Below are positions 1 through 64,000 of a stretch of 64,000 nucleotides of DNA, piece by piece. The notes beneath the pieces were generated by a model that ran no database searches, had not been told where the DNA came from, and saw only the letters and a program-made list of their open reading frames with translations. Within the stretch, counting starts at the first letter, position 1; each line of letters begins with the position of its first letter. This DNA comes from Nitrosomonas sp. (GTDB lineage: Bacteria; Pseudomonadota; Gammaproteobacteria; Burkholderiales; Nitrosomonadaceae), in assembly GCA_024281675.1 (NCBI GenBank), contig JAMXAG010000001.1:434001-498000 (forward strand), written 5' to 3'. The position numbers and the translations under genes are program-made.

Positions 1-1041
1 ATTGATCAAGAGCAAAAGTACCGCCAGCGCTATCTGGATTTGATTACCAATGAAGCAGCACGTAAAACTTTCACGATACGCTCGAAAGTGATTCAAGTCA
101 TTCGTGAATTCTTGGTTGCGCGTGAATATCTGGAAGTCGAAACGCCGATGATGCATTCGATTCCGGGCGGTGCTTCAGCGCGACCTTTTGCTACGCACCA
201 TAATGCTTTAGATATGGAGCTTTATTTGCGTATTGCGCCTGAGTTATATCTCAAGCGCTTGGTGGTGGGTGGTATGGAGAAAGTGTTTGAAATCAACCGT
301 AATTTTCGTAATGAAGGTATCTCTACCCGACATAATCCGGAATTTACGATGTTGGAATTCTATGAAGCCTATCAAGACTTTACTTACTTGATGGATTTGA
401 CTGAACAAATGTTTGCGGATGTCGCACAGAAAGTCCTGGGTACTCTGCAAATGACTTACCAAGGAAAAACCATCGACTTGTCAAAACGTTTTTTGCGGTT
501 GACGATTACACAGGCGATTCAGAAATTTCATCCGAGTTATACCGATGCGCAGCTTTGCGATCGAGGTTTTTTAATCGACACATTGGAATCGCTGAGTGTT
601 CATTACAATAGCAACGATGGCATTGGTGGGCTGCAACTGTCGTTGTTTGATGAGACTACTGAGCATTTGCTGTTTGAGCCGACGTTTATTGTTGATTATC
701 CGGCAGAAGTCTCGCCGTTGGCGCGACGTAACGATAGCAATGCAGATATTACTGACCGTTTTGAACTGTATATTGCCGGACGTGAAATTGCCAATGGTTT
801 CTCTGAATTGAACGATCCAGAGGATCAAGCCGCGCGTTTCCTAGAACAAGTGAAAGCTAAAGACGCCGGTGATACTGAAGCGATGCACTATGATTCTGAT
901 TACATCCGCGCGTTGGAATATGGTTTGCCACCAACGGCTGGAGAGGGTATTGGTATTGACCGTTTAGTAATGTTATTGACGGATAGCCCGAGTATTCGTG
1001 ATGTCATTTTGTTTCCACAGTTACGACGTGAGGATGGATGA
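1..1041 (+). CDS. lysS: Lysyl-tRNA synthetase, class II (5'-truncated by window edge)
   Basis: Class II lysyl-tRNA synthetase, which charges tRNA-Lys with lysine using ATP in the cytoplasm. The reading frame is open from base 1, so about 346 C-terminal residues of a usual ~500 are visible. The N-terminal OB-fold anticodon-binding domain lies outside the window. The visible part is the catalytic domain: it opens with the conserved YRQRYLDL segment, has class II motif 2 ([18 protein letters not shown]) and ends with motif 3 ([20 protein letters not shown]). The C-terminal end is typical for the family. It converges on the minus-strand HAD gene with about 11 bp between the two stop codons. Identification is secure; only the 5' end is missing. 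Confidence 0.97.
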
Positions 1042-1052
1042 TGTTGCTGTTA

Positions 1053-1715
1053 CTAGCGTAAACTGATGATCGACCAATTATTTCTTTCCGCATGGTTTTT
1101 GAGTGTGACATCCGGATCCACTGCGACCGGATGTGTGACTTTACTCATGAGTGGCAAATCGTTGAGAGAATCGCTATAAAACCAACTACGCAGAAACGAC
1201 AACCATGTTAGATTGTGCTCGTCGAGCCATTTTTCCAGTCGTTCGATTTTTCCTTCCCGAAACGAAGGTGTGCCTGTAATCCTACCGGTGAACTCGCCTT
1301 CTTTCTGTTCCGGCTCAGTTGCAATCAGATGATCGATTCCGAATAATTGCGCAATTGGTGCAGTGACAAAGCTGTTAGTAGCGGTAATGATAATGCACAG
1401 ATCGCCATCCAATTGGTGCCTTTCGATCAAAGAACGTGCACCGGGAGCAATAATCGGCATAATTTTTTTCTGAACGAATTCGCTGCGCCAAGCTTCCAGT
1501 TGAGCGCGTGGATGACGTGCCAGTGGTTTGAGTTGAAAGTCTAGGAATTCATGGATGTCTAATGTGCCAGCTTTGTATTGCTCGTAAAACTCGATGTTTT
1601 TTGCTTCGTGTAATTCGCGATCTAGTACTTTTTTTGTAATCAGGAATTGTGCCCATTGAAAATCGCTATCTCCCGCAATAAGGGTGTTATCCAAATCAAA
1701 TAATGCTAAGTTCAT
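1053..1715 (-). CDS. HAD-superfamily phosphatase (SerB-like, subclass IB)
   Basis: Predicted HAD phosphohydrolase of 220 residues. Motif I is DLDNT with nucleophile D7 and acid/base D9. Motif II is T111 in IITATNS, the motif III lysine is probably K156, and motif IV is SDSLND with D182 and D186. Size and motif spacing fit the HAD-IB group that includes phosphoserine phosphatase-like and histidinol-phosphatase-like proteins, but the substrate cannot be read from the sequence. It lies directly downstream of hda: the hda stop overlaps this ATG by about 4 bp, so the two are translationally coupled. Inference: a small-molecule phosphatase, possibly in amino-acid metabolism. Confidence 0.85.
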   Translation of the reverse strand: MNLALFDLDNTLIAGDSDFQWAQFLITKKVLDRELHEAKNIEFYEQYKAGTLDIHEFLDFQLKPLARHPRAQLEAWRSEFVQKKIMPIIAPGARSLIERHQLDGDLCIIITATNSFVTAPIAQLFGIDHLIATEPEQKEGEFTGRITGTPSFREGKIERLEKWLDEHNLTWLSFLRSWFYSDSLNDLPLMSKVTHPVAVDPDVTLKNHAERNNWSIISLR

Positions 1716-2413
1716 GAAGATACCTGTAATAATTCTCGTAATAAAGGAACTGTAATATGGCGCTGGTTCGCAAGTGAGTAGCGATCCAATGCATCAATAA
1801 TCATCATCAGCGATGATAGATCACGCCGACCATGCTGCAACAAGTATAGGCAAACGTCTTGCGATAAATTGAAGCCGCTATTTGTAGCGTGCTTTTTCAA
1901 TGCGTGTATTTTTTCCTCTTCATTCAGATCGTGCACTTGATAGACTAAGCCCCATCCCAGGCGCGTTACCAAGTCTTGTCGCATATCCAAATATTTTGGC
2001 GCAGCAGAACCGCTTACTAAGAAAATAGCTTCGCTTTCGTCGCGTAATTGATTATACAATCTAAACAATTCTGCTTGGCCGGAAGTATTCAAAGCATCGA
2101 TATCGTCAATTGCTACACAATCGATGTCGTTTGATGTTAAAAAATCATGTTGTTTGTCGGCAGAAAAGAACACAGCATTTTGACCGGTAGCAGCGAATTC
2201 AGTAATCATGGCTTGCAGTAAATGGCTTTTGCCGCATCCAGGGTTACCCCATAAATAAATGAAGCGTTCTTTTTCCTGCTGTAAAAGAACATTTTTAAGT
2301 AATTGCAGTAATTCAACATTGCGCCCAGGTAGAAAATTGTCCAGTGTAGGCACAAATGGGGCATGAATATCCAGCAGTAATTGTTTATTAAAATCAGCGT
2401 GCACAGAACCCAT
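1712..2413 (-). CDS. hda: DnaA regulatory inactivator Hda
   Basis: DnaA-related AAA+ protein of 233 residues. In the known family it binds the DNA-loaded sliding clamp and stimulates hydrolysis of DnaA-bound ATP, preventing re-initiation of replication. Visible features are a clamp-binding-like Q11-L12 motif near the N-terminus, Walker A GNPGCGKS at 56-63 and Walker B with D103-D104. It lacks the DNA-binding domain IV of DnaA, as expected for Hda. The start ATG at 2413 overlaps the stop of the upstream permease by one base (ATGA), and its own stop overlaps the HAD phosphatase start. The permease-hda-HAD unit is therefore read as one operon. Confidence 0.93.
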   Translation of the reverse strand: MGSVHADFNKQLLLDIHAPFVPTLDNFLPGRNVELLQLLKNVLLQQEKERFIYLWGNPGCGKSHLLQAMITEFAATGQNAVFFSADKQHDFLTSNDIDCVAIDDIDALNTSGQAELFRLYNQLRDESEAIFLVSGSAAPKYLDMRQDLVTRLGWGLVYQVHDLNEEEKIHALKKHATNSGFNLSQDVCLYLLQHGRRDLSSLMMIIDALDRYSLANQRHITVPLLRELLQVSS

Positions 2414-3498
2414 CAGTATGATTGATCTCGTTTGTCGGTATACAGATTACTTCCCAGATAGTGCTGATGCAAGTGGCGCAACCATACCAGTAGCACGGCG
2501 CTAACGGGTAAAGCTAATAAAATTCCAAGAAAACCAAATAATTGTCCAAACGCTAGCAAGGCAAAGATGACCATGACCGGATGAAGTCCAATACGATCGC
2601 CAACCAACCAAGGTGTAATGAGCATGCCTTCAAGCAGTTGGCCAATAGCAAATACAGATCCTACATAAATGAGCCCCGTCCAGTCTTGAAACTGCATCAA
2701 GGCAGCGAGCGTCGCTAGAGTTAAACCGACGATCATGCCGAGATAGGGTACAAATACTAGAATACCAGCCACCAAGCCTATCGGTAGGGCAAACTCTAAT
2801 CCCACCAGCCATAAGCCGGTGATATAAAAAAAACTCATTAACACGATTACTGCGAGTTGCCCGCGTAAAAATTCTGCCAATATGGCATCGGTCTCAAACG
2901 CCAATACGGAAATCTTCTTATGCCAATATCGGGGAATCATTTCATCGATTAGTTTTATTAATTGATCCCAATCCCGCAGCATATAAAATAAGACAACAGG
3001 AACCAGCAGTAAATTAACTAAGAATTCTACAATTGCCATGCCGCCAATGGTCAATGACGGTAAAATTTTTGCGGCAAAGCTACCTGCGCTTTTCCAATGT
3101 TCAGTAAAAGCCTGTTTTAATGCAATCATGTCGAGTTGTAAATTTACATCCAACTTGGCTTCGATCAGAGGAATGACACTGGTTTTAATGAGATCCAGAT
3201 AAATCGGTACTTTATCGAAGAAATGACTGGTTTCTTTCTGTATTAGCGGAATCATGATGAATACCAATGCTGCAAGTAATCCTGTTAACACAATCAAGAC
3301 GAGCACTGTGCCACCTGTGCGGGGAAATTTTTTATCTGCTAAGTAGGTGACGATCGGATTGCAGATATAAGCAATCACCGCAGCGAATAAAAAGGGAGTC
3401 AAAATCGGGCTGAGCAGATAGATTAAGCCACCGGTTACGCACGAGAGTAGTAACCACCAGAGATAATTCAAATTATCCGTGCGCGTATTATTCTCCAT
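2413..3498 (-). CDS. AI-2E family transporter (PerM-like permease)
   Basis: Integral membrane protein of about 361 residues of the AI-2E/PerM family. It has two N-terminal hydrophobic helices, a soluble stretch at about 90-190, then a block of five or six membrane helices containing the family's FVPYLGMIVG segment. Substrates are poorly defined; members have been linked to export of autoinducer-2 and to ion/proton exchange. The frame extends upstream to 3564, but the ATG at 3498 (start MENNTRTD) gives a normal N-terminus and falls just after the stop of the aminotransferase at 3510. The stop overlaps the hda ATG by one base. Many betaproteobacteria place this permease next to purM; here purM is more than 8 kb away across the TIR operon. 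Confidence 0.85.
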   Translation of the reverse strand: MENNTRTDNLNYLWWLLLSCVTGGLIYLLSPILTPFLFAAVIAYICNPIVTYLADKKFPRTGGTVLVLIVLTGLLAALVFIMIPLIQKETSHFFDKVPIYLDLIKTSVIPLIEAKLDVNLQLDMIALKQAFTEHWKSAGSFAAKILPSLTIGGMAIVEFLVNLLLVPVVLFYMLRDWDQLIKLIDEMIPRYWHKKISVLAFETDAILAEFLRGQLAVIVLMSFFYITGLWLVGLEFALPIGLVAGILVFVPYLGMIVGLTLATLAALMQFQDWTGLIYVGSVFAIGQLLEGMLITPWLVGDRIGLHPVMVIFALLAFGQLFGFLGILLALPVSAVLLVWLRHLHQHYLGSNLYTDKRDQSY

Positions 3499-3509
3499 GA
3501 TGCTATATT

Positions 3510-4898
3510 TTAGCCTGCTTTGGCTTTTAATGCATGGGCCGCAAGATTTTTGCCTAACTCCCAAATGGAACCCGGAACTTGGTGGGTATCGGCAATCGTT
3601 TTGCTGAATGCCGCGATGATGTGATCCAGGTCTTTTTGTTGCAGTATCAGCGGTGGTAGTAGTTTAACCACATTCATTCCATGTCCGGCTACTTGCGTCA
3701 AGATTCGGTGTTCTTTAAACAAAGGAATGGTAATCATCTGGCAGAACAACCCTTTGTTCGCAGTTTCGAGCATCATCCAAGCGGCTTTTAGCGATAAGCT
3801 ACTGGGGGATTTAAATTCGACCGCGATCATGGAGCCTTTTCCTCTGGCTTCTTTGAAAAATTCAAACTGTCCTTTCAAGGCATTTAAGCGGTTGATGATT
3901 TCCGAACCGATTCTAGCGCTGTTTTCTACCAATTTTTCTGCTTTGATAATTTCTAAGCTGGCTAAACCGGCTGCCATCGCCATGTTGTTTTTTGAGAAAG
4001 TCGAGCCATGCACCACCGCGCGATCCATGCGATTAAATACACTGTCCATAATTTTCTGCGTCATGGCGACTGCACCAACCGGTACAAAACCACCCGATAA
4101 CGCTTTTGCCATGCAAATCATGTCGGGTTTGACCTGCCAATGTTCGATTGCCCAGAATTTTCCGGTACGTCCGATACCGGTTTGTATTTCATCAGCGACG
4201 AATAGCGTACCATACTGCTTGCATAATCTTTCTACCTCAGGTAGATAATTATCGTCGGGAATATTCACCCCTTTACCTTGCACCGGTTCCACAATAAAAG
4301 CGGCTACATCCTTATTGCACAATGCTTTTTCCAAGGCGGCAAGATCATTAAAGGGTACAGAGCCACAGTCGAGTAGCAGCGGGCCAAAACCATCCCGGAA
4401 GATTTGTTCGCCATTCAATGACAATGCACCCATCGTTAAACCGTGGTAGGCATGATCGCAACAGATGATGCGGTTACGCTTGGTCACATAGCGGGCAAAT
4501 TTTATGGATGCTTCGACCGCTTCTGTACCGGAATTACAAAAGAAAACGCGTGATAAATTATCAGGCGTGGTGGTCAATATTTCTTGTGCCAGTAAGCCGC
4601 TTAGAGTGGATACATCGAGTTGCACCAGATCCGGCATTTCTAAAGTCAGTACTTCCTTCAGCGCATTAATCATTGTCGGATGGTTACGTCCGAATGCATA
4701 AACACCGAAACCGCTTAACAGATCGAGGTATTCATTACCGTGTTCGTCATATAGATATTGACCGACGGCACGTTGATAATTGCGATCATAGCCAATGGTT
4801 TTGAGAACTCTAACCATCTGGGCATTTAAATACCGATCATGTAAGTCAAATTTATCGGAGCGATGTTGTGATAACAGACTGGCTATACTGAAAGACAT
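3510..4898 (-). CDS. hpnO: Class III aminotransferase, probable hopanoid aminotransferase HpnO
   Basis: PLP-dependent class III aminotransferase of 462 residues. Visible are the NSGTEA phosphate-binding loop (122-127), the ADEIQTG motif with D236 and the PLP lysine K265 in MAKALSGG. The opening region (KFDLHDRYLN), the GKGV segment and the C-terminal KLLPPL segment resemble HpnO as I recall it. In Rhodopseudomonas, HpnO makes aminobacteriohopanetriol from an oxidised hopanoid side chain. The hpnHBMN operon in the same window supports this. The alternative is an acetylornithine- or GABA-type aminotransferase of unknown role. The start has a good ribosome site (AGAGG, 6 bp before the ATG). It is preceded by a leader with two terminator-like hairpins. 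Confidence 0.72.
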   Translation of the reverse strand: MSFSIASLLSQHRSDKFDLHDRYLNAQMVRVLKTIGYDRNYQRAVGQYLYDEHGNEYLDLLSGFGVYAFGRNHPTMINALKEVLTLEMPDLVQLDVSTLSGLLAQEILTTTPDNLSRVFFCNSGTEAVEASIKFARYVTKRNRIICCDHAYHGLTMGALSLNGEQIFRDGFGPLLLDCGSVPFNDLAALEKALCNKDVAAFIVEPVQGKGVNIPDDNYLPEVERLCKQYGTLFVADEIQTGIGRTGKFWAIEHWQVKPDMICMAKALSGGFVPVGAVAMTQKIMDSVFNRMDRAVVHGSTFSKNNMAMAAGLASLEIIKAEKLVENSARIGSEIINRLNALKGQFEFFKEARGKGSMIAVEFKSPSSLSLKAAWMMLETANKGLFCQMITIPLFKEHRILTQVAGHGMNVVKLLPPLILQQKDLDHIIAAFSKTIADTHQVPGSIWELGKNLAAHALKAKAG

Positions 4899-4915
4899 GA
4901 ACGACCTCTACATGT

Positions 4916-4945
4916 AAAAAAAACGCCACCGACAAAGCCGGAGGC
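4916..4945 (-). terminator. Terminator-like hairpin 2 in the leader of the hpnO-like gene
   Basis: Read on the minus strand, GCCTCCG pairs with CGGTGGC (one T-T mismatch) across a seven-base loop and is followed by eight T residues. The T-run ends about 6 bp before the ribosome site of the aminotransferase. As placed, it would stop transcription just before that gene, so it is either an attenuator or a backup terminator for a short leader RNA. Confidence 0.55.
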
Positions 4946-4971
4946 TGGAATCCAAGAGCTCCCGAAAATAG

Positions 4972-5002
4972 AAAAACCCGATACCGCCGTTCGGCGGTAT
5001 CG
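4972..5002 (-). terminator. Terminator-like hairpin 1 in the leader of the hpnO-like gene
   Basis: A perfect 11-bp inverted repeat (CGATACCGCCG and its complement, 4979-5002) is followed on the minus strand by GGGTTTTTC. This is a canonical intrinsic terminator on that strand. No annotated minus-strand gene lies upstream of it, so it must end a leader or small RNA that starts in the 5.0-5.3 kb gap. Confidence 0.65.
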
Positions 5003-5104
5003 CTGTAAGTAAAATCAGTGCAAATCATACCATTCATTCCCTTCTTTATGCTGCTAGAAGTGTGGTGTCTCACGTAAAGGTTTGCTATCGAATCGAATGC
5101 TGTA

Positions 5105-5133
5105 GTTATATGCAGCATGGATAAATGTGGCAA
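5105..5133 (-). promoter_or_regulatory. Predicted sigma-70 promoter for the leader RNA and hpnO-like gene
   Basis: On the minus strand, TTGCCA (5133-5128), a 17-bp spacer and TATAAC (5110-5105) form a near-consensus promoter. Transcription would begin near 5100. This gives about 130 nt to hairpin 1 and about 200 nt to the aminotransferase start. The leader also holds an SD-like AAGG and ATG codons at 5037 and 5028 that open a frame running through both hairpins. The rest of the 4899-5201 gap shows nothing else I can identify. Confidence 0.55.
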
Positions 5134-5201
5134 AGTTTTGCCGGAGATACTACACTAGATAGCCAATCGCGCAGCAAATATACCTAAGCAGGGAGCGAGG
5201 A

Positions 5202-5321
5202 TTGAACGAAAACAGTGATGAATTGCTACAGCCAGATTTATCCCAAATCTTTCTAGCTTCCTTAAGCATCAATAGAATGGGTGTAGTCTTAATGACTTTC
5301 ATAAGCGTAGATAAACAATGA
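5202..5321 (+). CDS. Possible 39-residue small protein coupled to the SIR2-TIR gene
   Basis: A short frame starts at TTG (5202) behind a GGAG-type ribosome site (GGGAGCGAGG, 5191-5200). It ends at a TGA that overlaps the ATG of the SIR2-TIR gene (ATGA). The product begins with acidic and polar residues (MNENSDELLQ) and has a hydrophobic second half (MGVVLMTFISV). Good SD placement plus stop-start overlap suggest translational coupling, either a real small protein or a leader that loads ribosomes onto the operon. At 39 codons, chance cannot be excluded. I recognise no family. Confidence 0.3.
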   Translation: MNENSDELLQPDLSQIFLASLSINRMGVVLMTFISVDKQ

Positions 5322-6694
5322 ACGAAAGAAGCTGGGACCGTTTGCTGAAATCAATTGAGGATGGGCTAGTGGTACCTGTATTGGGCCCTCAGGTACTCAT
5401 CGATCAAGATAACAAGGGTTCCCTGCAAGCGCAAATTGCGCACCAGCTTTTGAAGTTTTATAACGATGATATCGGTAGTGATGCGCTGCCACCGTGTCAT
5501 GAATTAAATGCAGTTGTCACGCGGCTTAAGCAGAATCACCCCATTCAGGATCTTTATGGAGATATTCATGACGCCATTGAGAAACTCATGCCTAAAAATG
5601 AGATTGATATTCCGCAATCTGTCAGACAAATTGCAGCCATTACGCATTTTCGTCTCTTTGTTACGCTCACACCAGATGATTTACTCGCTCGCAGCCTAAG
5701 GACACGCTGTGCAGTCAATGAGGTTATTCATTCACCTTATTTACCCACGAGCGAGGGATCCGATCTGCCGACTGACTGGTTGTCGCGTCCAGGGGAAGTG
5801 TATCTGCTCTATTTGTTTGGGAAATCAAGGCCGGCTCCGATGTATGCAATCCACGATGAGGATATTTTGGAGTATGTACACAATATCATTGCGCGTGGTA
5901 GTCATGTGCCGGTCAAGTTCTTTGATGAATTGCAACAGCGTAATCTTTTACTGATTGGTTGCAATTTTCCTGAGTGGTTAAGCCGATTTTTTCTGCGTCT
6001 GACCAATCAGAGGCGGCTTTCGGATATGCAGAGAAAACGGGAATGGTTGGTTGAGGCTTTACGCCCGGAAGAAGATCTCATTTATTTTCTCAGGAGCTAT
6101 AGCGAAGGCACTGAGGTTTTGCCGGATATTTCGCCTACCACGTTTATTGCTGAACTTCATCAGCGTTGGCTGGCGCGCAATGGCGCGGTGGCGGAAGGTG
6201 AGGTTACACCTGCGCAAGCTGAGATTATTCCTCGCAACACACTATTTTTTGTCAGTTACTGTCGAGCACCTGATTTTCCGGTTGCAGCGAAACTGGTGGC
6301 GTCATTGAAGTCACTAGGCGTGGCAGAAAATGAAATCTGGTTTGACAAATCCGAAATTGAACCCGGGCAGGATTTCCGCGAGCGTATTCTGGATGGTATC
6401 CGGTCTTGCCGCTATTTCGTGCCATTGATTTCCAATGCGGCCGATCAATTGGATGAAAAATTTTTCCGGCGTGAATGGCATGAAGCCATTGATCGCGGCA
6501 AATCGATTCAGGGACGCACGTTTGTTGTTCCCATGATCGTAGATCAGGCTTACGATCCGGAAAGTTATACGCGAGTACCTCGTGAATGGAAAGACGAATT
6601 GCATTTCGGCCATGCGCCGATAGGTCAGCCCGATGAACAAACTAGCGCATTATTAAAAAAACTCATCCGTGCCGAGAGGCAGCACGGGAGCTGA
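5318..6694 (+). CDS. SIR2-like (degenerate) - TIR domain protein
   Basis: First large gene of the four-gene conflict operon, 458 residues. Residues ~10-280 look like a SIR2-like Rossmann domain: the nucleotide loop is VVPVLGPQV (18-26), the position of the usual TxNxD motif reads TLTPDD (116-121), and the usual HG motif reads FGK (167-169). The SIR2 catalytic Asn and His therefore both appear to be replaced, which suggests an NAD-binding or sensing domain rather than an NADase. Residues ~305-440 are a TIR domain: it starts NTLFFVSY, has a WFDKSEIEPGQ segment, and E386 in RREWHEA sits at the expected catalytic Glu. Known TIR domains of this type cleave NAD+ or make signalling nucleotides. The stop lies 3 bp before the next start, so the two are clearly co-expressed. 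The SIR2 call is less certain than the TIR call. Confidence 0.78.
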   Translation: MNERSWDRLLKSIEDGLVVPVLGPQVLIDQDNKGSLQAQIAHQLLKFYNDDIGSDALPPCHELNAVVTRLKQNHPIQDLYGDIHDAIEKLMPKNEIDIPQSVRQIAAITHFRLFVTLTPDDLLARSLRTRCAVNEVIHSPYLPTSEGSDLPTDWLSRPGEVYLLYLFGKSRPAPMYAIHDEDILEYVHNIIARGSHVPVKFFDELQQRNLLLIGCNFPEWLSRFFLRLTNQRRLSDMQRKREWLVEALRPEEDLIYFLRSYSEGTEVLPDISPTTFIAELHQRWLARNGAVAEGEVTPAQAEIIPRNTLFFVSYCRAPDFPVAAKLVASLKSLGVAENEIWFDKSEIEPGQDFRERILDGIRSCRYFVPLISNAADQLDEKFFRREWHEAIDRGKSIQGRTFVVPMIVDQAYDPESYTRVPREWKDELHFGHAPIGQPDEQTSALLKKLIRAERQHGS

Positions 6695-6697
6695 GCG

Positions 6698-9600
6698 ATG
6701 AATACAACACCTGCTCCTTACATATCAATGGTAAGTAACGAGACACAAACGCATGTAACACTCACCGCCCAGTCACCCTGGCCGGGGCTTGCTGCCTATG
6801 ATGAGCGTGCGAGTGATTTCTTTTTCGGCCGCAAGGAAGAAGCTGCCGAGTTGGTGCGCATGATTCGCTTGGCGCCATTGACTGTGCTGTATGGCAAATC
6901 TGGGCTCGGCAAAACTTCATTATTACAAGCTGGGCTTTATCCATTGTTGCGTGCCGAGCATTATTTTCCTGTTCATTTGCGGCTTGATTTCAGTTCGTCA
7001 GCAATACTTGCGCCGCTGGATCAAGCCATGCAGAAATTATTGCAGGCATTTGCCGGAGCAGGTGTTGAATTTTCACCAACCGCGGCAGGTGAAAGTCTAT
7101 GGCACTATCTGCACCGACGTGATTTGGAAATATGGAATCAGGATAATTATCCGCTTACACCGGTATTGATTTTTGATCAGTTCGAAGAAATTTTTTCCCA
7201 GGGAGAATGGAATCCCGAGCGAATTCAGCCTAGCCTCAATGCCTTGGCCGATCTGATTGAGAATCGTATTCCGGATGAGTTTATCGCGGGAGATACCAGT
7301 CGGCATGCTCTGTCTGAACTGGATGTACGAGCACAGCACTATCGTATTGTGTTGTCTTTCCGAGAAGATTTTCTTGCCGAAATCGAGGGCTGGAAGGAAC
7401 AAGTACCCTCTTTGTTGCGCAACCGCTTGCGCTTACTCCCGATGTCACGTGAGCGCGCTATTCAGGCCGTTACCTCAGCAGGCTCAGCCGTGCTTGCAGC
7501 AGGTGTTGCAGAACCGCTGGTTGATTTTGTCGGTAATCTGGATTCATCCACGGCAAGTATCTTGCCAGTAATTGAGCCCGTTTTGCTAAGTCTTTGCTGC
7601 TATCAACTGAATCAGCGCCGCTCACCTGGCAGCAAGATAGACATCGATCTATTGCATCAGGTTGGACAGGACATTCTGCAGGATTTCTATCATGAAGCAT
7701 TGGCCGGGATGCCTGCAACGGTATCAGAGTTTATTGAAACTTACTTGATTCAAGGCAATCGCTATCGCAGCAGTTACCCTGTCGATCAGGCATTGCAGGA
7801 TGAGTTTCTGACCAGGGAACAGCTTTCGCTTCTGGCCAGCAAGCACCGACTGCTACGTATTGACCAGCAATTAGGTGTGAATCGGATTGAGCTGATTCAC
7901 GACCGCTTAGTTACTGTCGTGAGCAAAGCACGCGATGAGCGTTTGCGGCAGGCTGAACTGCAGCGCTTGCGCGCTGAAGACGAAGCACGTAGGCGTCAGA
8001 TGGAGTTGGCCAATGCCTTGGAGAAGCAGGTTGCCGCAGAAGCACTGGCGGAAGAGCGATTACGCGCGACGGAAAGGGTGCAAGCCGATGCGACACGCTT
8101 GCGTAAACAGACAAGGCAATTGCAAGGGGCGTTGCTGGGCGTCATCATACTAGCGGGTGTGGCGGGTTACGGCTTATACGATGCCCATTCTGAAAAGAAA
8201 GTACGCAAGCTGGCGCAGCGGGAAGCAATTAGCTTGCGCTTAGTATCAGAAAGTCTGGATATCTCCAGCGGTGTTCGTCCCGGTGGAGATGAGCGCGCGA
8301 TTCTACAATTGCTCGCCGCGCAGCAGCTATCTCCCGGCAATAAAAAGGTTGATGCGGCCCTCATTACTACGCTGAGCAGAAAATACTCCACGCAAAAAAT
8401 CTGGTCTGTGGGTAGCAAAATCAATGCCATTGCCTTCAGTCCTGATGGCACACGCCTTGTTTCAGCTGATAGCGATGGCATGCTGCAGGAGTGGGATATT
8501 AATACCGGCCAGCTGATTGGTGATCGATTGCCGGGAGTTATAGAGGGGGTATCGAATGTGGCTACTTCCCCAGACGGTCAGATTAGCGTGCTAAGCAGTC
8601 AGGATAATACTTTGCGCCTGTTGAATGTCCGCACCGGCCAACCGATTGGTGAACCTCTGCGTGGACATGAGGGAAAAGTTGTCAGTGTTGCGTTTTCACC
8701 TGACGGTAAGCGGATTGCTTCGGCTAGTCGGGATGCAACTGTGCGGTTATGGACAGCCAGTAATATTCAGCTTATCGATGCGCCGCTGCAGGGGCACGAA
8801 GATATGGTGACGAGTGTTGTCTTCAGTCCAGATGGTACACGCATTCTTTCCGCCAGCGACGATAAAACGCTGCGGTTATGGCATGCTGACACCGGTCAAT
8901 CGATTGGCGAACCGATGCGCGGCCATGAAGGCACACTCAATGGCGCGGTATTCAGTCCGGATGGCGCACGTATAGTCTCGGCTGCGAGTGACGAAACGCT
9001 GCGGCTATGGGATGCCAATACGGGGCAACCGATCGGCGAACCGCTGCAGGGACATGAAGCAAGTGTAGAGAGCGTCGCGTTCAGCCCGGATGGTGCATGG
9101 ATCGCGTCAGGGGGTAAGGACAGCATGGTGCGTGTATGGAATGCTCATACCGGTCAACCGCTGGGTGAACCCTTGCGGCGGCATCAGAAAATGGTGCGCA
9201 GTGTTGCTTTCAGCCCAGATAGTGCATCTATTGTTTCAGGCAGTTACGACAATACGTTGCAGCGCTGGAATGTCAAGACGGGCCAACCCATTGACGAACC
9301 GATGACAGGGCACACCGGGCCCGTGGTGAATGTAGCCTACAGTCCGAATGGCCAGTATATTGTATCAGGCAGTAAAGATAGAACAGTGCGGTTGTGGAAT
9401 GCCCATACCGGCCAACTGATCGGCGAAGCACTGCAAGGGCATGAGGAGCGCGTGAACGGCGTGGCTTTCAGCCCCGATAGCCGCCGTATTGTCTCCGGTA
9501 GTCACGATATGATGCTGCGATTATGGGATGTGGAAAGAGGGCTGCCACTTGGCGATCCGTTACCGGGGCATGTGGGTGCTGTATTGAGCGTGGCCTTTAG

Positions 9601-9841
9601 TCCGGATGGCGCGCGTATCGTTTCGGGTAGCGCTGATAAAACCCTCCGGCTGTGGCCGGCCAACACCGAGTGGGTGACCGAGCTTTGTAGTAAGCTGACT
9701 CGCAATATGAGCCCAACGGAATGGCGTACATGGGTATCGCCTGATGTCAAATACCGTAAACAATGCGCTAATTTGCCTATTCCTGAGGATACTGCTGCGG
9801 CCGCAGAATCGTCCTCAGGTGACCGGGAATCGGGCTCATGA
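6698..9841 (+). CDS. nSTAND1 NTPase with transmembrane segment and C-terminal WD40 repeats
   Basis: A 1047-residue multidomain protein. Residues ~25-400 are a STAND-type P-loop NTPase of the nSTAND1 kind: the entry motif is PGLAAYDERASDFFFGR, Walker A is GKSGLGKT (66-73), Walker B is LIFDQFEEIF (D160, E163, E164), and a sensor-like FREDFLAEI follows. Residues ~405-470 form a highly charged coiled coil, followed by one hydrophobic helix at about 474-494. Residues ~574-990 hold ten WD40 repeats of exactly 43 residues. The tail (ELCSKLTRNMSPTEWRTWV) is typical of this family. By family knowledge, STAND NTPases are switches that oligomerise on sensing a ligand; the WD40 part is the likely sensor and the adjacent TIR proteins the likely effectors. 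Start ATG is 3 bp after the SIR2-TIR stop. Confidence 0.9.
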   Translation: MNTTPAPYISMVSNETQTHVTLTAQSPWPGLAAYDERASDFFFGRKEEAAELVRMIRLAPLTVLYGKSGLGKTSLLQAGLYPLLRAEHYFPVHLRLDFSSSAILAPLDQAMQKLLQAFAGAGVEFSPTAAGESLWHYLHRRDLEIWNQDNYPLTPVLIFDQFEEIFSQGEWNPERIQPSLNALADLIENRIPDEFIAGDTSRHALSELDVRAQHYRIVLSFREDFLAEIEGWKEQVPSLLRNRLRLLPMSRERAIQAVTSAGSAVLAAGVAEPLVDFVGNLDSSTASILPVIEPVLLSLCCYQLNQRRSPGSKIDIDLLHQVGQDILQDFYHEALAGMPATVSEFIETYLIQGNRYRSSYPVDQALQDEFLTREQLSLLASKHRLLRIDQQLGVNRIELIHDRLVTVVSKARDERLRQAELQRLRAEDEARRRQMELANALEKQVAAEALAEERLRATERVQADATRLRKQTRQLQGALLGVIILAGVAGYGLYDAHSEKKVRKLAQREAISLRLVSESLDISSGVRPGGDERAILQLLAAQQLSPGNKKVDAALITTLSRKYSTQKIWSVGSKINAIAFSPDGTRLVSADSDGMLQEWDINTGQLIGDRLPGVIEGVSNVATSPDGQISVLSSQDNTLRLLNVRTGQPIGEPLRGHEGKVVSVAFSPDGKRIASASRDATVRLWTASNIQLIDAPLQGHEDMVTSVVFSPDGTRILSASDDKTLRLWHADTGQSIGEPMRGHEGTLNGAVFSPDGARIVSAASDETLRLWDANTGQPIGEPLQGHEASVESVAFSPDGAWIASGGKDSMVRVWNAHTGQPLGEPLRRHQKMVRSVAFSPDSASIVSGSYDNTLQRWNVKTGQPIDEPMTGHTGPVVNVAYSPNGQYIVSGSKDRTVRLWNAHTGQLIGEALQGHEERVNGVAFSPDSRRIVSGSHDMMLRLWDVERGLPLGDPLPGHVGAVLSVAFSPDGARIVSGSADKTLRLWPANTEWVTELCSKLTRNMSPTEWRTWVSPDVKYRKQCANLPIPEDTAAAAESSSGDRESGS
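8420..9673 (+). repeat. Ten tandem 129-bp WD40-coding repeats
   Basis: Ten in-frame units of 129 bp lie inside the nSTAND1 gene, with consensus product V-x-S-V-A-F-S-P-D-G ... T-L-R-L-W ... G-Q-P-I-G-E-P-L-x-G-H-E. Repeats 3-10 are the most alike; repeats 1 and 2 are more diverged. The region is visibly more GC-rich than most of the window. Ten blades do not fit a single seven-blade propeller, so copy number may vary. Confidence 0.9.
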
Positions 9842-9985
9842 TAGGCATATTGAATATCAAGCCCAACTTTTGATGGCAATTCATTTATGTAATCTGCTCA
9901 TTTAAGTTATTGCACTGACCCATTGCTGGTGGCATTCTTAATCTGTTTCGTTATGGCGTGCAGGAAAAAACAACGAGGAGGTTGA

Positions 9986-10675
9986 ATGAACATATTTCTC
10001 GCATTCGCATTCAGGGATGTCGACAAACCTTTAGTCGGTTATATGGACCGGCTACTTGCTAGCCAATTCGTGCAAAGCAAGACAGGCGAGAATCTTGGCG
10101 GTGAGATGCTAACACCTGTAGTGCAAAAGCGCATTGAAGACAGTGATGCACTGATAGCGTTGCTTACCAGACGTGACCAACTTGCTTCAGGCGGTTGGAC
10201 TACCCATGCATGGGTCAAGGACGAGTTGGCATGGGCACGTGCAAAAGGTAAGCCGGCTGTCGCACTGATTGAAGAGGGTGTAACCGTGGATGGCATGTTT
10301 CAGCCGCATGAGTATATCCCGTTGCAACGGGATAATCCGCTGGAGGCTATTTTGAGGCTTGCAGAGACAGTGGCAGGCTGGAAGCAGGATGTCGGTCGAT
10401 TGATCAAGGTACAACTTGCCCCTGAAGATCTTGCAGCGAAATTGGGAGAGGGTGAAATTCCATGCCGGCACCGGCTTTGGCAAAAGGGCAAGTTCACTGA
10501 CTGGAGAGACGTGACACCGGTACCCGAAACAGGCGGCACGTTTATATATATTGATGGAGTCAGGGAGGATCAGCTTATCCAGATACGAGTAGAAGAACCA
10601 GGCAAGGTTTGGCAATCACCCGCCACTTCGCAGTGGATGTTGATTCAACTCAAGACGGGGGGTGCTGGCAAATGA
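9986..10675 (+). CDS. TIR-like domain protein with unrecognised C-terminal domain
   Basis: A 229-residue protein, third large gene of the operon, 144 bp after the nSTAND1 gene and behind a very strong ribosome site (GAGGAGG). Residues 1-135 look like a TIR-like fold. An N-terminal strand (MNIFLAFAFRD) is followed by a strand ending in DALIALLTRRD, then WVKDELAWARAKGKPAVALI, where E80 matches the usual TIR catalytic Glu. The C-terminal ~90 residues (KGKFTDWRD, GTFIYIDGVREDQLIQIRV) look all-beta and I recognise no family. A TIR-related nucleotide hydrolase or deoxyribosyltransferase-type fold is an alternative. The stop overlaps the next start (ATGA), so the last two genes are translationally coupled. 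Inferred role: effector or signal-making enzyme of the conflict system. Confidence 0.68.
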   Translation: MNIFLAFAFRDVDKPLVGYMDRLLASQFVQSKTGENLGGEMLTPVVQKRIEDSDALIALLTRRDQLASGGWTTHAWVKDELAWARAKGKPAVALIEEGVTVDGMFQPHEYIPLQRDNPLEAILRLAETVAGWKQDVGRLIKVQLAPEDLAAKLGEGEIPCRHRLWQKGKFTDWRDVTPVPETGGTFIYIDGVREDQLIQIRVEEPGKVWQSPATSQWMLIQLKTGGAGK

Positions 10676-11460
10676 GTATTCGTATTGAACAGAGCTCGGC
10701 TTATGTAGGCGAAAATCGATGGAATTGGTCGGTATGGATTACCGGTCCTGCGGCAGAGCTGGATCAAATAGATCATGTCACATATACCTTACATCCAACA
10801 TTTCCTAATCCGGTGAGAGAAATTCGCGCCAGAAAAGGTGGATTCCGGTTAAAGTCCAATGGCTGGGGTGAATTTACCATTTATCTGGATATTGCCTACA
10901 AGGATGGCAAGCATCAACAACTCAGTCATGACCTGCAATTGACGTCAGAGATTAGTGCTAAAGATAATAATACAGAGCAAAGCAATGATACAGAGATTGC
11001 TTTGCATATGAATGAGTTCGTGCCAGACCTTAAAAATACTGCGCAAGAATTTTTGCGCAAAGCGATAGATGCCGCAGTAAAGCATATTCCCCAAAAAATA
11101 ATATTCATTTCAGGAGGCGCTGCTGATGCCGAGGTTCTTAGACGTCTGCGTGAATCCCTGAAAAAGCTGAATTTGTGCATTAAGGATGCGACAGATGTTC
11201 CCGCCGGCGTCCCAGTGCAAGCATACATCGATAGCCTTATCACCAAAGCAGATGTTGTCATCTTCCTGATATCTGGACGTCCCAGCTTATGGCTTAGTCA
11301 AGAAATTGATTCTGCCAAGCGCAGTCAAAAGCCTTTGGTGCCGATCCTTGTCGGGCAAGATAGTCACTTACCTGTAAGTTTGAGTGAATATCAATATTAC
11401 CGCATAGACAATCTCAGCAATATTGCTGACTTAGCGCAGAAACTATTGAAGTATCTCTAG
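10672..11460 (+). CDS. Prokaryotic YEATS (pYEATS) - TIR fusion protein
   Basis: A 262-residue protein ending the conflict operon. The frame could extend upstream, but the ATG at 10672 overlaps the preceding stop and removes an implausible leader. Residues 3-92 match a YEATS-like beta-sandwich: the strand ending LHPTFPNP (40-47), the GWGEF motif (64-68) and a final SHDLQLT strand are the diagnostic pieces. Residues 93-140 are a polar linker. Residues 141-262 are a TIR-like domain starting KIIFISGGA, with ADVVIFLISGRPS and E211 in LSQEIDSAK at the expected catalytic position. Eukaryotic YEATS domains read acylated lysine; bacterial versions occur in predicted conflict systems with TIR, caspase-like and STAND partners. 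The ligand here is unknown. Confidence 0.8.
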   Translation: MSIRIEQSSAYVGENRWNWSVWITGPAAELDQIDHVTYTLHPTFPNPVREIRARKGGFRLKSNGWGEFTIYLDIAYKDGKHQQLSHDLQLTSEISAKDNNTEQSNDTEIALHMNEFVPDLKNTAQEFLRKAIDAAVKHIPQKIIFISGGAADAEVLRRLRESLKKLNLCIKDATDVPAGVPVQAYIDSLITKADVVIFLISGRPSLWLSQEIDSAKRSQKPLVPILVGQDSHLPVSLSEYQYYRIDNLSNIADLAQKLLKYL

Positions 11461-11723
11461 CTTATGCTTCCATTAACACAATGCCGAATCAATTACTGGT
11501 ATAAAAGGTATCCTCATGAATCTCTCACCATTATTAACCGCTATTTACACAAAATCTAGGGTATCCTCTCGGTTATTCCAATTGCCGCTATAAAATCTCG
11601 TGTGCTTTTTAGTTTATAGGTTAAAGCACGCCTTAATCATTTCCACACCCAGTATGTCGCTGATTTGCGGTAAAATGACGCTTTGTGTGTATTTTTCATT
11701 TTGCAATTGCGCGAGAATCCATT

Positions 11724-12779
11724 TTGACTTCATCCAGTTGTAATGCCTCTGATGCAACACCACTTTCCTATCGCGATGCTGGCGTAGATATAGATGCCGG
11801 CGATCGGTTGGTGGAAAATATTAAGCCACTGGCGAAAAGAACATTGCGCCCGGAAGTGTTGACGGGTATTGGCGGATTTGGTGCGTTGTTTGAGATTTCT
11901 AAAAAGTACCGTGATCCCGTATTGGTTTCTGGTACTGATGGCGTGGGTACTAAGCTTAAACTGGCCTTTGAGCTCGATCAACATGATACGATTGGCATCG
12001 ATCTGGTAGCCATGAGTGTCAATGATATCCTGGTGCAAGGTGCGGAGCCGCTATTTTTTCTGGACTATTTTGCGTGTGGCCAATTGAATGTGGCGACTGC
12101 AACCAAAGTCATTGGCGGGATTGCAAAAGGATGTGAGCTAGCGGGTTGTGCATTGATTGGTGGAGAAACTGCCGAAATGCCGGGTATGTATCCTGCAGGA
12201 GAATATGATTTGGCCGGTTTTGCCGTGGGCGCTGTGGAAAAGGAACAGATTATCAGTGGTGCTACTATTGAGAATGGTGATATCGTTCTCGGTCTTGCGT
12301 CGAGTGGCGCGCATTCCAATGGCTATTCGCTGATTCGCAAGATCATCAGCGCACATCAAGTTGATTTGCAACAATCATTCGACGGGCGGACACTGGCAGC
12401 GTGTATTATGGCGCCGACGCGAATTTATGTGAAACCGGTGTTGGAGTTGATCAGGCAAATTCCGATTAAAGGTTTGGCGCATATTACTGGGGGTGGATTG
12501 ATAGAGAATGTGCCGCGAATTCTGCCCGATTCAATGGCGGCGGTACTCCAGAAAAATGCATGGGCGATGCCCGCTTTGTTTGAATGGTTGCAACAAACCG
12601 GTCATGTGACGGATCATGAAATGGCGCGAGTTTTTAATTGTGGCATAGGTATGGTGATTGTGGTTGCACCTGAGCAGGTGGCAAAGGCTATGCAATTATT
12701 ACAGGACTTGGGTGAAACGGTTTGGCAAATTGGTAGTATTGAACCGCGCGGATCACATCCAGCGACGCGATTCGTATAG
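11724..12779 (+). CDS. purM: Phosphoribosylformylglycinamidine cyclo-ligase
   Basis: PurM, 351 residues, converts formylglycinamidine ribonucleotide to aminoimidazole ribonucleotide in purine synthesis. Signature parts are [14 protein letters not shown] near the N-terminus, [10 protein letters not shown], the ATP-binding [12 protein letters not shown] segment, [11 protein letters not shown] and [11 protein letters not shown]. The frame is open from a GTG at 11685, but a TTG at 11724 gives the N-terminus expected for beta-proteobacterial PurM. A TAAAAT box at 11671 would start transcription close to the GTG, so the TTG is preferred. purN follows 12 bp later. The 263 bp upstream, after the conflict operon, shows no gene and no convincing terminator. 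Confidence 0.95.
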
Positions 12780-12791
12780 TGCTTACGAGGC

Positions 12792-13433
12792 ATGATGAAA
12801 ACGCTGGTGATCTTAATCTCCGGTCGCGGTAGCAATATGCAAGCATTGTTGAATGCGGATCTCAATGTGGATCGCATGGTTGTGATCAGCAATAATCCAC
12901 GAGCAGAAGGTTTGCAGATTGCGCAGCAACAGGGAGTTGAAACATGTGTTGTTGATCACCGCGATTTTAAGGATAGACAAGGTTTCGATGAAGTACTGGC
13001 GGAAAAAATTGCTGAATTTCAACCTAAATTAGTGGCTTTGGCGGGATTCATGCGCATTCTGAGCGACAATTTCGTGCGTCGCTACCAAGATCGGTTGATC
13101 AATATCCATCCATCGTTGTTGCCTGCATTTCCGGGTTTGGCTACGCACGCTCGTGCATTGCATGAGGGGGTGAAGATTCACGGCTGTACGGTACATTTTG
13201 TGACGCCGCAATTGGATCATGGACCGATTATCATTCAAGCTGCTGTTGCGGTATTGCCAGAAGACACGGAAGCTTCGCTGGCGTATCGTGTTTTACAACA
13301 GGAGCATCGCATTTTTCCTCAGGCGGTGCGGTGGTTTATGAATGATCAAGTTAAAGTAACTGGCGATGTGGTTCAAATAGCCCATGCCAGTGTGAGTCAA
13401 ATAACGCTTTATTCTCCAGGATTAGCTGAATGA
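12792..13433 (+). CDS. purN: Phosphoribosylglycinamide formyltransferase
   Basis: PurN, 213 residues, transfers a formyl group from 10-formyl-tetrahydrofolate to glycinamide ribonucleotide, the third step of purine synthesis. The N-terminal loop LISGRGSNMQAL binds the substrate phosphate. The catalytic triad is visible as N104 and H106 in NIHPSLLP and D142 in LDHGP, matching the usual N106/H108/D144 spacing. It lies 12 bp after purM, the common purMN pair. Its stop overlaps the ATG of the following DUF3108 gene, so the downstream genes are probably co-transcribed. Confidence 0.96.
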   Translation: MMKTLVILISGRGSNMQALLNADLNVDRMVVISNNPRAEGLQIAQQQGVETCVVDHRDFKDRQGFDEVLAEKIAEFQPKLVALAGFMRILSDNFVRRYQDRLINIHPSLLPAFPGLATHARALHEGVKIHGCTVHFVTPQLDHGPIIIQAAVAVLPEDTEASLAYRVLQQEHRIFPQAVRWFMNDQVKVTGDVVQIAHASVSQITLYSPGLAE

Positions 13434-14197
13434 GGTTTTTTGCATTCTTTTTGGTGTTTTCAGTATTAAGTTTTTCAGCATGGGCAGCCAATATTCCTGT
13501 CCGTATCGAAATGAGTTATCAGGTTTCTACCGATATCGGTGATGGCGAGATTCAAGAGGTAATGGATGTTAAGCACACGAAGAAGGGTAGCAACTACGTA
13601 ATCAATAGTGAAGCGCAGGCGATAGGTATTTTTAAAATTATCGAGCCGAGCAGTTTAGTGCGTCACAGCGAAGGAATGGTTACCAAGCACGGATTACGCC
13701 CTTTACGTGCGTATGAAAAGCGCGGCAAAAAAGAACCTAGTTTGATCTTATTCGATTGGGATAGCATGCACGTTACCTTACAACACAAAGGCGTGGAGAC
13801 GATAGAAAAACTTCCACCCGATACCATGGATCGTTTAAGTATGTCTTATAGCTTTATTTTTGTGCCACCCCCGAAAGGGTCGTTGGATCGGCATGTGGCG
13901 CATAACGACCAAATTCGGTTATCGCAGTATAAAATTACTGAAGAACATTTAAAAACCGCGCTTGGAGAACTTAATACGATCGTCATAACGCGCCAGGAAG
14001 AAAAGGGCTCAAAGCTGAAAAGAAAGATTTGGCTCGCCCCAGATTATCACATGGTGCCTGTGCGTATCGTCTCGGTTGAGGAAAATGGTCGGGAAATCGA
14101 TAAAATCGTGACGAGCATTCATATGCGCTACAGTAATGGCCGGTGTTCCAGCAGATCGTCGAAACCTGAAACGGCGAACGAAGACCGATGCCATTAA
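13430..14197 (+). CDS. DUF3108-type exported protein
   Basis: A 255-residue protein with an N-terminal signal peptide (MRFFAFFLVFSVLSFSAWAA, cleavage near residue 20). The mature part is mostly beta-rich with a repeated YxVxS-type strand pattern (YQVSTDIGDGEIQEV, KHTKKGSNYVINSEA) and a late LAPDYHMVPVRI segment, as in DUF3108 periplasmic proteins often found beside purN in betaproteobacteria. Its function is unknown. The start overlaps purN (ATGA) and the 3' end overlaps the rRNA methyltransferase by 10 bp, so it sits in the middle of a tightly packed operon. Inference: a periplasmic or envelope-associated lipid-binding type protein. Confidence 0.75.
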   Translation: MRFFAFFLVFSVLSFSAWAANIPVRIEMSYQVSTDIGDGEIQEVMDVKHTKKGSNYVINSEAQAIGIFKIIEPSSLVRHSEGMVTKHGLRPLRAYEKRGKKEPSLILFDWDSMHVTLQHKGVETIEKLPPDTMDRLSMSYSFIFVPPPKGSLDRHVAHNDQIRLSQYKITEEHLKTALGELNTIVITRQEEKGSKLKRKIWLAPDYHMVPVRIVSVEENGREIDKIVTSIHMRYSNGRCSSRSSKPETANEDRCH

Positions 14198-15444
14198 TTT
14201 TATCTCAATTAAATGCAGCCATTGCTGCGATGCGCGCGCTGTTGCCGCTGGAATTTCCCGCCGATGCGATCATACGGCGTTTCTTTCGTGATAATGCGAT
14301 ACTCGGTGTGCAAGATCGCGCTTTTATTGCCGAAGTAGTGTTTGGCATTTTGCGGCATCGTTTTTTTCTTGAGAGTTTGGCCCATCCGGTTACGCCGCGC
14401 GCATTGGTGTTGGCCTATCTGGTCAAATATCACGGGTTGAATTTAAGAGAATTTGATACCTTTATCAGTGAATCCGAGAAAAAGTGGCTCACCGAAATCA
14501 AAGCAATCAAGATCGATGAATTATCGCTATCGATTCGTGCTGAGCTTCCAGATTGGTTGATTGAAAAACTCAGAATTAATTTATCTGATGAACAAATCCT
14601 AACGTTGGGGCTCGCACTGCAAAAGACAGCACCGCTGGATTTGCGTGTGAATACGTTGCTGGCAAAACGTGATGAAGTTATTGCGATACTGCAGGAAGAA
14701 GGTATTGATGCGCAAATCACGCCTTACTCACCGTGTGGTATAAGGCTTGCTGGAAAACCGATGATTAACCGTCACGAATTGTTTTTGTCCGGAAAAATTG
14801 AAGTCCAAGACGAAGGAAGCCAATTGTTAGGTTATTTGCTGGCACCTAAACGCGGTGAAATGGTCGTTGATTTCTGCGCGGGCGCGGGTGGCAAAGCCTT
14901 ATTACTGGGTGCGCTGATGAACTCAAAAGGGCGTTTGTATGCGTTTGATGTATCTGAGAAGCGGCTGAACAATTTAATACCGCGTTTCAAGCGCTCGGGC
15001 TTATCCAACTTGCACATCCAACGCATCAATGATGAGAATGACAGTAAAGTGAAGCGTTTGTCAGGAAAAATTGATCGTGTGTTGGTTGATGCACCCTGCA
15101 GTGGTATTGGAACACTGCGCCGTAATCCTGATTTAAAATGGCGCCAATCCTCTCAAAGTATCGAAGAATTGAAAACCAAGCAAGGCGCAATTCTCGCCGC
15201 TGCAGCCAAGTTACTCAAACCCGGTGGGCGCTTGGTTTATGCCACCTGTAGCTTCTTGGACGAAGAAAACCAAGACATCATCTTCCATTTTTTAAACAGC
15301 CACCCGCAATTTACGGTATTGAATTCCACAGAATTGCTGGCACAACAGAAGATCACGCTGGATACCGGAGAATTTCTGCAAATCAATCCACAGCAGCATC
15401 AAACCGATGGATTCTTTGCAGCTGCTTTGGTGCGAAGTGGTTAG
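14188..15444 (+). CDS. RsmB/NOP-family 16S rRNA (cytosine-C5) methyltransferase
   Basis: SAM-dependent RNA m5C methyltransferase of 418 residues. An N-terminal NusB-like RNA-binding region (~1-140) is followed by a Rossmann methyltransferase with the SAM loop DFCAGAGGKALLLG. The two conserved cysteines are C304 in DAPCSGIGTLRRNPD and C354 in YATCSF; in this family the second is the nucleophile and the first releases the product. The length fits RsmB (Sun/Fmu). In many betaproteobacteria this copy lies next to purN-DUF3108 and is a second RsmB-like paralogue, so I do not assign a gene name. It is followed by a 170-bp gap with nothing recognisable. Confidence 0.9.
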   Translation: MPLILSQLNAAIAAMRALLPLEFPADAIIRRFFRDNAILGVQDRAFIAEVVFGILRHRFFLESLAHPVTPRALVLAYLVKYHGLNLREFDTFISESEKKWLTEIKAIKIDELSLSIRAELPDWLIEKLRINLSDEQILTLGLALQKTAPLDLRVNTLLAKRDEVIAILQEEGIDAQITPYSPCGIRLAGKPMINRHELFLSGKIEVQDEGSQLLGYLLAPKRGEMVVDFCAGAGGKALLLGALMNSKGRLYAFDVSEKRLNNLIPRFKRSGLSNLHIQRINDENDSKVKRLSGKIDRVLVDAPCSGIGTLRRNPDLKWRQSSQSIEELKTKQGAILAAAAKLLKPGGRLVYATCSFLDEENQDIIFHFLNSHPQFTVLNSTELLAQQKITLDTGEFLQINPQQHQTDGFFAAALVRSG

Positions 15445-15616
15445 ACCTAACAACCATACTTTGTCGAATCAAAGATTCTAGTATTAAATTCTTACAGATA
15501 AAGATTCAAGAAATGAGCGTATCGTTATAGCTCTGGTATCGATATCGTATTGTAGTGCACAGCAGGAATTAGTAGTGAGGCTTTCTGGATCTCGTGCCCT
15601 GTAATTCGTTTTATTT

Positions 15617-16000
15617 TTATCTGGAATTGTTATGAAATGTTAAGAACTCTTGCGCAGCAATGGATGCACCAAGGTAGCTTAGTAATACTGATAAAGCATT
15701 ACCGATTAGAAATAAATTATATGTGTTGCGTCGATTTTTATGGTTCCAGACACTCCATCGCACAGCAACTTTCAAGGCAAGCCATATACTAATAATCTCT
15801 GGCAATCCGATTAAAAATCCTGTTGTATACAAAGCTCTTTCGGCAATTCCTAAAGGCACTGTAAGGGGCTTGGCATTTTTTTGCACCATTTTTAGGTAGT
15901 ATTTCCATGCAATACAGTTAATAAGAATGTACATTACGGCTGTTGAAATGACCGTGGAAAATAAAAAACCATAAATCAAGTATTCAGCTTCAGTGCTCAT
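15617..16000 (-). CDS. Small membrane protein of unknown function
   Basis: A 127-residue protein with about three or four hydrophobic segments (LIYGFLFSTVISTAVMYILI, ALYTTGFLIGLPEIISIWLA, LFLIGNALSVLLSYLGASIAA) separated by basic loops (KYYLKMVQKNAK, WNHKNRR). I recognise no family. It lies downstream of hpnN on the same strand but 62 bp away, so co-transcription is possible and not shown. No catalytic motif is visible. It is accepted because the membrane-helix pattern and charge distribution are those of a genuine protein. Confidence 0.6.
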   Translation of the reverse strand: MSTEAEYLIYGFLFSTVISTAVMYILINCIAWKYYLKMVQKNAKPLTVPLGIAERALYTTGFLIGLPEIISIWLALKVAVRWSVWNHKNRRNTYNLFLIGNALSVLLSYLGASIAAQEFLTFHNNSR

Positions 16001-16062
16001 TCGTATTCAGAGGCATCGCTTGAATGATTCATTAGGGTTGAGTCATAGCAATTATAGGGAGT

Positions 16063-18720
16063 TTAAGCATTCGTTGATTTATCGATATCATTCCACTGCA
16101 ACAGTGCCGGGAGTATGATGAGTACGCACACCAACGTGATTGATAAACCGATTGTCAGTAACAATCCCATGCTGGCAGTGCCTTGATGTGATGAGAAAAA
16201 CAGGCTGCCAAAGCCAACCAGTGTTGTGAGGGCACTGTAAAAAACTGCACGCGCGGTATTGGAGTGCAGGAGATTGTTGTTGGATTGACTGCGCCTTCTG
16301 TGCACAATGTGTAAGCTGCTATCGATACCGGTTCCAAGCAGTAACGGTAGCGCGATAATGTTAGCAAAGTTAAAGGGCAAATCGAACAAAACCATGCATG
16401 CGCCGGTAAATAAGGTTGCTAATAGTAGCGGTGCCAGTGCTAGCAATGTGTATTTTACGCTACGCAACATCAACAACAACGTTACAATAACGCCGATCAA
16501 TGCCAGTGAAAACGCGTGAATAAAGGCATCTACAACCGCTTCGCCAGCTTCTAAGCTAATTACTGGAACGCCTGTCGCGGTCGGGGCTATTTGTTGCACG
16601 GTCCGGACAAAGCGCCGTAATGCATCGTTATCATTGATATTCTCTGATGGATACACTGAAATTCGGTAAAAGTCATCGCGACTGTACCAGTGTGAACTGA
16701 AAGTTTCCGGTAGCGTTTCCTGTGTGAATGGTTTTGCGCCCAATGCTAACTGCAAACGCTGAATTGATTCCGGTAGCAAGCTTAGTAAGTCGTTTTCGAG
16801 TGACTGCAATAGTTGATCATTTTTATGACTCGAATGGTTATCCAGTAGCAGTTGCGCTTTAAGCTTAGACAACGATTCCAATAGGGCGTGTATCGAAGCG
16901 TTAGCAGAATGATCATGTCGTTCTTGAAGAAAGTCGTTTATTTTGGTGATTAATTTTTCGAGCGCAGCCATTGGTTGCATTTGCGAACGATTCGAATCAT
17001 GCGATGGTGTTGCGAAAGAAATGGGGCCGAGCGTCATTGACATTTCAGCAATTAACTGGCTTTTGGTTTCTTGGTCTTCTGGTACTAAATCCAAGAGACT
17101 GACGACTGTTTTTACTTCAGGAAGCGCTTCGAGGCGTTCTTTTAATTGCTTCAACGCGGTTAGATCATCTGCGAGAATTTCGATATGCCACGGTGAATCC
17201 TCAGGATGATTCAACAGTTCCTGAAAGGTTATCACCGATTCGGCACGTGGATTATTCATGTTCAACAGGTTGTAATCAAATCGGATTTGCGGTGTGATGA
17301 TTACTGCCACAATGACTGCTATGACCGTTCCTGTCAGAATCAGTTTTTGTGAACGACCGGCAAAGTCGAGAATTCTATTGATCGGTTTTAAAGTACTCGT
17401 TGGAGAAATTTGCTTGGTGGTGGGTATTGGGAAAAATTTTTGTAGCGCCGGAAGAAGTGTCATGGTGACAACAAAGCTAATCAGCATACCGGTGCCAGAA
17501 ATGATCCCCAATTCCGCTACGCCGCGATAAGTGGTTGGTATGAAAGCATAAAAACCGATCGCGGTGGTAATGGCACAAATCAGAAGCGCTTGTCCTACAT
17601 CGCTACCCGCATTGGATATGGTTTTTGCATCGGGGTCGCGGGTATTTTTCAATTCTTCAAAGCGAAACAGAAAATGAATGGCATAATCGACACCCAGTCC
17701 AATATATAGCACAGCGAAGGCAATCGAGATCAGATTCAGGTGACCGACTGCAAGGGTGGCAAATGCAGCCGTCAATATCAATCCGACGATTAAACTGATC
17801 ACCACGGCAATAGAAGTTCCAACTGAACGCAGTGCGAGATACAACACAATCGCTACCAGTACCAATGCCAATAAGCCGGATTCTTGCGCACCGTGCATGG
17901 CGCTATCAATTTCATCATGCGCAAGTGCGACTTCACCGGTGATGCGTAATGTAATGCCTGTTTCTGGGGAGAATCCCAATTCTGCCGCTGCATCCCGTAT
18001 CATTTCGATGGATTCTTTCGCAGCAAATATCTGTGAATAATCTAGCTTTGGTTTAACGACGATAAACTCTTGATAATTGTCTTTTTGTGTTTCGCCGCTG
18101 AGTAATGCTTGCCATGAGAGTGCATTGGATTTTCCAGCCAAGCGTGCATGGATGGTGTTGCTGATCCCATTAAATACTGAGCTGAGTTCTAATGTTTGGC
18201 CTGTTCGTAATGCTTCTACAGCTTCGGTTAGAATGGAGAAGAAAGTAGCTAGACTCGGATCTTCGGCTATGCGGGCAACCAGTGGCTGAGCGGAAGCTAA
18301 CTGATCGGTGATGCGGCCTAATTCATCGATGCTTTTGAATAGCAATCCATTTTGTTGAAAAAACAATTCACCGCTTAAATAATAAATTTCCGGGAATTGC
18401 TCGCGATTTTCGCGTAGATAAACGTTGAGCCGTTTGGCTGCTGAATGTACTTGTTCTTGTGTGGGAGCGTCAATTACCAGCAGTAGTGTATCTTCATATT
18501 GAGAAAACGATTGCTTATAACGGATGTGGTTTGCACGAAACGGAACATCTTCCGAAAGCATATCGGTGGTATCCGTATCTACCCCGAGATTATCAGCGAT
18601 ATACCCTATGCTGAAAGCCGTAAGGAACAATAAAGCGAGAATAACCCAGATTGCATATCGGTATGTGGCACCAGCCCAGCATGCAAAAATACGCTGACCC
18701 GAAGGATTGGGGTTTTCCAC
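16063..18720 (-). CDS. hpnN: Hopanoid-associated RND/MMPL transporter HpnN
   Basis: RND-superfamily membrane protein of 885 residues. It begins with a helix (WVILALLFLTAFSIGYIAD), then a large periplasmic loop, then a block of five helices that includes YIGLGVDYAIHFLFRFEE. The same plan repeats in the second half (LLLGTGIDSSLHIVHRRR). This is the 12-helix two-repeat layout of MMPL/HpnN transporters. In Rhodopseudomonas and Burkholderia, HpnN moves hopanoids to the outer membrane. It is the last gene of the hpnH-hpnB-hpnM-hpnN operon, 38 bp after hpnM. The start ATG gives a typical short cytoplasmic N-terminus. The operon context makes the call firm. Confidence 0.9.
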   Translation of the reverse strand: MENPNPSGQRIFACWAGATYRYAIWVILALLFLTAFSIGYIADNLGVDTDTTDMLSEDVPFRANHIRYKQSFSQYEDTLLLVIDAPTQEQVHSAAKRLNVYLRENREQFPEIYYLSGELFFQQNGLLFKSIDELGRITDQLASAQPLVARIAEDPSLATFFSILTEAVEALRTGQTLELSSVFNGISNTIHARLAGKSNALSWQALLSGETQKDNYQEFIVVKPKLDYSQIFAAKESIEMIRDAAAELGFSPETGITLRITGEVALAHDEIDSAMHGAQESGLLALVLVAIVLYLALRSVGTSIAVVISLIVGLILTAAFATLAVGHLNLISIAFAVLYIGLGVDYAIHFLFRFEELKNTRDPDAKTISNAGSDVGQALLICAITTAIGFYAFIPTTYRGVAELGIISGTGMLISFVVTMTLLPALQKFFPIPTTKQISPTSTLKPINRILDFAGRSQKLILTGTVIAVIVAVIITPQIRFDYNLLNMNNPRAESVITFQELLNHPEDSPWHIEILADDLTALKQLKERLEALPEVKTVVSLLDLVPEDQETKSQLIAEMSMTLGPISFATPSHDSNRSQMQPMAALEKLITKINDFLQERHDHSANASIHALLESLSKLKAQLLLDNHSSHKNDQLLQSLENDLLSLLPESIQRLQLALGAKPFTQETLPETFSSHWYSRDDFYRISVYPSENINDNDALRRFVRTVQQIAPTATGVPVISLEAGEAVVDAFIHAFSLALIGVIVTLLLMLRSVKYTLLALAPLLLATLFTGACMVLFDLPFNFANIIALPLLLGTGIDSSLHIVHRRRSQSNNNLLHSNTARAVFYSALTTLVGFGSLFFSSHQGTASMGLLLTIGLSITLVCVLIILPALLQWNDIDKSTNA

Positions 18721-18758
18721 GATTAAGAAAGCGTATTAAGAAGTTCGAAGTTTACGGA

Positions 18759-19376
18759 TTAGTTTTGTCGTGCTAACGCGATTTTTTCTTTGAGTGATTC
18801 AATCAAGGCTTGAAATCCGTCACGTTGCATCACTGCGCGGTACTCGCCACGTTTGATAGCTAAATCGCTGACGCCATCAAATAGAATATTGACAATGCGC
18901 CATCCTTGCTCGGTTTTATGCAACACATAATCAAAATTAACCGTTCCGCCATCCGATTTTATCAATTGACTGCGTACAAGCTTTTGTTCGTGTGGCAGGT
19001 CGCGTTGTTCGATGACTTCGAATTGCTCGCCTTCATATTGCGTAAATCGACTTGCATAGGTCGCAATACTCAGTTCCCGGAAAGTTTTTATAATCAGTTG
19101 TTTTTGCTCATGATCCAATTGTGACCAATAGGTTGAACCCAGAATCGTTTTGATAATCAGTTCAATGTCGTGTGATTGATCAATGACAGGCTCAAGAAAC
19201 TTGAAGCGACCCTCATAGCCCAGTTTTTCACCGTTTTTCATCACTTGGATGAGAGACGATTGCATTTGAACGATGACTTGTTCCGGATTTTCATTAGGTG
19301 AATTGTTGTCAGCGATAACCGTTATGCTGATCAATAGTAATAACACCGCAAGCTTGAATTTGATGATTAGTTTCAT
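18759..19376 (-). CDS. hpnM: Hopanoid-associated MlaC/Ttg2D-like periplasmic protein HpnM
   Basis: A periplasmic lipid-binding type protein of about 205 residues of the MlaC/toluene-tolerance (Ttg2D) family. A signal peptide ([22 protein letters not shown]) leads into the family pattern (FKFLEPVIDQSHDI, ILGSTYWSQLDHEQKQ, YDLARKRGEY-like end). The frame opens further upstream at 19433, but the ATG at 19376 gives the signal peptide directly and leaves 1 bp to the hpnB stop. HpnM is thought to hand hopanoid or other lipid across the periplasm with HpnN. Its place between hpnB and hpnN supports this name over a phospholipid-transport MlaC. Confidence 0.85.
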   Translation of the reverse strand: MKLIIKFKLAVLLLLISITVIADNNSPNENPEQVIVQMQSSLIQVMKNGEKLGYEGRFKFLEPVIDQSHDIELIIKTILGSTYWSQLDHEQKQLIIKTFRELSIATYASRFTQYEGEQFEVIEQRDLPHEQKLVRSQLIKSDGGTVNFDYVLHKTEQGWRIVNILFDGVSDLAIKRGEYRAVMQRDGFQALIESLKEKIALARQN

Positions 19377-19377
19377 A

Positions 19378-20514
19378 TTAATTATTTGCTTTGCTTTCAT
19401 AGCGACGATCTTTCCAATGAGCACGTTCTCCATTCCAATACCGGAGTACTGATGTCCAAGTCATGGCAAGATACAGTGTGCCAATAAGAGGTAATGCTAG
19501 CACCCATAATATTGACCGTTGATAATAAACCAAAGTGGGGGTATAGGCAAAAAACATCGCAATCCAAGTGAATATGCCGGTCAGCAATAAAAGTTGTGTG
19601 CTAGAAAATAGGAAAGCCATTGGCCCTATCCAGAACATTGCGACCATGATAAAAGTACATAAGGTTAGCAAAATCGATGAATAGCGCAGTTGTGTGAATG
19701 CTGTACGCGCCACCATATTCCATATTTGCATTAATTCAGAGTATCCTCGGTGACTGTGGGCAGCATGACTTAAGCCAATCCATGTGCGTTGCCCTGCGCG
19801 TTTTACGTGCGCAGCCAAAGTGCAATCATCAATCAATGCCGTATGTAAACTCGAAAAGGCATTAATGGCGTGCAGTGTTTCCGTTTTTATTAAAATACAC
19901 CCTCCTGCCGCTGCTGCAACGGGTGAGGTCGTTTTATTGGCTAAATTAAAAGGGTATAGTAGCTTAAAGAAGAAGATAAAAGCAGGCATTAAAAGCCGTT
20001 CGATAAAATTCCTCATCGGCGGTTCTGCCATTAATGATACTAAAGCAAGATTTTCTGCCAAAGCTTTTTTGCGCAGTTCAGCAACAGTCCCCGGCGCTAA
20101 TTCGATGTCAGCATCTAATAGTAACGTAAAAGGTGTTTTGACATGCTGTAATCCTTGTTGAAGTGCCCATAGTTTCCCACTCCAACCCGGCGGCGGTGTT
20201 GTTCCAGCGATCACCTGAGCATTGCCAGCACGAGCTTGTTCAGCCGTATCATCAGACGACTGATCATCAATGACGATGACTTGCGTTTCTGCGCTTTGTT
20301 GTTTAACTCCTGCTAGTGTGCGCTGAATATAGAGACCTTCATTGCGAGCAGGAATTAAAATGGTAATATCATTTAATGGCGATTCACTTACAGAAACAGG
20401 GCGTTCGAGTTTCTCGCGAACTTCACAAGGGCGCCATGGCAAAAGTATCACCGCATACCAGCAAGCGGCACCAAAAATTGCTAAATATTCGACTAATTCC
20501 AAGATTTCTAACAT
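19378..20514 (-). CDS. hpnB: Hopene-associated glycosyltransferase HpnB
   Basis: GT-A family 2 glycosyltransferase of 378 residues. An N-terminal membrane helix is followed by a catalytic domain with ITILIPARNE, the UDP-binding VIDDQSSDDT, the DxD motif LLLDADIEL, and ALIDDCTLAAHVK in place of the usual ED motif. The C-terminal ~120 residues hold three or four membrane helices. The pattern PPPGWSGKLWALQQG is characteristic of HpnB. The family is conserved in hopanoid clusters, but its sugar donor and product are not established. It lies 44 bp after hpnH and directly before hpnM. Confidence 0.9.
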   Translation of the reverse strand: MLEILELVEYLAIFGAACWYAVILLPWRPCEVREKLERPVSVSESPLNDITILIPARNEGLYIQRTLAGVKQQSAETQVIVIDDQSSDDTAEQARAGNAQVIAGTTPPPGWSGKLWALQQGLQHVKTPFTLLLDADIELAPGTVAELRKKALAENLALVSLMAEPPMRNFIERLLMPAFIFFFKLLYPFNLANKTTSPVAAAAGGCILIKTETLHAINAFSSLHTALIDDCTLAAHVKRAGQRTWIGLSHAAHSHRGYSELMQIWNMVARTAFTQLRYSSILLTLCTFIMVAMFWIGPMAFLFSSTQLLLLTGIFTWIAMFFAYTPTLVYYQRSILWVLALPLIGTLYLAMTWTSVLRYWNGERAHWKDRRYESKANN

Positions 20515-20558
20515 GCCAATAAAATTCTAGAATTAAATTGGATGTTGTCAGTGCGATA

Positions 20559-21677
20559 TTATTTATTGATGACTGTTACTGGAATTTCATTAAGCTTTTT
20601 AAAGGCTTTTTCTTCTTCCATTGTCCACTTTGGTGTGGGTTCCTCAACCATAGGGCCCGTTGTGCGTGGTCCTCTTAAAGAGGTGATGAAAGCTTTCCAT
20701 GGGTTATGCAGGGTATCTTCCACAGCTGTCGCTTCATAACCGCAGTGTGCCATACATTGCGCGCACTTGGGGTTATTCGCCGTACCATATTTTTCCCAAG
20801 GGGTATCTTCAAGCAATTCTTTGAAAGTTTTTGCATAACCTTCGTCCGATAACAGGTAGCAAGGTTTTTGCCAACCGAAGACATTCCGGGTTGGATTGCC
20901 CCAAGGTGTGCAGTTGTAATTTTGATTGCCTGCTAGATAATCCAAATAGAGTGCGGAATGATTTAGGCGCCATTTGCGTTTTAATTTTTTACCCAGCTCA
21001 AAAATACCGCGGAACAGAGCTTTGGTATCTTTGCTTTTGATGAATACATCTTGCTTGGGTGCTTTTTCATAGCTAAATCCGGGAGCAATCGTAGCGGCTT
21101 CAACGCCTAACTCCATCGCGTAATCAAGAAATTCAGCGACATCTTCTGGAGTTTCACCTTGAAATAGTGTGCAATTGACGGTCACTCTGAATCCTTTACT
21201 CAAAGCCAGTTGAATGGCTTCAACGGCACGATCAAATACACCATCTTGGCATACCGACGCATCATGACGTTCTTTCATGCCATCTAGATGAATAGAAAAC
21301 GTGAGATAGGGAGAGGGTTTGTAATCGTTAATGCGCTTTTTCAATAGCAACGCATTAGTACATAAATAGACATATTTTTTGCGCCGGATGATGCCTTCAA
21401 CGATTTGTGGCATTTCTTTATGGAGCAATGGTTCACCGCCTGGAATTGAAACCATAGGCGCGCCGCATTCATCAACGGCATGCATGCATTCATCGTAGGA
21501 GAGTCTTTGGTCCAGTATATCTTCAGAATGCGCAATTTTTCCACAACCTGCACACGCAAGGTTACAACGGAACAAAGGTTCCAACATGAGAACTAGTGGA
21601 TATTTTTTGACGCCTTTTAATTTTTGTTTGATTAAGTAAGTGCCAACTGCGATTTGTTGGCGTAATGGAACTCCCAT
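20559..21677 (-). CDS. hpnH: Adenosyl-hopene synthase, radical SAM protein HpnH
   Basis: Radical SAM enzyme of 372 residues that adds a 5'-deoxyadenosyl group to diploptene, the first step in making bacteriohopanepolyols. The [4Fe-4S] motif CxxxCxxC is C38, C42, C45 in RCNLACAGC. SIPGGEPLLH is the GGE SAM-binding motif. Further Cys residues in CAQCMAHCGYE belong to the C-terminal region. The start ATG follows a strong ribosome site (AAGGAGG). It is the first gene of the minus-strand hpnH-B-M-N operon. The cyclase (shc), hpnA and hpnG genes are not in the window, so the hopanoid pathway is split in this genome. Confidence 0.94.
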   Translation of the reverse strand: MGVPLRQQIAVGTYLIKQKLKGVKKYPLVLMLEPLFRCNLACAGCGKIAHSEDILDQRLSYDECMHAVDECGAPMVSIPGGEPLLHKEMPQIVEGIIRRKKYVYLCTNALLLKKRINDYKPSPYLTFSIHLDGMKERHDASVCQDGVFDRAVEAIQLALSKGFRVTVNCTLFQGETPEDVAEFLDYAMELGVEAATIAPGFSYEKAPKQDVFIKSKDTKALFRGIFELGKKLKRKWRLNHSALYLDYLAGNQNYNCTPWGNPTRNVFGWQKPCYLLSDEGYAKTFKELLEDTPWEKYGTANNPKCAQCMAHCGYEATAVEDTLHNPWKAFITSLRGPRTTGPMVEEPTPKWTMEEEKAFKKLNEIPVTVINK

Positions 21678-21950
21678 CAGAAACCTCCTTGAATTTTTTT
21701 AAATAAGGGCATGCTTGATAAATATTGGTTCTTCGATTGAACAGATTCATAGAATGAACGAGGAAATTTCGCGCACAGATCATTTTTCAATCAATTTATT
21801 AGCCAGCACTATAAAACATGCTTTTTATGATGGCAAATTTAAATCAATGAAAAGCATTAAATATAAGATGGTTATGCTGAAAAGTGAAATGAATACAACA
21901 AATCGAAAGACTGCAGCTTTAATGATTGCAGCAAAGTGAAGAAGAGAAAT

Positions 21951-21980
21951 ACACCAGGAAAATTCGTACTTTCCTGGTGT
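21951..21980 (-). terminator. Hairpin terminator after the peptidoglycan-binding lipoprotein gene
   Basis: A perfect 11-bp inverted repeat (ACACCAGGAAA and its complement) with an 8-base loop lies 48 bp past the stop of the minus-strand lipoprotein gene. It is followed on that strand by a pyrimidine-rich tract. The 350-bp stretch 21678-22027 otherwise shows only the hpnH upstream region and an unconvincing plus-strand frame. Confidence 0.55.
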
Positions 21981-22027
21981 ATTGATGAAAATAAGGTATA
22001 ACTTTATACCGACATTTTCTATTGCAA

Positions 22028-22579
22028 TTAGAAATTAATGCCTAGTAAGCGTAGTGTTTTTTTAGTCAATTTGCCGGGAGGAATATCATGTTGGTCTTGG
22101 AAATTGTTAAGCGCGGCCTTTGTTCTTGCACCGCCTCTGCCATCTATCGGTCCTGGATTAAAGCCACGATCGGTCAATGCTTGTTGTATTTGGCGCATCA
22201 ACTTGGGCGATGAGAGCACCACATCATCGTCATCATCTGCAGCATTTGTATTGCTAGCGTCTTTTGTTAATTGTGTAGCTGCAGCTACATTTTCTGCGGC
22301 TTCTTCGACCATCATTTCAGCATCATTGATTGCGCTATCAACTGCTCCTGAGCCTGGCAGAATTGGTACATTTTTAACATCTTCAATTGTGTTGGCTGTA
22401 GGGGCTGGCGCCACTGTGGTTATAGGTGCTGGCGTTGCATCTGCTGCTTTAGCAGGTTCGGCTGCTGCATCTTTATCTTGCTTGTGTTTAGGTTCAATAA
22501 TCGGTTTGCAAGCGAATAATGTGACTGTGGCGGATAAAAGAATAATAGCCGTAAATGTTTTGTTGTTGGTAAATCTCAT
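22028..22579 (-). CDS. Peptidoglycan-binding domain lipoprotein
   Basis: A 183-residue predicted lipoprotein. The signal peptide ends in the lipobox LFAC, with the acylated Cys at C24. The middle (30-120) is Ala/Pro/Asp-rich and low in complexity, with an acidic run of five Asp. Residues ~125-183 are a peptidoglycan-binding type 1 domain (IQQALTDRGFNPGPIDGRGGARTKAALNNFQ). It probably anchors the outer membrane to the cell wall or marks a wall-associated complex; no enzyme domain is present. A 12-codon ORF with its own ribosome site overlaps the start codon. The minus-strand terminator 48 bp downstream ends the unit. Confidence 0.85.
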   Translation of the reverse strand: MRFTNNKTFTAIILLSATVTLFACKPIIEPKHKQDKDAAAEPAKAADATPAPITTVAPAPTANTIEDVKNVPILPGSGAVDSAINDAEMMVEEAAENVAAATQLTKDASNTNAADDDDDVVLSSPKLMRQIQQALTDRGFNPGPIDGRGGARTKAALNNFQDQHDIPPGKLTKKTLRLLGINF

Positions 22580-22614
22580 TGTTTCTCTCCATAAGAAAAA
22601 AATTTATCACTCAT
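22576..22614 (-). CDS. 12-residue leader ORF overlapping the lipoprotein start
   Basis: On the minus strand, ATG at 22614 follows a strong ribosome site (AGGAG about 8 bp upstream) and encodes MSDKFFSYGEKQ. Its TGA overlaps the lipoprotein ATG (ATGA), and the GGAGAG inside the small ORF is the ribosome site of the lipoprotein. This arrangement would couple lipoprotein translation to the leader. The rest of the 22615-22889 gap is AT-rich, with no feature I can support. Confidence 0.4.
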   Translation of the reverse strand: MSDKFFSYGEKQ

Positions 22615-22889
22615 TGTGAAGATCTCCTGCGTAAATGACAAACCAAATAATTGATCTTACTTAGCTAAACGCAGAAACACAGAAATTATATTTAGATTTA
22701 TCGAAATTGATACCACTAATTTCTAATTTTGCGATGTGAGTTACCACATTTTTCTGATCATAACGCAATCTGAGCGAGTCAATGATACGCGATGATTTAT
22801 AAATAATTTGTGTATGGTCATTTTTTGATACCAAATGTTAAGCTTAGAAGCTCCAATTAACTACCCGAGTGGGTATTAGTATTATGAAT

Positions 22890-23924
22890 TTATATATGAT
22901 TCCAGTATTTCAGGTTGAATGGATATGCGATTCTTGCAAAGAAAACACCAAGAGTGCCACCCATTGTATCGATTAAAACATCACTTACGAGCGGTGTTCG
23001 TCCATCGACATAAATTTGAACCAATTCAGTGCCGCATGCCATCATGATGATTATTGTCAAAACTTTCCATGTGCTGGTATTACTGGCGGTCAATCGTAGT
23101 ACTAATCCAAATCCCAGAAAAAAAACAAAGTGCCCGACTTTGGATAAATCCCACGGTAAAGCACTAATAGGGCTAAATAGTGGATTGGCGTTGTCAATTT
23201 GAATGTCAATGTTTTCAAATATAAATGTTTTGATATCACCAGGTAAACTTACGCCAATGATAATGGCAGCAAAAAAAGAAATCAGTAAGAAGCGTAGCAA
23301 TATTTTTTTTTGCTGGGTATAGAAACAAGAGCCGATTAGTATCATAAAAAAACCGCCCCATGCATACAAAATAATATCCCTACTCCATGAATACAGCGTC
23401 AGTTGTATGACGGGATATAAACGCCAATTCCTGATCTCAAGTGATCCGGTTGCATGGTGCAATTCCACTGAGAAACGGACAATCTTTGCATCTGGAGGAA
23501 TATAAAAATGCTCTTGATAGGTTTTCCATTCATTTGTGCCAATCACTGATTGGATTGCTAGTGGTAGGTATTGATCGTGTATTCCATCAATTTTTTGTGT
23601 TATCGCGATTCTGGCGGTATTCCAAGGGTGTGCTCCCTTGATAACATTATGGCTTTTTATTTCTGCTGAGAACATCGCTAACTGACCATAGGGGACCTGC
23701 TGTAGATATTGAAACGCGGAAGTTACCATTTTCGGATCATTCGAGGAAATACGAATAAAGTCTTTGCTGATATCGATCTGACTCTTTCCGGAAGTGCGGG
23801 TAGACCATGAGGTGGTTAATAATTCAGCACCTGTAGATTGGAATCGTTCGATATGAAAGTGCGCTAAGAGAGTAACAACCGCAAGTAATATAAAAAATAT
23901 GCAGTTGAATTTGAATAATGGCAT
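22890..23924 (-). CDS. VanZ-like membrane protein with N-terminal periplasmic beta domain
   Basis: A 344-residue membrane protein. One N-terminal helix is followed by a periplasmic region (~25-170) with a beta-rich, carbohydrate-binding-module-like pattern (WNTARIAITQKIDG, WKTYQEHFYIPPDAKIVRFSVEL, SLEIRNWRL). Four or five C-terminal helices follow, with the VanZ signature (DLSKVGHFVFFLGFGLVL ... GTELVQIYVDGRTPLVSDVLIDTMGGTLG). VanZ-like proteins are linked to teicoplanin resistance in Gram-positives, but in proteobacteria their role is unknown and often tied to polysaccharide or exosortase loci. No such locus is visible here. It appears to be monocistronic. Confidence 0.75.
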   Translation of the reverse strand: MPLFKFNCIFFILLAVVTLLAHFHIERFQSTGAELLTTSWSTRTSGKSQIDISKDFIRISSNDPKMVTSAFQYLQQVPYGQLAMFSAEIKSHNVIKGAHPWNTARIAITQKIDGIHDQYLPLAIQSVIGTNEWKTYQEHFYIPPDAKIVRFSVELHHATGSLEIRNWRLYPVIQLTLYSWSRDIILYAWGGFFMILIGSCFYTQQKKILLRFLLISFFAAIIIGVSLPGDIKTFIFENIDIQIDNANPLFSPISALPWDLSKVGHFVFFLGFGLVLRLTASNTSTWKVLTIIIMMACGTELVQIYVDGRTPLVSDVLIDTMGGTLGVFFARIAYPFNLKYWNHI

Positions 23925-24028
23925 ACAGTGAACTTGAAATGATGGGTTTAAAGTTAAAAAAAATCACGCAATGCGAAATATAAACCTGCTTTTCTGTATG
24001 TCATTGATATGAAAATAGAGTTTTTGTT

Positions 24029-24103
24029 TTAAAAATGCTGCACCATTAAAGTGATGTAACCTGCAATAAAAATGACTAGCACAATGATGATTAATGTACG
24101 CAT
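24029..24103 (-). CDS. Possible 24-residue single-helix membrane protein
   Basis: A 25-codon minus-strand ORF lies in the 558-bp gap between the VanZ-like gene and carA. An AGGGAG ribosome site sits about 9 bp before the ATG. The product MRTLIIIVLVIFIAGYITLMV-QHF is one hydrophobic helix with a basic residue at the N-terminus, the usual look of small inner-membrane proteins. No homologue is claimed. The rest of the gap, 24104-24390, holds nothing else I can identify. Confidence 0.4.
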   Translation of the reverse strand: MRTLIIIVLVIFIAGYITLMVQHF

Positions 24104-24393
24104 AAATGATTTCTCCCTAGTTAATAAAGGTTTTTGAGATTTGATTAATTAGTATGGCGTGCTCTCATTGAGACAGCGTAAATGTAATTGGTTGCAATGT
24201 GTTTTTGTGGAGTGAAGCGATGTAACGCTATGGGGTTTGTGCTCACTCTAAAAAAACTATTACAACGTATACAAGGGAAAAGTATATGTTGATTTTTTGT
24301 ATTTTATCAATAACGTTATTTAAACTTATCTTATGCAAAGCGATTGATGCCTTTGTGCTGTGTAGTAAGATGCAAAAGCATGCTCATTTCAAG

Positions 24394-24399
24394 TATAAT
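24394..24399 (+). promoter_or_regulatory. Predicted -10 box of the carAB-greA promoter
   Basis: A perfect TATAAT at 24394-24399 lies 84 bp before the carA start. The matching -35 region (TGCAAA, 17 bp upstream) is weak, which would fit an activated or regulated promoter. No arginine or pyrimidine operator is recognisable by eye. Confidence 0.4.
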
Positions 24400-24482
24400 C
24401 ATTGCCTATAAGCAAGTTATTGTCTTAAACAAACTTGCAATATCAATATTCCTATATCTCGTTGATTTCCAAGGAGCTTTTT

Positions 24483-25637
24483 TTGTTACACTATCAGCGC
24501 GCCATCTTAGTACTTGCGGATGGGACCATTTTTCATGGCGTGTCTATTGGGGCTCCAGGAATTACTGTTGGTGAGGTTGCTTTTAATACGGCAATGACAG
24601 GGTATCAGGAAATATTGACGGATCCTTCTTATTGCCAGCAGATCATTACCTTGACCTATCCGCATATTGGGAATACCGGTACAAATTCGCATGATATTGA
24701 ATCAGGGAATATTGAAAAGGTATATGCCGCTGGCCTGGTGATACGGGATCTTTCTTTGGTTGCCAGTAATCATCGCAAAACACAAACGCTGCAGGAGTTT
24801 TTGAAATTTCAGAATGTTGTGGCGATTGCTGAGATTGATACGAGAAAACTGACGCGAATTGTGCGCGAAAAAGGTGCTCAATCCGGTTGCATAATGGCGG
24901 GTGAGTTCGTTAATGAACAACAAGCTTTGCAGGCTGCGAGAACATTTCCGGGCTTATCCGGAATGGATCTTGCCAAGGCGGTTAGTTGCCAAAAGCCTTA
25001 CAGTTGGAGTGAGGGAGAGTGGTCGCTTGGCGAAACTTATATGACTCGGGAGGACCACCGATATCATGTTGCGGCGTATGATTTTGGAATTAAGCGCACC
25101 ATGTTGCGTAAGTTGGCGCAACGAGGGTGCAGAGTTACCGTGCTACCGGCTCAGACTGCTGCGCAGGAGGTTTTGGCGTTGCACCCAGATGGCATATTCC
25201 TTTCTAATGGTCCTGGAGATCCGGAGCCCTGTGATTATGCGATTTCTGCTGCGCGAACGTTATTGGAAAGTAAGATACCTGTTTTTGGTATCTGCTTAGG
25301 GCATCAAGTGCTGGGTTTGGCCGTTGGCGCACGAACTGTAAAAATGAAATTTGGGCATCGAGGCGCCAATCATCCGGTTCAGGATGTCATGAGTGGTAAG
25401 GTGATGATCACTAGTCAGAATCATGGTTTCGCAGTGGATGCTGAATCGTTGCCAGAAAATATACGGATTACTCACAAATCATTGTTTGATGGGAGCTTGC
25501 AGGGTTTTGAATTTATCGATAAGGCGGTATTTTGCTTTCAGGGTCATCCCGAAGCTAGCCCTGGGCCTCACGAGGCTGATTATCTATTTGATCGTTTCAT
25601 TAAAGCCATGGAAAGTTACAAAGCTTCAATTTCATAA
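24483..25637 (+). CDS. carA: Carbamoyl-phosphate synthase small subunit
   Basis: CarA, 384 residues, the glutaminase subunit that supplies ammonia for carbamoyl phosphate in arginine and pyrimidine synthesis. The class I glutamine amidotransferase triad is C271 (FGICLGHQ), H355 and E357 (QGHPEA). The N-terminal domain carries [16 protein letters not shown]. An earlier in-frame start exists at 24435, but the TTG at 24483 sits 6 bp after a clear AAGGAG site and gives the expected length. carB starts 53 bp after the stop, and greA follows carB. Confidence 0.96.
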
Positions 25638-25690
25638 TGGTTTTTCTATCGTAGAAAATTTGGACTAATTGATTCGTTTTTAGAAAAAGC

Positions 25691-28600
25691 ATGCCTAAAC
25701 GTACCGACATAAAATCTATTCTCATCATTGGTGCTGGACCGATTATCATCGGTCAGGCCTGTGAGTTTGATTACTCTGGTGTGCAAGCCTGTAAGGCCTT
25801 GCGGGAAGAAGGTTATCGGATTGTTTTGGTTAATTCCAATCCGGCGACTATCATGACCGATCCGGAAATGGCTGATGCGACCTATATTGAACCAATCACC
25901 TGGGCTATGGTGGAAAAAATCATTGCGATAGAGCGGCCCGAAGCTTTGCTGCCTACCATGGGCGGACAAACGGCACTCAATTGTGCTTTGGATCTAGTAA
26001 AGCATGGTGTTTTGAAGAAATATGGTGTTGAACTCATCGGTGCTTCGAGAGAAGCCATTGACATGGCCGAGGACCGTGAAAAATTCAAGCAAGCCATGAC
26101 CCGTATCGGTTTGAGTTCTGCTCGTTCTGCCGTGGCGCATAGCATGGAAGAGGCCGTGCAGGTGCAAGCGATGGTGGGCTATCCGGTCATTATCCGACCT
26201 TCATTTACTATGGGAGGGAGCGGCGGAGGAATTGCTTATAACCGGGAAGAGTTTTTGTCGATTTGTGAACGCGGTCTAGATGCTTCTCCAACCAAGGAAT
26301 TGCTGATCGAGGAATCGGTAATCGGTTGGAAAGAATTTGAAATGGAAGTGGTTAGGGATAAGCGAGATAATTGCATTATTGTATGTTCCATTGAAAATGT
26401 CGATGCGATGGGAGTGCATACCGGTGATTCGATTACCGTGGCGCCTGCTCAAACGCTGACTGATAAAGAATACCAATTGATGCGTAATGCAGCGATTGCG
26501 GTATTACGTGAAATTGGCGTAGAAACTGGCGGTTCAAATGTTCAGTTTGCCATCAATCCTGATGATGGTCGTATGTTGGTGATAGAAATGAATCCGCGCG
26601 TATCTCGTTCCTCTGCTCTTGCTTCTAAAGCGACTGGATTTCCTATCGCAAAAGTGGCGGCAAAGCTTGCTGTGGGTTATACCTTAGACGAGCTTGGTAA
26701 TGATATTACGGGTGGCGTTACACCGGTTTCGTTTGAACCGACCATAGATTATGTTGTGACAAAAGTGCCGCGGTTTGCTTTTGAAAAATTTCCACAAACT
26801 AATGATCGTTTGACTACTCAAATGAAATCCGTCGGTGAGGTTATGGCGATTGGCCGCACGTTTCAAGAATCCTTGCAGAAAGCATTAAGGGGTTTGGAGA
26901 CGGGGGTTGATGGTTTGGATGAAAAAACTACGGATCTGGATCTTATTCGCAGTGAATTGGCGAATCCCGGTCCCGAAAGAATTTGGTTCATTGCGGATGC
27001 TTTCCGCTGTGATATGTCAATAGAAGAGATCCATCAATTGACGCATATCGATATCTGGTTTCTCGCGCAAATAGAAGATCTGGTGAAACAGGAACAAGCG
27101 CTTAAAGGGATTGGCTTATCTTTGCTGGATCAGCAAGCTTTACGTAAGTTGAAACGCGGTGGTTTTTCCGATCGGCGTTTAGCAAAATTGCTCAACACAC
27201 ATCAAACCATGATACGGGAGCGTCGTCATAGCTTTGGATTGCATCCGGTCTATAAGCGAATTGATACGTGTGCGGCCGAGTTTGCAACCAATACAGCGTA
27301 TATGTATTCAACGTACGAAGATGAATGTGAATCGCGTCCTACTCATAATAGAAAAGTGATGGTGTTGGGAGGTGGTCCAAACCGGATCGGGCAAGGCATT
27401 GAGTTTGATTATTGTTGTGTGCATGCGGCTCTGGCTTTACGCGAAGATGGTTTTGAAACCATCATGATTAACTGTAATCCGGAAACCGTTTCGACTGATT
27501 ACGATATTTCTGATCGACTTTATTTCGAACCCCTTACTCTAGAAGATGTGCTTGAAATTGCAGCAGTCGAAAAACCTGAAGGTGTAATCGTACAGTATGG
27601 CGGGCAAACACCTTTAAAACTTGCCCGTGATTTGCAAGCCTACGGCGTGCCTATTATCGGTACTAGTCCAGATATGATCGATTGCGCCGAAGATCGAGAG
27701 CGTTTTCAACGTACACTTCAGCAGTTGGGGCTCGAACAACCGCCTAACCGAACAGCTCGCAGTCCTGATGAGGCTTTGCTCGCAGCTGAAGAAATTGGTT
27801 ATCCGCTGGTGGTGCGTCCAAGCTATGTGTTAGGCGGCCGTGCGATGGAAATTGTGCATGAAAAGGCTGATTTAGAGCGCTATATGCGAGAAGCGGTAAA
27901 GGTTTCTAATGATTCCCCAGTTTTGTTGGATCATTTTTTGAATAATGCTACTGAAGTGGATGTTGATGCAATTTATGATGGTGAAACCGTTTTAATCGGT
28001 GGAATCATGGAACACATTGAACAAGCAGGGGTGCACTCTGGAGATTCGGCGTGTGCCTTGCCAACATTTAATTTATCACAGGAGTTGTTGGCTGAGTTGC
28101 GGCGTCAAACGCGAGAGATGGCGCGTGCGCTGCAAGTCGTGGGATTGATGAACGTGCAGTTTGCGATCCAAGATAACACGGTGTATGTACTTGAAGTGAA
28201 TCCTAGAGCTTCTCGTACTGTGCCGTTTATTTCGAAAGCGACTGGGCTGCAGTTGGCCAAAATCGCGGCCCGCTGTATGACAGGTAGAACATTAATTGAA
28301 CAAGGGATAACTAAAGAAATTGTGCCTCACTATTATTCGATTAAAGAAGCTGTCTTTCCATTTATCAAGCTTTCCGGGGTTGATACCATACTTGGGCCAG
28401 AAATGAAATCAACGGGTGAAGTAATGGGAATGGGCATGACTTTTGCAGAGGCTTTTGTTAAATCTCAATTAGCTGCCGATGTGCGATTGCCGACCACTGG
28501 TAAAATTTTTATCAGTGTAAAGCGCTCAGATAAACTGGATGCGGTAGAAATCGCTCGAACGCTTGCGGAACTTGGATTCACCGTTTATGCTACCCGTGGC

Positions 28601-28930
28601 ACTGCGGCAGTCATCAAAGAAGCTGGTATTAGCGTGGTTGCTATTAATAAAGTTGCAGAGGGGCGACCGCATATTGTTGATATGATTAAGAATGGTGAAA
28701 TTAGTTTGATTATTAATACGGTAAAAAATCAACCCAGCGCAATTCGTGATTCCTATTCCATTCGTCGCGCTGCACTGCAAGGTAAAGTTACTTATTACAC
28801 GACTTTGGCAGGAGCGCGTGCTGCTTGTGTTGGTATAACCAATAATAGGCATGAATTACAAACATATAACTTACAAAAATTACATGCCCAGCTAAAGCTG
28901 TGTGCCACTCCTTTAGCTACCGCTAATTAA
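25691..28930 (+). CDS. carB: Carbamoyl-phosphate synthase large subunit
   Basis: CarB, 1079 residues, makes carbamoyl phosphate from bicarbonate, ammonia and two ATP. Two homologous ATP-grasp halves are visible: the first opens with [22 protein letters not shown], the second with [20 protein letters not shown] near residue 555. Each has its metal-binding ExNPR segment ([15 protein letters not shown] and [15 protein letters not shown]). The C-terminal ~140 residues are the allosteric MGS-like domain ([15 protein letters not shown]). The length is normal. It lies between carA and greA in one apparent transcription unit. Confidence 0.97.
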
Positions 28931-28966
28931 TGATAAAACCAGTTATTGTAAAAGGTAAAAATTACA

Positions 28967-29443
28967 ATGAGTACTATCCCAATCACAGTCGTAGGTGCAG
29001 AGGCGCTACGCAAAGAATTGCATGAAATGAAAACGGTGCATCGTCCCGCAGTAATCGCTGCAATTGCTGAAGCTCGCTCGCATGGTGATCTCTCAGAAAA
29101 TGCTGAGTACGATGCAGCGAAGGAAAGGCAAGGATTCATTGAAGGGCGAATAGCTGAATTAGAAAACAAACTTTCTAGCGCACAAATTATTAACCCGGCG
29201 TTGATTAATGCGGATGGGGCTTGTGTATTCGGTGCTACCATTGAGCTGGAAGACTTGCAAAGTGGTGATATGGTTACTTATCAAATAGTAGGTGACGATG
29301 AGGCGAATATTAAAGAAGGAAAGATATCGATTAGTTCGCCGGTATCTCGTGCTTTAATTGGTAAGTACTCAGGTGACGTTGCCGAGGTACAGGCGCCAGG
29401 TGGTCTTCGTGAATACGAAATATTGAATGTAAAGTATATTTGA
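28967..29443 (+). CDS. greA: Transcription elongation factor GreA
   Basis: GreA, 158 residues, rescues backtracked RNA polymerase by stimulating cleavage of the transcript 3' end. The N-terminal coiled coil carries the acidic tip ([18 protein letters not shown] and E at the loop), and the C-terminal FKBP-like domain ends [23 protein letters not shown]. It starts 36 bp after carB; carAB-greA is a common proteobacterial order. No independent promoter is obvious in the short gap. Confidence 0.96.
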
Positions 29444-29472
29444 TGTTTGGATAAACTGGTAAATTATGAAGA

Positions 29473-29829
29473 TTAGCTTTGAAAGCTACGTTTTGTTCGA
29501 TGGACTGAGCGCTTGTTTTTTTCGGAACGCTGTCTTATTAATTTGATATTCGAATCTTCAGGTTTAGGGCGGTAGATCACAAAAATTTTACCAATATGCT
29601 GTACAGGTGCCGCATCAAGTTGTTGACAGGTTTCTTCAAAAAGCGCATTTCTAATTGTGCGATCGTCCACCTGAGCTCTAACTTTAATCAGCTCATGACT
29701 TAGAAGAGCACAATTAAGCTCTTTAATGACATTCGTTGTTAATCCTGTTTTGCCAATGGTTACGACAGGATTGATAGGGTGAGCACGTGCTTTGAGTTCT
29801 CGCTTTTGAGCAATAGTCAGTGTTAACAT
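29473..29829 (-). CDS. yhbY: YhbY-family RNA-binding protein (CRM domain)
   Basis: A CRS1/YhbY (CRM) RNA-binding protein of about 118 residues. The CRM fold pattern is clear: LTIAQKRELKARAHPINPVVTIGKTGLT with the GxxG loop, then LSHELIKVRA and IGKIFVIYRP. E. coli YhbY associates with pre-50S ribosomes. The C-terminal tail is basic (RQRSEKNKRSVHRTKRSF). Starts at 29841 (TTG) and 29838 (ATG) are also in frame; the ATG at 29829 gives the family N-terminus. It is divergent from rlmE with about 30 bp between starts, the same head-to-head pairing known in many proteobacteria. Confidence 0.9.
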   Translation of the reverse strand: MLTLTIAQKRELKARAHPINPVVTIGKTGLTTNVIKELNCALLSHELIKVRAQVDDRTIRNALFEETCQQLDAAPVQHIGKIFVIYRPKPEDSNIKLIRQRSEKNKRSVHRTKRSFQS

Positions 29830-29860
29830 AAATTCCATCAAAAATATTTCATTTTACTGG

Positions 29861-30487
29861 ATGAAGCAAGGGAAAACCAGCAAAGTTTGGATGCGAGAGC
29901 ACGTGAGTGATTTCTATGTCAAGCAAGCAAAGAAGCAGGGCTATCGCTCGCGTGCGGCTTACAAGTTACTTGAAATTGCCGAGCGAGACCAATTAATTAA
30001 GCCAAACATGACTGTTGTTGATTTAGGTGCTGCGCCTGGAAGCTGGTCCCAAGTCGTCCGTCGTATCATGGGTGACCATGGTTTGGTCGTCGCGTTAGAT
30101 ATTTTGGATATGGCACCGCTACCTGGCGTCGAATTTATACAAGACGATTTTCGTGAGGAGAGCGCAGTTTCTAAACTTAAGGAAAAGTTAGGTAACAATC
30201 AACCCGATCTTGTAATTTCTGACATGGCACCAAATATTAGTGGTATCGTGACGAACGATCAGGCAAAAAGTATGTATCTAGCAGAATTGGCATTACTTTT
30301 TGCCGTAGAGCAACTGAACTTAGATGGGAATTTTTTGGTCAAAGTTTTTCAAGGGAGTGAGTTTGATTCTTATTTGTGCGAGATGCGCTCACTCTTTAAG
30401 AATGTACTAATAAGAAAACCTAAAGCTTCGCGTAACCGTAGTAATGAATTGTATTTGTTGGGAATGAAGAAAATAAATAAATTGTGA
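29861..30487 (+). CDS. rlmE: 23S rRNA (uridine-2'-O)-methyltransferase RlmE (FtsJ/RrmJ)
   Basis: RlmE, 208 residues, methylates the 2'-OH of U2552 in the 23S rRNA A-loop. The SAM loop is VVDLGAAPGSWSQ. The catalytic tetrad K-D-K-E is present as K35 (SRAAYK), D121 (ISDMAPN), K161 (FLVKVFQG) and E196 (SNELYLL). ftsH follows 175 bp later, as in E. coli, where rlmE and ftsH form a heat-shock operon. Here the longer gap suggests ftsH may also have its own promoter. Confidence 0.96.
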   Translation: MKQGKTSKVWMREHVSDFYVKQAKKQGYRSRAAYKLLEIAERDQLIKPNMTVVDLGAAPGSWSQVVRRIMGDHGLVVALDILDMAPLPGVEFIQDDFREESAVSKLKEKLGNNQPDLVISDMAPNISGIVTNDQAKSMYLAELALLFAVEQLNLDGNFLVKVFQGSEFDSYLCEMRSLFKNVLIRKPKASRNRSNELYLLGMKKINKL

Positions 30488-30662
30488 CTGAGATTAAATA
30501 GATAATTAAATTTCTGAATAATGGAACAGAAATAAATAAAGTAAGTGGGTTTTTTTACTGTTTCAGAGAGAGATGAGTGGAGTATAACTCTGTTGTATTA
30601 TATTTTTAAAAATAGAGTTAGAATAATTAATCGATGTTTAAGGTGCAAACCAAGGAGCTATT

Positions 30663-32582
30663 TTGAATAACTTAATAAAAAATATGGCCATTTGGCTAGT
30701 GATTGCACTTGTGTTGATGACAGTATTTAATCAATTTAGCGTACGTCAACCGACGCAAGTACCGATGGAATACTCTCAATTTATCACCGAATTGAATCAA
30801 GGCAGAATTGCTAAAGTAGTTATTGAAGGACGTACCCTTAAAGGCACAAAGTCCGATGGGCGTCGCTTTACGACCTATGCGCCATCTGATCCTTGGATGG
30901 TGAGTGATTTGTTAAAAGCCGGTGTTATTGTGGAAGCTAAACCAGAAGAAGAACCCTCAATGTTGATGAGTATTTTTATTTCATGGTTTCCAATGTTGTT
31001 GCTCATTGGAGTCTGGATCTTCTTTATGCGGCAAATGCAAGGAGGTGGACGTAATGGCGGCGCTTTTTCTTTTGGTAAAAGCAAAGCGCGTATGCTCGAT
31101 AAATCAACCAATACAGTAACTTTCAACGATGTTGCAGGTTGTGAAGAGGCAAAAGAGGAAGTTGCTGAATTAGTCGAATTTTTACGAGATCCGTCTAAGT
31201 TCCAGAAATTAGGTGGGCGTATTCCGCGTGGTGTATTGATGGTAGGTAGCCCAGGAACCGGTAAAACACTGCTTGCTCGTGCGATTGCTGGTGAAGCACA
31301 AGTTCCTTTTTTTAGTATCTCTGGATCTGATTTCGTTGAGATGTTTGTTGGTGTAGGTGCTTCCAGAGTGCGTGACATGTTTGAGCAAGCTAAAAAACAT
31401 GCACCTTGTATTATTTTTATTGACGAAATTGATGCGGTTGGCCGTCAGCGTGGTGCAGGTTTGGGTGGTGGTAACGATGAGCGGGAGCAAACTCTGAATC
31501 AATTGCTGGTTGAGATGGATGGATTTGAGGGGGCTATGGGAGTAATTGTAATTGCTGCAACCAATCGACCCGATGTACTGGACCCTGCATTGTTGCGCCC
31601 TGGTCGTTTCGATCGCCAGGTCACAGTACCATTGCCTGACATCCGTGGACGTGAACAAATTCTTCATGTGCATATGCGCAAAGTACCACTTTCACCCGAT
31701 GTAAAAGCGGATATTCTGGCTCGTGGCACACCCGGCATGTCGGGGGCAGATCTTGCAAATTTGGTTAATGAAGCAGCGTTGTTTGCTGCCAGAAGTAATA
31801 AACGTTTGGTTGATATGGATGATTTTGAACGTGCAAAAGACAAAATTTTCATGGGTGCAGAACGACGTTCAATGGTGATGCCAGAACATGAGCGCAGGAA
31901 TACTGCTTATCATGAATCAGGGCATGCTGTAGTGGCCCAATTGTTACCTAAGACTGATCCAGTTCATAAAGTAACGATTATTCCAAGAGGCCGTGCTTTG
32001 GGTGTAACTATGCAGTTGCCTACAGAAGATCGGTTTAGTATGGAACGTGAAGAAATTCTACAAAGAATTTCGGTAATGTTTGGTGGCCGTATTGCCGAGG
32101 AAGTTTTCATGAAGCAAATGACTACGGGAGCATCGAATGATTTTGAGCGTGCAACTGAATTGGCTCGACAAATGGTAACTCAGTGGGGAATGTCAGATAT
32201 TCTTGGCCCAATGGTCTATGGTGAGAATGAAGGTGAAGTTTTTCTCGGTCGTTCAGTGACTACTCATAAAAATATGAGTGAAGCAACTATGCAAAAAGTT
32301 GATGCAGAAGTACGCCGTATTGTTGACGAGCAATATGCATTGGCGCGTAAGTTGATTGAAGCTAATAAAGACAAGATTGAAGCAATGACTAAAGCTTTAT
32401 TGGAATGGGAAACGATTGATAGTGACCAGATCAAGGATATTATGGAAGGTCGTGAACCTCGACCACCGAAGCCGCCTCAATCAATCTCTTCAACAACCAG
32501 TGGTGATTCTTCGTTGCCTGTGTCAGATGCTAAAGAAGAGCCTAAATCAACACCGCAGGAAATAGTCAAGGAAATTGAGTAA
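30663..32582 (+). CDS. ftsH: ATP-dependent zinc metalloprotease FtsH
   Basis: FtsH, 639 residues, a membrane-bound hexameric AAA+ protease. Two membrane helices ([15 protein letters not shown] and [22 protein letters not shown]) flank a periplasmic loop. The AAA domain has Walker A GSPGTGKT at 195-202, with Ser where most members have Pro, Walker [12 protein letters not shown] and the SRH region. The zinc site HESGH is H417-H421. The C-terminal tail is Pro/Ser-rich. The TTG start follows CCAAGGAG, a good ribosome site. A perfect palindrome right after the stop acts as terminator. Confidence 0.97.
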
Positions 32583-32590
32583 GTTTTACG

Positions 32591-32633
32591 CTAAAATGCG
32601 GGATGCGATTTTAAATCGCATCCCGCATTTTAG
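32591..32633 (+). terminator. Palindromic terminator after ftsH
   Basis: A perfect 21-bp inverted repeat around one central T (CTAAAATGCGGGATGCGATTT and its complement) begins 8 bp after the ftsH stop. The A- and T-rich outer ends make it work as an intrinsic terminator in either direction. folP starts 18 bp later, so its expression must come from read-through or a promoter in the hairpin region. Confidence 0.75.
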
Positions 32634-32651
32634 CTTGTAGAACTCAATTTT

Positions 32652-33488
32652 TTGCAATTGACTTTACTACCATACAGCCAACTATTTTTACTTAACCGTC
32701 CGCTCATTATGGGTGTTGTTAATGTGACACCCGACTCTTTTTCGGATGGAGGGCGTTATCAGTCGACTCAGCAAGCCATCGCGCATGCAATGAGTCTTAT
32801 TGATGAAGGTGTGGATATACTAGACATTGGTGGTGAATCGACTCGTCCTGGTAGTCAGTCTGTCAGTATTGATGAGGAATTACGTCGTGTAATTCCAGTG
32901 TTGGAAGGTCTTTCGGGCCAAAATACAGCTATTTCTGTCGATACTTCAAAACCTGAGGTCATGAAACAAGCGATTAATGCAGGCGCTTTTATGATTAATG
33001 ATGTTAATGCATTACGCAATACGGGGGCATTGGAAGTAGTTGCGCAATATCGTCATGTGCGTGTCTGCTTAATGCATATGCAAGGCATTCCTATTGACAT
33101 GCAAAGTAATCCTCAGTATCAGGATATTGTTTCTGAGATAAAAGTTTTTTTGCAGCATCGAATTGACGCAGTAAAGCTTGTGGGTATTTCACAAGAACAA
33201 CTTATTATTGATCCAGGTTTTGGTTTTGGTAAGACATTGCAACACAACTACAAATTATTACAGCAACTTGACCGATTGACTACACTGAATGTTCCGATAC
33301 TTGTAGGGATATCGAGAAAGTCTATGCTTGGCGGTATCACTGGAAATAGTGTTGATCGAAGGATTCATGAAAGCATAGCTGCCGCCTTGCTAGCCATTAT
33401 CAAAGGTGCCAAAATTGTCAGAGTGCACGATGTTAAGGCTACAAAAGATGCTATAGCGGTCTATTCGGCAATGAAGCATGCAGTATAA
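32652..33488 (+). CDS. folP: Dihydropteroate synthase
   Basis: FolP, 278 residues, joins p-aminobenzoate to the pterin pyrophosphate in folate synthesis and is the sulfonamide target. Motifs: IMGVVNVTPDSFSDGG at the N-terminus, DIGGESTRPGS, DTSKPEV and DPGFGFGKT. The TTG start at 32652 gives the usual N-terminus (LLNRPLIMG); there is no strong ribosome site. ftsH-folP-glmM is the standard proteobacterial order, here interrupted only by the ftsH terminator. Confidence 0.95.
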   Translation: MQLTLLPYSQLFLLNRPLIMGVVNVTPDSFSDGGRYQSTQQAIAHAMSLIDEGVDILDIGGESTRPGSQSVSIDEELRRVIPVLEGLSGQNTAISVDTSKPEVMKQAINAGAFMINDVNALRNTGALEVVAQYRHVRVCLMHMQGIPIDMQSNPQYQDIVSEIKVFLQHRIDAVKLVGISQEQLIIDPGFGFGKTLQHNYKLLQQLDRLTTLNVPILVGISRKSMLGGITGNSVDRRIHESIAAALLAIIKGAKIVRVHDVKATKDAIAVYSAMKHAV

Positions 33489-33554
33489 AGATTATCAATA
33501 GCTTGTACGTTACCTCTTATTTTTCATTTTATCTAACTACTAAATACTGGAAAT

Positions 33555-34919
33555 ATGACTAAAAAATATTTTGGAACAGATGGTATACGAGGAAGAGTTG
33601 GAAAAGGACCCATAACACCACAATTTATCATGCATTTGGGATATGCTGCTGGTAAAGCCCTAGCGGATGCAGACTGGCATCTCATGGAGGGAAAACGTCC
33701 TACGGTAGTCATCGGTAAAGATACAAGAGTGTCCGGGTATATGTTTGAATCTGCTTTAGAAGCTGGATTATGTGCAGCCGGTGTAGATGTGTTCTTGTCT
33801 GGCCCAATGCCGACACCTGCAATTGCCTATTTGATCCGAGCATTACGTTTGCAAGCAGGGATTGTGATTTCAGCTTCACACAACACGTTTGAAGATAACG
33901 GTGTCAAGTTTTTTTCCGCTGAAGGAACCAAACTTCCTGACGACATGGAGCACAAAATTGAAGCGGAATTAGATAAGCCAATAGAAACTAAGCCGTCTGC
34001 GCAGCTCGGAAAGGTTCGTAGATTGCGTGATGCTGATGCGCGCTATATCGAATTTTGTAAAAGCACTTTCCCTTATCCACTTGATTTACATGGATTAAGA
34101 ATAGTGGTTGATAGTGCGCATGGCGCAACTTATCACATTGCTAGACATGTGATGCACGAATTAGGTGCTGACGAGGTTATCGCCATTGGTGTAGATCCGG
34201 ATGGATTGAATATTAACCATGAATGTGGTGCTACGCACTGTGCAGCATTACAACATGCTGTTAAACAACATGGTGCTCATTTAGGAATTGCACTAGACGG
34301 TGATGGTGATCGTTTGATGATGGTAGATGAGACAGGCAAAATATACGATGGCGATCAACTGGTGTATATCATCGCAAAACACCGACAAATGCGAAAAGTA
34401 CTTTCTGGAGGTGTGGTGGGTACTTTAATGACAAATCTAGCGATTGAAAATCATTTTAAAGAACGTAAAATTCCTTTCTTGCGCGCTAATGTCGGCGATC
34501 GATACGTATTAGAGTTGCTACAAGAAAAAAATTGGCAGATAGGGGGGGAAGGTTCTGGTCACATTATATGCAGGGATAAGCATACTACTGGCGATGGTAT
34601 TATTTCAGCTCTACAAGTGTTATATGCATTGAGAGATTCACAAAAAACATTGGCTGAATTTACACAAGAGGTGGTACTTTATCCTCAACGGCTTATTAAT
34701 GTAAAAGTGCCTCCATCTTATCAATGGAATTCCGACAATGAACTCAAGGAATTGGTCAAAGAAGCAGAATCTGAACTTAAGAATAGCGGTCGAATTTTGA
34801 TTCGTTCTTCCGGCACAGAACCATTGATACGAGTCATGGTAGAGGGTGAATCCGAAAGTCGTATCAATTTTTGGGCTGAACATATCGCTGAAACGATAAA
34901 AAAACACCAACAACATTAA
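33555..34919 (+). CDS. glmM: Phosphoglucosamine mutase
   Basis: GlmM, 454 residues, converts glucosamine-6-phosphate to glucosamine-1-phosphate for UDP-GlcNAc and cell-wall synthesis. The phosphoserine is S108 in ISASHNT, where most members read SASHNP. The magnesium loop is DGDGDR (248-253). EGSGHIICRD is the sugar-binding loop and RSSGTEPLIRVM the phosphate-binding C-terminal motif. It begins 66 bp after folP. Shortly after the stop, a small hairpin with a T5 tract (34928-34951) may terminate the unit. Confidence 0.96.
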   Translation: MTKKYFGTDGIRGRVGKGPITPQFIMHLGYAAGKALADADWHLMEGKRPTVVIGKDTRVSGYMFESALEAGLCAAGVDVFLSGPMPTPAIAYLIRALRLQAGIVISASHNTFEDNGVKFFSAEGTKLPDDMEHKIEAELDKPIETKPSAQLGKVRRLRDADARYIEFCKSTFPYPLDLHGLRIVVDSAHGATYHIARHVMHELGADEVIAIGVDPDGLNINHECGATHCAALQHAVKQHGAHLGIALDGDGDRLMMVDETGKIYDGDQLVYIIAKHRQMRKVLSGGVVGTLMTNLAIENHFKERKIPFLRANVGDRYVLELLQEKNWQIGGEGSGHIICRDKHTTGDGIISALQVLYALRDSQKTLAEFTQEVVLYPQRLINVKVPPSYQWNSDNELKELVKEAESELKNSGRILIRSSGTEPLIRVMVEGESESRINFWAEHIAETIKKHQQH

Positions 34920-35026
34920 AATCATCAACACATCTTCGGGTGTATCTTTTTGTGACCAGTGCTATAAATTGGATCTAATTTATAAAAAATCCTTAAGATT
35001 GTCTGAGATAGATGTGGGAACAAATA

Positions 35027-35100
35027 TGGAGGCGGGGGTCGGAATTGAACCGGCGTAGACGGCTTTGCAGGCCGCTGCATGACCACTCTGCCACCCCGCC
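35027..35100 (-). tRNA. tRNA-Cys (GCA)
   Basis: A minus-strand cloverleaf of 74 nt including the encoded CCA. The acceptor stem is GGCGGGG with CCCCGCC, the anticodon arm is GGC-CTGCAAA-GCC with anticodon GCA, and the T-arm carries GGTTCAATTCC. It follows tRNA-Gly by 51 nt in the same transcript. Confidence 0.95.
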
Positions 35101-35151
35101 TTAATGTGTAGATCACCAATAATGTGCAAATTTGTTTTCTGATTGGTGATA

Positions 35152-35226
35152 TGGAGCGGGAAACGAGGCTCGAACTCGCGACCCCAACCTTGGCAAGGTT
35201 GTGCTCTACCACTGAGCTATTCCCGC
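35152..35226 (-). tRNA. tRNA-Gly (GCC)
   Basis: A minus-strand cloverleaf of 75 nt including the encoded CCA. The acceptor stem is GCGGGAA with TTCCCGC, the D-arm is GCTCAGTGGTAGAGC, the anticodon arm is ACCTTGCCAAGGT with anticodon GCC, and the T-arm has GAGTTCGAGCCTC. Gly-Cys tRNA tandems are common in proteobacteria. Confidence 0.96.
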
Positions 35227-35278
35227 GTTGTAAAGCTTCGCTACGATTTGGCTAAGAAGCTTCAGAAACAAAGGGTGG

Positions 35279-35306
35279 ATTATAGTGATGCTGTATGTTT
35301 TGTCAA
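35279..35306 (-). promoter_or_regulatory. Sigma-70 promoter of the tRNA-Gly/tRNA-Cys operon
   Basis: On the minus strand, TTGACA (35306-35301), a 16-bp spacer and TATAAT (35284-35279) match both consensus hexamers exactly. The following CCACCC is a C-rich discriminator, the type linked to stringent control. The tRNA-Gly 5' end lies about 45 bp downstream. Confidence 0.85.
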
Positions 35307-35473
35307 GGAATTACCACGAATGCTTAGTTCGTTCGTTGCTGAAATCTTGTTTAGGTACAGTGTAATTCATCGATTAGTCATATTTTTCTGGTTGATTTCA
35401 TAGAATAGCCATTGATCGCAGAATTCTAAAATCCTGCTATGTGAATTTAGTTTATTATTAGGAATCAGATTGT

Positions 35474-36667
35474 ATGTCTTTGCTTCAACTGACTCACCAT
35501 ATGCCTTTATTGCCTTATTGGCGACTCTCTGGTTTTTATTTCTTTTACTTCGCTTTGATAGGGGCTTTTTCACCTTACTGGACTTTATATCTGCAGTCAT
35601 TAAATTTTGATTCATTGCAAATTGGCTTGCTGATGTCATTGTTACTCGTTACACGGATATTTTCTCCGGCATTTTGGGGGTGGGTGGCTGATTACACAGG
35701 AAAACGTGCTCGAGTTGTTCAAGCTGCTGCAGTGATGGGATTGGCTACTTTTTGTGGTTTTTTTGTAGGCGATTCTTTTGGTTGGATATTTTTGTTTATG
35801 TTGTTGGTGAGTATTTTTTGGAGTGCTTCATTACCATTGATGGAAGCTATTACGCTATCGCATTTAGGTGAGCGTACGATGCATTATGGCCGTATTCGCT
35901 CATGGGGCTCAGTAGGGTTTGTTATGACAGTCATTGGGGTGGGCTATGTTCTGGATAAGATAGAAATTTTTTGGTTACTTTGGATTGTGTTGGGTTTGAA
36001 GATTTTTATTGTGATCTTTTCTTATCAAGTTCGCGAGAAAGAAATAATCGGAGAAGTTGCAACGTTTCATCATTCAGTACGACAAATTTGTTTACGTCCA
36101 GAAGTGATGCTGTTTTTATGTACTAGCCTGTTTATGTTATTCGCACATGGGGTTTATTATACTTTTTTTTCAATTTATTTGGTTGAGAATGGCTATACCA
36201 AAGGATTTGTGGGGTGGGCTTGGGCTATTGGTGTGATTTGCGAAATAGGAATTTTTTTTCTGATGCCCTGGCTACTGAAACATTTTAGTCTAAAGCTTAT
36301 ACTTGTTTTTAGTTTTGTTTGTGCCATTGTTCGTTTTTTATTGATTGGTTGGTGTATTGAATGGCCGTTGGTGATAGTGTTTGCGCAAATATTACACGCA
36401 GCAACCTATGGTGCGCACCATATAACGGCGATGATGATTATTCATCATTTTTTTCGAGGTCGCCACCAAGCTAAAGGGCAGGCGATATATTCTAGTGTAG
36501 TCTATGGATTAGGGGGGGCGGCTGGTGCAGTATTTAGTGGTTATACGTGGAAAGAGTTAGGCCCTGATATCACTTTTTCAATTAGCGCTGCGGTTGTAGG
36601 TATCAGTTTAATTTTGACCCTATGGAAAATGAAATCTATTCATACATCAATTAACACACCTGTTTAG
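35474..36667 (+). CDS. MFS transporter (HcaT/MFS_1-like)
   Basis: Major facilitator permease of 397 residues with 12 predicted helices. The N-terminal FYFFYFALIGAFSPYWTLYLQ, WGWVADYTGKRARV between helices 2 and 3, and GRIRSWGSVGF are typical of the MFS_1-like group around E. coli HcaT/LacY-like permeases (often called 3-phenylpropionate transporters). The substrate cannot be deduced. It is flanked by the tRNA operon on the left and leuC on the right and seems to be its own unit. The upstream 35307-35473 stretch shows only the tRNA promoter region. Confidence 0.85.
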   Translation: MSLLQLTHHMPLLPYWRLSGFYFFYFALIGAFSPYWTLYLQSLNFDSLQIGLLMSLLLVTRIFSPAFWGWVADYTGKRARVVQAAAVMGLATFCGFFVGDSFGWIFLFMLLVSIFWSASLPLMEAITLSHLGERTMHYGRIRSWGSVGFVMTVIGVGYVLDKIEIFWLLWIVLGLKIFIVIFSYQVREKEIIGEVATFHHSVRQICLRPEVMLFLCTSLFMLFAHGVYYTFFSIYLVENGYTKGFVGWAWAIGVICEIGIFFLMPWLLKHFSLKLILVFSFVCAIVRFLLIGWCIEWPLVIVFAQILHAATYGAHHITAMMIIHHFFRGRHQAKGQAIYSSVVYGLGGAAGAVFSGYTWKELGPDITFSISAAVVGISLILTLWKMKSIHTSINTPV

Positions 36668-36729
36668 TTTGTTTGATTTTAAAACTTTATGGGATAATTG
36701 CATCCTGATGTGAATTTTGAGTAGATAGG

Positions 36730-38151
36730 ATGCAAACGTTATACGATAAACTTTGGAATCAACATGTAGTTCCTACTGAATCAACTGATGTGGGAGGCAT
36801 GTCACTGATATACATTGATCGTCATCTAGTGCATGAGGTGACGAGTCCACAAGCATTCGAGAGTCTAAAGCTCGCCGGGCGTAAACCATGGCGTCTGAGC
36901 TCTATTCTAGCCGTTGCCGATCATAATGTGCCGACGACTGATCGTAGTCAGGGAATTCATGATCCACTTTCGCGTTTACAAGTGGATACGCTTGATCAAA
37001 ATTGTGATGAGTTGGGTATTACCCAATTTAAAATGCATGATTTACGTCAAGGTATCGTGCATGTTATTGGCCCAGAGCAGGGGGCAACAATACCAGGTAT
37101 GACGGTGGTGTGCGGTGATTCGCATACCAGTACGCACGGCGCTTTTGCATGTTTAGCGTTTGGTATTGGTACTTCTGAAGTTGAGCATGTTCTGGCAACA
37201 CAATGCTTGTTGATGAAAAAATCTAAAACCCTACGCATTCTTGTTGAAGGCCAGTTGGGTCTGGGTGTTACCGCAAAAGATATCGCATTAGCTATTATCG
37301 GTAAAATTGGTACGGCCGGCGGTAATGGACATGCGATTGAATTTGCTGGTAGTGCCATTCGGGCGTTATCAATGGAAGGGCGAATGACATTGTGCAATAT
37401 GGCAATTGAAGCGGGTGCACGTGCAGGCATGGTGGCGGTGGATGATGTTACGATTGATTATATCAAGGGCCGTCCTTTTGCTCCTCAAGGAGAGATGTGG
37501 GAGCGCGCAGTTGTTTACTGGAGAACTTTACATAGTGATCCTGGTGCTGTTTTTGATCAAACGGTAATGCTGGATGCCGCACAAATCAAGCCTCAAGTTA
37601 CCTGGGGAACTTCACCCGAAATGGTTGTCGACATTGATGGTAGAGTGCCAGATCCTGCGCATGTTACTGATGAGTTGAAACGTAAAGACATACAACTTGC
37701 GTTAAATTATATGGGATTGAAAGCTAACACCCCAATTCAACAAATTACTATTGATAAGGTTTTTATCGGTTCATGTACAAATTCGCGTATCGAGGATTTA
37801 CGATCTGCCGCGCAGGTAGTGAAAGATAAGAGAATTGCCTCAAACGTAAAGCTGGCACTGGTGGTTCCTGGTTCTGGGTTGGTTAAACAACAAGCTGAAC
37901 AGGAAGGGTTGGATAAGGTTTTTACGGCGGCCGGATTTGAATGGCGTGAACCTGGATGCTCGATGTGTTTGGCCATGAATGATGATCGTTTAGGTCCTGG
38001 GGAGCGTTGTGCCTCGACTTCTAATCGAAATTTTGAAGGACGGCAAGGACCCGGTGGAAGAACGCATCTGGTGAGTCCGGCTATGGCAGCAGCAGCGGCT
38101 ATCGCCGGGCACTTTGTGGATGTGCGCGAGTTAAAAGATAGCTTGTCCTAA
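36730..38151 (+). CDS. leuC: 3-isopropylmalate dehydratase large subunit
   Basis: LeuC, 473 residues, the [4Fe-4S] aconitase-family subunit that isomerises 2- to 3-isopropylmalate in leucine synthesis. The cluster cysteines are in [13 protein letters not shown] and in [41 protein letters not shown] and [20 protein letters not shown] are family signatures. It starts the leuC-leuD-leuB-asd run; leuD begins 44 bp downstream. leuA is not in the window. Confidence 0.97.
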
Positions 38152-38195
38152 AAATAGAAAAGTCTTGATCCTTTCTCAGTATATAAAATAATTAA

Positions 38196-38831
38196 ATGGA
38201 AAAATTCCACACACTTACTGGCTTAGTTGCACCTCTTGATCGTGCTAATGTCGATACCGACGCGATTATTCCAAAACAGTTTCTCAAATCGATCAAGCGT
38301 TCGGGTTTCGGTCAATATTTATTTGATGAGTGGCGTTTTTTGGATCATGGCGAATCGGGTATGGATTCATCAAAACGCCAATCCGACCCGGGGTTTGTGT
38401 TAAATCAACCCAGATACCAGGGGGCACAGATTTTATTGGCACGTGCCAATTTTGGTTGTGGATCAAGTCGCGAGCATGCCCCGTGGGCGCTACAAGATTA
38501 TGGTTTTCGAGTTATTATTGCGCCGAGCTTTGCTGATATATTTTTTAATAACTGTTTTAAGATAGGCTTGTTGCCTATTGTGCTGGATACGGCGATATTG
38601 GATTTGCTTTTTGTCTCGGTTGCAATGCATCCAGGCTATCAATTGACTGTGGATCTTCAAAATCAGAGTGTTCGCACACCAGATAACAGCAGCTTTGAAT
38701 TTGAAGTAGACACTTTTCGCAAGCATTGTTTGTTGCATGGATTGGATGAGATCGGGCTTACCCTGCAGCATGCGGATAAAATCAAAGTTTTTGAAAGTAA
38801 AAGGCGCCAAGAACAGCCTTGGTTATTCTAA
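38196..38831 (+). CDS. leuD: 3-isopropylmalate dehydratase small subunit
   Basis: LeuD, 211 residues, the swivelling-domain subunit that partners LeuC. Motifs are [29 protein letters not shown], the substrate loop [15 protein letters not shown] and [22 protein letters not shown]. The length is normal. It is spaced for co-transcription with leuC (44 bp) and leuB (25 bp). Confidence 0.97.
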
Positions 38832-38856
38832 TAAGTGAAGTGATTTTTCAAACATT

Positions 38857-39918
38857 ATGAAATTAGCAGTATTAGCAGGTGATGGCATAGGGCCAGAAAT
38901 CGTGGCGCAAGCTGTTCGTGTGTTGGAGGCATTAAAAGCTGACGGCCTACCAATTGAATTAGAATATGGATTAATCGGTGGTTGTGCCGTCGATGTAACA
39001 GGTGAACCTTATCCTGAGGTAACCCATCGCTTGGCTAGTCAGGCTGATGCGATTCTACTGGGTGCGGTGGGAGGGCCAAAATATGATGTGCTGCCACGTC
39101 ATCAGCGTCCAGAAAGAGGTTTGCTTGCAATTCGTAAGGAATTGAATTTATTTGCTAATCTGCGTCCGGCAATTTTGTACCCTGAGTTGGCAAGTGCATC
39201 TAGTCTGAAATTTGATGTTGTTGCTGGTTTGGATATTTTGATCGTACGTGAACTGACTGGTGATATTTATTTTGGTGAGCCACGTGGTATTGATATACGC
39301 GATGGTCAGCGCGTTGGTTTTAACACTATGATCTACAGTGAGTCAGAGATTCGTCGTATTGCGCATGTGGCTTTTCAAGCAGCCAGAAAACGCCAGAAAA
39401 AATTGTGTTCTGTAGATAAAATGAATGTGTTGGAATGTACGCAGTTGTGGCGTGATGTTGTAACAGAAGTAGCCAAAGATTACCCAGATGTTACGGTTTC
39501 GCATATGCTCGTAGATAATGCAGCAATGCAACTGGTACGAAACCCCAAGCAATTTGATGTGATCGTTACAGGCAATATGTTTGGCGATATTTTGTCTGAT
39601 GAAGCTTCGATGCTGACAGGCTCGATTGGTATGCTTCCTTCTGCTTCTTTGGATCAGAATAATAAAGGGTTATATGAACCGATTCATGGTTCAGCACCGG
39701 ATATTGCTGGTAAAGACCTGGCCAACCCATTGGCGACGATTCTGTCGGTGGCCATGATGTTACGTTATACGTTTAATCATGAAGAATCTGCATGTCGGAT
39801 TGAACAAGCCATAAAAAAGGTGCTGGCATCGGGATTGAGAACAAAAGATATAGCCGAATCCAATATGCCTTCGGTTGGGACTAAAGCCATGGGTGACGCG
39901 GTACTGTCATCATTGTAG
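38857..39918 (+). CDS. leuB: 3-isopropylmalate dehydrogenase
   Basis: LeuB, 353 residues, oxidatively decarboxylates 3-isopropylmalate with NAD+. It begins [14 protein letters not shown]. The catalytic Tyr lies in [12 protein letters not shown], the Lys and Asp in [17 protein letters not shown], and the metal-binding Asp residues in [23 protein letters not shown], followed by [18 protein letters not shown]. It closes the leu block; asd follows after a 157-bp gap that probably has its own promoter region (AT-rich, TATAAA at about 40000). Confidence 0.97.
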
Positions 39919-40075
39919 CTCAAGAATTTAAATTACATGAAAATGTTACAAATAATTAAATTAAACAGTAACACCCTGCTAAATCATTTGTTGTAACTTT
40001 ATAAAATAAGTTAATATTTATCAAATATTTTTAGTGGTTCATGATTTTGTTAATTTTTAGGATGTAAATAGGGTA

Positions 40076-41188
40076 ATGAAACAAGTTGGTTTTGTTGGCT
40101 GGCGCGGCATGGTAGGTTCTGTGCTTATGCAACGCATGCGTGAAGAAGATGATTTTTCGCTGATTGATCCGGTTTTTTTTACTACGTCACAAAAAGGCGG
40201 GGTGGGTCCAGATGTCGGAAAAGAAATTCCGGTGTTGCAAGACGCGTGCGATATTAAACAGCTCAGCGCTATGGATATCATAGTTTCGTGCCAAGGTGGT
40301 GATTATACCAATGAGATTGTCAGTCAATTGCGCCAATCGGGTTGGCAGGGCTATTGGGTCGATGCAGCTTCGGCACTGCGTATGGAAAAGGACGCCGTGA
40401 TTATTCTTGATCCAATCAATAAGCCTGTGATTGAGCAAGCATTACAAGATGGCGTAAAAAATTATATCGGCGGCAACTGTACCGTGAGCTTGATGCTGAT
40501 GGCAGTTGGAGGATTGTTTGAAAAAGGTTTGGTGGAATGGATGAGTGCCATGACTTATCAGGCGGCGTCTGGGGCAGGTGCCAAAAATATGCGCGAACTG
40601 ATACAACAAATGGGAGAAACGCATCGTGCGGCTAAGGATTTGTTGGATGATCCCGCCTCAAACATACTAGATATCGATCGTGAGGTAGCTGGAACGTTGC
40701 GCGATAAAAAATTCCCGACAGAAAATTTTGGTGTGCCATTGGCAGGTAGCCTGATTCCTTGGATTGATAAAGAAATTGCAAATGGACAAAGTCGAGAAGA
40801 ATGGAAAGGGCAAGCAGAGACGAACAAAATTCTTGGTCGATTTGATCATCAAATTCCTGTTGATGGTATTTGTGTACGTGTCGGTGCAATGCGTTGCCAT
40901 AGCCAAGCACTAACCATTAAATTGAAGCAAGACATTCCTTTGGAAGAGATTGAAGAAATTATTGCGAATTCCAATGAATGGGTCCATGTTGTACCTAATC
41001 ATCGTGAAGAAACGACCGCAGAACTGACGCCTGCTGCCGTGACGGGTACCTTGTCGATTAATGTCGGTCGACTTCGTAAATTGGCAATGGGGGGTGAGTA
41101 TCTATCTGCTTTTACTGTGGGCGATCAGTTATTATGGGGGGCTGCGGAACCTTTACGCAGAATGTTGCGGATATTGATTCAGCACTGA
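40076..41188 (+). CDS. asd: Aspartate-semialdehyde dehydrogenase
   Basis: Asd, 370 residues, reduces aspartyl phosphate to aspartate semialdehyde for lysine, methionine, threonine and cell-wall diaminopimelate. The NADPH loop is [18 protein letters not shown], the catalytic Cys is C135 in [10 protein letters not shown], and the later His lies in [16 protein letters not shown]. The length and the GWRGMVGS motif fit the proteobacterial type. leuB-asd-fimV-truA is the usual betaproteobacterial order. Confidence 0.96.
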
Positions 41189-41355
41189 ACGGTCATATCG
41201 CGTTATTAAATTAAAATTTTAAATGAGTTGCCTATGTGATTGAATAAAAGTTTACTAAATGAATCGGTTTATATCCAAAACGTAGCACATTTGAGCATCT
41301 ACGTTGTAATGCTGGCCTCGTAATATTTATTTTTTAAAAGAAAGAGGGTATCTCA

Positions 41356-43842
41356 GTGTATAAAACTTCCTTTAGAGTAAGCTTGTTCTTAATCATTCTG
41401 TTACTTCCGTATACAGTACTTTTTGCAGCAGGGTTGGGTAAACTATCACTCATGTCTGCTTTAGGACAACCACTGAGTGCTGAAATCGATATTGTTACTG
41501 CAAATAAAGATGAGATTCCCTCACTGAGAGCGAGTATTGCATCACAAGAGGCATTTGCTCAGGCGGGTATTCAATATGAGCCTTTTTTTTCAGCGGTTAA
41601 AGTTTCTGTCGAATCCAGAGTAAATGGTAATCCTTATATAAAACTCAGTTCACCACAAGCGATCAACGACCCCTTTCTGAATTTATTAGTAGAATTGAAT
41701 TGGGCATCTGGTCGGATTCTGCGCGAATATGCAGTGTTGTTGGATCCAGCAGAGTCTTCTCCGCAGCAAGTTGCCACACCAAGTGTTGCAGCGCCTGTCG
41801 TAGTGGCACCTCAACAAAATAAACCTACAGAACCAGAGGTACCTAAAAAAATACCACCTAAGGCCAAGCAAGTTCCTCTAACTGAAAATAATCCTTCAGC
41901 ATACAGAACAACGGGAACTTATGGCCCTGTAGTTTCAGGTGATAATTTGTCAGCGATTGCACGTCAAGTGTTGCCTACAGGTGTTGATTTGAATCAGATG
42001 TTAGTCGCGCTTTATCGTGCCAATCGTGATGCATTTATTGCTGGCAATATGAATTTGCTGAGAGTTGGAGCAGTTCTGAAAATACCTGAGAAAAGTGAAG
42101 CTGATGCGATCGACAAAAAATCGGCGAGCTCAGAAATTCGTGTGCAAGTGATTGACTGGCATAACTATCGCTCAAAATTGGCTTCCTCTTCCCGTGAGGA
42201 ATCTTCTCGGAGAACGATACGTCAATCAGACCAAGGTAAAATTACCACTCGAATCGAGAAACAAGCAATTAGCTCGAATGCGGAACCTAAAGAAGTGTTG
42301 CGTTTATCTAGTGCGCTACAAACGGATGGTAATAAAGATTCTGTCACGCCATCGAACGTGGCAGATCGCTTGCGTATGATGGAAGAAGATGCTATTGCAA
42401 AAAACCTTTCGCTCAAAGAAGCTAATGAGCGTGTGGCGATGCTTGAAAAAAGCGTTGAGAATTTAAAAAAACTATTAGAGTTAAAGGATGCCGCGCTTGC
42501 TCAAGCACAAGTTAGGGCGGAATCCAATGATAAAATAGCAGCTAAACCAGAAGTTAAACCTGAGACCGTGATTACACAACCTCAGCAACCATCTGTACAG
42601 TCGCAACAAGACGTTGCGTTGATAACCGAAGGCGACGATCAAGTAGATGTAACAATTCCAGATCTGGTGGTAGCACCTCCTACCGAACAGTCGATACCCA
42701 CGGAAGCAGTAACACCGCTACCATTACCTGTATCAGAGACGAATGATGGAGAGACATCATTAACTGACCAGATTTTCGCCAATATTGAGTATGTGGGTGC
42801 TTTTTTAATGGTGATTTTGTTATCCACATTATTGTGGGTGCGTAAGCGCCGGCAACGACAAGAAGATGTTAGTGAAAATGATAAAGCAGCAGAGGGTTTT
42901 TCTTCTAGAATGAAATCAAGAATGGCGGCCATGGCTAGTGCACAACAAGTCGTTGCAGCCGGTAGCCATGCTGAACCAGATGATGAAGACTCAACTTATC
43001 AGAGTGCTGCGAGTGTTGAGCAATCTAATGAAGAAGAGCAAGATTTTGAACAGAGCACTATTTTATACGCAAATTTTTCAGAGAAATCGGATGAGGCCGA
43101 GTTTGATTCTCATCCGCAGGTAGATTCGGAAGACGATGAAACAAAGTATTCTGCTCGATTAACAGATGAATCGAACGATATTGATTTGACCGATGATGGT
43201 GTCAGCACTCATGTGCATCCTGTTCAAGAGAGTTACGAAACTGAATTTGATTTATCGGATGCCAATGAAGCTGTTCAAAGTGATCAAATCAAGATCGATT
43301 CTTCGGATTACGAATCAGTGAAAGATTTGGAGGCGGGAGAAACGGTATTAGATTTTGATAATACGGTAGAGTCGAATGCTGACCAAGACAACACGATCGA
43401 TTTTGATTTATCTGAAGACGCAATCAATTTAGCAGATGATGCCATTAAGAATTCAAAACTTGCAAAAAACGGTGAAGCAAGCGCCTCAACACATGATCAT
43501 CCGAGCGCACTTGAATTAATGGATGAACCAAGCATTACAGAGCAACTGGATTCTGATGAAGTAGATACTACTTCAAAAATCATTCCGATTGTTCCTGAAT
43601 TGGGTTTGGAAAGCATAAATTTGGATATTGAAAATGCTGATTCTGTTGTTCAAAAAGATAAGGAATCAGATTCAAGCGAGAATAGTGAGCAATGGCAAGA
43701 AGTTGAAACTAAGCTTGATTTGGCAAAAGCGTATCAAGAGATGGATGATAAAGAAGGTGCTAAAGAAATGTTGGAAGAAGTTATTCGCGATGGAGATTCA
43801 AAACAAAAAAGAGCCGCTAAAAAGTTAATGAAAAGCTTGTAA
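41356..43842 (+). CDS. fimV: FimV/HubP-type polar hub protein
   Basis: An 828-residue FimV-like protein. A signal peptide ends near residue 25 (VLFAAGLGKLSLMSALGQPLSAEIDI, the classic FimV N-domain start). A LysM peptidoglycan-binding domain lies at about 190-238 (YGPVVSGDNLSAIARQVLPT). A coiled coil follows at about 335-380, then one membrane helix (VGAFLMVILLSTLLWVRKRRQ). A long acidic cytoplasmic region leads to the C-terminal FimV TPR-like motif (LDLAKAYQEMDDKEGAKEMLEEVI). In other bacteria the family organises cell poles, type IV pili and twitching. The start is GTG behind AAAGAGGG. It is the expected neighbour of asd and truA. Confidence 0.9.
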   Translation: MYKTSFRVSLFLIILLLPYTVLFAAGLGKLSLMSALGQPLSAEIDIVTANKDEIPSLRASIASQEAFAQAGIQYEPFFSAVKVSVESRVNGNPYIKLSSPQAINDPFLNLLVELNWASGRILREYAVLLDPAESSPQQVATPSVAAPVVVAPQQNKPTEPEVPKKIPPKAKQVPLTENNPSAYRTTGTYGPVVSGDNLSAIARQVLPTGVDLNQMLVALYRANRDAFIAGNMNLLRVGAVLKIPEKSEADAIDKKSASSEIRVQVIDWHNYRSKLASSSREESSRRTIRQSDQGKITTRIEKQAISSNAEPKEVLRLSSALQTDGNKDSVTPSNVADRLRMMEEDAIAKNLSLKEANERVAMLEKSVENLKKLLELKDAALAQAQVRAESNDKIAAKPEVKPETVITQPQQPSVQSQQDVALITEGDDQVDVTIPDLVVAPPTEQSIPTEAVTPLPLPVSETNDGETSLTDQIFANIEYVGAFLMVILLSTLLWVRKRRQRQEDVSENDKAAEGFSSRMKSRMAAMASAQQVVAAGSHAEPDDEDSTYQSAASVEQSNEEEQDFEQSTILYANFSEKSDEAEFDSHPQVDSEDDETKYSARLTDESNDIDLTDDGVSTHVHPVQESYETEFDLSDANEAVQSDQIKIDSSDYESVKDLEAGETVLDFDNTVESNADQDNTIDFDLSEDAINLADDAIKNSKLAKNGEASASTHDHPSALELMDEPSITEQLDSDEVDTTSKIIPIVPELGLESINLDIENADSVVQKDKESDSSENSEQWQEVETKLDLAKAYQEMDDKEGAKEMLEEVIRDGDSKQKRAAKKLMKSL

Positions 43843-43903
43843 CAATCTGGTATTGATGATTAAGAATTCTTGTCAAAATACGCAACAAAAGTAGTGTCGG
43901 TTC

Positions 43904-44692
43904 GTGCGAATCGTTTTAGTATTGGAGTATGACGGAAGTCATTATTGTGGTTGGCAGAGTCAACCTGGGAGCTGTGCAATTCAGGATGCTCTTGAGCTTG
44001 CACTGTCATTGATTGCACAAGAAAAAATCCGTGTTACTACAGCAGGTCGTACTGATGCAGGTGTGCATGCACTCTATCAGGTTGTGCACTTCGATACTGA
44101 ATCGAGGCGTCCTATTAATGCGTGGATACGCGGAGTGAATGCAAGATTACCGAATGACATTGCAATTCGTTGGGCGATTGAGGTTTTGCCAGATTTTCAC
44201 GCAAGATACAGTGCACTTGAGCGGCGTTACCTTTATTTGCTTCTGAATCAACCCACACGCCCAGGGCTGCAGGTAGGAAAGGTAGGATGGTTTCATCAAG
44301 CGTTGGCATTGGAGAAAATGCAAATTGCAGGAAATCTGCTGCTGGGTGAACATGATTTTTCTTCCTTCCGGGCGGCTGAATGTCAAGCAAAGTCGCCTAT
44401 ACGAACCATTACATACTTACAAATACAACGCTATGGTAATTTAATCGTTTTTGATTTGCGTGCGAATGCATTTTTGCAGCATATGGTCAGAAATATTATC
44501 GGTAATCTGGTATACATCGGTAAAGGCAAATATCCACCAGAATGGATGCAAGACTTATTACAAGGCGGCGACCGCATGCTAGCAGCACCAACATTTTCAC
44601 CAGCGGGTTTATATCTGGCAAAAGTATCTTATCCCAATCAATGGGCATTACCGGATTTCTCTGTAATGCCTGAGATACTATATAATCAATAA
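43904..44692 (+). CDS. truA: tRNA pseudouridine(38-40) synthase TruA
   Basis: TruA, 262 residues, isomerises uridines 38-40 in the anticodon arm. The catalytic Asp is D51 in TAGRTDAGVHA. Further signatures are LEYDGSHYCGWQSQPG, FSSFRAAECQAKSPIRTI and FLQHMVRNIIGNLVYIGKGK. The start is GTG at 43904. trpF begins 8 bp after the stop, and the truA-trpFBA-accD-folC order is standard in beta- and gammaproteobacteria. Confidence 0.96.
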   Translation: MRIVLVLEYDGSHYCGWQSQPGSCAIQDALELALSLIAQEKIRVTTAGRTDAGVHALYQVVHFDTESRRPINAWIRGVNARLPNDIAIRWAIEVLPDFHARYSALERRYLYLLLNQPTRPGLQVGKVGWFHQALALEKMQIAGNLLLGEHDFSSFRAAECQAKSPIRTITYLQIQRYGNLIVFDLRANAFLQHMVRNIIGNLVYIGKGKYPPEWMQDLLQGGDRMLAAPTFSPAGLYLAKVSYPNQWALPDFSVMPEILYNQ

Positions 44693-44700
44693 TATTTATT

Positions 44701-45315
44701 ATGTCGGTACGTGTAAAAGTATGCGGGATTACTCGCTGTGAAGATGCTATGTCAGCCGTTAAGGCTGGTGTAGATGCGATTGGTTTTGTGTTCTGGCCGC
44801 AAAGCTCCCGTTATATTAATACTGATTCAGCCTACTCTATTGCTTGTCGGATACCTTCTTTTGTCACTGTTGTCGGTGTTTATGTTGATCCGGATGTGTC
44901 TTGGGTTGAGCAAACCATAAAAACGGTTAAATTAAATCTGTTGCAATTTCATGGTAATGAATCGCCTGAGTTTTGTGCACAATTCTCTGTGCCTTATATC
45001 AAAGCGATAAGGATTAAAGAAGATACGGATTTGCTACAATATGCACAGCAATATAAGACTGCCAAAGGTCTGCTTGTCGATACGTATACACCCGGCATAC
45101 CCGGAGGAACTGGGCATACTTTTGATTGGAATCTTATTCCGCAACAATTGCCGTTGCCATTGATACTTTCGGGGGGACTAAACCCGCAGAATGTGTCAAA
45201 TGCCATTCGGGAAACGCGGCCTTGGGCTGTTGATGTTTCCAGTGGGGTAGAAGTTTCTAAAGGAATTAAAAACGAAGAAAAAATTTTTGCTTTTATGCAA
45301 GGGGTTAAGCGATAG
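44701..45315 (+). CDS. trpF: Phosphoribosylanthranilate isomerase
   Basis: TrpF, 204 residues, a TIM-barrel isomerase of tryptophan synthesis. The catalytic Cys is C8 in VKVCGITR and the Asp lies in [20 protein letters not shown] and [10 protein letters not shown] are the phosphate-binding loops, and VDVSSGVE closes the barrel. The tag stop shares one base with the gtg start of trpB, so the two are translationally coupled. Confidence 0.96.
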
Positions 45316-46514
45316 TGAATACTTATGATCTTCCTGGTCGGGACGGCCATTTTGGTCCCTATGGTGGAATTTTTGTGGCTGAAACATTGATTTCAGCGCT
45401 GGAAGATTTGCGCCAGAAATATGAATACTATCGCACCGATCCTGAATTTCAGGCCGAGTTTGCTTATGAATTAAAACATTATGTTGGCAGGCCAAGCCCG
45501 ATTTATCACGCGAAAAGATGGTCAGAGCATTTAGGTGGCGCCCAAATTCTATTGAAACGGGAAGATTTAAACCATACCGGAGCGCATAAAATCAATAATA
45601 CTATTGGTCAGGCTCTGTTAGCACGGCGTTTAGGTAAAAAAAGGGTAATTGCGGAAACGGGAGCAGGTCAGCATGGTGTGGCGAGCGCTACTGTGGCCGC
45701 ACGATATGGCATGGAATGTGTCGTATATATGGGATCTGAGGACGTGAAACGGCAAGCAACCAATGTGTATCGTATGAAACTTCTGGGTGCTACGGTCGTA
45801 CCTGTTGAGTCTGGATCTCGCACATTGAAAGATGCACTGAACGAGGCGATGCGAGACTGGGTGACTAATGTTGAAAATACCTTTTATATCATTGGTACAG
45901 TAGCCGGACCCCATCCTTATCCGATGATGGTAAGGGATTTTCAGGCGATTATAGGTATGGAAGCTAAGACACAAATGCAAGAGTTTTTCGGTCGTCAACC
46001 CGATGCTCTGATTGCCTGTGTTGGTGGTGGATCTAATGCGATTGGTTTGTTTTATCCTTATATTGATGATAGCGGTGTCCGCTTGATTGGCGTTGAAGCC
46101 GCAGGTAAAGGTATTGAGACCCAACAACACGCTGCTACTTTGTCTACAGGGAGACCTGGTGTATTGCATGGGAACCGCACTTATCTTATTCAGGATGAGA
46201 ACGGTCAAATTGTCGAAACACATTCAATATCGGCTGGATTGGATTATCCTGGTGTTGGGCCGGAGCATGCTTGGCTTAAAGATTGCGGAAGAGCAGAATA
46301 TGTTGCAATTACTGATAATGAAGCATTGCAGGCTTTCCATGATTTATGCCGATATGAAGGCATTATGCCTGCATTAGAATCAAGCCATGCATTGGCTTAT
46401 GCAGCTAAATATGCACCAACTCTACCTAAGGACAGATTATTGTTGGTGAATTTATCTGGGCGTGGTGATAAAGACATGGCAACCGTGGCACAAATGTCCG
46501 GTTTGTCGCTTTAG
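45315..46514 (+). CDS. trpB: Tryptophan synthase beta chain
   Basis: TrpB, 399 residues, PLP enzyme that joins indole and serine. The PLP lysine is K92 in [14 protein letters not shown], the phosphate loop is [10 protein letters not shown], and E in [10 protein letters not shown] is the catalytic Glu region. The start is GTG overlapping the trpF stop. trpA follows 13 bp later. The length is the family norm. Confidence 0.97.
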
Positions 46515-46527
46515 GTTTTATAAGATT

Positions 46528-47328
46528 ATGAATCGAATTGCTCAAACATTTGCAAATCTGAAGAAGCAAAATCGCAAGGCACTTATTCCATTTATCACTG
46601 CGGGCGATCCATATCCAGAAGTGACCGTCCAACTGATGCATCAATTGGTGCAATCGGGTGCTGATATCATTGAACTGGGGGTCCCTTTTTCCGATCCTAT
46701 GGCAGATGGTCCAACAATACAAAGATCAACCGAGCGTGCTTTGAAACATCAAGTTAGCCTTAATAAGGTGCTAGATCTTGTTGGGGAATTTAGAAAAATA
46801 GATGTTAATACACCAGTTGTTTTGATGGGTTACGCCAATCCAGTCGAAGCATTGGGGTACGAGGCTTTTGCAAGCAAAGCAAAAAAATGCGGTGTTGATG
46901 GAATATTGATTGTGGACTATCCTCCGGAAGAGTCAGGAGAGTGGGTAGAATGCCTTAATGAATATGGCATCGACGCCATTTTCTTGTTATCTCCAACTAC
47001 ACCGAAATCGCGGATTGAGCATGTGGCTAAACTCGCCAAGGGCTATGTATATTATGTTTCATTAAAAGGGGTGACCGGTGCATCGCATCTCGATCTTGAA
47101 AATGTAAACATGATGTTGAAAGAGTTACGCCAACATATTGCGATTCCTATTGGTGTTGGGTTTGGTATACGCGATGGTGCTACGGCTCGGGTTGTAGCTA
47201 ACTTGGCTGATGCGGTGGTGATAGGGAGTCGAATTATTGAAGAAATTGAGCATGCGAAGCAAGACGACTTATTAGCAAAAGTAGGGTTACTACTGACGAG
47301 TTTTCGTAAGGCAATGGACGAACATTAA
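46528..47328 (+). CDS. trpA: Tryptophan synthase alpha chain
   Basis: TrpA, 266 residues, releases indole from indole-glycerol phosphate. The catalytic residues E49 and D60 are in place (IIELGVPFSDPMADGP). PFITAGDP and IGVGFGIRDG are the family signatures. The frame is open from 46462, but the ATG at 46528 gives the standard N-terminus (MNRIAQTFANLK) and avoids an overlap with trpB. accD follows 36 bp after the stop. Confidence 0.97.
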   Translation: MNRIAQTFANLKKQNRKALIPFITAGDPYPEVTVQLMHQLVQSGADIIELGVPFSDPMADGPTIQRSTERALKHQVSLNKVLDLVGEFRKIDVNTPVVLMGYANPVEALGYEAFASKAKKCGVDGILIVDYPPEESGEWVECLNEYGIDAIFLLSPTTPKSRIEHVAKLAKGYVYYVSLKGVTGASHLDLENVNMMLKELRQHIAIPIGVGFGIRDGATARVVANLADAVVIGSRIIEEIEHAKQDDLLAKVGLLLTSFRKAMDEH

Positions 47329-47364
47329 CAGAATGATGAACGAATTTTTCCGCATAACATACGT

Positions 47365-48234
47365 ATGAGTTGGTTTCAAAAAATAATTCCACCTAAAATC
47401 AAGAAAAAGGGAACCGGTGAAAAGAAAATTGTACCGGAAGGTTTGTGGAGCAAATGTAAAAATTGTGAGGCCGTACTTTACTATTCGGATCTTGCAAAGA
47501 ATCTGAACGTTTGTCCGAGGTGCGGTTACCATAATCGTATTTCTGCGCGTAACCGAATTGATTGGTTATTGGATCCTGATCATCGTATAGAAATCGGTGC
47601 TGAAGTAATTGCCATTGATGCGCTGAAGTTTAAAGATAGCAAGCGGTATGTTGATCGTTTAACGCAAGCGAAAGAAAGTACTGAAGAGAATGATTCCTTG
47701 GTGGTCATGCAAGGAAAAATTAAAGATCTTCCGATTGTTGTGGCTGTGTTTGAATTTGGTTTTATGGGCGGATCGATGGGCTCAGTGGTGGGCGAGCGCT
47801 TTGTTAGAGGTATACAAGCGTGTATTGATCAGCATATGCCTTTTGTATGTTTTAGTGCCAGCGGCGGTGCTCGTATGCAGGAGGGTTTATTTTCATTGAT
47901 GCAGATGGCAAAAACATCTGCAGCGTTAACGCGCTTAAGTCATCGTAAGTTGCCTTTTATCTCTGTTCTGACAGATCCTACTATGGGCGGTGTTTCAGCT
48001 AGTTTTGCTTTCATCGGCGATATCGTGATAGCTGAGCCTGGTGCATTGATCGGTTTTGCAGGGCCGCGCGTAATCGAGCAAACAGTTCGTCAGACGCTTC
48101 CAGAAGGTTTTCAGCGCTCAGAATTTTTATTGGAACACGGTGCAATTGATATGATTGTTGATCGCCGGCAAATGCGCGAGAAGATCGCCAATTTATGTAT
48201 ACAATTGATGTGCTGGTCGGATCCTGTGAACTAA
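47365..48234 (+). CDS. accD: Acetyl-CoA carboxylase carboxyltransferase subunit beta
   Basis: AccD, 289 residues, the zinc-containing beta subunit of the carboxyltransferase that makes malonyl-CoA. The four zinc-ribbon cysteines are C31, C34, C50 and C53. [16 protein letters not shown] and the oxyanion-hole region [13 protein letters not shown] identify the crotonase fold, and [23 protein letters not shown] is conserved. Its usual neighbour folC starts 34 bp later. Confidence 0.97.
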
Positions 48235-48268
48235 CTTAATGTTTTTTAGCGATTATAATCTGTATTGA

Positions 48269-49573
48269 TTGGCCAGGAGTTCAGACATCCATTCTTCATT
48301 ACGCTCATTGTCTGATTGGTTAGCCTATCTTGAGGCTATTCATCCAAAAATGATTGATATGGGTTTGGAGCGGGTTAGTCGCGTTAAGGAACAACTCAGT
48401 TTAAATCCTAAATTCCCTCTCATTATCGTCGCCGGTACAAACGGTAAAGGCTCAGTATGCGTCATACTTGAGGCTATCCTAACGAGAGCGGGTTATCGCG
48501 TAGGATGCTATACTTCGCCCCATTTGTTGCGGTATAACGAACGAATGCGCATCAACAAAGTAGAAGTTGATGATGAAAGCTTATGTCGAGTATTTGGGCG
48601 AATCAATGAAGCTAGAGAAGCCTGTCAAGCATCGCTGACCTTTTTTGAATTTGGTACCCTAGCGGCAATGGATTGGTTTATTCGATCCGAGGTAGAGGTA
48701 GCAATTTTAGAGATTGGATTAGGTGGTCGCTTGGATGCAGTTAATGTATTTTCTCCAGATTGTTCTATTGTAACGAGTATCGATTTTGATCATATGGAGT
48801 ATCTCGGTAATAGCCGTGAAAAAATAGGCTGTGAAAAGGTCGCTATCTTTAGAAACGGAAAACCTGCGATTTGCGCTGAGACCGATTTGCCAAGTGCGGT
48901 ATGGCAACAAATCAACCAAATCGATCCTGATTTGTTGTTGCTGAATAAACAATTCGGTTATGTTGATAAGTCGTCGCAATGGGATTATTGGGGGCCAAAA
49001 GATTGTCGGTATTCTCTTCCTTTTCCTGCACTCCGGGGTCAGAAGCAATTACAAAATGCTAGTACTTGCTTAGCTGCCTTGGATACACTTCAGACCCAAT
49101 TGCCGGTGACGATGCAAAATATTCGTGATGGATTGAATGAGGCTGTCATACCGGGAAGATTTCAAGTCATATCTACACATCCGATGATTATTCTCGATGT
49201 GGCGCATAATCCAGCTGCGGCTGAAGTGCTATCGGATAACTTGGCAGCAACTAGACCGACTGGAAAAACTTATGCGGTTTTTGCTATGCTTGCAGATAAA
49301 GATATATCGGGTGTCGTTTCACACATAAAACAGCAGGTTGATGTCTGGCTGGTTTCATCCGTTCATTCCGAACGTGCAGCAACGACGGATTATATTTGTA
49401 GCCGGCTATATGATGCCGGTATTAGCACTGACAAAAATGTTGTCTTGTCATTTTTAAATGTGATTGATGCGTTCGTTTTTGCCTGTGGACGGGCGACTAA
49501 AAATGATAGAATTTGTGTGTTTGGATCCTTCTATACGGTGGGTGATGTACTGAGGCACTGGAAGACGCTTTGA
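48269..49573 (+). CDS. folC: Bifunctional folylpolyglutamate / dihydrofolate synthase
   Basis: FolC, up to 434 residues, an Mur-ligase-family enzyme that adds glutamate to folates and makes dihydrofolate. The P-loop is VAGTNGKGSVCVILE, followed by GCYTSPHLLRYNERMRI, EIGLGGRLDAVN and FDHMEYLG. The C-terminal domain has LDVAHNPAAAEVL. The start is unclear: TTG at 48269 is open, but the only good ribosome site (CCAGGAG) lies just after it, pointing to a start near 48287-48308 (ATC or TTG). It is followed at 24 bp by the SPOR-domain gene. Confidence 0.94.
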   Translation: MARSSDIHSSLRSLSDWLAYLEAIHPKMIDMGLERVSRVKEQLSLNPKFPLIIVAGTNGKGSVCVILEAILTRAGYRVGCYTSPHLLRYNERMRINKVEVDDESLCRVFGRINEAREACQASLTFFEFGTLAAMDWFIRSEVEVAILEIGLGGRLDAVNVFSPDCSIVTSIDFDHMEYLGNSREKIGCEKVAIFRNGKPAICAETDLPSAVWQQINQIDPDLLLLNKQFGYVDKSSQWDYWGPKDCRYSLPFPALRGQKQLQNASTCLAALDTLQTQLPVTMQNIRDGLNEAVIPGRFQVISTHPMIILDVAHNPAAAEVLSDNLAATRPTGKTYAVFAMLADKDISGVVSHIKQQVDVWLVSSVHSERAATTDYICSRLYDAGISTDKNVVLSFLNVIDAFVFACGRATKNDRICVFGSFYTVGDVLRHWKTL

Positions 49574-49596
49574 AAGATATTTTCATTGGATTATAA

Positions 49597-50337
49597 ATGA
49601 ACAAAAATATTAGTGAAGAAGAGTTATTGCTGCGAAAACGCGCAAGAAGGCGACTGGTTGGGGCGATTGTTTTGGTGATAGTTTCGATCATCGTGCTGCC
49701 GGCTATTTTTGATGAGCCCAAAATAGGTAATGGACAGCAGGAAGTCGTTATTAATTTGCCTGATGCAGAGAGGGATAACAGCAATGTTCAAATTCATTTG
49801 CCTAAACAACCTGTTTCATCGAGTGATCTGACTCAAAAAGCAAATCAGCTTCCTGATTCAATTCCTACTCATGATCCGAGCAAAGAGAATACTTCATTCG
49901 TAGACGATTTTGAAGCAATTCATGACGAGCAAAAACGTCTTCCTATACCTGGTATCAAGCCAAAAATAGATGCTAAGCGTGTAACGGTTGTAATGGAAGC
50001 AAAGTCTTCGGCAGCCTCCACAATCCATATTTCAAATAGCGCGGCAAATCACTCAAATACTACTGCCAATACTACTGGCGATGTCATTGGTACGACTGAA
50101 ATTCCTAAAGGGGGTGTAGTGATACAGTTGGGGGCTTTTTCTGATCAATCAAAAGCTAAACAGCAATTAGAAAATTTGATTATGAGTGGTTTCCGAGCTT
50201 ACACAGAGGTTGTTAAAACCAGTAGCGGCGAAGTGACTCGCGTACGGATTGGACCGTTAGCTTCAAGAAGTGTTGCTGAGAATGAATTAAAGAAACTGAA
50301 CAAATTGGGTTTTGATGGTGTGATCACTTCCAAATAA
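49597..50337 (+). CDS. SPOR-domain membrane protein (DedD-like)
   Basis: A 246-residue protein with a basic cytoplasmic N-terminus (LLRKRARRR), one membrane helix (LVGAIVLVIVSIIVLPAIF) and a Ser/Pro-rich periplasmic linker. The C-terminal SPOR domain lies at about 168-246 (VVIQLGAFSDQSKAKQQLENL ... RVRIGPLASRSVAENELKKL). SPOR domains bind denuded septal glycan, so it probably acts in cell division like DedD. The position between folC and cvpA is the same as that of dedD in E. coli and the common order in betaproteobacteria. Confidence 0.88.
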   Translation: MNKNISEEELLLRKRARRRLVGAIVLVIVSIIVLPAIFDEPKIGNGQQEVVINLPDAERDNSNVQIHLPKQPVSSSDLTQKANQLPDSIPTHDPSKENTSFVDDFEAIHDEQKRLPIPGIKPKIDAKRVTVVMEAKSSAASTIHISNSAANHSNTTANTTGDVIGTTEIPKGGVVIQLGAFSDQSKAKQQLENLIMSGFRAYTEVVKTSSGEVTRVRIGPLASRSVAENELKKLNKLGFDGVITSK

Positions 50338-50412
50338 TGAAGTGATTATTGGCATTTAAGCATTTGTTGTTAGAAACATAGGATTTTGATATACGAGAAC
50401 GATTTCTTGGCA

Positions 50413-50919
50413 ATGACTGTTTTTGACTATGTTGTTTGCGTTATTTTTTTTGTATCGGTTATTTTAGGCATCACCCGAGGATTCGTTCGTGAGGTGCTGT
50501 CAATTGCCGGCTGGGTTGCGGCATTTGTTGTAGCAGGTGCGTATACATCCTATTTTGTACAGTTTCTTCCAGATGCTGTAGTAGGTGAGACATTGCGGTT
50601 TTTAGTTACTTTTGTGCTGGTATTTCTCACGGTATTAGTGAATACTGCATTACTTACGATGTTACTGACTGCTTTGATCAAAAATATCGGATTGGGATTT
50701 ATTGATCGACTATTCGGTTCTCTGTTTGGTTTTTTAAGGGCATTGATTATCGTGACTGTCATTGTGATCATAGCTGGATTGACAAAGATTCCGACTCAAT
50801 CGTTTTGGCAACAGGCCTATTTCAGTATGCCATTAGAAATGGTGGCAAGTCGGGTTGTGACTTGGTTGCCAGAAGATCTAGCAAAACATATTAATTTCGA
50901 TAGAAAAGAGAGTTATTGA
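50413..50919 (+). CDS. cvpA: CvpA family membrane protein
   Basis: CvpA, about 168 residues, an inner-membrane protein with four predicted helices; it starts MTVFDYVVCVIFFVSVILGITRGFVREVLS, which is diagnostic. E. coli cvpA is needed for colicin V production and for purine-related phenotypes, and it lies before purF as here. An in-frame TTG at 50386 would add nine residues; the ATG at 50413 gives the family start but no strong ribosome site. purF follows 82 bp later. Confidence 0.9.
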   Translation: MTVFDYVVCVIFFVSVILGITRGFVREVLSIAGWVAAFVVAGAYTSYFVQFLPDAVVGETLRFLVTFVLVFLTVLVNTALLTMLLTALIKNIGLGFIDRLFGSLFGFLRALIIVTVIVIIAGLTKIPTQSFWQQAYFSMPLEMVASRVVTWLPEDLAKHINFDRKESY

Positions 50920-51001
50920 TTTTTAAAATTTATTTGTACTTTTTTGGTAATTTTGTTTGTTATTGACGAGTGCAAGTAAGCGAAACGAATGAGGTTTCTT
51001 T

Positions 51002-52519
51002 ATGTGCGGAATTTTGGGTGTGGTTGCGCAATCACCTGTTAATCAATTGCTCTATGATGGATTGCTAACACTACAGCATCGTGGACAAGATGCGAGTGGT
51101 ATTGTTACAGCGCAACACAATACCTTTCATATGCATAAAGGTCTTGGTATGGTGCGAGATGTGTTTCGTACCCGGAATATGCGTGCTCTCGTTGGTAATA
51201 TGGGAATTGGTCATGTGCGCTATCCGACAGCCGGATCTGCAAGTTCATCAGCCGAAGCGCAACCATTCTATGTCAACTCGCCATTTGGTGTAGTTTTAGG
51301 TCACAATGGAAATCTCACGAATGCGGTGGAGTTGAATGAAGAGTTATTCCGAGCCGATCTGCGTCATGTCAATACCAATTCCGATTCTGAAGTGTTACTC
51401 AATGTTTTAGCGCATGAATTACAAGCGAGTACGCGTAATTATCAATTGGATCCCGAGACTATTTTTGCTGCTGTAGCGGGCGTGCATAAACGCTGTCGAG
51501 GTGCGTATGCCGTAGTCGCCATGATTGCGGGGTATGGATTATTGGCGTTTCGAGATCCATTTGGTATCAGGCCACTGGTTTTTGGCTCGATAGAAAATGA
51601 ATATGGAACAGAATTTTTGGTATCGTCAGAAAGTGCCGCATTAGATACACTTGGTTTTAAGCTGATTCGAGATGTTAAGCCGGGAGAGGCAATTTTTATT
51701 GATGAAGGCGGCAATTTTTATAGTAAACAATGCGCGATGGAGCATTCTTCGAATCCCTGCATATTCGAATATGTTTATATGGCGCGCCCCGATTCCGTGA
51801 TGGATGGTATTTCAGTGTATGAGACACGATTGAATATGGGTGAGCATCTGGCTGAGAAAATTAAGAAATCCATGCATCATTTGGATATTGATGTAGTGAT
51901 CCCGATACCGGATTCTAGTCGTCCGAGTGCATTACAGCTGGCTTATCAATTGGGTGTTAACTTTCGCGAAGGGTTTGTAAAGAATCGTTATGTTGGGCGA
52001 ACTTTCATCATGCCCGGTCAGCAATTACGCCGCAAATCTGTCAAACAAAAACTTAATGCAATTAGCGTGGAATTTCGTGGGAAAAATGTTTTGCTGGTTG
52101 ATGATTCTATTGTGCGCGGTACGACTAGCCGTGAAATTGTGCAGATGGGCAGGGAAGCGGGCGCTAACAAAATCTATTTTGCTTCTGCGGCGCCACCGGT
52201 TAGATTCCCTAATGTGTATGGAATCGATATGCCGACAAGGCAGGAATTGATCGCAACAGACCGCAGTACGGATGAGATCTGCCAAGAAATTGGTGCCGAT
52301 TATCTGGTATTTCAGGATTTAGATGCACTTAAATTGGCTGTTTCAAAGGCATTGCCTAAAGTAGATAGATTTGAAACCTCTTGTTTTGATGGAGTTTATT
52401 TAACTAGAGATGTGACTGCGGAATACCTAAAACGGATTGAGTTACAGCGAGCTTGTCCGCCATTAACACGTTCTCATTCTAATACGCAGCTAGATTTGAG
52501 TCTGGTGGTTTCTGATTGA
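51002..52519 (+). CDS. purF: Amidophosphoribosyltransferase
   Basis: PurF, 505 residues, commits PRPP to purine synthesis using glutamine. The N-terminal nucleophile Cys follows the initiator Met (MCGILGVVA). The glutaminase domain has [18 protein letters not shown]-like and GHNGNLTNA motifs. The PRPP site is [31 protein letters not shown] and [14 protein letters not shown] are family signatures. The cvpA-purF-metZ order is classical for betaproteobacteria. Confidence 0.97.
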
Positions 52520-52623
52520 TTTTCCCAAAATTTCAATGTATCCATAGTAGAGTTATTAATTGATATAGCACGTATCACAATCTGATGTCGGGTTTCTAAT
52601 TATTTATTTGGGGCGCTATCTAT

Positions 52624-53799
52624 ATGTCTGATCATTTGCAACCGGAAACGCTCGCGCTGCATACCGGTATTCATCGCAGCCAATTTAACGAACATTCCGA
52701 AGCAATGTATCTGACGTCGAGTTACATTTTTGATAGCGCAGCGCAAGCAGCAGCCCGTTTTTCCGGGAGCGAACCAGGAAATATTTATTCACGATTTACC
52801 AATCCTACTGTGACGGCATTTGAGGAACGCCTTGCTGTGCTTGAAGGAGCAGAGACATGTATTGCCACTTCGTCGGGTATGTCTGCGATACTTTCATGCG
52901 TGATGGGTTTGCTTGCTGCGGGTGATCACATCGTTGCATCCAGGAGCTTGTTCGGTTCTACGGTTAATCTGTTTAATAATATTCTGAAGAAATTTAACAT
53001 CGACACCACCTTTGTATCGGCCACTGATGTTTCTTCCTGGCAAGCCGCGATTCAACCGAATACTAAACTTTTTTTTCTTGAAACTCCTTCCAATCCGTTG
53101 ACGGAAATATCGGATATTGCCGCATTATCAGCCGTCGCTCGGAAGTCAGGGATTTTGTTGGCTGTCGATAATTGTTTTTGTACACCTGTGCTACAGAAAC
53201 CTCTTGAATTGGGCGCCGATATTGTTATCCATTCTGCTACTAAATATCTGGAAGGGCAAGGTAGAGTATTGGGTGGGGCTGTATTAGGTAAACGAGATTT
53301 GTTGATGGATGGTGGTGTTTTTGGTTTTTTGCGCACGGCTGGTCCTACGCTCAGTGCATTTAATGCCTGGGTGATCATGAAGGGACTTGAAACGCTCAAA
53401 GTACGTATGGAAGCACATTCGGCTCATGCATTGGAAATGGCAAAATGGTTGGAATCTCAACCGAATGTGATGAGGGTGTTTTATCCAGGATTGGTATCAC
53501 ATGCTCAGCATGAACTTGCAAAGAAACAACAAAAAACAGGTGGCGGCGTTGTTGCTTTTGAAGTAAAAGGTGGAAAGGAAGCGGCGTGGCGAGTAATTGA
53601 TTCAACTCAGTTGATTTCGATAACAGCCAATCTGGGAGATACTAAAAGTACGCTAACTCACCCGGCGACCACCACGCATGCGAGAATTAGCCAAGATGCT
53701 CGTGATGCTGCAGGTATTTCTGATGGGTTGTTGCGGATTGCTGTTGGATTAGAGGCTGTCCAAGACCTGCAGGGCGATCTCGCGCGTGGTCTCTGCTAG
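52624..53799 (+). CDS. metZ: O-succinylhomoserine sulfhydrylase
   Basis: MetZ, 391 residues, PLP gamma-family enzyme that makes homocysteine from O-succinylhomoserine and sulfide. The PLP lysine is K207 in HSATKYLEGQGRVLGGAV. The N-terminal LHTGIHRSQFNEHSEAMYLTSSYIFDSA and SGSEPGNIYSRFTNPT segments, and SNPLTEISDI, are those of MetZ rather than MetB. It follows purF by 104 bp. Its stop is 13 bp from the stop of the convergent S8 peptidase gene. Confidence 0.94.
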   Translation: MSDHLQPETLALHTGIHRSQFNEHSEAMYLTSSYIFDSAAQAAARFSGSEPGNIYSRFTNPTVTAFEERLAVLEGAETCIATSSGMSAILSCVMGLLAAGDHIVASRSLFGSTVNLFNNILKKFNIDTTFVSATDVSSWQAAIQPNTKLFFLETPSNPLTEISDIAALSAVARKSGILLAVDNCFCTPVLQKPLELGADIVIHSATKYLEGQGRVLGGAVLGKRDLLMDGGVFGFLRTAGPTLSAFNAWVIMKGLETLKVRMEAHSAHALEMAKWLESQPNVMRVFYPGLVSHAQHELAKKQQKTGGGVVAFEVKGGKEAAWRVIDSTQLISITANLGDTKSTLTHPATTTHARISQDARDAAGISDGLLRIAVGLEAVQDLQGDLARGLC

Positions 53800-53812
53800 A
53801 GTTGTAAGAACC

Positions 53813-55108
53813 CTAATAGTTATTTTCTGAAAGTACAATCGGGTTTTTCAATTTTCTTTTAAGAAAAACTTTATAGAAAGTGGGTTCATTTGCTTTTACT
53901 AAAAAATTAAAAATATCCTGGTTAGACAGTTTGCCATTCTTTTGTAACAATAAAGCAGCTAATCCAGAAACATGGGCGGTAGCAAGCGAGTTTCCGGAAA
54001 CGAAATCATAAGTGCCATTTGGTAATGTGGTTAAAATTTCATCCCCTGGCGCTGATACTGAAAAAATTAAATTGTTCTCCAACGTAGAATGTAGCGAGCG
54101 ATTTTTGATGCTGCGTACTCCGATGACGCCGGATTGCCGTGCCGGAAATCCAGATTTACTATCGTCTTTATCCGCTTCAGAAGCGATCACAATAATACCT
54201 TCTTGAACAGCTTTTTGGATTAATCTAGCTAGAAGTGGGTCATGTGGTCCGGTCAGGCTTAGATTCAGAATGTTCACTTTCATTTCAATAGCGGTATTGA
54301 TTGCTAATGCCAACGTAAAGGTATTACAAATCGCATCCATGTTTCCCGGTTTTAATTGCCAGCACGCTTTTAACGAGGTAATGCGACTATCGGGAGCAAT
54401 ACCGACGATTCCTTGTCCGTTGTTGGCTTTAGCAGCAATCACTCCTGCTACTGCTGTGCCATGAATATCAGCAGCTAAATCTGCCGATTTTTGAGTAACA
54501 AAATCTTTGCGTACTTGAATCTGGCCTTCTAAGTCAGGATGTTTTGCATCTACACCTGTATCGACAATTGCAATTGATATATTTTTTCCAGTAGTTTGAT
54601 CATGTATTTTGTCGAGATTGATTCCGTGAATATTACTTTGCAGACGGTAATAGGTGTCTGTAAAGTTATTGGCCATAATGGTAAAGGTACCCATGCTTTG
54701 AACATTACCGATCCGGTTATCTTTACTTAAGGAACTGATGATCTCGTTTATTGAATGATTTTCACTGATCAGATAAACGACGCAGTGTTCACCAATCTCC
54801 TTAATAGGCCATTGAGAAAGGATTTTTAGTTGATATTCACGTTCGATATCGGAAGCGACGCGTTTGCTCCAGGTTGAACTGTCGTATTCACCTCTACGGC
54901 GATAATATTGTTGAGATATTGATCCTACAGAAATACGATTAATGTGGCTATCAGCATAGGTTACTAAAATAATCCGATCAGCTTGTTTGTGATCAAATAG
55001 CTGAGGATCAATGAGTAACTTTTCGTCAGCGCTTAGCGCGGCAGAAGAAAACAATGATACTATCAAGCAAAACAAGCAAATTGACAGTGCGCGGCTGGTA
55101 AGTATCAT
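53813..55108 (-). CDS. S8 (subtilisin-like) peptidase with altered oxyanion residue
   Basis: A 431-residue exported subtilase. A signal peptide (~1-26) is followed by a propeptide-like region (45-150: DRIILVTYADSHINRI ... VVYLISENHSINEIISSL). The catalytic domain has D183 (AIVDTGVDAKHPDL), H216 (DIHGTAVAGVIAA) and S374 (GNSLATAHVSG). The usual oxyanion Asn of the AAGN motif appears to be Asp (D313 in IASEADKDD), so activity may be altered. It is the third gene of an ECF sigma/anti-sigma/peptidase operon, 8 bp after the anti-sigma gene, with ribosome site GGAGATCGT. Likely role: an envelope protease controlled by, or signalling to, the sigma factor. Confidence 0.85.
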   Translation of the reverse strand: MILTSRALSICLFCLIVSLFSSAALSADEKLLIDPQLFDHKQADRIILVTYADSHINRISVGSISQQYYRRRGEYDSSTWSKRVASDIEREYQLKILSQWPIKEIGEHCVVYLISENHSINEIISSLSKDNRIGNVQSMGTFTIMANNFTDTYYRLQSNIHGINLDKIHDQTTGKNISIAIVDTGVDAKHPDLEGQIQVRKDFVTQKSADLAADIHGTAVAGVIAAKANNGQGIVGIAPDSRITSLKACWQLKPGNMDAICNTFTLALAINTAIEMKVNILNLSLTGPHDPLLARLIQKAVQEGIIVIASEADKDDSKSGFPARQSGVIGVRSIKNRSLHSTLENNLIFSVSAPGDEILTTLPNGTYDFVSGNSLATAHVSGLAALLLQKNGKLSNQDIFNFLVKANEPTFYKVFLKRKLKNPIVLSENNY

Positions 55109-55116
55109 ACGATCTC

Positions 55117-55830
55117 CTAGTCAGATGCGGATCCCTGTGTTAGCCCAGCAAAAATGACCAAATTATGATTTTGCAGACGGGTAATGGATTCGTTAATCTC
55201 TTGCATACTTGCTTGATGATTACCGATTGCAACTTCGTAAACGCCATTTCTCGATGGTCCGTTGATGATATGGCCGGAAATACTGATCAGGATATCCTTT
55301 ATTTGTTGTGATGTTGCGTGCTCCGAAAAAACAACTCGAGCCAAGTTGTTTTCTCTGCCGATTCCTTCTGGGGAAGTGGCCAGTGTACGATAAACATTTG
55401 TCGATTCATGCATTTTAAATGGTGAGAAAATAAAAGGTACCGTTAGCATGATTATACCCGCCACTACCGCCGCATATTTAAGATAATTGAAACTAAAAAA
55501 GTTCGAACAAAAGAACTCAAACCTTTGTATCATTTTTCTTTGCTTGTTATGCTCGGAAATAACAGAAACTTTAGGTTGTTTCTCAATACGTTGTTTTAAT
55601 TGCGCAAATGAAATCTGAGCAGTTTGTTGCAGCAAATTTACTTGATTTACTTTCTCGAATATTTGTTGCTGCTGAGTTAACTCAATTTTGCAAGCAATAC
55701 AATTCTTGGCATGAATTCTAACTCTGTGTTCTTCAGTAGTATCCAAAGAATGATTAATATACCAAGGCAAAAGCTCCCATACTTCTTGGTGTTCACTTTT
55801 ATGAATCATTTTGTTGTCGGTAAGTGACAT
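55117..55830 (-). CDS. Zinc-finger anti-sigma factor with C-terminal propeptide-like domain
   Basis: A 237-residue predicted anti-sigma factor. The N-terminal zinc-binding motif HxxxCxxC is H40, C44 and C47 (RIHAKNCIAC), typical of ZAS-type anti-sigma domains. One membrane helix lies at about 113-130 (YAAVVAGIIMLTVPFIF). The periplasmic ~100 residues have the strand/helix pattern of a subtilase-propeptide-like domain (ARVVFSEHATSQQIKDILISISGHIINGPS, then YEVAI and LVIFAGL). It is 2 bp from the sigma gene and 8 bp from the S8 peptidase. Inferred role: membrane anchor that holds the ECF sigma factor until an envelope signal acts. Confidence 0.8.
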   Translation of the reverse strand: MSLTDNKMIHKSEHQEVWELLPWYINHSLDTTEEHRVRIHAKNCIACKIELTQQQQIFEKVNQVNLLQQTAQISFAQLKQRIEKQPKVSVISEHNKQRKMIQRFEFFCSNFFSFNYLKYAAVVAGIIMLTVPFIFSPFKMHESTNVYRTLATSPEGIGRENNLARVVFSEHATSQQIKDILISISGHIINGPSRNGVYEVAIGNHQASMQEINESITRLQNHNLVIFAGLTQGSASD

Positions 55831-55832
55831 GT

Positions 55833-56459
55833 TTAACTCCTGCCGTTATGATCATTATACAACTTTGTGAGAATTTTTCTTGCATGAAACATTCTTGTTT
55901 TTACCGTGTTTTCAGGACACTGCATGATTTCCGATATTTCCTGATAATGCAATCCTTGATAATAAGTCATTTCTACCACAGCACGTTGCTCGGTAGAGAG
56001 CTTGTCAAACGCAACCTCAAGCCAATTATTGATTTCAATTTCTGTTATCCAACTAGCGCTGCTATCAGGAAAATAATCTTGTTCATCCGTGAATTCGTCA
56101 GATTGTTCTTCCCTAATCCAGTTCTGACGTGAGCTTTTTAATGCTTTTAAATAAGCAATTCCCAAAATCCACGTTGAAGGACGGCATACCTGATCATAGC
56201 TCGAGGCTTTTTCCCAAACAACATACATCACATCATTGATGACTTCCTCTATGCCATTTAACCGTCGTGTTACATGAAAAATAAATTGATATAGCCGATT
56301 AAAATAAATTTTATAGAGTTGTTCAAATGCTTTTTCATCACCACCAGCAGTTTCTGCGATCAAATTCCGTTCAAGCGCATGCTGCTCTTTTGAGTGATAG
56401 GATGGTTGCGATTTTAGTCCTGATGAATCGCGCATATTGTCTGTAAAATCAATCTCCAT
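55833..56459 (-). CDS. ECF-type RNA polymerase sigma factor
   Basis: An extracytoplasmic-function sigma-70 factor of 208 residues. Region 2 (about 44-110) includes AFEQLYKIYFNRLYQFIFHV, EVINDVMYVVWEKASSY and STWILGIAYLKAL. Region 4 (about 145-198) has STEQRAVVEMTYYQGLHYQEISEIMQCPENTVKTRMFHARKIL with the helix-turn-helix. It starts the minus-strand unit sigma - anti-sigma - S8 peptidase, which ECF factors commonly autoregulate. Target genes are unknown; the adjacent TorF-like gene and the exported proteins to the right are candidates. Confidence 0.92.
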   Translation of the reverse strand: MEIDFTDNMRDSSGLKSQPSYHSKEQHALERNLIAETAGGDEKAFEQLYKIYFNRLYQFIFHVTRRLNGIEEVINDVMYVVWEKASSYDQVCRPSTWILGIAYLKALKSSRQNWIREEQSDEFTDEQDYFPDSSASWITEIEINNWLEVAFDKLSTEQRAVVEMTYYQGLHYQEISEIMQCPENTVKTRMFHARKILTKLYNDHNGRS

Positions 56460-56563
56460 TATTTAGTTTGCACTAATAAGATACATCACTTAATTATTGT
56501 TTTGTGACCGTGTATTCCTTATGCAACGCAAATAGTTCAATTTTTTTTGTAAATTGAAAAAAA

Positions 56564-57313
56564 CTAAAATCCGAAAGTAAGAGAAAACACAATGCGATGA
56601 TCCACGACATGGGGTTCAAATCCCCAATGTGGGACAACATTGAGATGCTGATGTGCTGTTTCAATACCCCCAAAATATCGCACATCGGCACCAATATTAC
56701 GAGAAAAGCGCAGCGTCATTCCGGCATTCCAATAGAGATAATCATAAGTTAGCACCTTCTTTTGGTTGTTATATCCCAATAGGGTTGATAATTCTAAAGC
56801 ATTGGAAATGGGGTAGCGTCCCGTTACTTCAAAACTATAGGACATGTGATTTTGCTGATAACTGTTTTCTGAGAAATTGACATTAGCAGTCAATAAATCA
56901 CGAAAATGCGTGTAGAAATAAAAAAGATTATAGTCAACTACTTGCCCGAAGATCTTGCCATCATAGATATAGCGCGCCCACTCGGCATTAAAACGCCAGT
57001 CGTTCGATAGTTTATACGCATAACCTGCATAGGGTATGAATTCCAAATTCGAGCGATCTTGATATCCTTGATCAGCAAAATTAACGGTTGATCCATAGGC
57101 GCCTACGTATAAGCCTTTGCTAAATGTATAGTCGATATTGGCTTGAAAAGCCGGTTTGCCATCACTTTTAGAATATCCACGCCAAATGTAATCTGTAGTG
57201 CCGGTTACGCTACCACTCAATTGTGCGTATGAATTGATTGAATAAACCAAAAACAGCAAAAAAACAGCATATCGAGTACTTGTTAGGTATCGTCTGAAAG
57301 TTATCTTGAGCAA
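56564..57313 (-). CDS. TorF-family putative outer-membrane porin
   Basis: A beta-barrel-like exported protein of about 249 residues of the TorF (TIGR02001) type. A signal peptide (TRYAVFLLFLVYSINSYA) is followed by LSGSVTGTTDYIWRGYSKSDGKPAFQANIDYTF, the family hallmark, alternating amphipathic strands and a C-terminal Phe (LTFGF). The frame is open to 57460 but the region ahead of the signal peptide is not plausible as protein. A TTG at 57313 is the best start. A strong GGGAGGA site lies further upstream (about 57356) without an in-frame ATG/GTG/TTG at the right distance. Function unknown; members are thought to be small porins. Confidence 0.72.
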   Translation of the reverse strand: MLKITFRRYLTSTRYAVFLLFLVYSINSYAQLSGSVTGTTDYIWRGYSKSDGKPAFQANIDYTFSKGLYVGAYGSTVNFADQGYQDRSNLEFIPYAGYAYKLSNDWRFNAEWARYIYDGKIFGQVVDYNLFYFYTHFRDLLTANVNFSENSYQQNHMSYSFEVTGRYPISNALELSTLLGYNNQKKVLTYDYLYWNAGMTLRFSRNIGADVRYFGGIETAHQHLNVVPHWGFEPHVVDHRIVFSLTFGF

Positions 57314-57685
57314 TTGCGCAATAAACTGTGTTGCATTGTTGTTAGCACTAATATTCCTCCCGACTTTTTTGAATAAAAAATTGCCTTCGCACAGTAGATC
57401 GCACCACCAAATCATTCGAGCCAGGAAACTCTCAATCATATTAATATGTATATAAAACAATTGGTTGTAATGATAGTAAGTCGTGTCGTTGAATTTCTTT
57501 AAAGAGATTTTGAACCTTTTATTATTTTGTGGAAATTAACGGGGTGTATAGAAGAGAAATAACACATTTTCTCATCATACTAAATAAAGCTTACATGTAG
57601 AAATTTGCTTGTATTCTTTTTTATGTAAATTTTTATATGTGAAATTTCACAAAAAATCAAATCCAATCAATGGAGGATAACAGTA

Positions 57686-58084
57686 ATGAAATTAACAATA
57701 ATGAAAGCATCAACAGCCTTGACGGTAGTATTTGCAATTTTCGCAACATCATTACCAGCATCGGATGCTGATGCTGCAAGTATTTTAGTCAAGTGCGAAA
57801 AACGCTCTAATCGCTCTAAAGTTTCTGTAGATGGCAATGATTTGGTACCCGGTACTTATACTGCAAAAATTATCTCTGGTGATAATACCAAACGATCTGC
57901 TCCAAAATCATCTACAGGTGATGAAGTGGAATTTGATTTTGACAGCGACGCAGGTGATGTGGCTGCAGGTGCAACACGCATCAGCCGCAACTTTATCCAA
58001 GGTGGAAAAGTTACCGGACAACTGATCAATGCCAAAGGATTTACCGTTGCCCAAACCACAAGAACCTGCACGGTGAAACAGTAG
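57686..58084 (+). CDS. Exported protein of unknown function
   Basis: A 132-residue protein with a signal peptide (TALTVVFAIFATSLPASDADA, cleavage near residue 30) behind a strong ATGGAGG ribosome site. The mature part has two Cys (KCEKRSNR and RTCTVK) likely to form a disulfide and beta-like strands (SILVKCEK, TYTAKIISG, KVTGQLINAKGF). I recognise no family. A clear terminator follows within 25 bp, so it is a single-gene unit. The AT-rich 57461-57685 stretch upstream holds its promoter, which I cannot pinpoint. Confidence 0.7.
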   Translation: MKLTIMKASTALTVVFAIFATSLPASDADAASILVKCEKRSNRSKVSVDGNDLVPGTYTAKIISGDNTKRSAPKSSTGDEVEFDFDSDAGDVAAGATRISRNFIQGGKVTGQLINAKGFTVAQTTRTCTVKQ

Positions 58085-58105
58085 TAAAAACATTTAATTG
58101 CCTTG

Positions 58106-58156
58106 ACAGCCCTTAAGCACAATTTTACATCCCTCGGTTGCTTTTGGGCTGTTTTT
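58106..58156 (+). terminator. Intrinsic terminator after the exported-protein gene
   Basis: ACAGCCC-TT-AAGCA pairs with TGCTT-TT-GGGCTGT across an 18-19-base loop and is followed by five T residues. It lies 22 bp after the stop at 58084. The remaining 58157-58447 stretch is AT-rich upstream DNA of the copper-site gene with no feature I can support. Confidence 0.7.
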
Positions 58157-58447
58157 CTTGCAAATACTGACAGCGAATAGAATATAGGGGGTATCGTTCC
58201 CATCAAATTGACTGACAGTAAACCTATGCCTACCTATTTTGTTTTGTGATAAATAAAAACTAAAAAAACACTAATCATAATCAAAGCCTATTCCAATTGA
58301 ATAAGCTTTTCTGCGCAACAATATAATTATAAAAATGAATTCAAGTTGTTCTAATCTTAAATATACAAAACTTACCGCTCAGATTTTATCTGTAAGTCAT
58401 TCATATATTTCATACGAACACGGTTAACTCATTAGGAGGGTTATTTA

Positions 58448-60286
58448 ATGCTTCGTTATTTTTTTAACAGGATCTTCAATGCAACGGTTTCATTATCGAT
58501 ACTGCTGGCTATGTCAACTGTTGGAAGCGCTTTTGCTGGAGACAATGAGATCAAATTTGAATTGACTGATAACCCAGGACGCTGGTTCGATAGAGGGGTG
58601 GCTGTCGCTGGGAATCGATCGATTGCCATTGCTACGCCAGGAGTTCGGGTTAAATTTTCTGGCAATTCAAATACCGTGCATACCAGAACCAGTTTGATTT
58701 ATCCTACTGGCGCTGCGAATATGCCATTCAATACCGAACCGACCAAAGGCGGCGATGAGGTGGTTCTAAATACACCTGGTTTATACGTTTTTACCTGCAG
58801 CATTCACCCCTATATGTTTGGTGCTGTGATTGTTGATAATCCTAATACCAGTGGCCTGGATCTGGGCTCGTCCATTAGTTTAATCAATGGTATTACTGTT
58901 CCAACCAGTAGCGATTTGGCGACACGCTTGTTGCGCACTTTCTTTATCGCAACCAACCCTGCCAATTGGCAGAATTATGCAAGTAGTACTCCTTGGCATA
59001 TTAATTATCCTAATGTCGATGTGCGGGTAGATATTGGTGTGGTGAATTTGCCTCAGGTTCTCAATGCGCGTTATAAAAACGACATTTCTTTAGAAGCATT
59101 GGAAAACCCTAAAACACCTGCAGTGGGGGAAATTTGGGTTGCCACGCAGTTTGAAACAACCCAAAGAAAAAACAAACCCGGTACAGTGTCTTCTGTCGAT
59201 GGCACTTCATGGCAAGTGACCCGAAAAGTAGCATTGCCATCCATACAAATGAACAATCCTCACAATATGTGGACTGACAAGAACCAGACAGTCATTTATG
59301 TCACCCAATGGTTTGACAAAAAACTGACTGTTTATGATCGTAAGACGGGTGCATTGATTCGTAACATATCGGTGGGTGAAGCGCCCGCTCATGTCATGAC
59401 ATTGACCGACTCTGATCGCATCCATATTACCAATAATGGCGATACCCGGACAGATTCGGTGATGGAACTTAGTCCCCTGGCAACCAATGTATTACGCCGA
59501 GTTGATATTGGTCGGGGCAATCCTCATGCGCATTGGATGAGCCATGACGGCAAAATGATGGTGACTCCCAATGTATTGACGGGTGATACCACACAGTACA
59601 ATTTTAGGAGTAATAGCATCGAAGCGATATTGCCTGTGAGCGGACCACTGAGTCATCCTTTAGCGACCGGCATGATGCCCGATGCCAGTAAGTACTATGT
59701 AGCTAATTTATTGGATAGCACTATTACCGTAGTAGACATGAAGACACATCATGTCATTAAACATATTAATCTGATCGAGCATTACGATCCAATCAAAGGT
59801 ACTGTTTCTGGTCCAGTTGGCGCATTACCTATCCAAACACCAGTATCTCCCGATGGTAAAAATATGGTAACAGCCAACACTCTGACAGGTACGATAACCA
59901 TTGTGGACACCAGACCTGGTCTTGCCACAACGGATGAAATAGTGGCCATGCTGCCTTGCGATCCAGGTTGTCATGGTGTGCAATACGGAGCTAAAAAAGG
60001 TGGCGGTTATTATGCTTATGTTTCCAGTAAATTTTCTAACCGTATGCTAGTTGTTGACCCCGATCCAAACGGTGACGGAGACCCCGCCGATGCTGCTGTG
60101 GTTGGTAAAATCGGTTTGTTTGCCAAAAGCACTACGGCTCGTGATGATGTAATCGCAACTAATGCAGGTATGGGTGGGCAAGGGATATTACCGATTCCGT
60201 TAGTCTATAACGGTTGGGTACAAAATTTACCTGCAGATTGGAGCAATCAACTCACTGCAGCACAACGTAATCCAATCAAACAATAA
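58448..60286 (+). CDS. Cupredoxin - beta-propeller (YncE/N2OR-like) periplasmic protein
   Basis: A 612-residue exported protein. A signal peptide ends at about AFA (residue 30). Residues ~35-130 are a cupredoxin domain with a complete type-1 copper ligand set: H78 (NTVHTR), C117, H120 and M123 (FTCSIHPYMFG). Residues ~200-600 form a beta-propeller of the YncE/cytochrome-d1/nitrous-oxide-reductase kind (VTQWFDKKLTVYDRKTG, YYVANLLDSTITVVDMKTHH, ANTLTGTITIVDTRP). A single Cys pair (LPCDPGCHG) lies near residue 510. The start is preceded by TAGGAGGG. Similar copper proteins are frequent in ammonia oxidisers; an electron-transfer or copper-handling role is inferred. Confidence 0.82.
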   Translation: MLRYFFNRIFNATVSLSILLAMSTVGSAFAGDNEIKFELTDNPGRWFDRGVAVAGNRSIAIATPGVRVKFSGNSNTVHTRTSLIYPTGAANMPFNTEPTKGGDEVVLNTPGLYVFTCSIHPYMFGAVIVDNPNTSGLDLGSSISLINGITVPTSSDLATRLLRTFFIATNPANWQNYASSTPWHINYPNVDVRVDIGVVNLPQVLNARYKNDISLEALENPKTPAVGEIWVATQFETTQRKNKPGTVSSVDGTSWQVTRKVALPSIQMNNPHNMWTDKNQTVIYVTQWFDKKLTVYDRKTGALIRNISVGEAPAHVMTLTDSDRIHITNNGDTRTDSVMELSPLATNVLRRVDIGRGNPHAHWMSHDGKMMVTPNVLTGDTTQYNFRSNSIEAILPVSGPLSHPLATGMMPDASKYYVANLLDSTITVVDMKTHHVIKHINLIEHYDPIKGTVSGPVGALPIQTPVSPDGKNMVTANTLTGTITIVDTRPGLATTDEIVAMLPCDPGCHGVQYGAKKGGGYYAYVSSKFSNRMLVVDPDPNGDGDPADAAVVGKIGLFAKSTTARDDVIATNAGMGGQGILPIPLVYNGWVQNLPADWSNQLTAAQRNPIKQ

Positions 60287-60389
60287 GTGAGTATGTGACA
60301 AGTATCACCGCATATCGGGTATTTGTACCATTGTTTTTCTCGGTATGCTGTAATTTAATTGGGTTTAAATAATTAGCTAGGAGAAAAAA

Positions 60390-61013
60390 ATGAGTTCAGG
60401 AAGTGATGATTTTAATGATGACTCTCCTCAATCAGGGAGTCATAAACAATTCAAGTTTACTATCAGTAATGGTGTAGTTACTCAGGTTCACGAATTTAAA
60501 GATGGTTCGTACGAATCGAAATCAATTGATGCAGATGATATCTACACAGTTGGTGCGAATGGTGTGGTGGAGCATCGTGAATTGAAGCTATTGGGAACGG
60601 AAATTACACGTTATGCTGATGTCGATAGTGACGGTGTATACAATCGGATTTCCGAGCAATGGATTGGTAGCCGCTTTGTACTGAAAGATGACCTCAAGTA
60701 TTCACCAACCGATGGTAATGATTTCATTGCCGTTCGTGGTGGCGAAGATTGTCATGGTGGAAAGGGATCTGATGATTTTGTAATTCGCGAGGCAAATCAT
60801 CTGCGCATTGGGGATTTCTTTTCTGGTGACGATGATCTGGTATTCGATACAGGATTGGGCTTAACTTCAAGAGATCATTTGGTTAGTTTTATCCATGAGA
60901 TTCGCCAGGAAGGTGACAATTTTGTTGTGGATTTTGGCCCTGGTATTTCTATCACGCTGGTTGGTGTGCATTCCAATCAGATTTCTTGGGATGATGTCAG
61001 TGTGCTGAGCTAG
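60390..61013 (+). CDS. RTX-like acidic protein of unknown function
   Basis: A 207-residue acidic protein with no signal peptide. One RTX-like nonapeptide region (GGEDCHGGKGSDDFVI, about 116-131) could bind calcium and is flanked by DGNDFIAVRGG and DDDLVFDTGLGL. The C-terminal ~45 residues (FVVDFGPGISITLVGV) resemble the end of RTX/type I secretion substrates, so it may be secreted by a type I system. AGGAGAAAAAA precedes the ATG. It follows the copper-site gene by 103 bp; whether they are co-transcribed is unclear. The 61014-61136 gap after it holds nothing recognisable. Confidence 0.65.
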   Translation: MSSGSDDFNDDSPQSGSHKQFKFTISNGVVTQVHEFKDGSYESKSIDADDIYTVGANGVVEHRELKLLGTEITRYADVDSDGVYNRISEQWIGSRFVLKDDLKYSPTDGNDFIAVRGGEDCHGGKGSDDFVIREANHLRIGDFFSGDDDLVFDTGLGLTSRDHLVSFIHEIRQEGDNFVVDFGPGISITLVGVHSNQISWDDVSVLS

Positions 61014-61136
61014 TGCAGCTTATATTCGCGTAACAGTAGCGGTTGGCAGAGGATGGTAGGTACACAAAACTTACTCTGCCATCACTGCTTGTTGTTCAGG
61101 TGAAAAGTTTAAGCTGCAGCTAGATTATTGCAGCGT

Positions 61137-61544
61137 TTAGGATTTGATTGCTGAATGACAAGCCGTCTTCCATTCTAATTCACCCATGCTTTCAGGTCGA
61201 ATTTTCTCCCATTTTTGAGGTTGATTGTAAGAACGTACCAAGTCTCCCTTTTCCATGTTCCAACTAAAAAGGGAAAAAGACAGCACTCGCATTTGTTCTT
61301 CTTCGCAGTCATATTCGCGGCGTATTTTCTCAGACAAGAAATTAACACCAGAGACTTTTTGTTCAATTTTGTAATCAAAAAGTACCCACATTTTGACCCG
61401 ATTGTTTGCTTTTCGAGCTGAGGTCAAATCTACATAGGCTGTGTAGCCGTCCCTTTTTTCACTTTCACCAATTTTTTTCCATTCAGCTACTGCATGGGTG
61501 TTGGCAAAAAATAAAATCAAAACCAAAGCAAGCAAATATTTCAT
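61137..61544 (-). CDS. Surface-adhesin protein E-like exported protein
   Basis: About 135 residues with a signal peptide (MKYLLALVLILFFANTHAVA). The mature part matches the pattern of the surface-adhesin E family: AEWKKIGESEKRDGYTAYVDLTSARKANNRVKMWVLFDYK and YDCEEEQMRVLSFSLFSWNMEKG, with two Cys (YDCEEE and TACHSA) that probably pair. The frame starts earlier (61604), but the ATG at 61544 gives a clean signal peptide. Haemophilus protein E binds host matrix, but in free-living bacteria the role is unknown. It follows ald by 26 bp on the same strand and is possibly the last gene of that unit. Confidence 0.75.
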   Translation of the reverse strand: MKYLLALVLILFFANTHAVAEWKKIGESEKRDGYTAYVDLTSARKANNRVKMWVLFDYKIEQKVSGVNFLSEKIRREYDCEEEQMRVLSFSLFSWNMEKGDLVRSYNQPQKWEKIRPESMGELEWKTACHSAIKS

Positions 61545-61630
61545 AATAGTTTTATCGCATTCCTCGCAAGTAAGAACATTGTGAGCTAATTTTACTGAAC
61601 GCATCCACTCTCAATAAATTGTAGGTTCAA

Positions 61631-62746
61631 CTATGTTAACGCATTTAATGCATCTGTGTACGTTATACCAAGATCTCGTGCTACTGCAGCATGTGTCAGA
61701 TGCCCACGACACACATTCAAACCATCACGAAAATACTTATCATTGGTAAGTGCTCTACGATAGCCTTTATTTGCCAGCGCCAGCACAAACGGCAAGGTGG
61801 CGTTATTCAAAGCAAAAGTTGAAGTGCGCGCGACTGCACCGGGCATATTGGAAACGCAATAATGCACCACTTCATCAACAGTAAAAATAGGATCAGCTAA
61901 TGTGGTTGGCTTTGAAGTTTCAAAGCAACCGCCTTGGTCGATAGCTACATCAACCAATACCGAACCAAGTTTCATACGGCTCACCATTTCGCGATTGACC
62001 AATTTTGGCGCTGCGCCACCAGGGATCAATACCGAACCAATGACCAAATCTGCTGTGGTAACGTATTCTTCCAGCGCATCGGCGGTCGAAAATATGGTAT
62101 TTAATCTTGATCCGTACAGAGAATCCAACTGTTGGAGGCGAGGAATCGATTTTTCGAGTAGTGTAACGTGTGCTTCCATGCCCATCGCAATCCTGGCTGC
62201 ATTGGTTCCAACCACGCCACCGCCAATGATCACGACTTGTGCAGGAGGTACGCCTGAAACGCCACCGAGTAAAATACCGCGTCCGCCTTGATTGAGTTCC
62301 AATGCATGTGCGCCTGCTTGAATTGACATGCGGCCTGCAACCTCACTCATTGGCGCAAGCAGAGGTAGCCCCCCCGATTTATCTGTGACGGTTTCATAAG
62401 CGATTGCAATACAACCAGAGTTCAACAAGCCTTTTGCCTGAATTGGATCAGGTGCCAGATGCAGGTAAGTAAAAATCACCTGATCTTCACGTAACAACGG
62501 GATTTCAGATTTTTGCGGTTCTTTAACTTTAACGATTAGATCCGCTTGTGCAAAAATTTCTTCGGGTGTATCAACTATTTGTGCTCCAGCCTCGCGATAC
62601 TTATCATTTCCCAGGTCGATTGGTAATCCGGCATTTTCTTGCACCATCACTTGATGTCCATTGGCAATTAGCTCACGTACCGTAGTGGGGGTCAACCCCA
62701 CACGGGATTCATGAGTTTTAATTTCTTTGGGTACGCCAATACGCAT
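61631..62746 (-). CDS. ald: Alanine dehydrogenase
   Basis: Ald, 371 residues, NAD-dependent interconversion of alanine and pyruvate plus ammonia. It begins MRIGVPKEIKTHESRVGLTP; VKVKEPQKSE and TYLHLAPD carry the catalytic Lys and His. The NAD loop is VIIGGGVVGTNAARIAMG, and VDVAIDQGGCFETSKPT and GAVARTSTFALNNATLPF are family signatures. The ribosome site GGAG precedes the ATG by about 8 bp. It is preceded by the SDR gene at 28 bp, probably one operon. In an ammonia oxidiser it may serve ammonia assimilation or alanine turnover. Confidence 0.95.
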   Translation of the reverse strand: MRIGVPKEIKTHESRVGLTPTTVRELIANGHQVMVQENAGLPIDLGNDKYREAGAQIVDTPEEIFAQADLIVKVKEPQKSEIPLLREDQVIFTYLHLAPDPIQAKGLLNSGCIAIAYETVTDKSGGLPLLAPMSEVAGRMSIQAGAHALELNQGGRGILLGGVSGVPPAQVVIIGGGVVGTNAARIAMGMEAHVTLLEKSIPRLQQLDSLYGSRLNTIFSTADALEEYVTTADLVIGSVLIPGGAAPKLVNREMVSRMKLGSVLVDVAIDQGGCFETSKPTTLADPIFTVDEVVHYCVSNMPGAVARTSTFALNNATLPFVLALANKGYRRALTNDKYFRDGLNVCRGHLTHAAVARDLGITYTDALNALT

Positions 62747-62774
62747 TTATTTCTCCACAAGAATGTATTAGTTT

Positions 62775-63515
62775 CTAGATAATTCCGCCATTAATTGCGA
62801 TATTTTGCCCATTTATCCATCGTGCTTCGTCACTGACGAGAAACAAAACTACTTGCGCAATGTCATCGACTTTTCCAAGTCGGCCCAATGCAGCCATCGC
62901 CGACATGCGCTCGATATCTTGAATTGTCTTTCCTACGCGGAATAATTCCGTATCGACCGGTCCTGGTGATACGATATTCGCAGTAATGCCGCGCGTACCC
63001 ATTTCCCGAGCGAAAGTTCGCGTTAATTGTTCAACTGCAGCTTTAGTCGCAGCATAAGCCCCATACTTTGGTAACATCATACGCGTTACAGTGCTAGAAA
63101 TCGTCACAACCCGACCATTATCAGAAATCTTGGTGGAGGCTTCTCGTAAGGCGTAGAAAACACTTTTGAAATTGATATCGATGATACGGTCAAATTCATC
63201 ATCTTGAATATTTGTTATTTCTTTAAAAAGTAGAATTCCTGCATTATTAATGAGCAGATCAATTGAACCAAAATGCGAAATGGATTGAGCAAAAAGCATT
63301 TTGACTGCCGCTGGATCACTGACATTGGCTTGTACTGCAATGCATTCGCCGTGGTGCTTTAGAATTTCTGCGCACACGTTGTCGGCGGCTGATTGATTCT
63401 GCACATAATTGACCACCACTTTAGCGCCAACTCTGGCTAGCGCTAATGCAATTTCTGCACCGATGCCCCTGGAAGCGCCCGTTACGAGTGCAACTTTACC
63501 CTGCAGTGATTTCAT
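62775..63515 (-). CDS. Short-chain dehydrogenase/reductase (SDR family oxidoreductase)
   Basis: Classical SDR of 246 residues. The NAD(P) loop is VTGASRGIG (12-20), the NNAG motif is present, the catalytic Ser lies in VTISSTV and the Tyr/Lys pair in YAATK (YGAYAATKAA). SPGPVDTELF is the substrate-loop region. It resembles FabG and 3-ketoacyl-ACP reductases but stands outside a fatty-acid cluster. The substrate is unknown. It lies between the ankyrin gene (33 bp) and ald (28 bp) on the minus strand. Confidence 0.92.
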   Translation of the reverse strand: MKSLQGKVALVTGASRGIGAEIALALARVGAKVVVNYVQNQSAADNVCAEILKHHGECIAVQANVSDPAAVKMLFAQSISHFGSIDLLINNAGILLFKEITNIQDDEFDRIIDINFKSVFYALREASTKISDNGRVVTISSTVTRMMLPKYGAYAATKAAVEQLTRTFAREMGTRGITANIVSPGPVDTELFRVGKTIQDIERMSAMAALGRLGKVDDIAQVVLFLVSDEARWINGQNIAINGGII

Positions 63516-63548
63516 TTTCTATCCGAATATATGATGATAATAATCAAG

Positions 63549-64000
63549 CTATTGTGTGGCGCCATGTTTCTTTAATAAACTTACAATACTGAAGTAGCCT
63601 GCTTTTTCCGCCCAGTTAAGCGAGTGTTCGCCATTTTCATTGCGAATATTGACATTAGCACCGCGCTCCAGCAATAATTCCGCCACTGCGTAGTGATTGC
63701 CCCTGACGGCCATCATTAACGCGGTTGTGCCATTCGGAGATGTTGCATTGATATCAACTTTGGCATCGAGTAAGAAACGAATAATATCCAAAAATCCATT
63801 GGTCGCAGCATAGATCAGTGGATTCCACCCTGCATGATGAATTTCCGCGCCTTTCGAATAAAGCTGTTTTACCATGTCGGTGCGACCATGATAGCTGGCC
63901 AGCATAATCGCTGTTTCACCATATTTATTGCGAAGGTTTGGATTTGCATTGAGCTTCAACAAAAAACTGGTTAGCCTCAAGTTGTCCGTTTGTGCTGCGA
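63549..64000 (-). CDS. Ankyrin-repeat protein (5' part beyond the window)
   Basis: The frame is open to the window edge; about 150 residues are visible. At least four ankyrin repeats are seen: GETAIMLASYHGRTDMVKQLYSKGAEI, NPLIYAATNGFLDIIRFLLDAKVDI, GTTALMMAVRGNHYAVAELLLERGANV and GEHSLNWAEKAGYFSIVSLLKKHGA. There is no catalytic motif in the visible part, so it is a protein-interaction scaffold. The TTG at 63980 is unlikely to be the real start, because an ankyrin-like segment continues upstream of it. Confidence 0.8.
   Translation of the reverse strand, partial: AAQTDNLRLTSFLLKLNANPNLRNKYGETAIMLASYHGRTDMVKQLYSKGAEIHHAGWNPLIYAATNGFLDIIRFLLDAKVDINATSPNGTTALMMAVRGNHYAVAELLLERGANVNIRNENGEHSLNWAEKAGYFSIVSLLKKHGATQ

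Follow-up and report, generated by a model that had tools for sequence, protein, structure and literature searches.

Two neighbouring predicted immune gene pairs, pseudo-SIR2-TIR/nSTAND1 and TIR-like/YEATS-TIR, in a Nitrosomonas genome

The ammonia-oxidising bacterium Nitrosomonas sp. carries a block of four open reading frames on one strand (g1 to g4; Table 1) that we read, with modest confidence, as two neighbouring predicted immune modules: an NLR-like TIR pair (g1-g2) beside an acyl-lysine-reader/TIR pair (g3-g4). This reading builds on the adjacency of g1 and g2 in 41 of the 42 loci of a pattern-based genome scan, on their correlated identities, on the kept Walker motifs and exchanged sensors of g2, and on the loss of the SIR2 Asn and His together with the retention of the TIR Glu in g1. 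It builds also on the overlap or adjacency of g3 and g4 in distant genomes, two of which were searched for g1 without a match, the Yaf9-like motif of g4, the effector-type genes that flank the loci of relatives, and the empty insertion site of a close relative.

Table 1. Features of the four-gene block and its insertion (positions in the window; res, residues of the protein).
Feature	Position	Strand	Description or basis
Insertion relative to close relative G183	5080-11632 (about)		between aminotransferase gene and purM
g1	5318-6694	+	458 aa; SIR2-fold domain and TIR
g1 pseudo-SIR2 domain	res 1-293, 5318-6196	+	predicted fold, residue loss
g1 TIR domain	res 305-454, 6230-6679	+	Pfam TIR_2; catalytic-type E386
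g2	6698-9841	+	1047 aa; nSTAND1, TM-like segment, WD40 array
g2 nSTAND1 NTPase	res 27-413	+	Pfam 1.6e-30
g2 TM-like segment	res 475-493, 8120-8176	+	TM-like in relatives too
Ribosome-binding site of g3	9976-9981	+	AGGAGG, read from sequence; 4 nt before g3 start
g3	9986-10675	+	229 aa; TIR-like and C-terminal domain
g3 TIR-like domain	res 1-137	+	E80; homologue L154, alignment A10, low-confidence fold
g3 undescribed C-terminal domain	res 138-229	+	
g4	10672-11460	+	262 aa; pYEATS and TIR
g4 pYEATS	res 17-88, 10720-10935	+	Pfam pYEATS 6.2e-24; F44 and W65
g4 TIR	res 144-248, 11101-11415	+	Pfam TIR_2 1.6e-10; E211
Remnant of TPR-S gene (c4)	11473-11522	+	matches start of c4 and its upstream sequence, 80% over 50 nt

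The remainder of the window, the 64,000-nucleotide stretch that was analysed, looks like housekeeping genes, as judged by inspecting the ORF starts. Three bp separate g1 from g2, and g3 and g4 overlap by an ATGA at 10672, where the start of g4 was placed in preference to the upstream TTG (10609) of the mechanical ORF list. Between g2 and g3 lies a gap of 144 bp that does not figure in the initial annotation, and no promoter-like or terminator-like site was found on the forward strand of this gap. Promoter-like sites were overall fewer than in shuffles, and no DNA tandem-repeat array was found within the block. An AGGAG-type site precedes g3 in two relatives as well (L026 and L027). The arrangement described initially (four genes on one strand, 3-bp spacing, ATGA overlap, ribosome site) agrees with the ORF coordinates and the sequence, and the proposed insertion beside purM was corroborated by the close relative G183, in which the site is empty: its flank homology stops at 5079 and starts again at 11633. 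The block is present in the still closer relative G823, and in L122 the distance from the aminotransferase gene to purM is some 690 bp.

Structure prediction confirmed both the SIR2 and the TIR fold of g1 (AF2 model, pLDDT 86.8). Pfam recognised the second as TIR_2 (8e-15) and matched the first to SIR2_2 below cut-off (0.015). The SIR2 domain resembles KomBC chain 9xvc_E (VIA; Z/rmsd/aligned 19.5/3.6/256), SeThsA (18.6/3.7/254) and DSR2 (18.8/4.0/254), and the TIR domain resembles SPARTA (15.2/2.8/138). In an alignment of 40 members (A4: the window plus 39 of the 42 scan loci, with L044, L063 and L067 left out) the catalytic Asn is found at position 118 in none, and the catalytic His at position 167 in none, Phe or Leu taking its place; these counts are valid for the g1 family and not for all SIR2-TIR proteins, since the scan patterns came from its SIR2 domain. 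T118 and F167 of g1 align to the Asn and His of ThsA, albeit in a weak match (E 0.048). The TIR residue E386 is kept in all 39 readable members. An active SIR2 domain in g1 was rejected on the loss of both residues in 40/40 aligned members. Thus, g1 looks like a fusion of a pseudo-sirtuin with a TIR that appears intact; hydrolysis of NAD+ or deacylation by its SIR2 domain is predicted to be absent and, with both catalytic residues missing, only the TIR should account for NAD+ chemistry in g1.

The SIR2 fold is a nucleotide-binding fold, and P20, G23, D120 and G168 of the g1 domain are invariant or nearly so in spite of the lost catalytic residues. Both points would suit a receptor rather than a scaffold: a second TIR, that of g3, g4 or another protein, would produce an NAD+-derived nucleotide, and its binding to the domain would activate the TIR of g1. 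Nevertheless, most g1-g2 loci show no g3-g4 nearby, and we hold such a receptor role to be unlikely.

The partner gene g2 scores 107.5 bits against the nSTAND1 profile, versus a curated cut-off of 27.1, with Walker A and B-like motifs, and ends in a WD40 array (Pfam 1.5e-101). Walker A is found by a strict pattern in 38 of 40 members, the remaining two having SKSGLGKT, and the Walker B-like motif in 39 of 40. The TM-like segment recurs in 41 of 46 g2-like ORFs, a set that may include a second such ORF from one locus. The C-terminal sensors are exchangeable among relatives, with WD40 here and TPR or other domains elsewhere.

The genome scan was queried with two peptide patterns derived from four sequences of the SIR2 domain. 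Its sole locus without a g2 relative directly after g1 is a 173-aa fragment (L067), and the pair ranges from Nitrosomonas to Acidobacteria and Bacteroidetes. Intergenic distances were tabulated for 46 loci, comprising 41 of the 42 scan loci and L010, L020, L021, L022 and L024; L023 (g1 at a contig end) and L025 (a decayed paralogue) were omitted, and g2 was sought on the strand of g1 only. With the start of g2 corrected, the gap is -53 to +145 bp in 44 of the 46. The outliers are L022, where two different ORFs encode the SIR2 and TIR parts, and L063, where the ORF choice is ambiguous. Moreover, nSTAND identity correlates with that of the SIR2 domain (r 0.96) and of the TIR domain (r 0.93). On these sequence comparisons, g1-g2 looks like a widely conserved predicted immune gene pair.

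In the second pair, Pfam also gives g4 a YEATS match (8.8e-16), and comparison with Yaf9 (E 4.8e-9) shows the LH.TF and GWGEF segments. F44 and W65 are invariant in six chosen aligned rows, to which the LHPTF/GWGEF motif counts are confined; by inspection, L109, L114 and L118 deviate from these motifs. Binding of acyl-lysine by this domain is predicted. For g3, nothing significant was obtained in Pfam (best match QueF_N, 0.27). A homologue of g3 with the same architecture (30% identity) at L154, a locus where the pYEATS-TIR architecture of g4 recurs too, matches TIR_2 with 8.3e-5, which falls short of the curated cut-off. Foldseek places TIR folds first for a poor AF2 model of g3 (confidence 44). 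W71, H74, W76, V77 and E80 are invariant over the six rows of alignment A10. In a search of 5393 ORFs with the C-terminal profile of g3, the best match outside g3 (E 0.25) immediately precedes a pYEATS gene in L113, which is no more than suggestive.

The domain calls of the initial annotation have for the most part stood up: TIR and SIR2 in g1 (Pfam TIR_2 and the predicted folds, with SIR2_2 below cut-off), nSTAND1 and WD40 in g2, and pYEATS and TIR in g4. The TIR domains of g1 and g4 lie over the Pfam cut-off with a catalytic-type Glu, and the Glu proposed for the catalytic position in three proteins (E386, E80, E211) is conserved in the homologues of g1, g3 and g4. The TIR-like nature of g3 finds indirect support in L154 and the low-confidence fold, but not in a PDB sequence-profile search, where no TIR was found, or in hhalign, which aligned the TIR regions of g3 and g1 with a probability of only 1%.

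It had also been proposed that the four genes form one system, in which the STAND protein senses a trigger and three TIR proteins act in one cascade. The genes share a strand and short spacing, with the pairs 144 bp apart, the same four stand in a row in L026, and all four g3-positive genomes of the bacterium's family also have g1, so that the two pairs may cooperate. The co-travel of the four holds for L026, but 39 of the 41 scan loci with g1 and g2 have no match to g3 or g4 in the stretch examined. In the family, g3-g4 occurs in 4 of 125 genomes, 0.1-9 kb from g2; the distance is 3.9 kb in L027 and about 9 kb in G772, with other genes intervening. g3 and g4 are also neighbours in three distant genomes (G935, G1560 and G1528), and a search of G935 and G1528, both with g3 beside pYEATS, gave no match to g1, albeit without a positive control. 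Two distant lineages show the overlap, as ATGA or GTGA, and in two more genomes the genes are adjacent. Given this comparative separation, the single system was rejected as the main reading, and we regard it as improbable. g3-g4 rather looks, from sequence, like a rarer and separately inherited predicted immune pair of TIR and YEATS-TIR. pYEATS itself often occurs without g3: outside the four g3-bearing Nitrosomonas genomes, a clear g3 accompanies it only at L108, one of the eight loci that searches with pYEATS retrieved, and no g3-like gene was found at L012, L109, L114, L115, L118 or L119 (at L119 the pYEATS match is below cut-off).

In relatives g4 is followed by c4, a TPR-S gene that is nearly deleted in this strain. 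L026 has a larger, broken remnant; L104 has an open c4, and so does L027 as far as its examined stretch extends. Other effector-type genes that flank the relatives' loci encode SLATT, patatin, CHAT and ThsB-type TIR proteins. Such defence-type neighbours, the empty site in G183 and the patchy distribution of g1 (23 of 125 genomes of the family) argue against a developmental or stress-related module for programmed arrest, built from the same parts and not antiviral. We consider this distinctly unlikely, although the surroundings are housekeeping by inspection and no relative of g1, g3, g4 or pYEATS turned up when viral contigs were scanned with patterns. No match was obtained in phages searched with the pYEATS part, nor a useful one to g3 in plasmids; plasmid matches to g4 (H2 and H3) each span one domain only.

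The absence of an exact match to a named system, as initially surmised, was confirmed: no defence-system model of PADLOC or NCBIfam matched the block. A named system as its identity was rejected, the matches being to single-domain TIR, P-loop, phospholipase or repeat models. Among titles and passages of the literature, no published description of this gene set was found. Thoeris combines ThsA (SIR2-SLOG) with ThsB (TIR), whereas in g1 SIR2 and TIR share one protein; where ThsA has SLOG after SIR2, g1 has its TIR (305-454), the SIR2 Asn and His of ThsA are both lacking, and, unlike in Thoeris, a STAND partner lies alongside. The SIR2-STAND protein Avs5 is one polypeptide, whereas g1 and g2 are separate ORFs here and likewise in 41 of 42 scan loci; g2 is of the nSTAND1 type with WD40 or TPR, the SIR2 of g1 appears inactive and a TIR is added as effector. 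The titles of the structure entries of Kongming KomC and DSR2 name mutants (H146N and H171A) of the catalytic-type His that these SIR2 effectors possess; g1 has a natural Phe or Leu there. Burroughs and Aravind are said to have described prokaryotic YEATS and TPR-S systems with a TIR and NAD+-signal theme (J Bacteriol, 2020), and pYEATS, TPR-S and this theme are common to the g3-g4 locus. The nSTAND1 clade to which g2 belongs has been named, and TIR effectors have been described with STAND proteins (Kaur et al. 2021, PMC8195603); among the descriptions in the relevant passages of that paper there is no separate pseudo-SIR2-TIR partner gene.

If the locus indeed comprises two immune modules, g2, probably membrane-tethered, would detect a trigger through its C-terminal repeats, exchange nucleotide and oligomerise. 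It would then recruit or cluster g1 via the catalytically dead SIR2 domain as a scaffold, upon which the TIR domains would assemble, cleave NAD+ and stop the infected cell. In the second module, the YEATS pocket of g4 is predicted to read acylated lysine, or a similar acyl group, and thereby to license TIR-made NAD+-derived signals, which in relatives the neighbouring TPR-S protein would read. As this receptor gene is almost wholly deleted here, the second module may be impaired or depend on a different receptor. That g1-g2 constitutes an undescribed two-gene bacterial NLR family, with a natural pseudo-sirtuin as the assembly platform between a sensor-swapping STAND ATPase and a TIR NADase, and g3-g4 a YEATS acylation reader that gates TIR signalling, is a tentative proposal that we regard as rather doubtful.

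If the reading of the locus is right, SIR2 folds in defence would not always be NADases: a widely distributed family would keep the fold, lose the active site and leave the chemistry to a TIR, and a scaffold role for SIR2 assemblies would become directly testable. With its exchangeable sensors, the g1-g2 pair would offer a natural bacterial receptor set for trigger discovery. The pYEATS-TIR pair would, in turn, connect bacterial NAD+ signalling with a fold that is known as a chromatin reader in eukaryotes.

The four genes between an aminotransferase gene and purM probably comprise a conserved pair, encoding a pseudo-SIR2-TIR protein (g1) and an nSTAND protein (g2), beside a separately inherited pair that encodes a TIR-like (g3) and a pYEATS-TIR protein (g4). 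The initial annotation had described one four-gene conflict operon. The block itself is real, and its ORFs, the 3-bp spacing of g1 and g2 and the ATGA overlap of g3 and g4 were all recovered; yet the single grouping is probably mistaken, and 144 bp separate g2 from g3. Of the domains claimed, the Pfam scan supported TIR for both g1 and g4, with pYEATS as a second domain of the latter, and the combination of nSTAND1 with WD40 for g2; the SIR2_2 match to g1 fell below cut-off and g3 received no family.

Coordinates of the four genes and of the loci compared
Feature	Sequence	Position
g1	window	5318-6694
g2	window	6698-9841
g3	window	9986-10675
g4	window	10672-11460
Decayed g1-g2 paralogue, same genome as window	L025 (G000 contig C28)	7473-9890
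Its pseudo-SIR2 domain	L025	8817-9890
Its short g2-like remnant	L025	7473-7694
Region of the g1-g2 copy, Paraburkholderia caribensis MBA4	L010	1920-9288
Dense predicted conflict cluster	L104 (G772:C1)	3175000-3194999
Gene abutting a pYEATS gene	L113	4290-5443

Comparison of 76 genomes of the genus showed the block to be present in G823 (the L026 strain; aminotransferase 98% identical) and missing from G183 (97% identical), where the aminotransferase gene lies ~690 bp from purM and the sole g1 relative is a distant one elsewhere in the genome. Homology between the window and G183 ends at 5079 and resumes at 11633, and therefore the variable segment consists of the four genes. The 2.8-Mb host genome has TIR_2 above cut-off at 13 places; any match was found in 4 of 14 control genomes.

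For the first pair, one pattern-based scan of a genome collection with a g1 alignment gave 42 loci, of which 41 have an nSTAND1 relative of g2 downstream on the same strand, the sole exception (L067) being a fragment. Judged by record titles, the loci come from hosts as varied as Nitrosomonas, Burkholderiales and Nitrospira on one side and Acidobacteria, Verrucomicrobia and Bacteroidetes MAGs on the other, and the best match to g1 in the scan is from a Nitrosomonas MAG (93% identity). Pairwise identities of the nSTAND part correlate with those of the SIR2 (r 0.96) and TIR (r 0.93) parts of g1 (40 pairs; permutation p 0.0005, with relatedness left in). A hydrophobic segment follows nSTAND in 41 of 46 g2-like ORFs. 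The C-terminal sensor is variable: a simple pattern found at least five WD40-like motifs in 25 of 46 loci, and a Pfam scan of ten further C-termini gave TPR (L037, L041, L058; sub-cut-off in L057), WD40 with Sel1 (L024), beta-propeller matches mostly below cut-off (L056), an RHS repeat (L061) and no Pfam family for L010, L053 and L065. Upstream of the Paraburkholderia pair lie genes for a CHAT protein (Pfam) and a TPR-S gene-cluster member and, by inspection, phosphoesterase-like and SGNH-like genes. In the decayed paralogue the pseudo-SIR2 domain continues directly into a WD40 fragment, and the g2-like remnant lies ~1 kb off, with a transposase-like ORF between them (by inspection).

In the AlphaFold2 model of g1 (pLDDT 86.8), residues 1-293 adopt the SIR2 defence-domain fold, matching KomBC chain E (Z 19.5, rmsd 3.6, 256 aligned), DSR2 (18.8, 4.0, 254), SeThsA (18.6, 3.7, 254) and Avs5 (16.6, 4.7, 253); BcThsA scored Z 19.4, but with rmsd 18.1 across both domains. 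Residues 305-454 match the SPARTA TIR (15.2, 2.8, 138). The only SIR2 protein from the profile search was SeThsA, a weak match (E 0.048) that sets the catalytic residues of ThsA, the TTNYD Asn and the LHG His, opposite T118 and F167. Among 40 g1 sequences position 118 is T in 37 and M, G and S once each, never Asn, and position 167 is F (34) or L (6), never His; the TIR Glu 386 is kept in 39, the fortieth being unreadable.

As to the second pair, among 125 genomes taken to be Nitrosomonadaceae, 23 carry g1 and four carry g3, the same four having full-length g4 (two more have partial matches only). In all four g3 and g4 adjoin, with g3 at 144 bp (window), 120 bp (L026), 3.9 kb (L027) and ~9 kb (G772) from g2; in G772 the sequence between them encodes SLATT_1, TIR and another nSTAND1-WD40 protein and, by inspection, includes a subtilisin-like gene on the other strand. 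The G772 cluster reads patatin with TPR-S, TPR-S, g4, g3, SLATT_1, TIR, second nSTAND1-WD40, subtilisin-like and g2 end. Outside the family, g3 relatives (~30% identity) lie directly upstream of a pYEATS gene in L108 (G935; 3 bp apart), L153 (G1560; 25 bp) and L154 (G1528; GTGA overlap), the last partner being a pYEATS-TIR as in g4. A g1 search of G935 and G1528, run without a positive control, gave no match. The gene with hydrophobic segments in L113 ends in a weak likeness to the g3 C-terminal domain (E 0.25; 5393 ORFs). A TPR-S gene (Pfam in L104 and L108) directly follows g4 in L104 and adjoins the pYEATS gene in L108; in L027 a gene recognised by similarity follows g4, truncated where the compared sequence stops, whereas L026 has a broken remnant of it and ~50 nt survive in the window. 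Relatives from its gene cluster also adjoin g1-g2 without g3-g4 (L010, L030, L040, L041, L048).

Few genomes have pYEATS above cut-off: 2 of 398 in the phylum, the host included, and 4 of 151 and 2 of 150 in two other sets, each counting G935. The g4 domain aligns with Yaf9 (E 4.8e-9) across LHPTFPNPVR and GWGEF, motifs that by inspection are not kept in more divergent loci. F44 and W65, presumably equivalent to the aromatic pocket that holds acyl-lysine in eukaryotic YEATS domains, are invariant in six aligned sequences.

PADLOC and NCBIfam returned no named system for the block. PMC8195603 names nSTAND1, and the partial literature covered, including PMC7159879 and that paper, yielded no description of this gene set. 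A role in defence is predicted, and is the most likely reading of the block.
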